Shown: positions 1 through 44,270 of the stretch, piece after piece
Position numbering within the stretch: position 1 is the stretch's first letter
How the letters are laid out: the number at the start of each line of letters is the position of its first letter
Source of the DNA: Candidatus Gastranaerophilales bacterium
Lineage (GTDB): Bacteria; Cyanobacteriota; Vampirovibrionia; Gastranaerophilales; Gastranaerophilaceae
Assembly: GCA_944324185.1 (NCBI GenBank)
Contig: CALUVI010000013.1
Span: 1 to 44,270 of the forward strand
Direction: 5' to 3'
Length of the DNA: 44,270 bases
Position numbers and translations under genes: made by a program
The notes under the pieces: generated by a model
What the model saw: the letters and a program-made list of their open reading frames with translations, nothing else
What the model was told of the DNA's origin: nothing
Databases searched by the model: none

Positions 1-222
1 GAATTCAAACACCATGACGTATTCAATGTAGATTATCCTACATCTTGTCCTGATGTACCTTCTGAAATGCTTGATGCAAGAGGTATGTGGGCAGATAAGA
101 ATGCTTATGATGAAGCTGCTAACAAGCTTGCTCAAATGTTTGCAGACAACTTTGCCGCTAAATATCCAAATATGCCGGCTGAAATTGTTAATGCAGGTCC
201 TAGAGCAACTGCTAACGTATAA
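1..222 (+). CDS. pckA: Phosphoenolpyruvate carboxykinase (ATP), C-terminal end only
   Basis: The window opens inside this gene. The 73 visible residues read from base 1 to a TAA at 220-222. The ending matches the C-terminal helical tail of ATP-dependent PEP carboxykinases: a proline-rich turn (CPDVPSEMLDARGMWADK), then an Ala-rich helix and a final NAGPRA segment resembling the AAGPKL end of the E. coli enzyme. PckA converts oxaloacetate and ATP to PEP, CO2 and ADP in the cytoplasm (gluconeogenic step, or reversed in fermenters). The catalytic domain lies outside the window, so the call rests on the tail alone. A strong intrinsic terminator follows 18 bases after the stop, so this is the end of its transcript. 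Confidence 0.8.
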   Translation, partial: EFKHHDVFNVDYPTSCPDVPSEMLDARGMWADKNAYDEAANKLAQMFADNFAAKYPNMPAEIVNAGPRATANV

Positions 223-240
223 GTTAATTTTATTTAATTT

Positions 241-277
241 AAACCGGCGCCGTAAGATTTTACGGCGCCGGTTTTAT
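241..277 (+). terminator. Intrinsic terminator of pckA
   Basis: A perfect 15-bp stem (241-255 pairing with 260-274, core CCGGCGCCG) with a four-base GATT loop is followed by a short T-rich tract. Its GC-rich core stands out against the AT-rich surroundings, and it lies directly after the pckA stop codon. Confidence 0.9.
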
Positions 278-306
278 TACATTTATTACAAATTAATACT
301 ACAAAA

Positions 307-690
307 TGTATATTTTGTTACTTTTTTTTAATTTATATATCTTCATTTTTTCTTCTTTGCCTTCAAAGAAGAAAAAATGAAGCAAAAAAGAAGAAATATT
401 GTTGTTTTGAATGCTCTTCGAGCATAGGATTGAACGGCTGCTGCGGGCAAAGCCCGCACATTGCCCCTCGCTAAAAACGCTCGGGAGGGCTTCGCCGCTG
501 TCATATTTAGCAAATTTTACGCCGCTTAACTATAAAAATGTAGGTTGGGTTTACTAACCCAACAATAACTGTTATATGTTTGGGGGAAGCAGTAGTGTGG
601 AGCTTGCTCCACAACCATTGTGTAAGTTACAGTAGGGCTTTTCTATTCCGGTGGGAACGCTAACGCTTTTCCCACCCTACTACTACTATA
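307..690 (+). repeat. Left arm of a ~1.2 kb imperfect inverted duplication
   Basis: Bases from about 307 to 690 reappear as the reverse complement at about 1090-1475 with few differences. The inner ends diverge gradually. The arm contains, in order, a mirror/triplex-type hairpin element (341-497), a GTAGGTTGGG-type palindrome (539-566), a GTGGAGC palindrome (591-614) and a GTGGGAACGC hairpin (650-685). No gene is supported inside it. Confidence 0.85.
341..497 (+). repeat. Mirror-repeat / multi-hairpin dispersed element, copy 1
   Basis: The first element is a perfect 19-bp pyrimidine/purine stem, 341-359 with 364-382, and a four-base loop. The purine strand is followed by its own mirror image: AAAGAAGAAAAAA at 365-377 and AAAAAAGAAGAAA at 384-396. 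A TATTGTTGTTTT linker follows. Then come stem II (ATGCTC 411-416 with GAGCAT 420-425) and stem III (TGCGGGC 442-448, AAA loop, GCCCGCA 452-458). A last CTCGCT / ACGCTCGG block ends the unit. It is non-coding in every frame that I trust. Confidence 0.85.
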
Positions 691-848
691 TTTACTTAAT
701 ATCATACTGAACTTACCAGTTTGGAGTCATTGCGGGGGTAAATATTTGGACTGGTAAGTTTAACTTACCAGTTTGAGGTCATTGCGAGATTCGTGGCAAT
801 CCATATTGTTATCGTTGGGTTTCACCCAACCTACAATTTTATAACACG

Positions 849-1030
849 TGTTGCACCGCGAGCGTGTTATGCGTCAGCATAACAATAGCGAGCGAGAACC
901 TGCAGGCTTTGCCTGCAACAGCCATTCAGACAACGCTCGTAAGAGCGTAGAAAACAATTGCGTGATTTCTCTTTCTTTTCGTCCTTTTCTTTCTCTTTAT
1001 ATCGCAATAAAAGAGAAAGAAAAGGACAAA
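849..1030 (-). repeat. Mirror-repeat / multi-hairpin dispersed element, diverged copy 2
   Basis: Read on the minus strand this has the same order of parts as copy 1 but a different sequence. The 18-bp pyrimidine/purine stem is 981-998 with 1010-1027. On the plus strand a 15-base block at 966-980 is the exact mirror of the block at 984-998, with centre GTC. Stem II is ACGCTC 933-938 with GAGCGT 943-948. Stem III is TGCAGGC 901-907 with GCCTGCA 911-917 around a TTT loop. It sits between the arms of the large inverted duplication. Confidence 0.75.
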
Positions 1031-1089
1031 TAAAATAGAAAAGATAAAAAGTAAATAGGTCGGGCTAAAGCCCGACAATAACTGTGTTT

Positions 1090-1475
1090 ACAGGCTGGGA
1101 AGAGTGTTAGTAGTAGCGTTCCCACCGGAATAGAAAAGCCCTACTATAACTTACACAATGGTTGTGGAGCAAGCTCCACACTACTGCTTCCCCCCAACAT
1201 AAAACAGTTATTGTTGGGTTAGTAAACCCAACCTACATTTTTATAATTAACTCGTGGCGTAAAATTTGCTAAATATGACAGTGACGAAGCCCTCCCGAGC
1301 GTTTTTAGCGAGGGGCGATGTGCGGGCTTTGCCCGCAGCAGCCGTTCAATCCTATGCTCGAAGAGCATTCAAAACAACAATATTTCTTCTTTTTTGCTTC
1401 GTTTTTTCTTCTTTGAAAAACAAAGAAGAAAAAATGAAGACATATAAATTAAAAAAAGTAACAAAATATACAAAG
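1090..1475 (-). repeat. Right arm of the imperfect inverted duplication
   Basis: Reverse complement of about 307-690. It carries the inverted copies of the same palindromes: GTGGGAACGC type at 1110-1125, GTGGAGC at 1163-1185, GTAGGTTGGG type at 1207-1236 and the mirror element at 1275-1440. Between the arms (691-1089) lie a diverged mirror element and small palindromes, including a CATTGCGAG...GCAATCC unit at about 780-805 and a TCGGGCTAAAGCCCGA hairpin at about 1059-1074. Confidence 0.85.
1275..1440 (-). repeat. Mirror-repeat / multi-hairpin dispersed element, copy 4 (inverted)
   Basis: This is the minus-strand copy inside the right arm. The 32-base segment 1383-1414 is a perfect mirror repeat (13-base arms 1383-1395 and 1402-1414 around GCTTCG). 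The pyrimidine/purine stem is 1397-1415 with 1421-1439, with one mismatch. The TGCGGGC / GCCCGCA stem and the ATGCTC / GAGCAT stem are present, although the latter loop differs from copy 1 (GAA in place of TTC on the plus strand). Confidence 0.85.
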
Positions 1476-1485
1476 AATTACATTA

Positions 1486-1562
1486 TAGTAGTGTGGAGCT
1501 TGCTCCACAAGCGTTGTGCATTTATATAATTTAAATTTTGTGGAGCAAGCTCCACACTACTA
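1486..1562. repeat. MITE-like element with GTGGAGC palindromic ends
   Basis: The ends are inverted copies of AGTAGTGTGGAGCTTGCTCC (left 1486-1510, right 1538-1562), and each end is itself a hairpin. The AT-rich middle (GCGTTGTGCA and TTAAATTTT) matches the element at 35287-35373, so the two are copies of one unit. It lies just past the 3' end of the minus-strand AAA+ gene. Confidence 0.8.
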
Positions 1563-1588
1563 TACATTGAAAATAAAAAAGTATAAAT

Positions 1589-3106
1589 CTAAGAAGCCTG
1601 AGGTCTTATAAACCCTATAGGTTTTCTTGAAGTATCTTTTTTGTCTTTCAAAAAGTCCATCAGGGCTTTATCAAAATCTTCCTGCGTGATTTTGAAATTT
1701 TTAATATCCATAACTGAGTAAGTAGAATTTTCCATTTTTTCAAAAATACCTGCTCTTACAAACCCATTATTGTGAGCTTCGTTAACAATGTGTCTTACGT
1801 CGGCTCCGGTTGCCTTTATATTAACCAGTTTATCAAGCATGTCATCAATGTTAATGTTTTCATCAAGTTTGCGATTTTGGGTATTTATTTTAAAGATTTC
1901 TCTCAGCCCTTCTTTATCAGGCGGAGTCACTTCATAGTGCTTACCGAACCTTCCGGAGCGGACAACGGCGCTGTCAAGAGCTTTAAAATTATTGGTAGCA
2001 GCTATAACAAAAACATCATCATTTGCATTATCAATATCTGTCATCAGGGTAAGCAGTTGGTTTACAACTTTGTCTCCGTAAACATCTTTGCTGTCCCTTG
2101 TTCTTGCAACGGCATCAAATTCATCCAGAAAAATAATAGTAGGCTGCTTTTCTTTAGCTTCGTCAAAAAGATTTCTCCAGTTTGCTTCTGATTCCCCGAC
2201 CCACTTTGACTCCAAATCAAGCCCGTTGAGGCTTATAAAATTTGCCCCTGCTTCATTTGCTAATGCTCTTGCAATGTGGGTTTTACCGGTTCCGGGAGGT
2301 CCGTAGAGAATAAATCCGTGATTTAATTCCATGCCTTCGTATGCGTCAGGATAGCGGATAGGATAGATAATATCTTTTTTGAGTGAATCTTTCAATTCGT
2401 GAAGTCCGCCTACCTGCGCAAAAGTAACAGGAGTTGAGGATTTGTGTTTCTTCTGCATAAGCTGGGAGATAGTTTTTTTATTGATTTTTTCAATATTTTT
2501 ATTCGCTTCCGATTCAAAATCAAACGCTCTTGTGAAATTTTTTCTAAACATGCTGAGGTCGGATTTTGGTTCTTCTTTTATTTTAAGCAAATTGCCGTTA
2601 ACTGACAGTATATCGTCACGTACTACATAAAAACTTTCTTTTGCCTTAAGAGGATAAGTTTTATTATCTGTAATAAGCGGAACTTCAAAGTCATTGAGAT
2701 TTATAACCTCTGTATCGCCCATACTGTTTTTTATAAAACCGAGACAGCCTCCCAGATTTTCGTCCGGTATAAAGAAACCGCGTTTAATGGCATTTTTGAT
2801 AAGTCCGGCATTTTCATACATTTTCTTTGCGCACTCGTGCAGATTTTTCCCTATAAGAATCATATCCCCGAGCTTGAAATTCTGAAAAATGGACGCGAGT
2901 TTATCCTCAAGAGGAATTTGTTTAACAAGTGCTCTTGAGACTTCAGTTGCCCCTCTGAAATTTATCTGAGTCTGATTGTACGTAGAATTCAGATGATTAA
3001 GGTTAATTTCATTAGATTTTACTTCATCCGGAACTTCTTTCTTCGTTTTTAAAAGTACGTTGCTTTGATAGTGGTTTGTTTTTGCGCTAATCGGGTTGAT
3101 TCTCAT
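1589..3106 (-). CDS. AAA+ ATPase, single-module p97/Vps4-type, lineage N-terminus
   Basis: This 505-residue cytoplasmic ATPase has one classical AAA module: Walker A GPPGTGKT (269-276), Walker B IIFLDEFD (324-331), sensor 1 in VIAATNN (367-373), candidate arginine fingers R383 and R386 in the second region of homology, and GADVRHIVNEA (about 434-444) in the lid. The N-terminal ~220 residues match no domain I know. They begin MRINPIS and carry INFRGA at 48-53, a motif also seen at 9976-10332. There is no FtsH-type zinc site and no membrane segment, so it is not a protease by itself; a remodelling role is inferred. RBS GGAGG lies 5 bases before the ATG. A structured leader with a terminator-like hairpin precedes it. 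Confidence 0.85.
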   Translation of the reverse strand: MRINPISAKTNHYQSNVLLKTKKEVPDEVKSNEINLNHLNSTYNQTQINFRGATEVSRALVKQIPLEDKLASIFQNFKLGDMILIGKNLHECAKKMYENAGLIKNAIKRGFFIPDENLGGCLGFIKNSMGDTEVINLNDFEVPLITDNKTYPLKAKESFYVVRDDILSVNGNLLKIKEEPKSDLSMFRKNFTRAFDFESEANKNIEKINKKTISQLMQKKHKSSTPVTFAQVGGLHELKDSLKKDIIYPIRYPDAYEGMELNHGFILYGPPGTGKTHIARALANEAGANFISLNGLDLESKWVGESEANWRNLFDEAKEKQPTIIFLDEFDAVARTRDSKDVYGDKVVNQLLTLMTDIDNANDDVFVIAATNNFKALDSAVVRSGRFGKHYEVTPPDKEGLREIFKINTQNRKLDENINIDDMLDKLVNIKATGADVRHIVNEAHNNGFVRAGIFEKMENSTYSVMDIKNFKITQEDFDKALMDFLKDKKDTSRKPIGFIRPQAS

Positions 3107-3330
3107 AGTATCCTCCTCTTTTTCTGGAAAAAGGGCTTGTAAAGTCTAAAGAATTTACAAGCCCCGTTAAAAATTTTTATATATAATTTGACCTAACAAA
3201 GTTGTAAATTCACATTCGCACACCACGATAGAATGACCGGCATAATCACGCGGCATTTCTTAATTGATAGATGCATGTTAAGTGAATTAAAGTTAGTCAA
3301 ATTTATCCCTTTTTTAAAAAATTGTAACTT
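3107..3330 (-). promoter_or_regulatory. Structured leader with terminator-like hairpin upstream of the AAA+ gene
   Basis: On the minus strand, transcription predicted from about 3328 gives a ~220-base leader. Nested long-range pairing is visible: 3185-3197 with 3292-3303 (one bulge) and 3207-3213 with 3282-3288. Closer to the gene, an 11-bp stem (3133-3143 with 3154-3164) is followed on the minus strand by TTTTT, like an intrinsic terminator, about 25 bases before the start codon. No other minus-strand gene lies directly upstream, so the hairpin is better explained as an attenuator than as the end of another transcript. I do not recognise the class. Confidence 0.5.
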
Positions 3331-3334
3331 TTAC

Positions 3335-3363
3335 ACTATATATTATGTTTTAAAATCTGTCAA
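3335..3363 (-). promoter_or_regulatory. Sigma-70-type promoter for the AAA+ gene leader
   Basis: On the minus strand, TTGACA (3363-3358) and TATAGT (3340-3335) are separated by 17 bases. This is the best promoter-like pair upstream of the AAA+ gene and would start the structured leader near 3328. Confidence 0.65.
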
Positions 3364-3502
3364 TACCCCGGTCTGATTAATAAGATTAATGTTGATACTT
3401 TTTGAGTTTTTTGTCCGGGTAAAACCTCAATTTGCAAACCTATTTATTATGCTCGTTTTGCACTTTCCGCTTTGCTGTTTACCATTTACAAATAAGATAA
3501 TA

Positions 3503-3531
3503 TTTACCCTGTGTATTTTTTGTAATATAAT
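3503..3531 (+). promoter_or_regulatory. Promoter of the glycosyltransferase gene
   Basis: TTTACC (3503-3508) and TATAAT (3526-3531) are 17 bases apart. The predicted start site near 3538 lies downstream of all earlier in-frame start codons of this reading frame, which supports translation from 3563. Confidence 0.65.
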
Positions 3532-3562
3532 GACTTTAAAGCGCAGAAGTTCAGGAGGGAGT

Positions 3563-4288
3563 ATGACAAAAAATGTTATTTGTATCAAATGGGGTACAAA
3601 ATTCGGGGCAGAATATGTGAACCGGTTATATCATATGGTTGAAAAGAACCTGCAAATCCCGCACAGGTTTGTTTGTTTTACCGATAATACCGAAGGTCTT
3701 GCAGAAGGTATTGAAACAAGAGAATTACCTCCTTATGAAGATAATCCGCATATAGGAGATAAAGGCTGGAGAAAACTCTCTCTTTTTAATCAAGAGCTTG
3801 CTGATCTTGATGGTACTGCACTGTTTCTGGATCTTGATATTGTAATAAGAAGCAGCCTCGACCCGTTTTTTGAAGCAGAAGGCGATTTTCTTATTGTTAA
3901 AGACTGGGATTTCCCGGATGATATAATTGGAAATTCCTCTGTCTTTCGTTTTGAAATCGGAAAGCACCCCGATGTATTGGATAATTTTTATAAACTGGGT
4001 AATGAAATCAGGCACGACTACAAGAACGAACAGGCTTTTTTATCTTATGAAATGCACAGGAAAGGAATTTTGAAATACTGGGATAAAAACTGGTGTGTAA
4101 GTTTCAAACGCAATTGTTTGCAGCCGTTCCCGCTCAATTTTTTCTTAGAGCCGAAAGAACCGCAAGATGCAAAAATAATTGTATTTCACGGCAGACCGAC
4201 TCCGGAGCAGGCATTTAAAGGATTTATGGGAAAAGGTGGACTTCGTTACGTAAAACCTACAAAATGGCTTGAGAAATACTGGGGATAA
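3563..4288 (+). CDS. GT-A fold glycosyltransferase-like protein
   Basis: A 241-residue soluble protein. After the opening beta strand and WGTKFGAEYVNRLY come a region predicted to bind the nucleotide, and then ALFLDLDIVI, whose DLD (90-92) fits the metal/nucleotide-sugar DxD motif of GT-A enzymes. A conserved NEQAFLS (155-161) and an HGRP segment (209-212) near the end are also typical. Donor and acceptor cannot be read. The start is set by the RBS AGGAGGG 5 bases upstream and by a promoter at 3503-3531; the longer in-frame extension would begin before that promoter. It lies 149 bases before waaA, so a role in cell-surface glycan assembly is plausible but inferred. Confidence 0.75.
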   Translation: MTKNVICIKWGTKFGAEYVNRLYHMVEKNLQIPHRFVCFTDNTEGLAEGIETRELPPYEDNPHIGDKGWRKLSLFNQELADLDGTALFLDLDIVIRSSLDPFFEAEGDFLIVKDWDFPDDIIGNSSVFRFEIGKHPDVLDNFYKLGNEIRHDYKNEQAFLSYEMHRKGILKYWDKNWCVSFKRNCLQPFPLNFFLEPKEPQDAKIIVFHGRPTPEQAFKGFMGKGGLRYVKPTKWLEKYWG

Positions 4289-4437
4289 ATGTATCTTGCC
4301 GGTGATTGAGTGATTAAGGGATTGAAAAATGCAGGTTGGGTGAACTCAACAAAAACTGAATTGATTACACAAGTGTTTACGTGTCTTGCAATGACAAAAG
4401 TGCAGTAAGCTCTTACTATCGGAGCAAAAAGGATAAA

Positions 4438-5703
4438 ATGATAATCTTAGAAATTTTAATGACAATTTTATTTTTACTCTTTCTTCCGTTTTATTACTTA
4501 GAAAGAGTTATTCACAAAAAATCTTACGGCTGGAAGGAAAAATTCGGCGGTGTAGGTGTAAATTCCGACGGAGAAAAAATTGTTACTGAGAAAGATAAAG
4601 TAATTCACATTCATTGCTGCTCGGTAGGGGAAGCTCTTGCGATAGAAAATTTGCTTAAATCAATTAAGAAAAACTTTTCTAACTGCAAGCTTGTTGTCAC
4701 AACTTTTACCTATGCAGGACAGCAGATTGCTCAAAAAAAATTTGAAAATGTTGCTGACTACATAACCTACTTCCCGTTTGACAATCCGATTCCGGTAAAA
4801 AGATTTCTGGATAAAATTCATCCTGATATTTCAATTATTGCGGAAACTGAAATTTGGCCCTATTTTGCATACAGCTGTAAGAAAAAAAATATTCCGCTTA
4901 TTATGATTAACGCGCGGATTTCGGATTTATCGTTTAAATCTTACAAGAGGATGAAATTTTTCTTTAAAAATGTCTTTAAAAACTATACTGCTGTTTATGC
5001 TCAGAGTAACGAAGATAAAGAAAAATTTATCTCAGTCGGATTGGAGCAGCAAAAAGCGGAAGTCATGGGAAATCTGAAATTCGATATTGAACCTTCTGAC
5101 GAGAGCATTGATATCGGGCAGGAAGGGTACAGAATATTTCTTGCAGGAAGCACGCATAAACCGGAAAATGAAATTATAATTCAGACGTACAAAAAACTGC
5201 AGTCAGAGTTCAAAGACCTTAAGTTATTAATTGCGCCGCGACATTTGGAACGTGTAGATGAAATAAAATCATTGCTTAAAAAATATGAGCTTTCTTTCGG
5301 GCTGCGTTCCGAGGACGATAAGTTTTCGGATACGAAAGATGTAATTATTTTAAATACACTTGGTGAGCTTAAGAAAATGTATTCAATTTGTGATATAGCA
5401 TTTATCGGCGGGAGTTTCAACAATACCGGCGGTCATAATCCGCTTGAGGCTGCAATTTTTGAAAAACCTGTTGTCTCAGGTCCTGCTGTATTCAATTTTA
5501 AGGATATTTATGATGTTTTGTGCAAATCAGGAGCAGGAAGAATTGTTAAAAATCAGGACGAGTTTTATAGCTATTTAAAAACTTTGCTTGGTGATTCTGA
5601 AAACTACAATGAAACAAAAAATGCCTGTAAAAAGGTTTTCACTTCAAACAGAGGCGCCATTGATTTTGTAGTTAAAAAAGTTTCGAAAATCCTGTATGTT
5701 TAG
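4438..5703 (+). CDS. waaA: Kdo transferase (3-deoxy-D-manno-octulosonate transferase)
   Basis: WaaA/KdtA moves Kdo from CMP-Kdo onto lipid A precursor at the inner membrane. The 421-residue protein has an N-terminal anchor (LEILMTILFLLFLPFYYLE) and then the family signatures: HCCSVGEALA (first Rossmann domain), VVTTFTYAGQ, FPFDNP, ETEIWP, INARISDLSF, and the C-terminal FIGGSFNNTGGHNPLEAA of the GT-B nucleotide-binding domain. The ATG at 4438 is preferred over an upstream GTG at 4381 because AAGGA lies just before it and E. coli WaaA starts the same way. The gene stands alone here; other lipid A genes are outside the window. Its presence implies lipopolysaccharide. Confidence 0.93.
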   Translation: MIILEILMTILFLLFLPFYYLERVIHKKSYGWKEKFGGVGVNSDGEKIVTEKDKVIHIHCCSVGEALAIENLLKSIKKNFSNCKLVVTTFTYAGQQIAQKKFENVADYITYFPFDNPIPVKRFLDKIHPDISIIAETEIWPYFAYSCKKKNIPLIMINARISDLSFKSYKRMKFFFKNVFKNYTAVYAQSNEDKEKFISVGLEQQKAEVMGNLKFDIEPSDESIDIGQEGYRIFLAGSTHKPENEIIIQTYKKLQSEFKDLKLLIAPRHLERVDEIKSLLKKYELSFGLRSEDDKFSDTKDVIILNTLGELKKMYSICDIAFIGGSFNNTGGHNPLEAAIFEKPVVSGPAVFNFKDIYDVLCKSGAGRIVKNQDEFYSYLKTLLGDSENYNETKNACKKVFTSNRGAIDFVVKKVSKILYV

Positions 5704-6062
5704 TCGTTGTTGTATATGTTTCGCGTTTTAGGGATTCTGAGGGCGCGAACCCTCAGAATAACGGCAGGGGTAAATGTATTTTGGTTGTCAGGTGAGACTA
5801 CAAGCTTGGCGTCATTGTGAAGGAACAACCATTTAGCCCGAAGCAATCTTGAACATATTTGTCAATTGAATAGTTTTTGTTGGATTTCACACAACCTACA
5901 TTTTTTTATATTTTATGTTAATCAAAAAAAAGCCCCTGAGCGGGGCAAAACTTTGAGTAAGATGTAAGATGGGGTAAATTTTTTTAGTCGTTAGTGTAAC
6001 TACAGGATAAATTTAAATTGATGAGTTGAGATAATTGTGAGAGTATGCAAACAACAGTTTGA
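5704..6062. repeat. Spacer filled with small palindromic repeats
   Basis: No gene is supported. It contains a TTCTGAGGG...CCCTCAGAA hairpin at about 5731-5755 (similar words recur near 27285-27318), a GGGGTAAATG...TTTTG word at about 5765-5780 that recurs near 8800, 18660 and 23625, and a TTGGATTTCACACAACCTAC unit at about 5879-5900 of the GTAGGTTGGG family. The terminator for the small gene at 6063-6308 lies at 5923-5946. Confidence 0.6.
5923..5946 (-). terminator. Intrinsic terminator downstream of the 6063-6308 gene
   Basis: On the minus strand the stem GCCCC (5946-5942) with GGGGC (5936-5932) and a five-base loop is followed by eight T residues. Orientation and position fit the small minus-strand gene. 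Confidence 0.75.
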
Positions 6063-6308
6063 TTATTTCAATAATGTAGAGATAAATCTGATTGAATCGT
6101 CTTTTAATTCTTTAACAAAGTCTTTAGCGATTTTAGAGAGAGGTCTGTTGTCGATTTTATCAAATACAGCGTAGATTGGGTCGCCGCCGTTGTTGAATCT
6201 CATTTGTCTGTCTTGTTTTTTAAGATAATAAAATTGAAAGTCAGAAGGGATTTCTAAAGCTCCTGCCGGTTTTTTATTTCTTTCGATTGCGTCGTATGTT
6301 GCTGTCAT
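6063..6308 (-). CDS. Small conserved-looking hypothetical protein
   Basis: An 81-residue charged, soluble protein (MTATYDAIERNKK...). I do not recognise a family. The middle has RFNNGGDPIYAVFDKI, and the C-terminal half is Lys/Asp-rich and probably helical. There is no signal peptide and no membrane segment. It reads as a real gene because it has its own terminator at 5923-5946, an unbroken frame and codon use like its neighbours. The RBS is weak (GAGAG about 10 bases upstream). It is divergent from recG. Confidence 0.6.
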   Translation of the reverse strand: MTATYDAIERNKKPAGALEIPSDFQFYYLKKQDRQMRFNNGGDPIYAVFDKIDNRPLSKIAKDFVKELKDDSIRFISTLLK

Positions 6309-6421
6309 CTTTCTTACTCTCTCTTTCGTTTATCTCTTACATATATATATAAAGTATATCTGTTTCAAAAAATTGCCTTTTTGTTGCTTAAATATTAAGA
6401 AATGTAAAGACGAATTTGTTG

Positions 6422-6434
6422 TATAATCTATTCA
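6422..6434 (+). promoter_or_regulatory. -10 box immediately before recG (leaderless start)
   Basis: TATAAT at 6422-6427 is followed by six bases and the ATG at 6434. A start site about seven bases past the -10 box would fall on the A of the ATG. No ribosome binding site is visible and no good -35 box is seen. Confidence 0.55.
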
Positions 6435-8797
6435 TGGATAATTTAGAGCAGATAAAAAAAGCTGTCGAGATTGAGGTTAAGTATAAGTATATCAATATTA
6501 ACGGGAGAACAAGGAGTTTTTCTTCGTTTATTTGCTCTGAATTGCGTAAGGAAATAAAAAGTTCTAAAAACCCGAAGTGGCAGGTACTTCTGGAACATTT
6601 TGAACGGTATCCAATGGATACCTTGCCCCGGAGAAAACAATCTCTTGAGCGTCTGGTGAGTGTAATTAAGACAGAGACAGGTGTTCAGGCAGCGGAGCAA
6701 AAAACTGATAAACTCACGCTTAAATCCGATGTTATGTACCTGAAGGGTATCGGACCTAAAATTGCCTATATTTTAAACAAACTCGGGATTTATACGGTCG
6801 GGGATTTGTTGTACTATTTTCCCCGCAAGCATGTTGATTATTCAACAAGAACCAAAATAAAAGACTTAGAACCCGGTGAAACTACGACCATTTTTGGTAC
6901 AATCCGCTCTGTTGAAGCTTTTACGACAAAAAACAATTTAGGAGTTGTGAAAGTCAAAATTGTTGACAGCTCAGGGAGTTTAAATCTCAATTTCTTTTCT
7001 TCAAAGTCTAACAAATATACGCTTGAGAGAATGAAATCACAGTTCCCAAAAGGGTCAGGCATTATGGTTTCTGGAACGGTTAAAATTAATTCTTATGACG
7101 GAATGCCGACTCTTGATAAGCCGACGTATTCAATTATGGACGATGAAATCCTCTCGGTATCAAATATTAACCTAGCAAGAATTGTTCCTATTTACCCTTT
7201 GAGTGAAAATTTGAATATAAAAACGCTTAGAAAAGCTATTTTTAACACAATTCAACTGTTTAAAAATGAGATTGAAACGGTTTTACCTGACTATATTATT
7301 GAAAAATACAATCTCCTGCCCAAAAAAGAGGCTGTAGAACAGATGCATTTCCCAAATGATAACGAGTCTCTTCAGCGGGCAAGATTCTCGCTTGTGTTTG
7401 AAGAATTATTTCTGATTCAATTAAGGCTTGCACTTTTAAGGGAAGAAAACAACAGAACAATATCTTCAATTCCTCTTGAAATTAAGCGTGACGGGCTTGT
7501 TATGCGCTTTATTAACGGGCTTCCTTTTGAACTTACCGGAGCGCAAAAGCGTGCAGTGAATGAGATTTTGAATGATTTAAATTCGACAAAACCGATGCAA
7601 AGGCTTCTGCAAGGAGATGTCGGAAGCGGAAAAACTGTTGTTGCGACAATTATGCTTCTTGCTGCAATAGAAAACGGTTATCAGGCTGCAATTATGGCGC
7701 CTACCGAGATTCTTGCCCAGCAGCATTACAACAATATGGTTAAATGGCTTGCGCCGCTTGGAATAAGGATTGAATTGTTCCTCGGAAGTATCGGCAAAAA
7801 GCAGAGAACAATTTCTGAAACCAATCTTAGAAACGGGCAGGTTGATATTGCAGTCGGAACACACGCTCTGATTCAGGATAATATAGAGTTTGCAAACCTC
7901 GGTGCAGTCGTAATAGATGAGCAGCACAGATTTGGCGTAAAGCAGCGCCTTGCACTACGTAAAAAATCCCAAAACCCGCAAATTCTTACAATGACTGCAA
8001 CCCCGATTCCAAGAACTCTGGCAATCACCATGAACGGGGATTTAGATTTAACTATAATAGACGAGCTTCCGAAGGGGCGAAAACCTATTATAACAAAGCT
8101 TGTGAATTCCAGAAAACAAATAACAGAGCTTATCCGGCACGAAGTCGATGCCGGACGTCAGGCATATATTGTTTATCCCTTGATTGAAGAGAGTGAAACC
8201 CTTTCAGCCAAAGCCGCAACTATTGAAAAAGAGCGCTGGGAAAAAGAAGTTTTTCCGGATTACAAAATTGGGCTTCTGCACGGAAAACTCAAGAATGACG
8301 AAAAAGATGACGTCATGAACAAATTTAAAAACAAAGAATACGATATTCTTGTATCTACAACCGTTGTGGAAGTCGGGGTTGATGTTCCGAATGCTACAGT
8401 AATTGTAATAGAAAACGCAGAAAGGTTTGGCTTATCCCAGCTTCATCAGCTTAGAGGGCGCGTCGGAAGAAGCGACCTTCAATCCTATTGCTTACTCTCT
8501 TCCTCAACAAAATCCCAGGAAACCCGGGCACGTCTTAATATTATGACCCAGACAAACGACGGGTTTGTAATAGCAGAGCAGGATTTGCAAATCAGAGGTC
8601 CGGGAGAATTTCTCGGAACACGCCAGAGCGGGCTTCCGGATATGATTATTGCAGACATTGTACACGACGCTAAAATTCTTGAACTTGCACGAAGCGAAGC
8701 TATTAATTTTGTGAAAAACAACAACATTGACGATTATCCCCTGTTGAAAGAAGCCAAAAGTCTCAATTTTGACGGGGATTTGTTCGGCGCCGGCTAG
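6434..8797 (+). CDS. recG: ATP-dependent DNA helicase RecG
   Basis: RecG reverses stalled replication forks and branch-migrates recombination intermediates. The 787-residue protein is about 95 longer than E. coli RecG, with a charged N-terminal extension (roughly 1-100) before the wedge/OB part, which opens with YLKGIGPKIAYILNKLGI. Helicase motifs are intact: Walker A GDVGSGKT (394-401), DEQH (495-498), TMTATPIPRTLA, and motif VI QLRGRVGR (from 672). The C-terminal GPGEFLGTRQSG is typical of RecG. The start is the ATG at 6434; a TTG six codons upstream would lie before the TATAAT box. No RBS is seen, so a leaderless mRNA is likely. Confidence 0.95.
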   Translation: MDNLEQIKKAVEIEVKYKYININGRTRSFSSFICSELRKEIKSSKNPKWQVLLEHFERYPMDTLPRRKQSLERLVSVIKTETGVQAAEQKTDKLTLKSDVMYLKGIGPKIAYILNKLGIYTVGDLLYYFPRKHVDYSTRTKIKDLEPGETTTIFGTIRSVEAFTTKNNLGVVKVKIVDSSGSLNLNFFSSKSNKYTLERMKSQFPKGSGIMVSGTVKINSYDGMPTLDKPTYSIMDDEILSVSNINLARIVPIYPLSENLNIKTLRKAIFNTIQLFKNEIETVLPDYIIEKYNLLPKKEAVEQMHFPNDNESLQRARFSLVFEELFLIQLRLALLREENNRTISSIPLEIKRDGLVMRFINGLPFELTGAQKRAVNEILNDLNSTKPMQRLLQGDVGSGKTVVATIMLLAAIENGYQAAIMAPTEILAQQHYNNMVKWLAPLGIRIELFLGSIGKKQRTISETNLRNGQVDIAVGTHALIQDNIEFANLGAVVIDEQHRFGVKQRLALRKKSQNPQILTMTATPIPRTLAITMNGDLDLTIIDELPKGRKPIITKLVNSRKQITELIRHEVDAGRQAYIVYPLIEESETLSAKAATIEKERWEKEVFPDYKIGLLHGKLKNDEKDDVMNKFKNKEYDILVSTTVVEVGVDVPNATVIVIENAERFGLSQLHQLRGRVGRSDLQSYCLLSSSTKSQETRARLNIMTQTNDGFVIAEQDLQIRGPGEFLGTRQSGLPDMIIADIVHDAKILELARSEAINFVKNNNIDDYPLLKEAKSLNFDGDLFGAG

Positions 8798-9029
8798 AGG
8801 TAAATGCATTTTGTCGGGTGACAATTGTAAAATTGCCAATCAGTCTTTATTTGCCCTGTCACCCTCAAAGAGTAACTTTTACAGTTTGTTTAGTGAGTCT
8901 TTTCTTTACTAAAAAGAAAAGAATATTGGGACTGCAGACATTATTCAAATAACCATACTCATTTTCTAACGACAGGTCTATCTAATAGAAATGTAGGTCG
9001 GGTTTACCAACCAAACATTAACTTCTATC
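8798..9029. other. Intergenic spacer between convergent recG and nifU
   Basis: No gene is supported. A TCTTTTCTTT / AAAGAAAAGA hairpin at about 8898-8924 could act as a weak terminator; it also resembles a shortened relative of the pyrimidine/purine hairpin elements. A TAGGTCGGGTTTACCAACC unit of the GTAGGTTGGG repeat family lies at about 8993-9011. Confidence 0.5.
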
Positions 9030-9860
9030 TTATACCTGTTCAACCTCAAGATTGGCATCGACCTTATCTTTCAAAACCGACTCGACAAATGACTTGAGGG
9101 TCATTGTTGCATTCTTGCAGCCGCTGCACATGCCGGTTAATTTTACTTTGACTTTGTTACCTTCAACATCAATAAGCTCAACGTCTCCGCCGTCTTTTTG
9201 AAGCTGCGGCGAAATCTGCTGGTCTATAACTTTGCTTATTTTAAGGATTTTTTGAGTTGGAGTTAACACCTCTTCCTTAACTTCTTTTTTGTAATAAGTA
9301 TCAATTATATCTTTAATAAGCCCTTTACATCGTCCGCATGCCCCGCCTGCTTTTGTATAATTTGTAACCTCTTCAACCGTCTTCAAGCCGTTAACTTTAA
9401 TTGCTTCCCAAATTTGATTTTCTGTTACATTAAAACAGGTGCAGACAATTTTGTCACCGCTTTTCGGAAGCCCTGCTTCCTCTTCAATCTCTTCTTTTCC
9501 GTAATATTTTTTAAGCGCATCTTCCAGAGCTTCCTGCCCCATAACAGAGCAGTGCATTTTCTCCTGCGGAAGCCCGCCAAGCTCTTCTGCTATATCTTTA
9601 TTTGTAATCTTTTTTGCCTCATCAAGAGTTTTTCCGATAATCATTTCGGTCAAAATACTTGATGAAGCAACGGCAGAACCGCAGCCAAAAGTTTGGAATT
9701 TAGCGTCTTTTATAATATTACCGTCAAGTTTTAAATATAATTTTAAAGAGTCCCCGCAAGCCAGAGAGCCGGCTTCTCCGATTAAGTCAGCATCATCAAT
9801 CTTGCCGACATTTCTCGGATTCCTATAGTGCTCCAAAACCTTCTCCGAATATTCCCACAT
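9030..9860 (-). CDS. nifU: NifU-type Fe-S cluster assembly scaffold (three domains)
   Basis: This 276-residue scaffold builds Fe-S clusters and passes them to apo-proteins in the cytoplasm. Three domains are visible. The IscU-like domain (1-125) has C35, C60 and C104 as cluster ligands. A BFD-like [2Fe-2S] domain has C140, C142, C175 and C178. The C-terminal Nfu domain has CSGC (C245, C248). The full three-domain order is that of NifU from nitrogen fixers, but no nif gene is near, so a general assembly role is more likely. No cysteine desulfurase lies alongside. RBS GAGGG lies 7 bases before the ATG. It is transcribed convergently with recG. Confidence 0.93.
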   Translation of the reverse strand: MWEYSEKVLEHYRNPRNVGKIDDADLIGEAGSLACGDSLKLYLKLDGNIIKDAKFQTFGCGSAVASSSILTEMIIGKTLDEAKKITNKDIAEELGGLPQEKMHCSVMGQEALEDALKKYYGKEEIEEEAGLPKSGDKIVCTCFNVTENQIWEAIKVNGLKTVEEVTNYTKAGGACGRCKGLIKDIIDTYYKKEVKEEVLTPTQKILKISKVIDQQISPQLQKDGGDVELIDVEGNKVKVKLTGMCSGCKNATMTLKSFVESVLKDKVDANLEVEQV

Positions 9861-9975
9861 TGTATTACCCTCTTTTCATGTAGTTGAATTTTTTACACTA
9901 TAATTTTACTACAAAAAGTGGAAAGTTAAATATCCGTTTAGACTCAGAATTTAATTCAGGGGTGGAAGAATCCCT

Positions 9976-10332
9976 TTAACTCTTTTTTAATACACTGTCC
10001 ATTGCTTTTTTAAAAGCAGAGTTCAATTTCTCTTTATCAGCGACAAGTTCACGTATATTTTTTCTTGCCTTAGCAAAAATAAGAAGTTTATCCTGCTCAA
10101 ACTTCGAAAGCGAGTCAAATTTTTTCTGAGTTTCTTTGTATTCGTCCGGAATTGTTTTAATCTTTTCATCAAGCATTAAATCTGCAAATTTATCCAGCGG
10201 CGATAATTCTGCAGGCTTACCGCCTGTTTCAATCATCCTTTGGTTAACTTTCTGTATCAAATCTCTCGTAATATATGGTTTTTTATTTTCATTTGCATTA
10301 AAATTTATATTATTGATTCTTGCAATTCTCAT
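9976..10332 (-). CDS. Hypothetical protein with MRI...INFNA N-terminus
   Basis: A 118-residue, Lys/Asp-rich, mainly helical protein of unknown function. It begins MRIARINNINFNANENKK, similar in pattern to the start of the AAA+ protein at 1589-3106 (MRINPIS ... INFRGA). I recall this pattern from Gastranaerophilales proteins but could not check it. The rest has no motif that I recognise. Its RBS (GGAG) lies within the last codons of the upstream zinc-finger gene, two bases away, so the two are almost certainly co-transcribed and translationally coupled. Confidence 0.7.
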   Translation of the reverse strand: MRIARINNINFNANENKKPYITRDLIQKVNQRMIETGGKPAELSPLDKFADLMLDEKIKTIPDEYKETQKKFDSLSKFEQDKLLIFAKARKNIRELVADKEKLNSAFKKAMDSVLKKS

Positions 10333-10334
10333 TT

Positions 10335-10649
10335 TTAATTCTCCATTCTTTTCTGTTCCTGTCTCAAGAATTCGCAGTCTGCTTCAAGTCTTTTATCTTC
10401 CATTGCGTCAATAAGTTCTTCGATATTTTTTATCTGCCCGAGTTCAAATCCTACTTCCGCATACAAAACGCAGTCGTTGCAGAGCCTGTAATTTCCATAC
10501 TGAACCGAACCTGCCAGAGGCTTTGTGCATCCGCAGGCATCACAGGTAAAAAACTCGTTTTCCGAGTCCGGATTTTCTTCTATATCATCAAGCCGCATTT
10601 GTTCTACAACAAGCTGCATTTCTTTAACAACTTCTTCCCTGTTTTTCAT
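10335..10649 (-). CDS. Small protein with a four-cysteine zinc-ribbon-like site
   Basis: A 104-residue protein with an acidic helical N-terminus (1-32), a CDACGC cluster (C36, C39, C41), then CNDC (C57, C60), and a helical C-terminus. The CxxC-17-CxxC arrangement suggests one bound zinc. I do not recognise the family. It is the first gene of a two-gene unit with the INFNA protein. A tRNA-Val gene lies just upstream on the same strand, separated by a hairpin at 10668-10704 that could terminate the tRNA transcript. Confidence 0.7.
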   Translation of the reverse strand: MKNREEVVKEMQLVVEQMRLDDIEENPDSENEFFTCDACGCTKPLAGSVQYGNYRLCNDCVLYAEVGFELGQIKNIEELIDAMEDKRLEADCEFLRQEQKRMEN

Positions 10650-10667
10650 TTATATCCCTTTCATAAA

Positions 10668-10704
10668 ATAAAAAGAGGCAGGGAATAAATCCTTACCTCT
10701 TTTT
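10668..10704 (-). terminator. Probable terminator between tRNA-Val and the small genes
   Basis: AAAAAGAGG and CCTCTTTTT form a stem around a ~17-base loop. The A/T runs on both sides make it able to act in either direction. It lies 3' of the minus-strand tRNA. Confidence 0.55.
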
Positions 10705-10705
10705 A

Positions 10706-10781
10706 TGGTGGGCGTTAGAAGACTCGAACTTCTGACCCTCTCCTTGTAAGGGAGACGCTCTACCAACTGAGCTAAACGCCC
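10706..10781 (-). tRNA. tRNA-Val (anticodon TAC)
   Basis: The minus strand folds as a complete cloverleaf of 76 bases: acceptor GGGCGTT with AACGCCC, D arm GCTC/GAGC, anticodon loop CTTACAA with TAC (plus-strand 10748-10746), T loop TTCGAGT, discriminator A and an encoded CCA (10708-10706). It is the only tRNA in the window with an encoded CCA. Partial copies of its 5' half lie just upstream. Confidence 0.96.
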
Positions 10782-10804
10782 GCACTTATATTCTTTTGTC
10801 ATCT

Positions 10805-10914
10805 GTTCAGTTGGTAGAGCGTCCATATTTTAGAAACACTCGGCTCAACCTGCTGAACCTGTCGATTAGGCTTCCAACCCTGCTGCCTCGTTGGGCAACT
10901 GAGCTAAACGCCCG
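10805..10914 (-). pseudogene. Partial tRNA-Val copies upstream of the intact tRNA
   Basis: Two fragments of the neighbouring tRNA are present. 10896-10914 repeats its first 18-19 bases in the same orientation (GGGCGTTTAGCTCAGTTG). 10805-10823 repeats the D-arm region in the opposite orientation (CAGTTGGTAGAGCGTC on the plus strand). Neither can form a tRNA. The bases between have no gene. Confidence 0.8.
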
Positions 10915-11049
10915 TATGCCTCGCGACAAAATTTATATTAATTCAAACAAAATTTAATGTCAAACACTTTGTTATAATAATCTGATTAGCGTATTTTAAA
11001 CAGGATTCAAATTAGATACAATACTAGAATAAGAAAGGAGTTTTGAACT

Positions 11050-12447
11050 ATGGAAATCAAAGTTGTTCAAGATGCAAAAAGTATTGAATCCGATATTCTT
11101 GTCGTAAACAAGTTTGAAGATGAAAATACAACAAACGAACTTGCCAACAAATACGCGGTTGAGCAGGATAATTTTAAAGGTAAATTCGGAGAAACTTATC
11201 TTCTTCCGACTTACGGACAAGAAGTTTACAGAAAAGTTCTTGTCCTCGGATTGGGCAAAAGAAATGAATTTAATCCCAATAAAATGAGAGAAGCCGTTGC
11301 AAAGGCAATCAAAAAATGCGTCCAGATGGAAGCTAAAAAAGTTGCTTTTTCTCTCGACGGAATTGAATTTGATTATTCTGAACAATTCACAATGGGAGCA
11401 TTTATTGCGGATTACACTTTTGATAAATATAAATCCGAAAAGAAAGAAAAAGTTCAGGAAGTTTACGTTCAAGCAAACGCTGATATAGTTAAAAAAGCGG
11501 AAAAAATTGCGGCTGCAATGACTTTTGCGCGGAATTTAGCAAACGAGCCGGCTCAATTCGCCACCCCGACAGAGCTTGCAAACATAGCGTGTGATTTAGG
11601 TCTGGACACAAAAATATACAACAAAGATGAATGTGAAAGAATGGGTATGGGAGCTTTTCTCGCCGTATCAAGAGGAAGCGCTCAGGAACCTAAATTTATT
11701 CACATGAAATATCAGGTTGACAACCCTAAAAAGAAAATTGCAATAATCGGAAAAGGTATAACCTTCGATAGCGGCGGATTGGATATTAAACCTCCGTCAT
11801 CAATGCTTACCATGAAAGATGATATGTCTGCTGCTGCTTGTGTACTTGGAGTTATGAGTATTCTAAGAGAATTCCATCCGCAGGTGGAAGTCCACGGGAT
11901 TATTGCCGCGTGTGAAAACATGCCGGGATGTTCAGCATACAAGCCTGGAGATATTTTGACAGCAATGAACGGCAAAACAATTGAAGTCGATAATACCGAT
12001 GCAGAAGGCAGATTAACTCTTGCTGATGCTCTCTGCTACGCCTGCGAACTCGGAGTCGATGAAGTAATCGACCTTGCAACACTTACCGGCGCCTGCATGG
12101 TTGCCCTTGGAACAAACGCTGCAGGTATTATGGGCAATGATGAAAACTTTGTCAAAACACTTATTGATACAGCTGAAAGAAATGGCGAAAGATACTGGGA
12201 GCTTCCTTTATGGGAAGAATACTTTGACAGCCTGAAAAGCGACATAGCTGATATGAAAAACACCGGTGCTCGCTGGGGCGGCGCTTCAATTGCCGGTGTA
12301 TTTCTCCAGAAATTCGTAAAAGATGTAAAATGGGCTCACATTGATATTGCAGGTACTGCTTTCCTTGATAAACCTCAGAAAGAATTTATCAAAGGTGCAA
12401 CCGGCGCCGGTGTTAGAACACTTTTACATTATATTCTGGAACAGTAA
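11050..12447 (+). CDS. pepA: Leucyl aminopeptidase (M17 family)
   Basis: A cytosolic metallo-aminopeptidase that removes N-terminal residues from peptides, normally as a hexamer. The 465-residue protein has the full M17 active site. By alignment with E. coli PepA, the metal ligands are K235, D240, D258, D317 and E319, and the catalytic residues are K247 and R321, within GKGITFDSGGLDIKP and NTDAEGRLTLADAL. RBS AAAGGAG lies 9 bases before the ATG. The N-terminal domain (1-150) is shorter than in E. coli and shows no sign of the DNA-binding use described there. A very strong terminator follows, so it is monocistronic. Confidence 0.95.
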   Translation: MEIKVVQDAKSIESDILVVNKFEDENTTNELANKYAVEQDNFKGKFGETYLLPTYGQEVYRKVLVLGLGKRNEFNPNKMREAVAKAIKKCVQMEAKKVAFSLDGIEFDYSEQFTMGAFIADYTFDKYKSEKKEKVQEVYVQANADIVKKAEKIAAAMTFARNLANEPAQFATPTELANIACDLGLDTKIYNKDECERMGMGAFLAVSRGSAQEPKFIHMKYQVDNPKKKIAIIGKGITFDSGGLDIKPPSSMLTMKDDMSAAACVLGVMSILREFHPQVEVHGIIAACENMPGCSAYKPGDILTAMNGKTIEVDNTDAEGRLTLADALCYACELGVDEVIDLATLTGACMVALGTNAAGIMGNDENFVKTLIDTAERNGERYWELPLWEEYFDSLKSDIADMKNTGARWGGASIAGVFLQKFVKDVKWAHIDIAGTAFLDKPQKEFIKGATGAGVRTLLHYILEQ

Positions 12448-12468
12448 TTAGTTTTTCTTTAATAAAAG

Positions 12469-12508
12469 TCTGGGCGGGGTGCTTTGCACCCCGCCCAGAT
12501 TATTTATT
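12469..12508 (+). terminator. Intrinsic terminator of pepA
   Basis: A perfect 14-bp stem (12469-12482 with 12486-12499) around TTT, very GC-rich (GGGCGGGGTGC), is followed by TTATTTATT. It lies 21 bases after the pepA stop. Confidence 0.93.
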
Positions 12509-12522
12509 ATCATCAAACAAAT

Positions 12523-12750
12523 ATGCTTAATCAGCACTCGTATTTTATTCATTTATTTAATATATTTACTAAAAATCAAAGCTATGTTAATTTAATTATT
12601 GTAGGGCTTAGCACTATGCTAACTTCGTCACACACATTCTCGAGGAAATTGGACGAAATGAGGCAAATAGCTATGATTGACAAAATAATAATGCTACTAT
12701 TAGCAACTTCAATCACAATAGTAGCATTAAAACTATTAATTCAATCGTAG
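12523..12750 (+). CDS. Possible small membrane protein
   Basis: A 75-residue frame ending with a hydrophobic helix (IMLLLATSITIVALKLLI) after a short polar stretch. There is no recognisable family and no clear RBS at the ATG, so the start is uncertain. Support: the frame sits between two terminators on the same strand (pepA's at 12469-12508 and a long hairpin beginning at its own stop codon), which implies a separate plus-strand transcript. Against: it is short and AT-rich, and an exact 12-bp inverted repeat lies inside the frame (AATGCTACTATT at about 12689 and AATAGTAGCATT at about 12716). It could be a toxin-like hydrophobic peptide, a structured RNA or chance. Confidence 0.3.
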   Translation: MLNQHSYFIHLFNIFTKNQSYVNLIIVGLSTMLTSSHTFSRKLDEMRQIAMIDKIIMLLLATSITIVALKLLIQS

Positions 12751-12812
12751 GGTGCGAAGAAGAGTCTTTAAGTCCGTTTATCATTAAAGGCTCTCGCCCT
12801 ACTTTTTTATTA
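12749..12812 (+). terminator. Long imperfect hairpin with T-run
   Basis: GTAGGGTGCGA...AGAGTCTTTAA pairs with TTAAAGGCTCT...CGCCCTAC and is followed by TTTTTTATT. It begins at the stop codon of the 12523-12750 frame and lies convergent to the minus-strand gene at 12876. Confidence 0.65.
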
Positions 12813-12875
12813 TTTACTATTTTTCATAAGTTGTCAATAGACCCTTGTTGTGATTCAGGCGGTACCTGGCTTGGT

Positions 12876-13097
12876 TTATATATCTTCCGTATCAACAAAA
12901 GTTATTTTGTACCCCAGAATCTCTGCAATAAGCAAAACTTCGTTGTATGTTATACTACCTCTAATAAGTTTATTTGAAAGATTATTGGAACTATAATTTT
13001 TTCCCATTTCCTCGGATAATAACTTGCAAAGTTCCTTCATTTTAATATTTTTTGCCGCTAATAACGATTTTATTTGTTCTCTGGCTTTCATACTCAT
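12876..13097 (-). CDS. Small DNA-binding-type protein (DUF6471-like)
   Basis: A 73-residue protein, MSMKAREQIKSLLAAKNIKM..., with KELCKLLSEEMG, NLSNKLIRGSITYNEVLLIAEILG and a short C-terminal strand. The pattern is a compact helix-turn-helix-like fold and resembles the DUF6471 family, which I recall only approximately. The start at 13097 is favoured because a TTGTCA-17-TATAAT promoter places the transcript start at the ATG, with no RBS. It is divergent from an XRE regulator, and their promoters overlap back to back, so the pair is likely a mutually regulated switch or a small antitoxin/toxin-like unit (inference). Confidence 0.65.
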   Translation of the reverse strand: MSMKAREQIKSLLAAKNIKMKELCKLLSEEMGKNYSSNNLSNKLIRGSITYNEVLLIAEILGYKITFVDTEDI

Positions 13098-13104
13098 GTT
13101 AATA

Positions 13105-13133
13105 ATTATACTAATACGTGAAAATGTTGACAA
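13105..13133 (-). promoter_or_regulatory. Minus-strand promoter of the DUF6471-like gene
   Basis: TTGTCA (13133-13128) and TATAAT (13110-13105) are separated by 17 bases. The ATG follows seven bases after the -10 box. The -35 box overlaps that of the opposite promoter. Confidence 0.75.
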
Positions 13134-13170
13134 ATAAGTGTACAAGATATATAATTAAATCACTTATTAG
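13111..13170. promoter_or_regulatory. Inverted operator-like half sites over both divergent promoters
   Basis: CTAATACGTGA (13111-13121) and TCACTTATTAG (13160-13170) are inverted copies of each other at 10 of 11 positions. The left copy lies in the spacer of the minus promoter; the right copy covers the region just after the plus -10 box. A further TCACT-TATT-AGTGA dyad (13160-13173) and an ATAAGTG half site at 13135-13140 lie between or beside them. This is the arrangement expected for an XRE-type repressor controlling both genes. Confidence 0.6.
13127..13155 (+). promoter_or_regulatory. Consensus promoter of the XRE gene
   Basis: TTGACA (13127-13132) and TATAAT (13150-13155) match the sigma-70 consensus exactly, with 17-base spacing. 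This is the strongest promoter in the window by sequence. Confidence 0.85.
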
Positions 13171-13230
13171 TGAAATTTAACTCTGATTAGTGTGTTTATA
13201 TTTTACATTTATTAATAATGTGAGGTAATT

Positions 13231-13479
13231 ATGAGAAAAAAGCTATTTTTTGAATTTATAGGAGCAAGAATTAAATATTATAGAGAGAAAAACGAATTAA
13301 CAATTGACGAATTAGCTTTAAAATCAGGTTTACGCAAGCAATATGTAGAAAGAATAGAAAGCGGAAAAGCTTATGGTCTTTCTACGACAAAATTTTTTAA
13401 AATTGCAGAAGCATTACAAACAACAGCCTCTATTCTGGTAAAGGGATGGGAAGAATTTGAAAGTAATTCTAATAAGTAG
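13231..13479 (+). CDS. XRE-family helix-turn-helix regulator
   Basis: An 82-residue, single-domain DNA-binding protein. The helix-turn-helix is clear: IKYYREKNELTIDELALKSG (scaffold and helix 2), then LRKQYVERIESGKAYGLSTT (recognition helix and helix 4), then FFKIAEALQTTASILV. RBS GAGG lies 7 bases before the ATG. It probably binds the inverted TCACNTATTAG sites in the divergent promoter region and controls itself and the 12876-13097 gene (inference). Its TAG stop codon is at the same time the first bases of a GTGGAGC repeat element, so the repeat abuts the coding end. Confidence 0.85.
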   Translation: MRKKLFFEFIGARIKYYREKNELTIDELALKSGLRKQYVERIESGKAYGLSTTKFFKIAEALQTTASILVKGWEEFESNSNK

Positions 13480-13636
13480 TGTGGAGCTTGCTCCACAAGC
13501 CTGTTTTGCAGGAAACATCTGCTTACCAAAAATTTTGTCGGACTTCCCCCTCCCTAACCCTCCCCGTTGGAGAGGGGATGCTCGTTGATGCTCGATTAAA
13601 GTAAGCAATACTTGTGAAGCAAGCTCCACACTACTA
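13475..13636. repeat. MITE-like element with GTGGAGC ends and a nested repeat
   Basis: The left end AGTAGTGTGGAGCTTGCTCC (13475-13498) and the inverted right end (13611-13636, one stem base changed) bound a ~160-base unit. A CCCTCCCTAACCCTCCCC word of the CCCTCCC repeat family lies inside (about 13548-13580). The rest of the spacer to 13785 has further CTCCCC/GGGGCGAGG words at about 13690-13712 and no gene. Confidence 0.7.
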
Positions 13637-13785
13637 TTCACTAAAACTGTAGATATTTCTGACGCTCGTGTCGTCCGTTCGCAAATCCGCTCTCCCCAAA
13701 GGGGCGAGGGAATGCGCACAGTCGTTCAATTAACGAATTTCTTTCGCCCTGTAAAAAATCACGTCTTTGCGGGGGATAATTTCAA

Positions 13786-15387
13786 TTATGCGTTCTTTTT
13801 TGCCTGCTCTTCTTCAAACTTCTTTTCTTTATCGCCTTCATAAAGGAACAGAACAAACGGAAGAATGAATATTACCGCAACTGCATAATATCTGAACGTT
13901 TCAACATATCCCCATAAAGTTGCCTGCTGTCTTAAAAGATTATGTATTTGTGCCTGTGCCATATAAACAGCGGTTTGCGGATCAACAAGGGTCGAAAAAG
14001 AGCCTGCCATTGCCTGAACTCTTTCCGAAAAAACATGGTTTGTATCAGTTAAAAATTTGATTAACATATGCTGATGCGCCTGAGAAAATCTTGTAATCAT
14101 TGTTGTTGCAATAGATGTACCGATTGCAGCGCCTGTATTTTTAAGAAGATTTTGAACACCCGCTGCATTTGTTTGAGCTTCCTTAGGCAGGGTTGCGCAG
14201 GAAATATTAGACAGTGGAACCATTGCAAGAATCATGCCAAGCCCAAAAACAAAGTTCGGAAATGCAATATCAGCTATAGAAATTGTTGTATTAATTTCAC
14301 CTAACATTAAACCTGATATAGCAAGTGTTACAAGCCCTGCAATTACGACCGGACGTATGCCTATTTTAGAGACGCAAATTCCGCACAAAATTGACGCAAG
14401 CAAGCAGCCGGCTCCTCGCGGAACCATTGAAATACCGCTTAAAAAGGCTGTATAACCAAGCAGCGACTGAAGCATTGAAGGCAATATTGACGCCGAGGAC
14501 ATCATTACGCCCATCAATACAACCTGCCCCATTGTTCCGATAAGGAAATTGTGGTTTTTTAATATTGATAAATCAATTAAGCCGGTTTTGCTTTTACTCT
14601 TTTTAATTTGAATAAACACAAAAATCAGGAAAGAGATTGTAGATACTGTAAATAGTTTGCAAATCCACGGTGCACCGAACCAGTCTGCATCATTACCCTT
14701 GTCTAAAACGACCTGCAATGTCAGAAGCCAGAGTGCAAGGAAAAAGAAGCCCGACATATCCATAGTAACATTCTTTTGCTTTCTTGAATACGGCGGCTCT
14801 TCAAGATATTTGTGGGTTAAAATAAATGCTATTATACCAAACGGTATGTTTATAAAATAAATAAACGGCCATGACCAGTTTTCAGTAATCCAACCGCCGA
14901 GTGCCGGTCCCATAATCGGCGCTACAATTACCCCGAGACCAAATACTGCCATTGCTGCAGGAAGTTTTTCTTTCGGAAATATTTCAAAAATTACAGCCTG
15001 AACAACAGGGAGAATTCCGCCGCCGCCTGCACCTTGCAAAATTCTTGAGAAAAGAATCATTGCCATTGAATTTGAAATTCCGCATAAAACTGAGGCTATG
15101 GTAAAAATTACTATACTTAGCATAAAGTATTGTTTTCTGCCCATCAGTTTACTGAAGAAATCAACAGTCGGAATTACAACACCGCTTGCAACAAGATAGC
15201 TTGTAATAATCCATGTTGATTCATTATGGCTTATGGAAAAAGTTCCTGCCATATAAGGAAGTGCTACGTTTGAAATAGTTTCATCCAGAGCAAACATGAA
15301 AATTGAAATCATCAAAGGTATCATTGTTACCCAAGGATTTAATTTAAACTTCCACTCTTCTGTAGCAACTGCTGCTTCCTGCCCCAT
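13786..15387 (-). CDS. MFS multidrug efflux transporter, EmrB/QacA (DHA2) type
   Basis: A 533-residue inner-membrane protein with about 14 hydrophobic segments, the DHA2 topology. Signatures: DETISNVALPYMAGTF in the first helix region, the loop LMGRKQ between helices 2 and 3, and GAGGGGILPVVQAVIFEIFP plus GPALGGWITE (motif C region). It should export drugs or toxic organic compounds using the proton gradient. No EmrA or TolC partner is adjacent. The ATG at 15387 is chosen because AAGGAAA lies just upstream; longer in-frame starts would overlap an operator-like dyad. It lies 78 bases after a MarR gene on the same strand, so MarR probably controls it. Confidence 0.88.
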   Translation of the reverse strand: MGQEAAVATEEWKFKLNPWVTMIPLMISIFMFALDETISNVALPYMAGTFSISHNESTWIITSYLVASGVVIPTVDFFSKLMGRKQYFMLSIVIFTIASVLCGISNSMAMILFSRILQGAGGGGILPVVQAVIFEIFPKEKLPAAMAVFGLGVIVAPIMGPALGGWITENWSWPFIYFINIPFGIIAFILTHKYLEEPPYSRKQKNVTMDMSGFFFLALWLLTLQVVLDKGNDADWFGAPWICKLFTVSTISFLIFVFIQIKKSKSKTGLIDLSILKNHNFLIGTMGQVVLMGVMMSSASILPSMLQSLLGYTAFLSGISMVPRGAGCLLASILCGICVSKIGIRPVVIAGLVTLAISGLMLGEINTTISIADIAFPNFVFGLGMILAMVPLSNISCATLPKEAQTNAAGVQNLLKNTGAAIGTSIATTMITRFSQAHQHMLIKFLTDTNHVFSERVQAMAGSFSTLVDPQTAVYMAQAQIHNLLRQQATLWGYVETFRYYAVAVIFILPFVLFLYEGDKEKKFEEEQAKKNA

Positions 15388-15405
15388 AATATGTTTCCTT
15401 TTACC

Positions 15406-15427
15406 ACGTGTAGAAATATCAACACGT
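15406..15427. promoter_or_regulatory. Inverted repeat between marR and the pump gene
   Basis: ACGTGT (15406-15411) and ACACGT (15422-15427) form a dyad with a 10-base spacer, 19-40 bases before the pump start codon. Position and symmetry suit a MarR-type operator, but the spacing also allows an RNA hairpin near the RBS. Confidence 0.45.
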
Positions 15428-15465
15428 AAATTAAACCACACAAAATATTAATTTGCAATAGTTCA

Positions 15466-15918
15466 TTAGTTGAATTTTATGTTGAATTTCTTTAGCGCGT
15501 CTTCCCTGATAGCCCTTAAACCTTCTATTGCCTTCTGGATATTAAAATCTAAATCAGAATTTGTTTTTTGAATATAATCATCCAGAATTTTACTTATTTG
15601 ATTGTATACCTCCAGCCCCTTTTGCGTAATTTTGCTCTCCATAATAATTTTAGAGCCTTGATTAGCCGGCGCCCGTTCAATAAGCCCCTTTTGTTCAAGT
15701 GATTTCAGAAACTTGCCTGTATGCGCCCTTCCCTTCATTATCAGTTTTGCAAGTTCTATCTGAATAATTCCCGGATACATATATAAACAATCGAGAATTA
15801 TAAACTCTTCCTGCGACACGGGAAAATTGTTCTGCTCAAAAAAGCATTTTGCTGCTTCGTGCAAAACTCTTGATGTTAATTCTAATTCATAAGGCAGAGA
15901 TTTTGTATAATGTTCCAA
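15466..15918 (-). CDS. MarR-family transcriptional regulator
   Basis: A 150-residue winged-helix regulator. The DNA-binding core is SQEEFIILDCLYMYPG, IIQIELAKLIMKGRAHTGKFLKSLEQKGLIER (helix-turn-helix), then a beta-wing (ANQGSKIIMESKITQKG), flanked by N- and C-terminal dimerisation helices. MarR proteins usually repress efflux genes and are released by aromatic or drug-like ligands. The same-strand pump gene follows directly, so they form a regulator-pump unit. No obvious ligand cysteine switch is seen. Confidence 0.87.
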   Translation of the reverse strand: MEHYTKSLPYELELTSRVLHEAAKCFFEQNNFPVSQEEFIILDCLYMYPGIIQIELAKLIMKGRAHTGKFLKSLEQKGLIERAPANQGSKIIMESKITQKGLEVYNQISKILDDYIQKTNSDLDFNIQKAIEGLRAIREDALKKFNIKFN

Positions 15919-16239
15919 ACTTTTTTCCTTTATCTTTTATTAATTTTATTGTCGGGCTTCAATCCGACCTATATTTATATCTGGTGAATAGTGAGGAGTG
16001 AATAGTGAATAGAAAATTTTTATAAGTAGTCGTAGGGTGGGAAAAGCGTGAGCGTTCCCACCGAAGATTATTGCCAGGTTTTACCCAACCTGCATTTCTT
16101 GTCAAGTAGGATTGCGTAGCAAGCTCCACGCTGCTAACTGCCGGTCATTGCGAGACCCGTTAGGGTCGTGGCAATCCATTAGTTTTTGTTGGGTGAACCC
16201 AACATGCTTCACTTTTCTCTTGATCACCTGTTCACTTGG
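15919..16239. repeat. Repeat-filled spacer between marR and pdxJ
   Basis: No gene is supported. It holds a TGTCGGGCTTCAATCCGACC hairpin (about 15950-15969), tandem GTGAATAGT words (about 15985-16010), a GTAGGGTGGG...GTTCCCACC hairpin (about 16031-16063), a partial GTGGAGC unit (about 16119-16135), a CATTGCGAGACCCG...GGCAATCC unit (about 16145-16178), and TGATCACCTG/TCACTTG tandem words running into the end of pdxJ. Confidence 0.7.
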
Positions 16240-16965
16240 TCACTTGATCACTGTCTCCTCACAGAGCGCTTTCATTTCCTTTATTGCCTGTTCTAACCCG
16301 ACAAAAATCGAACGAGCAATAATTGAATGCCCGATATTTAATTCTACAAGATTCGGAATTTCATGCATTCTGACAACGTTCTGATAATTCAACCCGTGTC
16401 CAGCATTTACTTTTAAGCCAAAATTTTGAGCAAAGATTGCAGCTCCTTTCAAGTCCTCAAAAGCTTTTTCTTCTTCTGTTGTTCCAAAAGCTTCCGAGTA
16501 TCTTCCGGTATGAAGTTCTATAAAAGGGGCGCCGGTTTTTGATACTGCTGAAATCTGGTCAATATCAGGATCAATAAAAAAGCTTACTTCAATATTTTTT
16601 TCAATAAGCGGCTTTACAAACTCTATTGCTCTGTTCAATTGTCCTGCAACATCCAGCCCGCCTTCCGTTGTAAGCTCCTGTCTTTTTTCCGGTACAATGC
16701 AGACAGCATGCGGTCTGAGGCGGAGCGCAATCTCCTGCATTTCATCTGTCATTGCCATTTCCAGATTCAGGCGGACACGCGGAAGCATTCTGATTGCCTC
16801 AACATCAGCATCTTTAATATGGCGCCTGTCCTCTCTTAAATGAGTGGTAATTGATTCGACCTTACAGTCCTTGCAAATTCTTGCTGCAGCCAGAACATCC
16901 GGCTCGTTTCCGCCCCTTGCGTTTCTGAGTGTTGCAACATGATCTATATTTACACCTAATAACAT
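16240..16965 (-). CDS. pdxJ: Pyridoxine 5'-phosphate synthase
   Basis: PdxJ condenses 1-deoxyxylulose 5-phosphate with 3-amino-1-hydroxyacetone 1-phosphate to make pyridoxine 5'-phosphate (DXP-dependent vitamin B6 route). The 241-residue TIM barrel shows NIDHVATLRNARG at the start, H42 in THLREDRRHI, E69 in NLEMA and H190 in NAGHGLNY. These match E. coli H45, E72 and H193 with a constant offset. The start overlaps the end of murT, with RBS AAGGAG in the murT tail, so the genes are coupled. The last codons and stop lie inside a TGATCAAGTGA-type tandem repeat, so the C-terminal TVIK may be repeat-derived. Confidence 0.94.
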   Translation of the reverse strand: MLLGVNIDHVATLRNARGGNEPDVLAAARICKDCKVESITTHLREDRRHIKDADVEAIRMLPRVRLNLEMAMTDEMQEIALRLRPHAVCIVPEKRQELTTEGGLDVAGQLNRAIEFVKPLIEKNIEVSFFIDPDIDQISAVSKTGAPFIELHTGRYSEAFGTTEEEKAFEDLKGAAIFAQNFGLKVNAGHGLNYQNVVRMHEIPNLVELNIGHSIIARSIFVGLEQAIKEMKALCEETVIK

Positions 16966-16966
16966 T

Positions 16967-18286
16967 TTATTTGCTCCTTAATTCTTTGATTTTATTAATC
17001 TTCAATAATGCAGTATAAGTAGGCAGAATTGTAATTTCATTATCCGCCGAGTGGGAAATATATTCAACCGCTTTTTTAATTTCCGGAATAATTTTAATCT
17101 GACATTCCGGAATACCTGCGTATTTGAGCCTCAAAGCCATATCATTTGCCCTGATTCCCGATACAACAATTTCATGCTCATTTTTTGACAGCGTTTCAAA
17201 TTCCGCATCCCAGAGCCATGAAACATCGCGTCCGTCAGCATAGTTGTCATTAATTATAATTAATAGATTAGAATCTTTGCTGACGGTTTTTAATACTTCG
17301 TTTGCGCCGATTGGATTTTTTATAAGCTGAATAAGAGTCCTTTTTCCGTTCAAATACTTAACCTCGCTTCTTCCGAAAGCGACTTTAAATGAACTCAAAT
17401 GCTTTTCAATATCTTCAATTCCCAACTCAAGACAGAGCGCTATAGCCGCAAGAGCATTATATGCATTATAAAGTCCGACAAGAGGAATTTCATAAGTCTT
17501 ATCAGTCTCCGAAGGGCAGGCTATATTTAATATTGAATAATCTTTATACAAAGTAACATCCGCACTGTATTTAGGTTCAGGTCTTCTGTATCCGCACTCG
17601 CAGTAATAATGCCCCTGCTGGGCAAAAAATTTCTTTTCGTATTTTAAAGCCTTTCCGCAAGGACAATTGAAGGTTTCTTCTGTAGAAGATTTAGACTTTA
17701 AGCTTTCATCCGCATAGTAAACATTTTCTATTCCGTAAAAAATCTTGTTTTTGCCCTCAAAAGAAGCTACAAGCGGATCATCCGCATTCAATAAAAGTTT
17801 TATATCCGGTTTCTTATTAATACCGTCCTGTATTAAACGTTTTGTTGTCGCAAGTTCTCCGTACCTGTCAAGCTGGTCACGGAAAAGGTTTGTCACAACA
17901 AGATAATCCGCATCAAATTGGTCATAAATCTTTGATAAATAAGCTTCATCAGATTCTATTACAGAATAATCCGTTTTGACAAAAGGATTTAAGGAAACCG
18001 AGAGAGCGTTAACTACACCCGTAAGCATATTTGCACCCATTGCGTTATTGATAACAGAAGCTCCGCTTTTTTTTATTAAGTGCGTTATGAGTCCGGAGGT
18101 GGTAGTTTTACCGTTAGTTCCGGTTACATTAATCTTTGTTTTTATATATTTATTGCATTTTTTAAGAAAATCCGGTGAGATTTTCAGCACAATCCGCCCG
18201 ATAATCGAGGTTCCGGAAGAAAGTTTTGTTATACGTAAAAAACAACTTATGGTTTTTGCAAGTATTAACGAAAAATAAAATTTCAT
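16967..18286 (-). CDS. murT: Lipid II isoglutaminyl synthase subunit MurT
   Basis: MurT activates the alpha-carboxylate of D-Glu in lipid II for amidation, normally with the glutaminase GatD. The 439-residue protein has the Mur ligase P-loop TGTNGKTTT (55-63), a zinc ribbon inserted in the central domain (C208, C210, C229, C231) and the C-terminal MurT domain with DNYADGRDVSWLWDAEFE (347-364), whose Asp is expected to complete the GatD triad. The start at 18286 has RBS AAGGAGAGG. The next gene is pdxJ instead of gatD. Within the window no GatD-like glutaminase is present, which is unusual. Confidence 0.9.
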   Translation of the reverse strand: MKFYFSLILAKTISCFLRITKLSSGTSIIGRIVLKISPDFLKKCNKYIKTKINVTGTNGKTTTSGLITHLIKKSGASVINNAMGANMLTGVVNALSVSLNPFVKTDYSVIESDEAYLSKIYDQFDADYLVVTNLFRDQLDRYGELATTKRLIQDGINKKPDIKLLLNADDPLVASFEGKNKIFYGIENVYYADESLKSKSSTEETFNCPCGKALKYEKKFFAQQGHYYCECGYRRPEPKYSADVTLYKDYSILNIACPSETDKTYEIPLVGLYNAYNALAAIALCLELGIEDIEKHLSSFKVAFGRSEVKYLNGKRTLIQLIKNPIGANEVLKTVSKDSNLLIIINDNYADGRDVSWLWDAEFETLSKNEHEIVVSGIRANDMALRLKYAGIPECQIKIIPEIKKAVEYISHSADNEITILPTYTALLKINKIKELRSK

Positions 18287-18394
18287 ACCTCTCCTTTTTG
18301 TCTTCCTATAATAATTATAAAATAGAATCATATAATAATACAAATTGTTAAAAATAGCTTTTAATAAGTTTTTGTTAAACAGCTTTTCATATAT

Positions 18395-18565
18395 CTTCAT
18401 TTTTTCTTCTTTAAAAAACAAAGAAGAAAAAACGAAGCAAAAAAGAAGAAATATTGTTGTTTTGTATGCTCATAAGAGCATAGGATAAAATGGCTGCTTG
18501 CGGGCAAAGCCCGCACATCGCCCCTCGCTAAAAACGCTCGGCTGGGCTTTGCCGTTGTTAGAAAT
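18395..18565 (+). repeat. Mirror-repeat / multi-hairpin dispersed element, copy 3
   Basis: Stem I is 18395-18412 with 18420-18437 (one mismatch). Bases 18420-18451 form a perfect 32-base mirror repeat (arms AAAGAAGAAAAAA and AAAAAAGAAGAAA around CGAAGC). Stem II is TATGCTC with GAGCATA and an ATAA loop, different from copy 1 but still paired. Stem III, TGCGGGC with GCCCGCA and an AAA loop, is at about 18497-18513. It lies upstream of murT and is far from the other copies. Confidence 0.85.
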
Positions 18566-18584
18566 TGTTATATGGCAGTCGATG

Positions 18585-18614
18585 TAGTAGTGTGGAGCAA
18601 GCTCCACACTACTA
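18585..18614. repeat. Perfect 30-base GTGGAGC palindrome
   Basis: TAGTAGTGTGGAGC, AA, and its exact inverse GCTCCACACTACTA. This is a collapsed form of the two-ended GTGGAGC elements with no middle part. Nearby at about 18628-18655 are TCACTTAGTCACTTAATCAC tandem words. Confidence 0.85.
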
Positions 18615-18774
18615 TTTTTATATTCTCAGTCACTTAGTCACTTAATCACTCAGTCACCCCTAAAATACATTTACCCCCTCAGGAGTATTTCTTTTTAGAA
18701 AATTATAGAATATAATCATATAATATTAGAAATTGGAAAAAGGTTGCGGTAAGTTTCCACGAAAAAACAGAAAA

Positions 18775-19146
18775 ATGATTTTCACAATATTTACAGTTAT
18801 AGTCTTTATTGCAGAGTTAATAATCGGATACACAATAATATCCGGTCTTATTAAGCTGGATATGAGAATCCTTGCGGCGAATGAATTTCTTGTTGAAGCA
18901 AATCCGAAAATCAAGAAAGTCGCCGAGCTTGTAAAAGCCATTTCTGAACAGATTGCAGAACTTACTCCTGTTTATGTGGAAAAATTTAGAGAACTTAGAA
19001 ATAAAATAATGCTTGCCAAACTCGAAGGTCTTATAGCATTAATTTTATTTTGGAGTATTAATATTAAGGTGATAAAGAAAATCAGAAAAACAAAGGTGTT
19101 TAAATTAGCCGCCAGGGGTTTATCCCTCCTCAGTAGTGTGGTATAA
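18775..19146 (+). CDS. Small two-helix membrane protein
   Basis: About 123 residues: an N-terminal membrane helix (TIFTVIVFIAELIIGYTII), an amphipathic charged middle (KIKKVAELVKAISEQIAELT) and a second hydrophobic stretch (LEGLIALILFWSINI) before a basic tail. The family is unknown. The start is uncertain: ATG 18775 lacks a clear RBS, and a TTG at 18733 in the same frame would add 14 residues. It precedes a YtxH/DUF948/YtxH set on the same strand with a 35-base gap, and the promoter for ytxH overlaps its end. The shared membrane-plus-helix design suggests an envelope role (inference). Confidence 0.65.
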   Translation: MIFTIFTVIVFIAELIIGYTIISGLIKLDMRILAANEFLVEANPKIKKVAELVKAISEQIAELTPVYVEKFRELRNKIMLAKLEGLIALILFWSINIKVIKKIRKTKVFKLAARGLSLLSSVV

Positions 19147-19147
19147 T
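19119..19147 (+). promoter_or_regulatory. Promoter of the ytxH-like gene
   Basis: TTTATC (19119-19124) and an extended -10 TGGTATAAT (-10 hexamer 19142-19147) with 17-base spacing. The -10 box covers the stop codon of the upstream gene. Confidence 0.6.
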
Positions 19148-19181
19148 AAACAAGCGGATATAAAGAGAAAAGAGGTATATT

Positions 19182-19496
19182 ATGAGCAAAGATAAATCTT
19201 CATTCGGGTTTGGAATGGGGCTTTTAGCCGGAGTCGTAGGCGGACTTATTGCCGGTGTTCTATATGCGCCGCGTCCGGGGGCTGAAATGAGAGCTAAGGT
19301 TAAAGAAACAGTATATGATTTAGCCGAAAAGCATTCTCCTGCCGTAAATGAAGCAAAAAAACAGGCAATAGAATCAATAGACCTTTTAAGATATAAGCTT
19401 GAAAGGCAATATAAAAAGTTTTCGAACATGTTAAAATCAAAAAAAATGAGAAAAGCAAAAGAGCTTGAAGACGTATCAGACTACGACTTCAACTAA
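19182..19496 (+). CDS. YtxH-domain protein (first copy)
   Basis: A 104-residue protein with one glycine-rich membrane helix (FGFGMGLLAGVVGGLIAGVLYAP without breaks) followed by the YtxH signature PRPGAEMRAKVKETV and a long charged helix. YtxH proteins are small envelope-associated proteins, often linked to stress; their biochemical role is unclear. RBS AGAGG lies 7 bases before the ATG. It is first in a three-gene set with a DUF948 protein and a second YtxH protein, spaced 19 and 62 bases. Confidence 0.85.
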   Translation: MSKDKSSFGFGMGLLAGVVGGLIAGVLYAPRPGAEMRAKVKETVYDLAEKHSPAVNEAKKQAIESIDLLRYKLERQYKKFSNMLKSKKMRKAKELEDVSDYDFN

Positions 19497-19515
19497 ACAG
19501 TGTAGAGGAAAATAA

Positions 19516-19884
19516 ATGGAAACAGCACAATTATATCATAGTTTAACTTTTCTGGCTTACGCAACCGGTGTTATTGTTATTTTAGCCGGCGGCATGCTTG
19601 TAAAAGTTTTGTTTGACCTGTCCAAACTTACCAGAAATGTGAATGAAACCGCTGAAATCGTGAAAGAGGAACTAACCCCGACACTCAAGAACATCAACAA
19701 ATCTGTTGAAATCGTAAGCGGAATCATTATTAAAACAGACGAAGGGGTAAATAAAGTAAAAGATTTTATCAAAAAAACTCCTCTCAACCTTCTGTGTAAA
19801 CTATCTTCCGCAACGGGAACCGTTGCAAAAGGGTTTATGAGCGGGCTTGGAACTGCGTTTAAGTTTTTTGCCAAAAAGAAGTAA
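19516..19884 (+). CDS. DUF948-type membrane protein
   Basis: A 122-residue protein with one N-terminal membrane helix (LAYATGVIVILAGGMLVKVL), then an amphipathic helix with the DUF948 pattern (LSKLTRNVNETAEIVKEELTPTLKNIN split by short turns), and a basic tail FKFFAKKK. DUF948 genes are commonly next to ytxH genes in other bacteria, as here. RBS GAGGAAA lies 6 bases before the ATG. Function unknown. Confidence 0.82.
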   Translation: METAQLYHSLTFLAYATGVIVILAGGMLVKVLFDLSKLTRNVNETAEIVKEELTPTLKNINKSVEIVSGIIIKTDEGVNKVKDFIKKTPLNLLCKLSSATGTVAKGFMSGLGTAFKFFAKKK

Positions 19885-19946
19885 ACCGGATAGTCAATAC
19901 AAAAAATAAAAGAAAAAGTTAAACTACAAAAGAAGGAGAAAATAAT

Positions 19947-20216
19947 ATGTCAGTAATGAAATTTTTAGCAGGCTTTGCAGTAGGCGCCGCTATAGGCGCA
20001 GTAGCAGGAGTACTTCTTGCTCCGAAATCAGGTGCGGAAACCAGAGAAATGATTGGTGAAATGGCTTCTGATGTTGCAAAAAAGACAGACGAAACAGTAA
20101 AAGATCTTCAAAGAAGAGCAGATAACATTGTTTCAGATGTGCAGGAAAAAAGTGAAGAAATCATGGGAAAAATTCAGGACATGCTGAATAAACAAAAAGA
20201 AGGCTTGGAAAATTAA
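19947..20216 (+). CDS. YtxH-domain protein (second copy)
   Basis: An 89-residue paralogue of the 19182 gene: Gly/Ala-rich membrane helix (AGFAVGAAIGAVAGVLLAP), signature KSGAETREMIGEM, then a coiled amphipathic helix rich in Asp, Glu and Lys (KTDETVKDLQRRADNIVSD). A strong RBS, AAGGAG, lies 8 bases before the ATG. It ends the cluster, with an intrinsic terminator 22 bases later. Confidence 0.87.
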   Translation: MSVMKFLAGFAVGAAIGAVAGVLLAPKSGAETREMIGEMASDVAKKTDETVKDLQRRADNIVSDVQEKSEEIMGKIQDMLNKQKEGLEN

Positions 20217-20237
20217 AATAAGCCGTGAAATATTTTT

Positions 20238-20268
20238 AAAAGGAGCGCTCTAAGCGAGCGCTCCTTTT
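20238..20268 (+). terminator. Intrinsic terminator of the ytxH cluster
   Basis: AAAAGGAGCGCTC (20238-20250) and GAGCGCTCCTTTT (20256-20268) pair perfectly around a five-base loop. Confidence 0.9.
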
Positions 20269-20287
20269 ATATTAACACATTATATTA

Positions 20288-20531
20288 TCACCCATCCTAA
20301 CCTGCTTGGTTGACGGCGTTAAATGAGTCTCCGGGGAAGGAATACGCTCAACTTGGCGTTCTCCCTCCCTATATGAGGGAGGGGGGGGTGGGTGATATGG
20401 TTTTAAATCCACAATCCGCAAAATTATTTTTACCTAATATGCACCCTTCCTAACCTTCCCTCAAAGGGAAGGAATGCGCCCGACTTGGCGTTCTCCCTCC
20501 CTGTGTGAGGGAGGGTGGGGTGGGTGATAAC
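20288..20531. repeat. CCCTCCC / GGGTGGGTGATA repeat units, left of the DUF559 gene
   Basis: Two units. 20288-20397 has CACCCATCCTAACCTGC and TGACGGCGTTAAA, then TCTCCCTCCCTATATGAGGG and GTGGGTGATA. 20442-20531 is a second, shorter unit ending GGGTGATAACT. The second ends at the stop codon of the DUF559 gene. There is no gene inside. Confidence 0.8.
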
Positions 20532-20875
20532 TAGTTTATCCCAAATTCTTTTAACAAAATTTGATACACACCTTCAATATTATTGTCAATTTCATTATTC
20601 CAAAATCGTATAACTTTAAATCCTCTTGAACTTAGAAACAAACTTCTTTTTTTGTCATATTCAATCCCTTCAGGCACATTATGCTGTCCGCCGTCTATTT
20701 CAATTATTATTTTCTTTTCTCTGCAAACAAAATCTACAATATAAGGCTCTATTGGATATTGTCTTAAAAACTTATAACCGTAGAATTGTTTATTTCTAAT
20801 AATATTCCAAAGTTTACGTTCCTGTTCTGTCAAGTTTTTTCTTAAATATCGAGCTTTTGTTTTTAAATCATCCAT
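20531..20875 (-). CDS. DUF559 endonuclease-like protein
   Basis: A 114-residue protein of the DUF559 group, related to very-short-patch-repair and restriction endonuclease folds. The motifs are ARYLRKNLTEQERKLWNIIR, then FLRQYPIEPYIVDFVC, then KIIIEIDGGQH (the nuclease-like D...ExD core) and GFKVIRFWNNEI. Nuclease activity is inferred from the fold only. The gene is bracketed by repeat units at 20288-20531 and 20897-21064, and its stop codon touches one of them, as if gene and repeats travel together. It has no neighbours in an operon and no clear RBS. Confidence 0.85.
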   Translation of the reverse strand: MDDLKTKARYLRKNLTEQERKLWNIIRNKQFYGYKFLRQYPIEPYIVDFVCREKKIIIEIDGGQHNVPEGIEYDKKRSLFLSSRGFKVIRFWNNEIDNNIEGVYQILLKEFGIN

Positions 20876-20896
20876 AAAGAAATTTTATCACAAAAG

Positions 20897-21064
20897 CACC
20901 CATCCTAACCTGCTTGGTTGACGGCGTTAAAAGAGTCTCCGGTTTTTGCTTACGCAAAAGACCTCCGCTCTCTGCCGTCAATCCGCTTCCCTCAAAGGGA
21001 AGGAATGCGCCCAACCTGGCACTCGCCCTCCCTATGTGAGGGAGGGCGGGGTGGGTGATAACTT
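20897..21064. repeat. CCCTCCC / GGGTGGGTGATA repeat unit, right of the DUF559 gene
   Basis: A longer version of the left units: CACCCATCCTAACCTGC, TGACGGCGTTAAA, an inserted TTTTTGCTTACGCAAAAG hairpin, then the common CCCTCAAAGGGAAGG and CCCTCCCTATGTGAGGGAGG blocks, ending GTGGGTGATAACT as on the left. Confidence 0.8.
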
Positions 21065-21100
21065 ATATTAGCCACTTTTTAGCGTTTTTATTTTTAATAC

Positions 21101-21129
21101 AAAAAAAGACCTACGTTACCGTAAGTCTC
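21101..21129 (-). terminator. Intrinsic terminator of tRNA-Leu
   Basis: On the minus strand GACTTACG and CGTAGGTC pair around GTAA, with one mismatch, and are followed by seven T residues. Confidence 0.8.
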
Positions 21130-21136
21130 TTTAAAT

Positions 21137-21223
21137 TGCCCTTGGCCAGACTTGAACTGGCACCGAGGGAGAACCCCGATTGGATTTTAAGTCCAACGCG
21201 TCTACCGATTCCGCCACAAGGGC
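21137..21223 (-). tRNA. tRNA-Leu (anticodon TAA)
   Basis: An 87-base class II tRNA on the minus strand: acceptor GCCCTTG with CAAGGGC, anticodon loop CTTAAAA, a long variable arm (CGGGGTTCTCCCTCG), T loop TTCAAGT and discriminator A. CCA is not encoded. No partial copies are visible next to it. Confidence 0.96.
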
Positions 21224-21340
21224 TTGCTATATTAATTTTTCAATAATCAAATAATAATATAAACATCCTGAGAAGTCAAACCTAAAAGAACTATTTGCGC
21301 AAGGTTTTCCATATCTGAATATAGCATGATAAAAATCAAT

Positions 21341-21880
21341 TTACATAAGGGCTTTCAACCCCAGAATTATTAAAAGAATTCCGGCAAAAATTTCCAGCCC
21401 TTTTGTTGGAAGATGTTTTAGTTTTCCCCCGAAGAAAAAGCCGAGAGAAGAATTTACAAATGTCACAAAAGCTATAAGAAGAGCCGGTTTTAAAATCCGA
21501 TTTCCGAAAAGCGAAAGTGAAATTCCTGCTGAAAACGCGTCTATACTCGTTGCAATTCCGACCAGAAGCAGACACTTAATGTCAATACAAAGCTGCCTGG
21601 ATTTTTCCTTCTCAAACGCTTCAATAATGAACTTAACCCCGAGGTAAGTAAATATTAAACAGACTATCCAGCCGGAAAACGGTTCAATATAGGATTTTAC
21701 AAATCCGGTGAGAAAATATCCGGCTGCCGGCATGATTCCCTGAAAAAAGCCGGTGCAGCAGGCAAGGAGCAAGGCATTTTTCAATCTTTTTTCAGTAAAT
21801 ATTAACCCGTACGAGAAAGATACAACGCACGCGTCGATTGATAAAGCTATAGCAAGCAGGATTATTGAAATATAAGACAA
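21341..21880 (-). CDS. mntP: Manganese efflux pump MntP
   Basis: MntP exports Mn2+ across the inner membrane. The 179-residue protein has six hydrophobic segments in two repeats, each with the metal-site motif: LSIDACVVS (about 13-21) and TSIDAFSAG (about 111-119). A TTG start is chosen because AAGGAG lies 7 bases upstream and no ATG fits the family's N-terminus. The upstream spacer has no yybP-ykoY-type riboswitch that I can recognise; it holds an inverted TTTAGC-GTTTAGAAG repeat. Confidence 0.92.
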   Translation of the reverse strand: MSYISIILLAIALSIDACVVSFSYGLIFTEKRLKNALLLACCTGFFQGIMPAAGYFLTGFVKSYIEPFSGWIVCLIFTYLGVKFIIEAFEKEKSRQLCIDIKCLLLVGIATSIDAFSAGISLSLFGNRILKPALLIAFVTFVNSSLGFFFGGKLKHLPTKGLEIFAGILLIILGLKALM

Positions 21881-21894
21881 TGTGAGCTCCTTTT

Positions 21895-21990
21895 AGTTTA
21901 GCGGTTTAGAAGTTTAGGAGTTGATAAGGAATTATAAAAATTAAGCACCATAATTTTTAATGTTCTTCTAAACTGCTAAACTTATCCTCT
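21895..21990. repeat. GTTTAGAAG-type inverted repeat
   Basis: TTTAGCGGTTTAGAAG near 21897 and CTTCTAAACTGCTAAAC near 21964 are inverted copies. The second runs into TTATCCTCTTCTCAAC. The same words, inverted, fill 28180-28262. Confidence 0.6.
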
Positions 21991-22000
21991 TCTCAACTTT

Positions 22001-23398
22001 TTAAAACACATCCGTTTTAATAGGATTTTTGAATTTTGTAATACTGCCCTGAAACAGGAGTTTTACTGTTCCGACAGGTCCGTTTCTGTGTTTTGCAATA
22101 ATAATTTCCGCTTCACCCTTGTTTGCCGCTTTTTCTGCCTGCTCTTCATCTTCATTTGCGTTTTTGTAATACTCATCACGGTAAATGAACATTACAATAT
22201 CAGCATCCTGCTCAATGGAACCGGATTCTCTCAAATCTGAAAGCATCGGGCGCTTGTCTGTTCTGCTCTCTACCGCACGGGATAATTGAGACAGCGCAAT
22301 TATCGGAACATTAAGTTCTTTAGCCAGAATCTTCAAACCTCTTGAGATGCTTGAAATCTGCTGCATTCTGTCTTCTCTTCCCGTTCCTTCAATCAACTGT
22401 AAATAGTCGATTACAATCAACCCGAGATTTTTTTCAGCCATGGCAAGCCTTCTGCACTTGGCTCTCAAGTCAGTAATTGTACATCCTGCAGTATCATCAA
22501 TATAGATAGGGGCTTCCGAAAAACTGTTCATTGCAACGGCAAGTTTTTCCCAGTCTTTTGCCTGCATATTGCCTGTTTTAAGCCTCTGGGTGTCAACTTC
22601 TGCTTCCGAACACAACAAACGCTGTACAAGCTGCTTCTTTGACATTTCTAAAGAAAATATTGCAACAGGTGTGTTAGCCCTCAAGGCAACATTCTGGGCA
22701 ATATTAAGCGCAAAAGCGGTTTTACCCATTGCAGGACGTGCTGCAAGAATAATCAAATCCGACTTTTGCAGCCCGTTCATCATTGTGTCTAAATCATAAA
22801 AATTCGTCGGAACACCGGTCAATTGTCCTTTGTTATTATATCTTTCTTCGATTTCCGCATAAGTATCGTAAACAAGGTCTTTAATAGGAGCAAGAGCCTG
22901 GGAAGCCTTTTGTGAAGCTATATCAAAAATAAGCTTTTCCGCCTGCTCAAGTGACTCTTCTATCGGATTTAAGTCGTAACCTGAAGATACAATTTCTGAG
23001 CCGGCATTAATAAGTGAACGCTTGATAGCTTTTTCCTGAACAATTTTTGCATAATATTCAACGTTAGCGGTTGTTATTGTTTTATAACTCAAATCATTTA
23101 TAAACGCTCTTCCGCCGACCAATTCGAGCTTCTGGTTAATATTTAAAATATCAGAAACCGAAACAATATCAATCTTATCCTCACCGTTATATAACTGGAG
23201 CATGGCTTCATAAACATATCTATGCGCCGGCTTGTAAAAAGATTCCGGCTTAAGATGTTCTACAACCTTGTTCATACACGCCGGGCTGACAAGAATTGCC
23301 CCCAGAATTGCTTCCTCTGCATCAATATTTTGCGGCATTAACTGTGATAAGTCTTCTGTTTGTCTTTTTTTATTGCTGCTTGCTAGTGACGTTGGCAT
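22001..23398 (-). CDS. dnaB: Replicative DNA helicase DnaB
   Basis: The ring helicase that opens DNA at the fork. The 465-residue protein has an N-terminal primase-interaction domain (PQNIDAEEAILGAILVSP, about 22-39) and a RecA-like C-terminal motor: Walker A RPAMGKTA (221-228), Walker B LIVIDYLQLI (327-336), then SQLSRAVESR, DLRESGSIEQDADIV and KHRNGPVG. No intein interrupts it. The start at 23398 follows RBS GGAGGGG; an ATG five codons earlier overlaps the RBS. It stands alone on this strand, 3' to mntP's upstream region, and faces a candidate small RNA on the opposite strand. Confidence 0.96.
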   Translation of the reverse strand: MPTSLASSNKKRQTEDLSQLMPQNIDAEEAILGAILVSPACMNKVVEHLKPESFYKPAHRYVYEAMLQLYNGEDKIDIVSVSDILNINQKLELVGGRAFINDLSYKTITTANVEYYAKIVQEKAIKRSLINAGSEIVSSGYDLNPIEESLEQAEKLIFDIASQKASQALAPIKDLVYDTYAEIEERYNNKGQLTGVPTNFYDLDTMMNGLQKSDLIILAARPAMGKTAFALNIAQNVALRANTPVAIFSLEMSKKQLVQRLLCSEAEVDTQRLKTGNMQAKDWEKLAVAMNSFSEAPIYIDDTAGCTITDLRAKCRRLAMAEKNLGLIVIDYLQLIEGTGREDRMQQISSISRGLKILAKELNVPIIALSQLSRAVESRTDKRPMLSDLRESGSIEQDADIVMFIYRDEYYKNANEDEEQAEKAANKGEAEIIIAKHRNGPVGTVKLLFQGSITKFKNPIKTDVF

Positions 23399-23530
23399 AA
23401 ATATCCCCTCCATTTAATTAGATTAACAGTAATAATAAACTTATTCAATTCTTTTTTACAAAAATTTAATAATTTTTACTCCTGCAAATGTATGAGATTT
23501 ATTCAAAAATACTCAAGAAAAATAAAAATC

Positions 23531-23621
23531 AGCCGATAGGTTAGGTATGGAAAACCTTAGTGGTTTTTCATACCTCCTCCCCAAGTCTGGTAGCCGTTCT
23601 CTAAAGAAACGGCTTTTTTTT
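23531..23621 (+). ncRNA. Candidate small RNA (hairpin, single-stranded CU tract, terminator)
   Basis: A 14-bp hairpin (23543-23556 with 23562-23575, one G-U) is followed by an unpaired-looking CCTCCCCAAGTCTGGTA tract and an intrinsic terminator (GCCGTT 23593-23598 with AACGGC 23608-23613, then eight T). No reading frame is served by this terminator, so an independent transcript is likely. The layout recalls cyanobacterial Yfr1-like RNAs (two hairpins around a pyrimidine tract), but the sequence is not the known one. No clear promoter is seen upstream. Confidence 0.5.
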
Positions 23622-23639
23622 ATGGAGGTAAATGGATTT

Positions 23640-24139
23640 TGAGAGTAAAGGGCGAGGCACGTAAGTACCGCGGCAATCCGTTTAGTTTTAGTCGGATTTT
23701 ACCCACCTACGGTTCTACTGCTGCTGCAATCTCAGCGTCATTGCGAGGGAGTAGCCATTCAGCCCGAAGCAATCCGGAACAAATATGACAATTAAATTAA
23801 AATACACAGAGATTTTTTCAATGCCGGTTAATGGATTGCCGCAACCCTGACGGGTCTCGCAATGACCGCACACTGGTAAGCTGCAGTAGGTGTATGGTGA
23901 GAAAAGCGTTAGCGTTCCCACCGGAATAAAAAAGTTACTTGTGAAAAATAAATAGTTATTATAGTCTGACGTAAGTTTTAGAGATTCTTCGGGCTGACTC
24001 ACTCTGAATAACAGCACTTTTGAAGGTAAACCTACAAGCTTACCGTCATTCAGAACCCGACAGCAATTCTGGGATGAAGAATCTCTATATTTTTTGTGAA
24101 AACTTTTTATTCTCTATTCACCACTCACTAAGTATAAAA
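23640..24139. repeat. Repeat-filled spacer
   Basis: No gene is supported. It includes CATTGCGAGGGAGTAGCCA...GCAATCC (about 23738-23775), an inverted GGATTGCC...CTCGCAATGACC unit (about 23832-23866), a GTGAGAAAAGCGTTAGCG / TTCCCACC hairpin (about 23896-23922), a TCTTCGGGCTGA word (about 23984) and the end of a CTATTCACCACTCACTAAG word (about 24114-24132). Confidence 0.6.
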
Positions 24140-25135
24140 TTATACCAGAGCAGTTTCTACCTCGGAAGTATATCTGTCTACATTTCTTGCCCAGAAAGAG
24201 TTTACATTATCTCTATCTGTCGGGTCAGAACTAGGGCAGTATTTTGCATTTATTTGATACAATTTTGTAAGCGGACGCCCGTTATTGTTTACATAACCGG
24301 ATTTTAAAAATCTTGCCATATCACTTATACATTCTGCAACAGAAGAATACGTTTTAAATGTTGTAGACCCCGGAATACGTACACCGCCAACGTTGTTCTT
24401 TTCTCTTGCATTTTTACTTTTACCGCCGCCGGATTCGTTCATTGCAATACCAACCAGTACAGAAGCGCTTATGCCGTATTTTTTCTGCGCATCTATAAAT
24501 GCCTGTCCCTGACCTTCAAGAACGCCTTTGCCTTTAAGATATTTATTTAAATCCTCTGCCGTGCCATTATAAGGCTTAGTAATATCTCTTGTATAATCGC
24601 CGTAAACCTGTCTCATCTCAGAATCTGTCATCTCTGTCCAGTGTTTGCCTTTTAATGCTGCAAGAGACGAAGAACTTACAGAAGAACGTTCTGCAGAAGA
24701 AGCATGAGCAGCAGTTGAAGTTGAGGAGGTCCGGAACTCAATAGACGGAGTCTGTCCGATAAAACTAAAATTTGAATTCTGAATTGATGTAATCGGATTA
24801 GATGCCGTTGAACTTACAAATGTATCTCCCATACTAAAGTCTGAGTATGTCGGAGCAGTCCATTTATCCGGCGGGAAAAGTTCATTAATATCAATCTTCA
24901 CATCCGGAAATTGAGGCATAGGAATACTTGGCATCAAAGGGAAAATGCTTACAGGTGACATTACATTCGGATAAGTATACATCATTGCAGGGAAAGGTGA
25001 AAAGCAACTGTTGAAAGGATTACACCAGCTATTGAAGGACCAGCCCCAGTTCATACAACCAAAAAACGGATTATTGTTAAATACTCCGTGCATAAAACCG
25101 TGTGTGAAATTGTTCCAGAAATTATGTGCGCTCAT
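24140..25135 (-). CDS. Glucosaminidase-domain protein with low-complexity N-terminus
   Basis: A 331-residue protein. Residues ~1-70 are rich in Asn, Phe, Trp, Pro and Met (MSAHNFWNNFTHGFMHG...), and ~105-160 are Ser/Thr-rich. The C-terminal ~130 residues form a glucosaminidase (endo-beta-N-acetylglucosaminidase-like) domain with GQAFIDAQKKYGISASVLVG and AMNESGGGKS, E234 being the likely catalytic acid, and a WARNVDRYT end. It should cut peptidoglycan glycan chains. No signal peptide is visible, so export would need another route, or the enzyme acts in lysis. The start at 25135 has AGGGA 6 bases upstream; an earlier frame start lies in the divergent promoter region of ftsH. Confidence 0.8.
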   Translation of the reverse strand: MSAHNFWNNFTHGFMHGVFNNNPFFGCMNWGWSFNSWCNPFNSCFSPFPAMMYTYPNVMSPVSIFPLMPSIPMPQFPDVKIDINELFPPDKWTAPTYSDFSMGDTFVSSTASNPITSIQNSNFSFIGQTPSIEFRTSSTSTAAHASSAERSSVSSSSLAALKGKHWTEMTDSEMRQVYGDYTRDITKPYNGTAEDLNKYLKGKGVLEGQGQAFIDAQKKYGISASVLVGIAMNESGGGKSKNAREKNNVGGVRIPGSTTFKTYSSVAECISDMARFLKSGYVNNNGRPLTKLYQINAKYCPSSDPTDRDNVNSFWARNVDRYTSEVETALV

Positions 25136-25225
25136 AAATATCCCTGTAATAGTCCTTATATATATAAAGTTTCTATCACTAAAAAAATTGACCTTTTGTA
25201 AACAAAAAGTTACATTTGCTCCCGA

Positions 25226-25254
25226 TTTACCATATACCCTTTTTTTGTTATAAT
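25226..25254 (+). promoter_or_regulatory. Promoter of ftsH
   Basis: TTTACC (25226-25231) and TATAAT (25249-25254) with 17-base spacing. Both boxes are the same as in the glycosyltransferase promoter at 3503-3531. Confidence 0.7.
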
Positions 25255-25279
25255 GAAATAACAGTAGAGAAGGAGAACT

Positions 25280-27166
25280 ATGAACAAAAATCAATCAATC
25301 GGGATGTATGTAATCCTTGGTATTATGGTCTTAGCGTTTATTTCAATGCTTTTTTCAGGACCGACTTCCAGTACACAGGAATTGTCTTACACAAACTTTA
25401 TACAAAAAGTTGAAAATAAAGAGATTAAAAGTGTTGATATAGGAAGAGATTCTTTAATTGCTCTTCCCGTAAACCAGCCGGAGGCAAAAAAGTCTAATAC
25501 AAATCCTTTGTATGGAGAAGTAAAGCCGCCAAAATTACAGTACAAAGTTCTTCTTCCGGAAAACTCAGATGTACTTGCAAAACTTGAAGAAAACAATGTT
25601 GAGATTAATGCTAAGCGTTCAAGCGATTCAAGTTCGGCTTTTTCAATGGGGTCATCTCTTATAACGATACTTCTTGTATTAGGTTTTATTATGCTCATAA
25701 TAAAATCAATTCAGGCAGGTGGCGCTCAGGCAATGTCTTTCGGGAAAAGCAGAGCCAAAATGCTTATGGATAACAAAGTTAAAACAACATTTGCCGATGT
25801 TGCCGGTATTGATGAAGAGAGAAAAGAACTTGAAGAAATTGTCGATTTCTTAAAACATTCCGACAAATACGTAAAACTCGGCGCAAAAATTCCAAAAGGT
25901 GTTCTCCTTGTGGGCGCTCCGGGTACGGGTAAAACACTTATGGCAAAAGCAGTTGCTGGAGAAGCCGGAGTTCCGTTCTTTTCAATAAGCGGTTCGGACT
26001 TTGTTGAAATGTTTGTAGGTGTCGGTGCTTCCCGTGTCAGAGACTTATTTGAACAGGCAAAGAAACACCAGCCTTGTATTGTATTTATTGATGAAATCGA
26101 TGCCGTAGGACGCCAGAGAGGTGCAGGCTTGGGCGGCGGACACGATGAAAGAGAACAGACACTTAACCAGCTCCTTGTTGAAATGGATGGTTTTGATGAA
26201 AATACGAATATAATTATTCTTGCGGCAACTAACAGACCGGATATCTTAGATAACGCACTGTTACGTCCGGGAAGATTCGACAGGCAAATCGTTATCAATA
26301 AACCTGACGTTCTCGGAAGAGAGCAGATTCTTAATGTTCATGCTAAAAATAAACCGCTTGCAAAAGAAGTGGATTTAAAAACTCTTGCAAAGCGTACACC
26401 GGGATTTACCGGTGCAGATTTACAAAACCTTCTGAATGAAGCGGCTTTACTTGCGGCAAGGCATGATAAATCGGAAATAGAAATGCCTGATTTGGAAGAA
26501 GCTATTGATAAAGTTATGGCAGGACCTGAAAAGAAAAGCAGGATTATATCAGACGAAGAAAAAGAAAACACAGCTTACCACGAAGTCGGGCATGCTCTGC
26601 TTGCAAAACTTCTTAAAAATTGCGATCCTTTACACAAAGTTTCCATCATTCCGAGAGGAATGGCACTCGGTATCACGCTTACGCTTCCAGAAAAAGACCA
26701 TCTTACAATGCGTAAGAACCAGCTTCTTGACAGAATTACAATGATTCTCGGCGGACGTGTCGCAGAAGAACTTATCTATGGGAAGGATAATGTTACAACA
26801 GGCGCATCGAATGACTTAGAAAAAGTTTCCGCGCTTGCAAGAAGCATGGTTACTACATACGGTATGAGCGAAAAAATGGGGAATCTCGCTTACGGAAAAG
26901 AGCAGGAACATATATTTATGGGTAGAAATTTCGGTAACACAAGAGACTTTTCGGAAGAAATTGCTGCTGATATTGATAAAGAAGTCAAGAAAATTGTTGA
27001 TAAACAATACGAAGAAGCTAAGCAGCTTTTGAATGACAACAGAGATATGCTTGAATATATTTCTAAAAACCTGCTTGAAAAAGAAACTCTTGATGAAAAA
27101 GAGTTTGAGGATTTGATGAATGAAGTCAGGAACAAGCGCAATTCTGAAAGTGAGCAAGAGGGGTAA
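25280..27166 (+). CDS. ftsH: ATP-dependent zinc metalloprotease FtsH
   Basis: A membrane-anchored AAA+ protease that degrades misfolded membrane proteins and short-lived regulators. The 628 residues show a first membrane helix (9-26), a periplasmic part, a second helix (about 126-142), Walker A GAPGTGKT (212-219), Walker B VFIDEID (268-274), second region of homology [19 protein letters not shown], and the zinc site HEVGH (434-438), with a third ligand in ASNDLEKV further on. RBS AAGGAG lies 6 bases before the ATG. It is monocistronic here, divergent from the glucosaminidase gene. A long frame on the opposite strand is only a shadow. Confidence 0.97.
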
Positions 27167-27672
27167 AGGGGGATTATTTTATTAGTGACTGAGTGATTAA
27201 GTGACTAAGTGACTGAGAAAGGAATAAATTAATGTCGGTTTGGTAAAGATATGTAGGTCAGGCTATGTCTGACAAAAAATTATAGAGATTCTTCGGGCTG
27301 ACACCCTCAGAATGACGGCACACTGGTAGGTTATATTACCAAAATTAACAATTGACAATTGAATAAAGATTATAAAAAATTAACAAGTTTACGCATAGAA
27401 ATATGAAAATGTAGGTGGGTGAAACCCAACAAAAACTAAGTTTTTGTCGGGCTGAAGCCCGACCTATATTTCAATTCCTTCCCCTCGCCCCTTGTGGGAG
27501 AGGGAGCAGCCGTTCTTGAGCCGGAAGGCGAAAGTTACGGATGCGGGTGAGGGGTTTCCCTCGTTTGGATTGCTTCGGGCTGAATGGTTGTCCCCTCGCA
27601 ATGACGCCAAACTCGTAGTCAGTATATAGGTCGGGCTAAAGCCCGACAATAACTAAACATAGGAGATTATAA
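27167..27672. repeat. Repeat-filled spacer between ftsH and the RipA-like gene
   Basis: No gene is supported. It holds tandem AGTGACTGAGTGATTAAGTG words (about 27183-27215), TGTAGGTCAGGCTATGTCTG (about 27249), a TTCTTCGGGCTGACACCC / TCAGAATGACGG unit (about 27290-27318), GTAGGTGGGTGAAACCCAAC (about 27411), TCGGGCTGAAGCCCGACC (about 27447), a CCCCTCGCCCC...GTGAGGGG long hairpin (about 27481-27555), GGATTGCTTCGGGC...CTCGCAATGACG (about 27567-27605) and TCGGGCTAAAGCCCGA (about 27631). Confidence 0.65.
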
Positions 27673-28173
27673 ATGGACAGAGAAGAGCTGATATTTCAAG
27701 AATACAAGACATATTGCGAACAAAAAGAAAATTTTATTGACAGAAATTTTAATACTAATAAATTCTATATGGCAGCAATTTTTGTGATAATAATTGCCAT
27801 GATATATACAGGAAACGTAGTTTTCATAAATTTAATCACCGCAACTCTGGTTTTTGCGCTTTTAGGTGTTTCAATAAGCGCTTTGTGGTGGATGAATGTT
27901 GATTCTTACAACACACTTATTAAAATCAAGTATGCAAATGTTATAGAAAAAATTGAAGAAAAATTTCCTGTAAAACCATTCACTGACGAATATCAGGGAA
28001 TTGACGAATACAGAGGTAAAAAAGTTTTTATGTTTTCTGATATTCAAAAACTTATTGCGGCAATTTCAGCTTTATTTTTCTTTGCAATTTGTGTAAGCGA
28101 GATATCACCGCTTGTTATGGCAGGGTTTAATAAGTTTCTGGATCTTGCAGTGAAAGTCAGAGGGGGAATTTAG
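27673..28173 (+). CDS. Membrane protein resembling the RipA octameric family
   Basis: A 166-residue protein. A charged N-terminus (LIFQEYKTYCEQKENFIDR) precedes two membrane helices (about 31-50 and 53-73), then WWMNVDSYNTLIKIKYANVIEKIE, which fits the cytoplasmic part of RipA-like octameric membrane proteins (a WxxxIxSYxxLnxxKfxVI-type pattern), then a third hydrophobic stretch (AAISALFFFAICV). The family assignment is from memory of this pattern. RBS AGGAGA lies 7 bases before the ATG. A PAP2 phosphatase follows after a 126-base repeat spacer. Role unknown. Confidence 0.55.
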   Translation: MDREELIFQEYKTYCEQKENFIDRNFNTNKFYMAAIFVIIIAMIYTGNVVFINLITATLVFALLGVSISALWWMNVDSYNTLIKIKYANVIEKIEEKFPVKPFTDEYQGIDEYRGKKVFMFSDIQKLIAAISALFFFAICVSEISPLVMAGFNKFLDLAVKVRGGI

Positions 28174-28179
28174 CGGAGT

Positions 28180-28262
28180 TTAGAAGAGGATAAGTTTAGA
28201 AGTTTAGAAGAAGTTTACCGGTAGTTTATAAGTGAATACAAAATCTTCTCAACTTCTAAACT
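28180..28262. repeat. GTTTAGAAG tandem/inverted repeat
   Basis: GAGTTTAGAAGAGGATAAG, then TTTAGAAGTTTAGAAGAAG, and an inverted CTTCTCAACTTCTAAACTG. It shares long words, in inverted orientation, with 21960-21990 near mntP. Confidence 0.6.
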
Positions 28263-28299
28263 GATAGCAGCTTGCCGCCCAAAATAATAAGGAGAGATA

Positions 28300-28920
28300 A
28301 TGAGCCGACAGAAGGAATACGGAGCAGCATTAAACTGGAATTATGTAATAGTCTCTATTGTAGTATTTGTAATACTAACAATACTTGTACTTTATATGCC
28401 GGGATTGACAAAATTCGATTCAAATGTTCTGCACTCAATCAGGCTTGCGCTCTCGCCTTATCCTGTTTATATTGCAACTTTTATAACGGAGTTTGGACGT
28501 TCTTACCACATGATCTGGCCTCAAATTGCTGCAGGAAGCGTGTTAATCTCTGAAAAGAGATATATGAAAGCTTTTCTTTTGATATTTTTCACTCAGGCAA
28601 CTTATGTTCTTACGGATGTTATAAAGAATTTTGTATGCCGCGAACGCCCTTGCGTATACTCGGGCTTCAGTTTCCCGTCAGGACACTCTTCAACTACAAT
28701 GTGTTTTTACGGAATTTTAATTTATCTTGTTCTGCATTATGCAAAATCCGATTTCTGGAGATATTTTTTAACAACTCTGTTCGGGGTATGGATTCTGCTC
28801 GTGGGAATTTCCCGCCTCTGGCTCGGAGTTCATTATCCTGTTGACGTTATAGCAGGAATGTTTCTCGGATTTATGATGGTTAATTTATTTATTATTGTAT
28901 CAAAAGCCCTGAGCAAATAG
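28300..28920 (+). CDS. PAP2-family membrane phosphatase
   Basis: A 206-residue membrane protein with about six helices and the three phosphatidic acid phosphatase type 2 motifs: KNFVCRERP (109-117), PSGH (126-129, H129 as acid) and SRLWLGVHYPVDV (171-183, H178 as the nucleophile). The substrate could be undecaprenyl pyrophosphate, phosphatidate or lipid A; the sequence does not decide. RBS AAGGAGA lies 4 bases before the ATG. Convergent with the glycosyltransferase gene, 35 bases away. Confidence 0.88.
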   Translation: MSRQKEYGAALNWNYVIVSIVVFVILTILVLYMPGLTKFDSNVLHSIRLALSPYPVYIATFITEFGRSYHMIWPQIAAGSVLISEKRYMKAFLLIFFTQATYVLTDVIKNFVCRERPCVYSGFSFPSGHSSTTMCFYGILIYLVLHYAKSDFWRYFLTTLFGVWILLVGISRLWLGVHYPVDVIAGMFLGFMMVNLFIIVSKALSK

Positions 28921-28955
28921 AATAGAGTTTGGAAGGAATTAAAAACTATTCCTGT

Positions 28956-29900
28956 TTACCCGCCAACAACTTTGAGCATATATCTTGTACAATCTTTAGA
29001 ATTATGGCACCGCTTTGCAATCTTCCAACACTCATCTGTAACTTTTTTGTAAGCTTTTTTATCTTCCAGATAACTCTCTATTTTAAAAATTAAGTCCGAA
29101 AAATCTTCATAAAAAGGTAAATGTCCTTCAAACAAAGCAAGTTCTTCTCTGTAGTCACTTATTATAAGCCTTTTGCATGCTACAGTTTGAAATGTTCTGT
29201 AATTTAATGAAGATATTCCCTGGGAATGCATATTAAATACAATTTTAGAATTGTTTATAGCTTTTGCCATATCTTCTTCATTATCAATAAAGCCGCGATA
29301 ACACAGATCAATTAGTTCCGGATAAATTGCTCTATTTCTTGCATCCTGATAGTGCCTGTCAATTGCAAACCACGCTATATTAAGACTCGGGAGCTTGTTT
29401 ACAAGCTCTTCAAAAAAACTCAGCCGGTAGTCAGTATCCAGCCTTCCGGCAAACATTACATCATATTCAGGTTTGACACCCAGATCTTTATATACATCAA
29501 AATTTACAAAATGCGGAAGGTAAGTTATATTTTTAAATGATTCATAACTTGTCAAAACTTTATCCCAATAAAAAGTATAATTATCCTCCTCTTCAAGACA
29601 AGGAAGATATTTTTCCCACTCCGGACCGGATGTTTTACTCCTCAAATCATCAGAAAAGTAGTTGATAGAAGGAACCTTTAGATTATAATCCGCCTTAATT
29701 TTTAAACCGGAATAATCATACCCGCAAATATAATCAAATTTCCTTCTTAAAACCTGTTTAAGATTTTTATCAAATAATTCATCAAAAACAATAACATTGC
29801 AGTCATTTTGCTTAAAACCATCAATAATACTGCTCATGGTAAGCCTTCCGCCGATACTTTCCGGAAGAACTGCTAAAATCTTTTTCTTGCTCTTTCTCAT
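28956..29900 (-). CDS. CgeB-like glycosyltransferase (GT-B fold)
   Basis: A 314-residue soluble protein. The N-terminal half opens KILAVLPESIGGRLTMSS; the second half starts YDVMFAGRLDTDYRL and contains NSKIVFNMHSQGISSLNYRT and FQTVACKRLIISDYREEL, the C-terminal donor-binding pattern of CgeB-type glycosyltransferases (Glyco_trans_1_2). The donor and acceptor are unknown. The start codon is followed by a basic MRKSKKK. It is single, between a PAP2 phosphatase (convergent) and tRNA-Arg (divergent). Some surface-glycan role is likely by family. Confidence 0.8.
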   Translation of the reverse strand: MRKSKKKILAVLPESIGGRLTMSSIIDGFKQNDCNVIVFDELFDKNLKQVLRRKFDYICGYDYSGLKIKADYNLKVPSINYFSDDLRSKTSGPEWEKYLPCLEEEDNYTFYWDKVLTSYESFKNITYLPHFVNFDVYKDLGVKPEYDVMFAGRLDTDYRLSFFEELVNKLPSLNIAWFAIDRHYQDARNRAIYPELIDLCYRGFIDNEEDMAKAINNSKIVFNMHSQGISSLNYRTFQTVACKRLIISDYREELALFEGHLPFYEDFSDLIFKIESYLEDKKAYKKVTDECWKIAKRCHNSKDCTRYMLKVVGG

Positions 29901-30041
29901 TCTGATATTATTTTAACATTTTTAATTTAGCTTTACAAGGTAAGCTGCTTTTTGTATACTAAAAGTGAAATCTTGTGAAATTTCAAAAGTTTTTCTTGGG
30001 GTTTCTGCCCCGAACTATAAAACTTGGAACAGAAAACGTAA

Positions 30042-30117
30042 GCGTCTGTAGCTCAGTAGGATAGAGCGGAGGTTTCCTAAACCTTGTCTGCCGTGGGTTC
30101 GACTCCCTCCAGGCGCA
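30042..30117 (+). tRNA. tRNA-Arg (anticodon CCT)
   Basis: A 76-base cloverleaf: acceptor GCGTCTG with CAGGCGC, D arm GCTC/GAGC, anticodon loop TTCCTAA, T loop TTCGACT, discriminator A, no encoded CCA. The T stem has one T-T mismatch (second pair). A broken copy of its 3' end follows. Confidence 0.93.
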
Positions 30118-30138
30118 CTTACTTTTTTATAGTAAAAA

Positions 30139-30250
30139 GGGAGTCGAACCCGCATTCTTGCACAGCAAGAACGGGCTTCTTATCTCTCGCAAAACGTGGC
30201 GTTTAGTCACCTTTTGCTCGGCAGAGTCTTCAGGCACACTTACTTTTTTA
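30139..30250 (+). pseudogene. Broken tRNA-Arg 3' fragments with a hairpin cassette
   Basis: An inverted T-arm fragment (GGGAGTCGAACCC, 30139-30151) is followed by a stable hairpin (30149-30175), a second hairpin cassette (CTCTCGCAAAACG 30184-30196 ... TTTTGCTCGGCA), and then CAGGCACACTTACTTTTTTA (30231-30250), which repeats the tRNA 3' end and its flank (30110-30129) with one change. The cassette shares its ends with one in the tRNA-Met copy at 35166-35208. Confidence 0.75.
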
Positions 30251-30293
30251 CTAAAAAAGTAATAATTTTTCTTCTATACAAAATGCTGCTTTG

Positions 30294-32084
30294 CTATTTT
30301 TTAGTCGCCCTAAGAGCATTCAATATTGCAATAAGAGAAACTCCGACATCTGCAAACACCGCTCCCCACATTGTCATCATACCGAACGCACCGAGCGCGA
30401 GAAATGCAGCTTTTACTCCGAGTGCAAATACGATATTTTGTTTAACTATTACCATTGTTTTTCTTGAAATTTTAACAGCGTCGGCAACTTTAGACGGCTT
30501 GTCGTCCATAATTACTACATCCGCCGCTTCAATTGCCGCGTCAGAACCTAATCCGCCCATTGCAATCCCGACATCGGCTCTTGTAAGAACAGGCGCATCG
30601 TTAATGCCGTCACCTGCAAATATTACACTGCCTTTAGCCTCTTCGATAACCTCTTCGACTTTATTTACCTTATCCTCAGGCAAAAGCTCAGCATAAACTT
30701 TATCTACTCCAAGCTCCTGACGTACTTTTTCAGCAGTCTTATACGTATCTCCCGTCAAGATTTCAGTTGAAACTCCGAGTTTTTTCAAATCACATATTGC
30801 TTCTTTTGAATCCTCTTTTACTTCGTCTGAAATTACAATATACCCCTCATATTTTCCGTCAACTGAAACGTATACAACAGTTCCGTCCCTGTCTGCAGGC
30901 TCGCATCCGATAAATCCTGCATTACCGGCCAGAACTTTTTTACCGTCAACTTCAGCTTCTACCCCGTGTCCGGCAATTTCTCTTACATAAGAAAGTTCCG
31001 GAACTCCTTTACCGTATTCTTTTCTTATTGCGGCTGCAATCGGATGGGATGAAGCGCTTTCTGCATAAGCAGCATATTTTAAAAGTTCAGGATTCTCTGA
31101 AACAATCTCAGTTACTTTAAATACACCCTTTGTCAGAGTACCGGTTTTGTCAAAAAGAACTGCAGAAGGGTTTGCAAGAGTTTCGATAAAAGTACTGCCT
31201 TTGATTAATATACCCTGCTTTGAAGCGCCTCCGATTCCGGCAAAAAAGCTCAACGGAATTGATATTACAAGCGCACACGGACAGGAGATTACAAGAAATG
31301 TCAATGCTCTTGCGACCCAATTTCCCGGAACTGATAAAGCCCATGGTACAAATGCAATTAAAGCCGCAAGCCCGACAACTGCCGGAGTGTAATATCTTGC
31401 AAATTTTGTTATAAAGTTTTCGGTTTTTGCTTTCTTAGAAGAAGCGTTTTCTACAAGCTCAAGAATTTTTGAAACGGTAGATTCGCCAAACTCTTTAGTT
31501 ACACGGGCTTTTAAAACCCCGTCAAGATTAATACAGCCGCTTATTACACTATCTCCGGTTTTTACAGTTCTCGGAGCAGATTCACCAGTAAGCGCGGAAG
31601 TGTCAACTGACGCAAGCCCTGATATTACAACCCCGTCAAGCGGAATTTTCTCACCCGGCTTAACTGTTATAACATCTCCAACTTTTACTGTATCAGGCGC
31701 AACCTTTTCCCCGCCAAGGTTTGCATAATCAGGTCTTATATCCATAAGTTCCGCAATTGAATGACGGGACTTTTCAACGGCTCTGTGCTGAAAATATTCG
31801 CCAATCTGATAAAGAACCATTACCATAACCGCTTCCGGATACTCTTTTATCGCAAGCGCTCCGACTGTTGCCGTACTCATAAGAAAATTCTCATCAAAAA
31901 CCTTACCTTTGACAACATTTTTTGCAGCTTTATACAAAACATCAGCCCCCGCAATTACATAAGCTAAAGCAAAAAGCGGTTTAAGCTTAAACCCGGCTGC
32001 AAAAATAAGCAGTGACAAAATAATTCTTCCGACAACATAAGGGTCGTGTTTGTGGTCATGTTCGTGTTCGTCGTGGTCGCACAT
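30294..32084 (-). CDS. cadA: Zn/Cd/Pb-transporting P1B-type ATPase
   Basis: A heavy-metal efflux pump. The 596-residue protein starts with a His-rich tail (HDEHEHDHKH) in place of the usual ferredoxin-like metal domain, then membrane helices, TGES (166-169, actuator), the CPC metal site (268-270), the phosphorylation site DKTGT (312-316), SSHPIAAAI (HP locus), GDGINDAP, and a last helix pair with NIVFALGVKAAFLAL and VFADVGVSL, typical of the Zn/Cd/Pb subgroup. The ATG at 32084 has AGGTG 6 bases upstream. The promoter holds an SmtB-type dyad and the sensor gene is divergent, so metal-induced control is expected. Confidence 0.93.
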   Translation of the reverse strand: MCDHDEHEHDHKHDPYVVGRIILSLLIFAAGFKLKPLFALAYVIAGADVLYKAAKNVVKGKVFDENFLMSTATVGALAIKEYPEAVMVMVLYQIGEYFQHRAVEKSRHSIAELMDIRPDYANLGGEKVAPDTVKVGDVITVKPGEKIPLDGVVISGLASVDTSALTGESAPRTVKTGDSVISGCINLDGVLKARVTKEFGESTVSKILELVENASSKKAKTENFITKFARYYTPAVVGLAALIAFVPWALSVPGNWVARALTFLVISCPCALVISIPLSFFAGIGGASKQGILIKGSTFIETLANPSAVLFDKTGTLTKGVFKVTEIVSENPELLKYAAYAESASSHPIAAAIRKEYGKGVPELSYVREIAGHGVEAEVDGKKVLAGNAGFIGCEPADRDGTVVYVSVDGKYEGYIVISDEVKEDSKEAICDLKKLGVSTEILTGDTYKTAEKVRQELGVDKVYAELLPEDKVNKVEEVIEEAKGSVIFAGDGINDAPVLTRADVGIAMGGLGSDAAIEAADVVIMDDKPSKVADAVKISRKTMVIVKQNIVFALGVKAAFLALGAFGMMTMWGAVFADVGVSLIAILNALRATKK

Positions 32085-32163
32085 TTTAAGCACCTCTGTT
32101 TAGTTGAATTGCGGAAAAGTTGAATAGTTATTTAATTCAATCATCAATTTTCCTTATATTCAT

Positions 32164-32193
32164 ATTATAGTTGAACAACTGTTCAACTGTCAA
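32164..32193 (-). promoter_or_regulatory. cadA promoter with an SmtB/ArsR-type operator in the spacer
   Basis: On the minus strand TTGACA (32193-32188) and TATAAT (32169-32164) are 18 bases apart. The spacer holds TTGAACA-AC-TGTTCAA (plus strand 32171-32186), the classic dyad of SmtB/CadC/CzrA sensors. Binding would block RNA polymerase. Further TTGAAT/ATTCAA half sites lie in the leader at about 32103-32138. Confidence 0.85.
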
Positions 32194-32232
32194 GAGAGAA
32201 GAGGGGTGATTTTAACAATTTGTTACAATAGT

Positions 32233-32262
32233 TTGACATTTGAGCAACTATTCAACTATAAT
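32233..32262 (+). promoter_or_regulatory. smtB-type gene promoter with a second operator
   Basis: TTGACA (32233-32238) and TATAAT (32257-32262) are 18 bases apart. A weaker dyad, TTGAGCAACTATTCAA (32240-32255), fills the spacer, implying autoregulation. The ATG follows six bases after the -10 box, with no RBS. Confidence 0.8.
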
Positions 32263-32268
32263 TGAAAT

Positions 32269-32598
32269 ATGGAGAATGTTGATTTAGATACAGTAAATAA
32301 AGTTAAGCCTAAAATGCCTGATACAACGTTGTTGTACGAGCTTTCCGATTTTTTTAAGCTAATGGGAGATTCAACCAGAATCCGGCTCTTGTGGGCACTT
32401 GAAGAAAATGAAATGTGTGTCGGAGAGCTTGCACTTCTTCTCAATATGACAAAATCCGCAGTTTCACACCAGCTTAAGGCTTTAAGGAGTGCAAAACTTG
32501 TCAAAGCGCAAAAGAGGGGCAAAAACGTATTTTATGCGCTTTCTGACCATCACGTAAGAACCGTTCTGGAAATGGCACTTGAACACGTTGCCGAGTAG
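32269..32598 (+). CDS. SmtB/ZiaR-type Zn-responsive ArsR-family repressor
   Basis: A 109-residue winged-helix repressor that releases DNA when it binds zinc. The DNA-binding helices lie in MCVGELALLLNMTKSAVSHQ and LKALRSAKLVKAQ. The alpha-5 metal site is complete: D93, H95, H106, E109 with exactly the spacing of SmtB D104, H106, H117, E120. E109 is the last residue. One cysteine (C50) sits in the alpha-3 region where CadC/ArsR have Cys ligands, but the pair is incomplete, so zinc sensing through alpha-5 is favoured. Divergent from the ATPase, with an operator in each promoter. Start without RBS, probably leaderless. Confidence 0.92.
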   Translation: MENVDLDTVNKVKPKMPDTTLLYELSDFFKLMGDSTRIRLLWALEENEMCVGELALLLNMTKSAVSHQLKALRSAKLVKAQKRGKNVFYALSDHHVRTVLEMALEHVAE

Positions 32599-32782
32599 GA
32601 GAGTTTAAGTATAGTCGAGGCGGGTATTTTTATTTTCCGGTTTGTGAGGTATTATAAGCGGGTAGTGAAGAAAGATTGACAACTGAATAAAATAGATTGG
32701 GTTGAAGTTCAACCTGTTACTACTTAATCCACTTGATCACCTGATCACCTGGTCACTTGATCACTTCAAAAAAGGAGACCTT

Positions 32783-33178
32783 ATGAACAGAAATATTATC
32801 ATCATTTTACTAATTTTTCTTGTACCGCTTGCAGTGTACTTCGGGCTTACAAGAGACAAGCTGACAACTCTGCCTTCTATAGCTTCGGAAGGGGCGCAGG
32901 TTATTAAATTTTCATCTCCTATGTGCTACGAATGTCAGGAACTGGAAAAGGTATTTGATGAAGTGTTCCCTAAATTTGAGAAAGATGTTACACTGAGAAA
33001 AATTGATGTGACTCAAAAAAGCAAAGATACAAAGGCTTTAATAAGAGAATATGAGGTTAAACTTGTACCGACTACCGTGTTTAAAGACAAAGACGGAAAT
33101 ACAACAAGACGTATTGAAGGCAATATGCAGCCTCAAATATTAGAAAACTATTTAAAAGAGATTACAAATAATGGATAA
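32783..33178 (+). CDS. Membrane-anchored thioredoxin-like protein
   Basis: A 131-residue protein with an N-terminal anchor (IIIILLIFLVPLAVYFGL) and a thioredoxin fold: redox site CYEC in FSSPMCYECQELEKVF, then RKIDVTQKS, and the cis-Pro loop KLVPTTVF. The CxxC is unlike the WCGPC of thioredoxin or CPHC of DsbA. Orientation predicts the domain outside the cytoplasmic membrane. RBS AAGGAGA lies 6 bases before the ATG; an in-frame TTG/ATG upstream lies inside TCACCTGATCACC-type repeats and is rejected. The stop overlaps the start of the CcdA-like gene by 8 bases, so the two act together as an electron relay. Confidence 0.85.
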   Translation: MNRNIIIILLIFLVPLAVYFGLTRDKLTTLPSIASEGAQVIKFSSPMCYECQELEKVFDEVFPKFEKDVTLRKIDVTQKSKDTKALIREYEVKLVPTTVFKDKDGNTTRRIEGNMQPQILENYLKEITNNG

Positions 33179-33881
33179 TCTGGTACAAATATTTTCGACA
33201 AACTCAACCGGATTGGGTGTCTGGGCATTAATGTTTGCAGCATCTTTAGCAGGCGGGGTAATTGCATCTATCTCTCCCTGTTCGCTTGCAATGCTGCCTT
33301 TGATTGTCGGGTATGTAGGCGGATATTCTAAAGAAACACCTTTGAGAACTTTTGTTCAGTTATGTTTCTTCATTTTTGGAACCGCAATAGTATTTTCTAT
33401 TATCGGTATAATATGCGCTGTAACCGGAAGCGTTTTCGCTTCGACTATGGGCGGATATTTCACCCTCATTATGGCGTCACTTTTGCTTGTGATGGGGCTA
33501 AAGCTTACGGATATATTAGACTTTGACATGCCGGTAATAATAAAAGCAATGCCGTCAAACTCCACAAACTCACTGTTTTTGTATCCGGTTTTATTAGGTA
33601 TAGCTTTCGCGCTTGCCGGAACTCCATGCTCAACACCGATTTTAGCGGGAATTATGGCATTTGCGGCAATGGGGAAAAATTTGTGGGCTGCTGTTATTAT
33701 GCTGTTTCTCTTTGCTCTCGGGCAAGGTTTGATTCTGATTGTGGCAGGCTTATTCACCTCTGGAATAAAAAATCTGAAAAAATTTGCGGGATTTTCGGAA
33801 ATATTACTCAAAGTGAGCGGGGTTTTACTAATACTGGTTGCGATTTATCTTTATTACAAAACTTTTGCACCTTTAATTTAA
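33171..33881 (+). CDS. CcdA/DsbD-type transmembrane electron carrier
   Basis: A 236-residue, six-helix protein. The two redox cysteines are in ISPCSLAMLP (helix 1) and GTPCSTPILAG (helix 4), as in CcdA and the beta domain of DsbD. It moves electrons from cytoplasmic thioredoxin to the extracytoplasmic thioredoxin-like partner encoded just upstream, with coupled translation (8-base overlap). No cytochrome c biogenesis genes are nearby, so its client may be a metal or thiol-redox protein (inference). Its 3' end overlaps that of the convergent C_GCAxxG_C_C gene by 9 bases. Confidence 0.88.
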   Translation: MDNLVQIFSTNSTGLGVWALMFAASLAGGVIASISPCSLAMLPLIVGYVGGYSKETPLRTFVQLCFFIFGTAIVFSIIGIICAVTGSVFASTMGGYFTLIMASLLLVMGLKLTDILDFDMPVIIKAMPSNSTNSLFLYPVLLGIAFALAGTPCSTPILAGIMAFAAMGKNLWAAVIMLFLFALGQGLILIVAGLFTSGIKNLKKFAGFSEILLKVSGVLLILVAIYLYYKTFAPLI

Positions 33882-34319
33882 AAGCCTGTTTTCAATAATT
33901 TCCGCAGCAATCCGGATGCAGTTTTCACACGGGCGTTCTTTATAGTATTGCTCTGTACGCCTAGATGGTTCTGGCGAATCCGCCCCCTCCGGCAGTCCCA
34001 GAAGTTCACGGCAGATTATTGAGCCGCATTTTGATTGAAATTCTTTTCCAAGCTCCTGTATCAAAGCGTAATGAGCACCTTTGATTTCATCATCGTTCGG
34101 CGCGGTGTACCCTCTTAATAAGCCGGCTATCATAAACATCGAACTTACAGCTCCGCAAACTTCCCTTAGCCTGCCCATCCCGCCGCCAAAAGAGGAAGAT
34201 AGCTTGAGCGAAGTCTCTTTATCAAAATCGGTTACATCTAAAAAAGCAAGAAAAACTGCCTGAGCGCAGTTATATCCTTCTCTAAAATTTTTACAAGCTT
34301 TGTCTGCATATATTCCCAT
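33873..34319 (-). CDS. C_GCAxxG_C_C-family redox protein
   Basis: A 148-residue protein of the family named for its cysteine pattern. Visible cysteines: C9, C18 (YNCAQAV), C55 (CGAVSSM), C98, C103, C131 and C134 (CENC). The family is thought to be redox or metal related and often sits by electron-transfer genes; the exact reaction is unknown. The first residues MGIYADKACKNFREGYNCAQ are typical. It is convergent with the CcdA-like gene and lies in the metal/redox island. No clear RBS is visible at the ATG. Confidence 0.85.
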   Translation of the reverse strand: MGIYADKACKNFREGYNCAQAVFLAFLDVTDFDKETSLKLSSSFGGGMGRLREVCGAVSSMFMIAGLLRGYTAPNDDEIKGAHYALIQELGKEFQSKCGSIICRELLGLPEGADSPEPSRRTEQYYKERPCENCIRIAAEIIENRLLN

Positions 34320-34403
34320 AAAAATATTTTAATCGAAAAATGAACAATAAAAAATAAAAATCGTTAATGTAGTGTAGGTTGAAAACTTAAAAAAAAATGA
34401 TAT

Positions 34404-34409
34404 TATAAT
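34404..34409 (+). promoter_or_regulatory. -10 box upstream of the His/Pro/Met-rich protein gene
   Basis: TATAAT at 34404-34409, 37 bases before the ATG at 34446. A TTGAAA at 34379-34384 is a possible -35 box, but at 19 bases' spacing. Confidence 0.45.
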
Positions 34410-34445
34410 CAGGAACATAGTCCTGAAACGTAAAGGAGAGTATTT

Positions 34446-34775
34446 ATGACAGAAGAAAACAAAATCGAAGAAGAACACAAATGCTTTTGCCGGAGCAAAA
34501 GTTTTAAAAAGTTTTTGATTACAACTTGCGGAACATTTGTAGGCGTGTTTCTGGCATTATGCCTGTTTGCAGCAATTCACAAACCGCCGATGCCGGCTCC
34601 AATGCCGATGGCTCCTTGCCCTTGTGCCGGTTATCACCAGATGATAAGACCTTACGGTCCGCCGCCACATCACCATCATTTTGATAAAGGTCACAGAGGT
34701 GATTTCCACAAGAAAATGATGAAACAACGAATGGAACATCAAGGACCGGGACCTGTTCAAAGGATTGATGACTAA
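34446..34775 (+). CDS. Small membrane-anchored His/Pro/Met-rich protein
   Basis: A 109-residue protein: a charged N-terminus with CFC, one membrane helix (FLITTCGTFVGVFLALCLFAAI, about 23-44 in two parts), then KPPMPAPMPMAPCPC, PPPHHHHFDKGH and a basic HKKMMKQRMEHQ tail. No known domain. The His, Met and CxC clusters outside the membrane suggest metal binding, in line with the nearby Zn/Cd pump and redox genes (inference). RBS AAGGAGAG lies 6 bases before the ATG. Its own promoter and terminator make it a single-gene unit. Confidence 0.75.
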   Translation: MTEENKIEEEHKCFCRSKSFKKFLITTCGTFVGVFLALCLFAAIHKPPMPAPMPMAPCPCAGYHQMIRPYGPPPHHHHFDKGHRGDFHKKMMKQRMEHQGPGPVQRIDD

Positions 34776-34780
34776 TTGGT

Positions 34781-34815
34781 AAGGCGGAAACTTTTATAAA
34801 AGTTTCCGCCTTTTT
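34781..34815 (+). terminator. Intrinsic terminator of the His/Pro/Met-rich protein gene
   Basis: A near-perfect palindrome: AAGGCGGAAACTTTT and its inverse, followed by TTTTT. Confidence 0.9.
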
Positions 34816-34884
34816 GTCCCATACTCTTGAAATTAAAAAATGTTTATGAGAAGATTAACTGGTGACAATTGAATAGGTTCTAAT

Positions 34885-34964
34885 TTATGGCAAGGTAGCT
34901 CCCCGAGTGAGTGGAACGAACGTAATATAGAAAACGTGAGAGCAGCGCTCAAAGCAACTGAGCC
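34885..34964 (+). pseudogene. Partial tRNA-Met copies upstream of the intact tRNA
   Basis: 34885-34901 repeats the tRNA 5' flank and first 13 bases (TTATGGCAAGGTAGCTC), exactly 100 bases before the intact copy at 34985-35001. 34945-34964 is an inverted, slightly changed D-arm fragment (GCGCTC...CAACTGAGCC). The layout is the same as upstream of tRNA-Val. Confidence 0.75.
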
Positions 34965-34988
34965 GGTAACAATTAAATAAACGATTAT

Positions 34989-35062
34989 GGCAAGGTAGCT
35001 CAGTTGGTGAGAGCGCACGGCTCATACCCGTGAGGTCGAGAGTTCGAATCTCTCCCTTGCTA
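34989..35062 (+). tRNA. tRNA with CAT anticodon (elongator Met, or Ile2)
   Basis: A 74-base cloverleaf: acceptor GGCAAGG with CCTTGCT (a G-T closing pair), D arm GCTC/GAGC, anticodon arm CACGG-CTCATAC-CCGTG, T arm GAGAG-TTCGAAT-CTCTC, discriminator A, no CCA. It lacks the GGG/CCC anticodon stem and mismatched 1-72 pair of the initiator. Elongator Met and lysidine-modified Ile cannot be told apart with certainty. Confidence 0.92.
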
Positions 35063-35152
35063 TTTTTTATTGACTGCTAACGGGTAATTCGCCGTACGCA
35101 GATTTTCTAAATCCCATTCGCGCCGGACTCAGGGTTTCGTCCGGCTCTCTTG

Positions 35153-35252
35153 GAGCGCACGGCTCCCTCTCGCAAAACGATAATCAATCGTTTTGCTTCG
35201 GCACAGTCCATGAGGTCGAGAGTTCGAATCTCTCCCTTGCTATTTTTTATTG
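35153..35252 (+). pseudogene. tRNA-Met copy split in the anticodon loop by a hairpin cassette
   Basis: GAGCGCACGGCTC (35153-35165) is the anticodon 5' half and 35211-35252 repeats, without a change, the 42 bases of the 3' half and flank (35031-35072). Between them 35166-35208 holds a 43-base cassette with a perfect 10-bp hairpin (GCAAAACGAT 35172-35181 with 35187-35196). The 5' acceptor and D arm are missing, so it is not functional. Confidence 0.8.
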
Positions 35253-35286
35253 GTGAGGTCGGTTGGACTGACCCAATTACTTAAAA

Positions 35287-35373
35287 AGTAGTGTGGAGCT
35301 TGCTCCACAAGCATTGTGTAAATTTTTATCTGTTTTTATAATTCAAATTTTGTGGAGCAAGCTCCACACTACT
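35287..35373. repeat. MITE-like element with GTGGAGC palindromic ends (second full copy)
   Basis: Left end AGTAGTGTGGAGCTTGCTCC and its inverse at 35350-35373. The middle (GCATTGTGTAAATTTTTATC ... AATTCAAATTTTG) matches the element at 1486-1562 with a 10-base length difference. It lies in the spacer between tRNA-Met and the UvrA2-like gene. Confidence 0.8.
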
Positions 35374-35442
35374 GATGTTTTTAGGGAACACATAATTATA
35401 TCCCGCCAATAATTCCGGTAATTATAATCAATGAGTTGCTAA

Positions 35443-37944
35443 CTACTTTTTCTTTAAATATTTCCCCGTAAGACTTTCCTTGCAGTCAATAATTTCTTCC
35501 GGCGTTCCTGACACAACTATTTTCCCGCCGTCTTCGCCGCCTCCGGGTCCCATATCTATTATGTAATCAGCATTTCTTATTACATCTAAATCGTGTTCAA
35601 TAACTATAACAGTTGCGCCGCTTTCTATAAGTTTTTGAAACACTCCGATAAGCGAGCGTACATCCAGAGGGTGAAGTCCTATTGTCGGCTCATCAAATAC
35701 AAAAACAGAATCTTCCTGCCTGCGTCCCATCTCGGAAGCCAGTTTCAGTCTCTGCGCTTCGCCGCCGGAAAGACTCGGCGTTGCTTCCCCTAAAGTTAAA
35801 TACCCCAGCCCTAAGTCTTTCAATACCTGAAGTCTCTGCCTTACGGTATTTAAATCTTTGCAGGCAATAAGTGCATGATTTATATCCATTGCCATAATTT
35901 CCGGCAGTGAATACTCTTCTTTTGCTTTATTTACGTACTTTATGCTTTCTGCCTGTTTAGAATACCGCGAACCTCTGCAGTCAGGGCAGGCAACTTCCAC
36001 ATCCGGCAAAAACTGGACATCAAGGCTTATGCTTCCGGTACCGTCACATGTAGGACAGCGGAGCGAGCCTGTATTATACGAAAAACCACCGGCTTTATAG
36101 CCTGCTTCTTTAGCAGCCGGAGTTCTTGCAAAAACTTTTCTGAGTTCGTCGTGAACATTTGCATAAGTTGCAACAGTTGAACGGATATTTATTCCGATCG
36201 GCGTTGCATCAATAAGTTTTACCTGTTTAATACCTTCTGCTTCAATGTTTTTAACATGCGCCGGAAGCGGCTTTTCGGAAATTTTGTTTTCAAGTGCAGG
36301 TATAAGACTTTCCAGTACAAGGGTGGTTTTGCCGGAGCCGGAAACACCTGTAATTACTGTCAATCGTCCTTTTGGAATCCGGACTTCAAGAGGTTTTACG
36401 GTGTGAATAGAGGAAGTCGAAAGATTAATTTCACCGTTTTCAAACAATTCATTTTGTTTTGCTCTTGTGCGGATTTCTGTCTTTGCAGTTCCGGAAAGAA
36501 AAGGCGCAATTTTTGAGCTTTTGCTTTTGCTAATTTGAGGAATAGTTCCCTCATTAATTACTTCTCCTCCGTCAAAACCGGAATCAGGACCCATTTCAAT
36601 AATCCAGTCTGATTCAGACAGGATTTGAGTGTCGTGGTCAACCAGAATAACGGAATTTCCGTCTGATACAAGGTCGTGCATAACTGCATTCAAGCCGGTA
36701 ATATTTGCAGGATGCAGACCGATAGACGGCTCATCCAGAACGTACAGAACTCCTGTAGTACGGTTTCTGACAGAACGCGCAAGCTGCATTCTCTGCCGCT
36801 CTCCGGTTGAAAGTGTTGAAGCCGCGCGGTCAAGAGAAAGATATCCCAGCCCTAAATCCATTAAGCGTCTTGCAGTTGCCTGAAAAGATTCGCAAATAGA
36901 TTCAGCCATCGGGCGCATTTTCTCCGGAAGCGACTCCGGAACTCCGCCTACCCATTTTACAAGCTCCGAAAGCGTCATCTCGCAAGCTTTATCAAGTGAG
37001 ATTCCTCTGAGTTTCGGCGCTCTTGCGGCTTCTGATAAACGCGTACCATGACATGCAGGACAAATATCTTCTTTCAAAAACTTTTCAACACGCTTCATGC
37101 CGGTCTCATCTTTAACTTTCTTAAGCGCATTTTCTACGGTATAAACGGCGTTATAGTATGTAAAATCAATTTCTCCCGCCTGATTTGAGTTTTTTGCTTT
37201 GTAAAAAATATGTTTTTTCTCTGCAGGTCCGTGGAAAACAATTTCTCTTTCTTCTTTTGTAAGCTCCCTAAACGGAACATTTGTACGCACGCCCATCTCA
37301 CGGCAAACATCCGTCATAAGCGACCACATCAGAGAGTTCCACGGTGCAACTGCGCCTTGGTCAATCGTAAGTGATTCGTCAGGTACGAGGGTTGATTCAT
37401 CGACAGTTCTTATTGTTCCGACTCCGCCGCAGCGCTCGCATGCGCCCTGAGAGTTGAAAGCAAGCTCTTCTGCCCCCGGAGCGTAAAAATGCGCGCCGCA
37501 TTCAGGGCAAACAAGCTCCTTTTCTGCCGCAACGGCAAGGGTTGGTTCAAGATAATGTCCGTTAGGGCATCTATGGCTTGCAAGTCTTGAGTACATAAGC
37601 CTCAAACTGTTTAAAAGCTCCGTTCCTGTTCCGAAAGTGCTTCGTATTCCCGGAACTCCGGGACGCTGGTGGAGTGCAAGCGCTGCCGGCACGTATAAGA
37701 CTTCATCTACGCGGGCTTTTGCAGCCTGAGTCATACGGCGTCTTGTATATGTGGATAAAGCTTCCAGATACCTTCTTGAACCTTCGGCATACAAAACTCC
37801 GAGTGCAAGCGAGGATTTTCCCGAACCCGAAACTCCGGCTATTCCTACAATTTTATTCAGCGGAATATCGACATCAATATTCTTTAAATTATGTACTTTT
37901 GCCCCGCGTACAAGTATTTTATCCGGCTGTATGTTTTTCCCCAT
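35443..37944 (-). CDS. UvrA2-like ABC ATPase (UvrA paralogue without the UvrB-binding domain)
   Basis: About 833 residues, a tandem ABC ATPase of the UvrA class. Walker A sites GVSGSGKSS (N-terminal) and GVSGSGKTT (C-terminal), signatures LSTGERQRMQLA and LSGGEAQRLKLA, and Walker B LDEPSIGLHP and FDEPTIGLHP are all present, as are the C-terminal zinc cluster (CPTCDGTG ... CPDCRG) and extra CxxC pairs (CPECG, CERCG, CPACHG). It is ~100 residues shorter than UvrA: after SRLASHRCPNGH the region that should bind UvrB is replaced by a short segment. This fits UvrA2 paralogues, linked to DNA-damage tolerance or drug resistance. The ATG at 37944 is preferred; an in-frame TTG lies six codons upstream. 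Confidence 0.85.
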   Translation of the reverse strand: MGKNIQPDKILVRGAKVHNLKNIDVDIPLNKIVGIAGVSGSGKSSLALGVLYAEGSRRYLEALSTYTRRRMTQAAKARVDEVLYVPAALALHQRPGVPGIRSTFGTGTELLNSLRLMYSRLASHRCPNGHYLEPTLAVAAEKELVCPECGAHFYAPGAEELAFNSQGACERCGGVGTIRTVDESTLVPDESLTIDQGAVAPWNSLMWSLMTDVCREMGVRTNVPFRELTKEEREIVFHGPAEKKHIFYKAKNSNQAGEIDFTYYNAVYTVENALKKVKDETGMKRVEKFLKEDICPACHGTRLSEAARAPKLRGISLDKACEMTLSELVKWVGGVPESLPEKMRPMAESICESFQATARRLMDLGLGYLSLDRAASTLSTGERQRMQLARSVRNRTTGVLYVLDEPSIGLHPANITGLNAVMHDLVSDGNSVILVDHDTQILSESDWIIEMGPDSGFDGGEVINEGTIPQISKSKSSKIAPFLSGTAKTEIRTRAKQNELFENGEINLSTSSIHTVKPLEVRIPKGRLTVITGVSGSGKTTLVLESLIPALENKISEKPLPAHVKNIEAEGIKQVKLIDATPIGINIRSTVATYANVHDELRKVFARTPAAKEAGYKAGGFSYNTGSLRCPTCDGTGSISLDVQFLPDVEVACPDCRGSRYSKQAESIKYVNKAKEEYSLPEIMAMDINHALIACKDLNTVRQRLQVLKDLGLGYLTLGEATPSLSGGEAQRLKLASEMGRRQEDSVFVFDEPTIGLHPLDVRSLIGVFQKLIESGATVIVIEHDLDVIRNADYIIDMGPGGGEDGGKIVVSGTPEEIIDCKESLTGKYLKKK

Positions 37945-37985
37945 ATAAAACCTGCCCCCCAAAAATTATATCATAATTTTTTGTA

Positions 37986-38001
37986 TGGTATAATCTACTT
38001 A
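37986..38001 (+). promoter_or_regulatory. Extended -10 promoter immediately before mazG (leaderless start)
   Basis: TGGTATAAT (37986-37994) is followed by six bases and the ATG at 38001, the same spacing as recG. No RBS is visible. Confidence 0.6.
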
Positions 38002-38783
38002 TGAAATATCCGAACTTAGAAAAACTGGTTGATATAATAGCTGTATTAAGGAGCGAAAACGGATGCGAGTGGGACAGAGAACAGACTCATAAAACTCTGC
38101 GCCCGAATATGCTTGAAGAAGCTTATGAAGCTGTAGACGCAATTGATGACGGGGATATTGCGAACCTCAGAGAAGAACTCGGAGATGTGCTTCTGCAAGT
38201 AGTTTTGCATTCACAAATAGCAAAAGACAACGGTGAATTTGATATAGAAGATGTTGCAAAAGAATTAAGCGACAAACTCATTCACAGACATCCGCATGTT
38301 TTCGGGAATCAAAAAGTCAATTCGACTCAAGAGATTTTAGATAACTGGGACAAACTAAAAAAAGAAGAAAAGACTTACAGAAAATCCGTTCTGGACGGGA
38401 TATCAAGAGCACAATCAGCTTTAATGGCAGCGCAAAAAATCAGCAAGAAAGTTGTAAAAGTCGGGTTTGAATGGGATTCTGTAGAAAGTTTAAAAGATTG
38501 TATAAAATCCGAATACAAAGAATTTGAAGAAGCGGTTAAGACAGGTGACAGAGAAAAAATGGAAGACGAGATGGGAGATATTTTCTTTGCAACCGTTAAC
38601 CTTGCAAGATGGTATAAAATAGATGCGGAACAGGCGCTTTTGAGAGCAAATAAAAAATTCACAAAACGGTTCAGAAAAATGGAAGAAATTAAAGAAAAGC
38701 CGTTTGAAGAGTATACTTATGACGAATTTAACGATTTGTGGAAACGGGCTAAAATCTTAGTCAGGGATGAAAGTAATTCATAG
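38001..38783 (+). CDS. mazG: Nucleoside triphosphate pyrophosphohydrolase MazG
   Basis: MazG hydrolyses NTPs and dNTPs to NMPs and PPi, cleaning the nucleotide pool. The 260-residue protein has two MazG folds: an N-terminal one with CEWDREQTHKTLRPNMLEEA, EEAYE and ELGDVLLQVVLHS, and a C-terminal one with EYKEFEEAVK and DEMGDIFFATVNLARW. The ExxE and ExxD metal ligands are intact in both. It begins a unit with a parvulin-like gene (16-base gap) and an EamA transporter (3-base gap). It starts directly after a promoter -10 box with no RBS. Confidence 0.94.
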   Translation: MKYPNLEKLVDIIAVLRSENGCEWDREQTHKTLRPNMLEEAYEAVDAIDDGDIANLREELGDVLLQVVLHSQIAKDNGEFDIEDVAKELSDKLIHRHPHVFGNQKVNSTQEILDNWDKLKKEEKTYRKSVLDGISRAQSALMAAQKISKKVVKVGFEWDSVESLKDCIKSEYKEFEEAVKTGDREKMEDEMGDIFFATVNLARWYKIDAEQALLRANKKFTKRFRKMEEIKEKPFEEYTYDEFNDLWKRAKILVRDESNS

Positions 38784-38799
38784 AGAAGGAGTTTTATTT

Positions 38800-39156
38800 A
38801 TGAAAAAATTGACAGCAATTTTATTTTTATTGACAGCATTTGCAATTCCTGTACTTGCAGCTGATAAAGAAAATGAAATTACAACCGTTTGCGCAAATCA
38901 TATTCTTGTTCCGACAGAGATGGAAGCTATTAAACTTAAAAGTGATATAAAAAGTTTTGAAGATTTTCAGGCTTATGCAAAACTTTATTCAACCTGTCCT
39001 TCCGGACGAAACGGCGGTGATTTAGGCTGCTTTGAAAGAGGGCAGATGGTAAAACCGTTTGAAGATGCGGCATTTAACGGAAATATCGGAGAGGTTTCAA
39101 ATCCTGTAAAAACGGATTATGGATATCATCTCCTCTGGGTAACAAAGAAATATTAA
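38800..39156 (+). CDS. Secreted parvulin-type peptidyl-prolyl isomerase
   Basis: A 118-residue protein: signal peptide MKKLTAILFLLTAFAIPVLA with a likely cut after the Ala (20), then one parvulin domain (CANHILVPTEMEA, FEDFQAYAKLYSTCPSGRNG, GDLGCFERGQMVKPFEDAAF, VSNPVKTDYGYHLLWVTKKY). It should catalyse cis/trans proline isomerisation in the periplasm and help fold exported proteins. Single-domain and short compared with SurA or PrsA. RBS AAGGAG lies 9 bases before the ATG; an in-frame ATG 33 bases upstream overlaps the mazG end and is rejected. Confidence 0.9.
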   Translation: MKKLTAILFLLTAFAIPVLAADKENEITTVCANHILVPTEMEAIKLKSDIKSFEDFQAYAKLYSTCPSGRNGGDLGCFERGQMVKPFEDAAFNGNIGEVSNPVKTDYGYHLLWVTKKY

Positions 39157-39159
39157 AGT

Positions 39160-40056
39160 ATGAAAAATAAAATCCTTGCAAATCTGGCATTATTAATGAC
39201 CGCCCTTATCTGGGGGCTGTCGTTTGTTGCACAACGCGAGAGTATGGACCATATAGGTCCTTTTACGTTTAATGCGGTAAGGAGCTTTTTAGGCTGTCTG
39301 AGTCTTTTACCGTTGATTTTCTGGGTAAAAATATCCCGTCCTGATAAACGTACAAGAAGGATGAAACGGTATCAGCACATAAATCTTGCAAGGGCAGGAA
39401 TCGGCTGCGGGCTGGCTCTTTTTACCGCAATGAGTATCCAGCAATACTGTATGCAGTATGTAACCGCCGGAAAAGCAGGATTTATAACCGCGCTTTATAT
39501 AATTTTTGTTCCTCTGATTGCGGTTTTGCAGGGTAAAAAACTGGAAAAAAATATTATCCTCAGTGTAATTATTGCAGTTATAGGATTGTATTTTTTATGC
39601 TACAAACCCGGAGGCGGATTTAATATCTATGACTTTTTCCTGCTGATAGGCGCATTCTTCTACGGGCTCCAGATTCTTGTTGTAAATTATTATTCGGAAA
39701 AAGTTAATCCGATAAAAGCTTCGTGCGCCCAGTTCTTTGTAGTCGGAGTAATGTCTCTTCTTCTGACCGCAATGTTTGAACACCCGACTTTATCCGGAAT
39801 TATCGACTGCAGGGTTTCAATATTTTATGCCGGCGTCTTAACCTGCGGGGTTGCTTACACACTCCAGATTTTCGGACAGAAAAACACCCGCCCTGTTATT
39901 GCCTCCCTAATATTCAGCCTTGAGTCCGTATTTGCGGTAATCGGAGGAGCGCTAATCCTCGGCGAAACAATGGTTCCAAAAGAAATCCTCGGTTGTGTAT
40001 TTATGATAACCGCCGTTATCTTATCCAATTTTAAATTAGACAAAAAAATTAATTAG
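39160..40056 (+). CDS. EamA/DMT-family transporter
   Basis: A 298-residue inner-membrane protein with about ten helices in two EamA repeats. The first begins LALLMTALIWGLSFVAQRES; the second begins FLLIGAFFYGLQILVVNYYS and ends GGALILGETMVPKEILGCVF, a typical end of the drug/metabolite transporter superfamily. The substrate cannot be told. It starts three bases after the parvulin stop, with no obvious RBS, so translation may depend on coupling. An intrinsic terminator follows. Confidence 0.85.
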   Translation: MKNKILANLALLMTALIWGLSFVAQRESMDHIGPFTFNAVRSFLGCLSLLPLIFWVKISRPDKRTRRMKRYQHINLARAGIGCGLALFTAMSIQQYCMQYVTAGKAGFITALYIIFVPLIAVLQGKKLEKNIILSVIIAVIGLYFLCYKPGGGFNIYDFFLLIGAFFYGLQILVVNYYSEKVNPIKASCAQFFVVGVMSLLLTAMFEHPTLSGIIDCRVSIFYAGVLTCGVAYTLQIFGQKNTRPVIASLIFSLESVFAVIGGALILGETMVPKEILGCVFMITAVILSNFKLDKKIN

Positions 40057-40073
40057 AATTCTTAATACTAAAA

Positions 40074-40108
40074 AGGAGAAGTTAAATTACTTCTCCTAAT
40101 AAACTTTT
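40074..40108. terminator. Bidirectional terminator between EamA and the HExxH gene
   Basis: AGGAGAAGT (40074-40082) pairs with ACTTCTCCT (40089-40097), with A-rich and T-rich flanks on either side. It ends the mazG unit and the convergent gene. Confidence 0.75.
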
Positions 40109-40115
40109 TTATTTT

Positions 40116-40676
40116 TTAATTTAAACCTAACTGGCTTCTGTAGAATCCGTTGCTTGCAATCTTTTGTTCAACAAGGTTGTTGTCGGAAGATGAAGCTAAA
40201 TATAAACCGCTCAATTTGTCTAATCTTCTTGTAAGTTTGCTGTCAGGATAAGTTTTTGATGCAACTTTTAATCTTGTCCAGCAGGAAGCTTCTTTCTGGG
40301 TAGCAAGTGTTTCTTCTTCTAAATCTGCACTGTAGCCTGTATGGTAGCTTTCGTGCGCAATCAGGCATGCAATTTGCTCGGCAGGAGCATTCTTGTATGC
40401 TGAATTAATCAAAATAACTCTTGTTCCAAAGTTATTATATGTACTTACGGCAAAAGCATTTTTTCCGTTTGTAACCATTGTAAGGTCATCAAACTTAATT
40501 CTCATTCCGTACTTCTGGAGATTTCTGAAAACATCCTGCTCTCCTGCCTGTTCAAGAACTCTCATTGCAGCTATAATTTTAGCATCTGATGAAAATGTCT
40601 GAATACGGTATGCCATTGCCTGCTGGTTAATACTTAAAAACAAAAACGCTAACAACACTAATACTACTTTTTTCAC
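40116..40676 (-). CDS. Secreted HExxH putative metallopeptidase
   Basis: A 186-residue protein with a signal peptide (MKKVVLVLLAFLFLSINQQAM, cut after about A22). The zinc-binding motif is LIAHESYH (H108, E109, H112), and acidic residues follow at E120-E122 and E129, so a gluzincin-like third ligand is likely. No other family match is recognised. Small, extracytoplasmic, probably a peptidase acting on envelope or host proteins (inference). Start GTG, supported by RBS AGGAG 9 bases upstream; no ATG is available. Confidence 0.7.
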   Translation of the reverse strand: MKKVVLVLLAFLFLSINQQAMAYRIQTFSSDAKIIAAMRVLEQAGEQDVFRNLQKYGMRIKFDDLTMVTNGKNAFAVSTYNNFGTRVILINSAYKNAPAEQIACLIAHESYHTGYSADLEEETLATQKEASCWTRLKVASKTYPDSKLTRRLDKLSGLYLASSSDNNLVEQKIASNGFYRSQLGLN

Positions 40677-40920
40677 GATTTAAAACTCCTAATCAACTTC
40701 TTTCCTATGTGTGTGTTTACGGCTCGTTTTTCGGAATCTTTAGCGTTTTGCCTCAGGTTTGTTACAAAACTTTATAAAACTCAATAAATCTTAGAAAAAA
40801 TACGGCTGAAACCCGCGTATTATCAGGGTGGTTATTTTAAATTACAAATTTTAAGATATAATAAGAACAAATAAGGTAAATTAGTGTAATTTTACATTTC
40901 TTAATAAACGGAGGATTTAT

Positions 40921-43900
40921 ATGAATCGTATTTTCTGGAAAAGGCTTGGTATACTTACATTAGGGGTGATTGTATTTGCTTATCTTGTATTTTTATCCTG
41001 CCCGCTTATACTTAATCCGATAATTGAAGGGTATATTCCGCAGATTAAAAATATAATCAAGGAAACAACAGGGCTTAATTCCAATCTGGAGAAAGTACAG
41101 GTTGTTACAACTCCAAAACTTACAGCAGGATTAAAGGCTGAAAAGTTTGAACTTCTTGAGCCGGATAATACAAAAGTTTTGTCTGCAAACGGTTTCAGGG
41201 TAAAAATGTCATTAATTCCTCTGTTTGCAAGAAGAATTGAAGTGGACGCAATTCAGCTTGCAAGTGCCGAAGCTTATCTAAAAGTCAACAGCGACGGAAC
41301 GTTTGAGGTTGAAAAATATTTTCCGCAAAATGAACAAAAGGCTCCTGAAAACGAGGAAACACAAACAAACGCAATCACCGAACTGCCTCTGGGATTCAAG
41401 TTATCAAACCACCTTCCGGATATAGAGGTTAAAAACTATACCGTTACAATAACTGACGGGGCGGATGAATACACTTTGAGCGGTTTTAATACAAAAATCA
41501 GCGACTTTATTTTGAATAAAAGCATTAAAGTAAAAGCAGAAGGTAAAGCGGTTTTGAAAGGGCGCGAGCAGTTTAGCTATGATGTAAAAATTTTAAACAA
41601 AATCATGCCGGATATGGAATTGAATGAACTTGTATTCAACCCTGCTCCGACAGAAGAAAAACCGAAGGAAGAGTTTGAAAGAATTGATGTAATCGGGATT
41701 TTAAAAGGGATTTACGCTAACAACCTGACTGCAAAAGCGAATGCAGACTTGACGATTGCAAGAGAGGGGATAAAAGGTCAGGCAGAAGTTACAAATATTT
41801 CAATTATCAATTTGCCCCCGAGCTTTGTAAAGTTGAAGTTTAAAGAAAACAGTATTGACGTTTTGTCTGATATTTATACTGCAAAAGATGAGGTTTCAAA
41901 AATCGACGGGATTATTAAGACAGGAAAAAATCCCGATATTGATTTAAACTTTAAATCAAAAGTTGAGATTGCAAATATTTTGAAGATTGTGAAAGATATT
42001 GCGGTTATTTTTGATATAAAAGATTTGCAGACACTTAGCGCCAACGGAAAGCTTGATGCAAACTTCAATATTAAATCAAACTTAAAAACCGTAAAATCAA
42101 ACGGGTATTTGAATATTCCGTCTGCCGATGTTTATTATGGTCTCTACAAAATCGGGGTTGATAACATTAACGCCGATGTTAAATTAAACAACAACAATAT
42201 CAATATTAATAATATAGGATTTACTATCCTGAATCAGCCTTTGAAACTTTACGGAACAATTACAAGCGATGCGGTAAGCGATTTGCACCTTACGGCAAAT
42301 GATTTGAGCCTCAAAGGGCTTCTTGTAGCAGTCGGTCAGGCAGCTTTGATGAAAGATAATCAGGTTAATTCAGGTTTAATCTCCATGAAGGCGGATGTTA
42401 CGGGAAGGCTGGACAAAATCAATCCGGCAGTTAAGGTGGATTTGAAGAATATCAATATCAAAAATATTCCTTCCAATACAACGCTTAAACTTCCTGCAAC
42501 AACTCTGGGGATTACAACCGACGGCAAAACATTTTCCGGCACTGCAAAGAGTTCAAATATCTTAGTTGATAATCCGTGTGCAAAAATATCCGCTCCGCAG
42601 GTTAATGCAGTAATTAAAGAAAATGAGATTACAATCTCCGAAACTCCTGTTACAGTTGAAAAAATTAACTTTAACCTCTCAGGAAAAATTAAAGATTATC
42701 TGACTGAAAAAATCACTCTGGATTTTGTAACAAAAGGTGATATCAAGTCGGCTCTTACAGGAACGGTTAATACTGTAAAACAGAGCTTGAATTTGAATTA
42801 TGCGACAACAGAAGGCTCAACAATTGTTATTCCGATGTTTGATAAATCGAAAATGACATTTACGGAAAATATTTATATTACAGGGAATATGATGAATCCG
42901 ATTTTGAGCGGAACAATTAATATTCCGTCGCTTGAGATTCCTGAAATTCCTGTCACAATGGGCGGTACGGACATCAAACTCAACGGGCATATCCTTAACG
43001 GAAGCGCTGTTGTTCAAAAATTCGTCTCCGGAGGAATCGAAGCGCAGAATTTGACTGGAGATTTTTCGCTAAAGGGTGATAATTTCTATTTGAACAGCCT
43101 CAAAGGCGACGCTTTTGACGGAAAAATTAACGGAAATATTATTTATAATATTACAAACGCCAAAACTACAGTAGAAATGACCGGCGAAAATATGAATGCC
43201 GAAAAAACCGTACGCGGCGGAGTCGGAATTAAAAACGCAATCACCGGAACTTTGAATTTCAATACAAAACTTTCACTTGTCGTCACTGACTACAACGAGA
43301 TGATGAAGTCGCTTAAAGGAAATTTAAAATTCAATGTCCAAAACGGCGCGTTCGGCTCAATCGGAAGATTAGACCAATTCCTGCTTGCAGGTAATATTAT
43401 TTCTAATTCAATCCTGAAAACCACCGCCCAGACTCTTGTTAACAATACAAGCCTTGCAGATACCGCAAAATTTGACTATATAGACGGGAATTTAAATTTT
43501 GCAGACGGCTGGGCAAAGATTGAGCCGGTAAAGAGTTCCGGAAAAGTTCTTGCTTATTATATCTCAGGTAAATACAACCTGATAAACGGAACGACAAATG
43601 TTAATGTTTTAGGAAGATTGGACGCGCAAATAGTTGCTAAATTAGGACCTCTGGGGCAGCTTTCCGCAGACAAACTGCTCTCCTATATTCCTAAGTTCGG
43701 AAGCTCTACCGCAAAATTCGTAGATGCTCTGACAGCTAACCCGAAAGGCGAAAACACGGACGCAATTCCGGCGCTTACAAGCGGAAGCACAAGCTATAAA
43801 GACTTCAAAGTCCAATTTAACGGCGGCTTGGAAAGTACAAGTTCGATTAAATCCTTTAAGTGGCTGACAGATGTCGATACAAGCGCAATCGAAACAAAAT

Positions 43901-44088
43901 CCGTAAAAGAAACGGTCAAAGATATAACAACTTCGGTAAACGAAGATTTAACAAATACGGTTAATTCGGTCAAAGATGCCGTTTCTGCTTCAAAAGAAGA
44001 ATGGAATGCGACAAAAGAGCAGCTTAAAAACAGTGCTGAGGAATTGAAGAATCTGTTTAAATTCAATAAGACAGAAAACGCAGAATAA
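40921..44088 (+). CDS. AsmA-family (AsmA-like C-terminal region) envelope protein
   Basis: A 1055-residue protein with an N-terminal membrane anchor (LGILTLGVIVFAYLVFLS) and a long beta-rich periplasmic part full of alternating hydrophobic residues. The opening NPIIEGYIPQIKNIIKETTG and the EKFELLEPDNTKVLSANGFR segment fit AsmA-like proteins, and the C-terminal third (LKGNLKFNVQNGAFGSIGR) fits the AsmA-like C-terminal region. Such proteins span the periplasm and are thought to move lipids to the outer membrane. A coiled, Lys/Glu-rich tail ends it. RBS GGAGG lies 7 bases before the ATG. It fits with WaaA in showing an outer membrane. Confidence 0.83.
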   Translation: MNRIFWKRLGILTLGVIVFAYLVFLSCPLILNPIIEGYIPQIKNIIKETTGLNSNLEKVQVVTTPKLTAGLKAEKFELLEPDNTKVLSANGFRVKMSLIPLFARRIEVDAIQLASAEAYLKVNSDGTFEVEKYFPQNEQKAPENEETQTNAITELPLGFKLSNHLPDIEVKNYTVTITDGADEYTLSGFNTKISDFILNKSIKVKAEGKAVLKGREQFSYDVKILNKIMPDMELNELVFNPAPTEEKPKEEFERIDVIGILKGIYANNLTAKANADLTIAREGIKGQAEVTNISIINLPPSFVKLKFKENSIDVLSDIYTAKDEVSKIDGIIKTGKNPDIDLNFKSKVEIANILKIVKDIAVIFDIKDLQTLSANGKLDANFNIKSNLKTVKSNGYLNIPSADVYYGLYKIGVDNINADVKLNNNNININNIGFTILNQPLKLYGTITSDAVSDLHLTANDLSLKGLLVAVGQAALMKDNQVNSGLISMKADVTGRLDKINPAVKVDLKNINIKNIPSNTTLKLPATTLGITTDGKTFSGTAKSSNILVDNPCAKISAPQVNAVIKENEITISETPVTVEKINFNLSGKIKDYLTEKITLDFVTKGDIKSALTGTVNTVKQSLNLNYATTEGSTIVIPMFDKSKMTFTENIYITGNMMNPILSGTINIPSLEIPEIPVTMGGTDIKLNGHILNGSAVVQKFVSGGIEAQNLTGDFSLKGDNFYLNSLKGDAFDGKINGNIIYNITNAKTTVEMTGENMNAEKTVRGGVGIKNAITGTLNFNTKLSLVVTDYNEMMKSLKGNLKFNVQNGAFGSIGRLDQFLLAGNIISNSILKTTAQTLVNNTSLADTAKFDYIDGNLNFADGWAKIEPVKSSGKVLAYYISGKYNLINGTTNVNVLGRLDAQIVAKLGPLGQLSADKLLSYIPKFGSSTAKFVDALTANPKGENTDAIPALTSGSTSYKDFKVQFNGGLESTSSIKSFKWLTDVDTSAIETKSVKETVKDITTSVNEDLTNTVNSVKDAVSASKEEWNATKEQLKNSAEELKNLFKFNKTENAE

Positions 44089-44131
44089 ACACGGGCAGTT
44101 AGTGTAAAATCGATAACCCGAGCCTACAATT

Positions 44132-44166
44132 AAACCGGTCGGACTTTCAGTCCTACCGGTTTAAAG
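44132..44166. terminator. Bidirectional terminator after the AsmA-like gene
   Basis: TTAAACCGGT...ACCGGTTTAA with an inner GGACT/AGTCC stem around TTC. It lies between the convergent AsmA-like gene and tRNA-Pro. Confidence 0.75.
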
Positions 44167-44194
44167 CTAATAACCAATCCCGCTATAAAAAATA

Positions 44195-44268
44195 TCGGGA
44201 TGACAAGATTCGAACTTGCGACCCCCGCGACCCGAACACGGTGCGCTACCAAACTGCGCTACATCCCG
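44195..44268 (-). tRNA. tRNA-Pro (anticodon CGG)
   Basis: A complete 74-base cloverleaf on the minus strand: acceptor CGGGATG with CATCCCG, anticodon arm CCGTG-TTCGGGT-CGCGG, T loop TTCGAAT, discriminator A, no CCA. Just 3', ATCCCG (acceptor end) can pair with CGGGAT at about 44177-44182, with a T-run in between. Confidence 0.95.
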
Positions 44269-44270
44269 AT

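Follow-up and report, generated by a model that had tools for sequence, protein, structure and literature searches.

Hairpin repeats beside tRNA genes of a gut bacterial family appear to mirror a repeat known in E. coli

The window, which is the whole stretch of 44,270 nucleotides that was analysed, is contig 13 of a 1.97-Mb draft genome of a Gastranaerophilales bacterium. Relatives of its pepA carry the annotation Candidatus Gastranaerophilales / Melainabacteria. It holds a tRNA-Val gene and a tRNA-Met gene, each preceded by a partial copy of itself. The tRNA-Val locus contains the following features:

10706-10781, reverse strand: intact tRNA-Val(TAC) (ARAGORN; Rfam tRNA, 74.3 bits)
10782-10806, reverse strand: 25-base leader from the unit to tRNA-Val, carrying AACAGATGACAAAAGAATAT
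10807-10823, forward strand: inverted D-arm, an exact 17-nt reverse complement of tRNA-Val nt 12-28 in the direction of transcription
10824-10895, reverse strand: core X (72 bases) of the tRNA-Val type A 5' unit, with the conserved CCCAACGAGGC at 10885-10895 and GGTTGAGCCGAG at 10839-10850
10896-10913, reverse strand: exact copy of tRNA-Val nt 1-18
10935-10963, reverse strand: promoter-like TTGACA (10958-10963) and TAATAT (10935-10940) with a 17-base spacer, upstream of the unit (read from sequence)

Along the transcript, TTGACA-17-TAATAT is followed by a short leader, the nt 1-18 copy, the core, the inverted nt 12-28, the 25-base leader and the tRNA. The promoter-like sequence is conserved in relatives and lies upstream of the unit, which would therefore be part of the tRNA transcript. 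AACAGATGACAAAAGAATAT of the leader is retained in sister species that lack the Val unit. The initial annotation had described a 5' fragment of 18-19 bases, about 70 bases, and an inverted D-arm followed by a short leader. These features were recovered as an exact 18-nt copy, a 72-base core and a 17-nt exact inverted arm ahead of the leader. It had also placed the same fragment order upstream of tRNA-Met, where the copy measures 14 nt and the inverted piece has 9 exact nt. The features of this second locus are listed below, the leader duplicate, the inverted anticodon arm and the dividing hairpin being called by reading the letters:

34861-34887, forward strand: tRNA-Met leader, partial duplicate (GGTGACAATTGAATA...)
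34888-34901, forward strand: exact copy of tRNA-Met nt 1-14
34902-34954, forward strand: core X of the tRNA-Met 5' unit, with its flank 99% identical in sister species G035
34955-34963, reverse strand: inverted tRNA-Met D-arm, nt 11-19 (9 nt exact, with longer imperfect complementarity)
34988-35063, forward strand: intact tRNA-Met(CAT) (ARAGORN)
35080-35101, reverse strand: degenerate inverted tRNA-Met anticodon arm, start of a 3' unit
35153-35165, forward strand: exact copy of tRNA-Met nt 24-36 within the 3' unit
35166-35210, forward strand: hairpin core dividing the Met copy at the anticodon loop
35211-35243, forward strand: exact copy of tRNA-Met nt 44-76 (33 nt)

Two of these features were absent from the initial annotation. 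Part of the Met leader is also duplicated (GGTRACAATTRAATA), and a second unit lies downstream of the gene (35080-35243). In this 3' unit a hairpin separates nt 24-36 from nt 44-76, so that the tRNA copy is interrupted in its anticodon loop.

Further reading of the same genome revealed the upstream layout at no fewer than eight tRNAs among the first loci read, each with its own 5' end: Val, Met, Phe, Gly-TCC, Lys-CTT, Ala-GGC, Asp, and Pro-TGG. The clade survey then covered 162 distinct tRNA loci of this Gastranaerophilales clade, a sample that is partly biased because some loci were fetched by motif. Cognate 5' copies were counted from at least 11 nt, inverted D-arms from at least 10 nt and 3' copies from at least 12 nt, and as a control each flank was assigned to another tRNA (about 145 loci). 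A cognate 5' copy was found upstream in 43/162 loci and downstream in 0/162, compared with 0-2 of about 145 for swapped flanks. The cognate inverted D-arm was found upstream in 22/162 loci and downstream in none (swapped flanks, 1-7). In this gut bacterial family, roughly one in four of the surveyed tRNA genes adjoins such a hairpin repeat. When loci from four other genera of the family were fetched only as tRNAs, an upstream copy was present in 9/37 and in three of the four genera; overall, the 5' form is present in four of the five genera sampled. It was found at 0/51 tRNAs in seven genomes from other families of the order or class. The copies range in length from 11 to 20 nt, which speaks against a fixed-length target duplication of the kind made by casposons or Cas1-type integration. 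The view that the layout is not random decay therefore holds, as one plan recurs beside many unrelated tRNAs.

The plan of a 5' unit begins with the native leader and a partial tRNA copy (the 5' strand of the acceptor stem and the D-arm) that is split in the D-loop by a hairpin, X. This is often followed by an inverted D-arm, and then by the native leader and the intact tRNA. The cores fall into types. In type A 5' units the predicted pairs are invariant, so covariation is uninformative and lends the structure no support. The type D core motif is present in 16/144 genomes, and in the loci read its matches lie upstream of tRNA-Arg (CCT/CCG/ACG), Gly or Asp. Complete type D units start with nt 1-16 to 1-19 of the cognate tRNA and have no clear inverted D-arm. 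Comparison of the core X beside Asp in the genome of the window with that beside Arg-ACG in another genus gave 98% identity, against 50% for the leaders; the core is therefore common, and the tRNA pieces and leader are local. At some tRNA-Arg loci (L113, L114, and L121) the end of the type D unit, TTGACG-18-TAAAAT/TACAAT, looks like the sole tRNA promoter, so the unit may have been adopted as such.

A mirror-image form was found at the other end of tRNA genes. Cognate 3' copies lie downstream in 31/162 loci and upstream in 2. In these 3' units the tRNA and its terminator are followed by an inverted T-arm with GAGAAC, a small hairpin, a sense T-arm half, a core termed X2, and nt 58 to the end of the tRNA. 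X2 is a conserved hairpin with double compensatory changes in 8/15 predicted pairs across 20 aligned sequences; for example, GAGC[N]GAG pairs with GTT[N]AA as T:A, A:T, and G:C. The X2 cores beside Met and Gln in genome G005 are 94% identical. Matches to the cognate inverted T-arm averaged 6.4 in the 3' units and 3.4 in swapped flanks, with 4.2 as the highest of 200 swapped means. From these arrangements, the 5' unit would represent the 5' part of a copied tRNA split in the D-loop, and the 3' unit the 3' part split in the T-loop, although the 3' split can also fall at the anticodon loop. Where an inverted arm is present, it would adjoin the real tRNA in both forms. X2-type cores were also seen in places other than the 3' ends of tRNAs, arranged in tandem or following rpmG (L188; L250, 1397-2048), and the association with tRNAs is therefore not absolute. 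In another locus (L252, 5212-5505, reverse strand) a reading frame close to a tRNA-Gln 3' unit resembles a RAYT-type Y1 transposase.

Some 3' ends of this kind accompany genes. Cassettes of parDE and hipBA end in a 3' core and a tRNA-Ser or tRNA-Ile 3' copy (L251, 2449-3787; L254, 5907-7284). The cassettes are stacked either behind tRNA-Ser (parDE) or ahead of a fragment of tRNA-Ile, and the tRNA copy closest to the tRNA is the freshest. This stacking of toxin-antitoxin cassettes may recall cassette systems, without proving one.

Comparison among relatives showed that units come and go. The interval between pepA and tRNA-Val contains empty sites, single units, stacked units or replaced units, and the empty sites (L041 and L044) consist of the promoter, a few bases and the tRNA. 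The nearest sister species found, G035, has flanks that are mostly 97-99% identical. It keeps the Met unit (99%), has a different leader in place of the Val unit, and carries a 132-bp Gly-TCC unit doubled in tandem. In sister strains (L303 and L086), the Val leader that replaces the unit of the window holds scrambled pieces of the anticodon and T-arm region of tRNA-Val. The initial annotation had made its reading depend on the layout recurring in the 5' flanks of other tRNAs of the clade or persisting in sister strains. It recurs at many other tRNAs, and in G035 it persists at Met but not at Val.

Taken together, the Val and Met features are best explained as units of structured repeats of small size (about 50-170 bp) that have spread among tRNA genes in this Gastranaerophilales family, a reading to which a probability of roughly 0.55 is given. 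In the proposed mechanism, an event of the replication or repair type would place a copy of X in a loop of a tRNA arm and would also duplicate the local end of the tRNA outward, so that the tRNA stays intact beside a split copy of itself. The direct repeats would then allow units to be multiplied in tandem or lost. A unit situated between promoter and tRNA would be cut off by RNase P together with the leader. With no sign of host benefit, neutral or selfish spread is taken as the default. A target-site duplication with the mature 5' end (the RNase P site) as its boundary had also been considered, and was dropped because leaders, and promoters at Arg loci, are duplicated in many cases as well.

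Candidate agents of movement were sought in the genomes. No mobilising enzyme was identified, and the counts of tyrosine recombinases and Y1 transposases do not track copy number. The tyrosine recombinases (PF00589) comprise two high-scoring Xer-like genes per genome and others that likewise do not follow copy number; on this independence a tyrosine integrase was rejected as the mobiliser. Mobilisation of the RAYT/REP kind was rejected because G005, the genome with the most 3' cores (24 pattern matches), has 0 Y1_Tnp. Searches by exact pattern or blastn found no unit in viral contigs (no exact matches) or plasmids (no blastn match of the type D core), and carriage by phage or plasmid was rejected on this basis.

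The initial annotation had offered either template switching or element insertion as the mechanism. Of these, an element agrees better with the findings than template switching alone, since the cores between the fragments belong to shared sequence families. If no element were involved, a polymerase stalling at tRNA arms could switch template locally and copy them in sense, antisense and sense again. This would account for the sense-antisense-sense order beside an intact tRNA, and the duplicated leaders or promoters and tandem duplications fit copying errors. However, the cores X are common to different loci and genera, and the same GATGAGAA change in the inverted T-arm occurs in the RtT repeat of E. 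coli and in several of the units described here, which local copying would not produce. As a complete account, local template switching is considered unlikely.

It could also be proposed that the tRNA fragments are insertion scars of tyrosine integrases, left at element ends as att sites. Integrase crossovers often fall in the D-, T- and anticodon loops of tRNAs, and the split points lie in these same loops. Moreover, the toxin-antitoxin cassettes terminate in the same 3' end and a tRNA copy, and the newest copies adjoin the tRNA. Several findings are difficult to reconcile with such scars. One core is found with different cognate copies, and the copy is therefore not carried as a fixed attP core. 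In addition, the units are only 50-170 bp long and have no integrase, inverted arms would not be expected, and integrase counts do not track copy number. Scars of this kind are judged quite improbable.

At the RNA level, the unit might instead be a cis-acting regulatory RNA of the tRNA leader. By pairing with either the core or the true D-arm, its inverted D-arm would then govern how the tRNA folds or is processed. The Val unit does sit between the promoter-like site and the tRNA, and folding of the Val and Met precursors predicted both alternative pairings of the inverted arm. By equilibrium folding, which ignores co-transcriptional order, the mean native-pair probability of tRNA-Val was 0.63 for the mature tRNA, 0.20 for the whole precursor and 0.44 for the shuffled precursor; the corresponding values for tRNA-Met were 0.56, 0.17, and 0.39. 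Further evidence comes from the Leu-GAG unit, whose closing helix departs from the tRNA sequence in both of its strands (GGAATC to GGACTC and GATTCC to GAGTCC). Against this, the same tRNA has no unit or an unrelated leader before it in close relatives, type D units show no clear inverted D-arm, and some units apparently lie upstream of the tRNA promoter (L113 compared with L114). Because relatives exist without the unit, an essential role is unlikely, and regulation as the explanation of the units is thought very doubtful. The suggestion that the fragments pair in the precursor is thus favoured by the folding predictions, but the decoy or processing role attached to it is disfavoured by the closely related species without the unit; the decoy idea as such would be compatible with the predicted folds. 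Lastly, chance or the ordinary decay of tRNA duplicates has a negligible probability, for although conserved D- and T-arm words are frequent among tRNAs, the upstream/downstream asymmetry and the swapped-flank controls of the clade survey refute it.

Few sites are used more often than tRNA genes when mobile DNA docks in bacterial genomes. If the reading of the units as small repeat elements is correct, a class of tiny elements able to rebuild the end of the target gene, at its 5' or its 3' flank, would account for orphan repeats, E. coli rttR among them. The passage of pieces of about 100 bp from one tRNA gene to another could then be studied as it occurs in nature. In genome annotation and assembly, repeats flanking tRNAs also call for caution. 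In this genome, no fewer than seven contig ends lie in or at a tRNA (44194-44269 in the window, and C12, C22, C50, C61, C63, and C64), as if the flanking repeats had broken the assembly.

Several known systems share features with these units. In tyrosine-integrase islands (att sites; PYG1), a partial tRNA copy likewise lies beside an intact one. These islands measure kilobases, with about 9-23 kb of integrated DNA in archaeal cases (PMC9897764), whereas the units described here are of 50-170 bp, have inverted arms and contain no gene. No integrase gene was found between the full and partial tRNA at Val or Met, where the tRNA copies are 100-132 bp apart. Furthermore, an integrase attachment site has a fixed core matching one tRNA, whereas here the same X accompanies different cognate copies. 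REP/BIME elements (RAYT, Y1) are also short imperfect hairpins, dispersed and stacked, but the present units differ in being tied to tRNAs with cognate copies. The stacked toxin-antitoxin cassettes are similar to integron cassette arrays (attC) in that the freshest copy lies beside the anchor (tRNA-Ser in G009); unlike in integrons, the anchor is a tRNA, and no attC consensus pair was seen by eye.

The closest resemblance is to RtT (RF00391, rttR), known from the 178-bp repeats of tyrT. RtT and the 3' units have a common order: an inverted T-arm, GATGAGAA, a sense T-arm half, a GCGA-rich hairpin core, and finally 18-19 nt from the 3' end of the cognate tRNA. At the tyrV locus of E. coli K-12 (L371), three 178-bp repeats contain GGGGAAGGAT, GATGAGAA, AAGGTTCGA, a GCGA-rich hairpin, GCGCTGAGTA, and the last 19 nt of tRNA-Tyr. 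In the Rfam consensus structure of RtT, the inverted arm closes on the tRNA 3' copy, as would be the case in the 3' units. This pairing of an inverted arm with an end copy around a hairpin core is reflected in the excess of inverted T-arm matches on the 3' side and in the mirror arrangement on the 5' side. Like RtT, the 3' units of the genus lie downstream with a copy of the 3' end. The Val unit is the mirror form, upstream with a 5' copy and a D-arm, and the units described here adjoin many different tRNAs. The units match no Rfam family, and the RtT covariance model gave no match at E<=1 in 14 genomes of the genus, including that of the window, with a positive E. coli control; membership of RtT is therefore not claimed, and it is the anatomy that is common.

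In E. coli, 18-19 nt cognate 3' copies with hairpin cores, like those of the 3' units, were found at lysT/W/Y/Z/Q/V and argV/Z/Q. RtT-like units with cognate 3' copies were seen in K-12 between or after the tRNAs of the lysT-lysQ, lysV, and argV-argQ operons (L448, L450, and L451), beyond the annotated rttR. Among the operons sampled, 3' copies are present at 10/45 tRNAs (tyrV, six lys, and three arg), a count that leaves out two of 12 rows as masking or neighbour artefacts, and 0/45 have a 5' unit upstream. The 3' units are of a known kind, with RtT-like anatomy; the 5' mirror form is apparently undescribed in the open-access literature, where no description was found of 5' tRNA repeats or of a family-wide spread. 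It is tentatively suggested that RtT and the units described here stand at opposite ends of a single broad class of mobile structured elements. Such elements would insert into the single-stranded loops of tRNA arms (the D-loop on the 5' side, the T- or anticodon loop on the 3' side) and copy the target arm in both orientations while the tRNA still works, some with toxin-antitoxin cargo. Judged by their anatomy, the 5' units appear to mirror a repeat that is known from E. coli on the 3' side alone.
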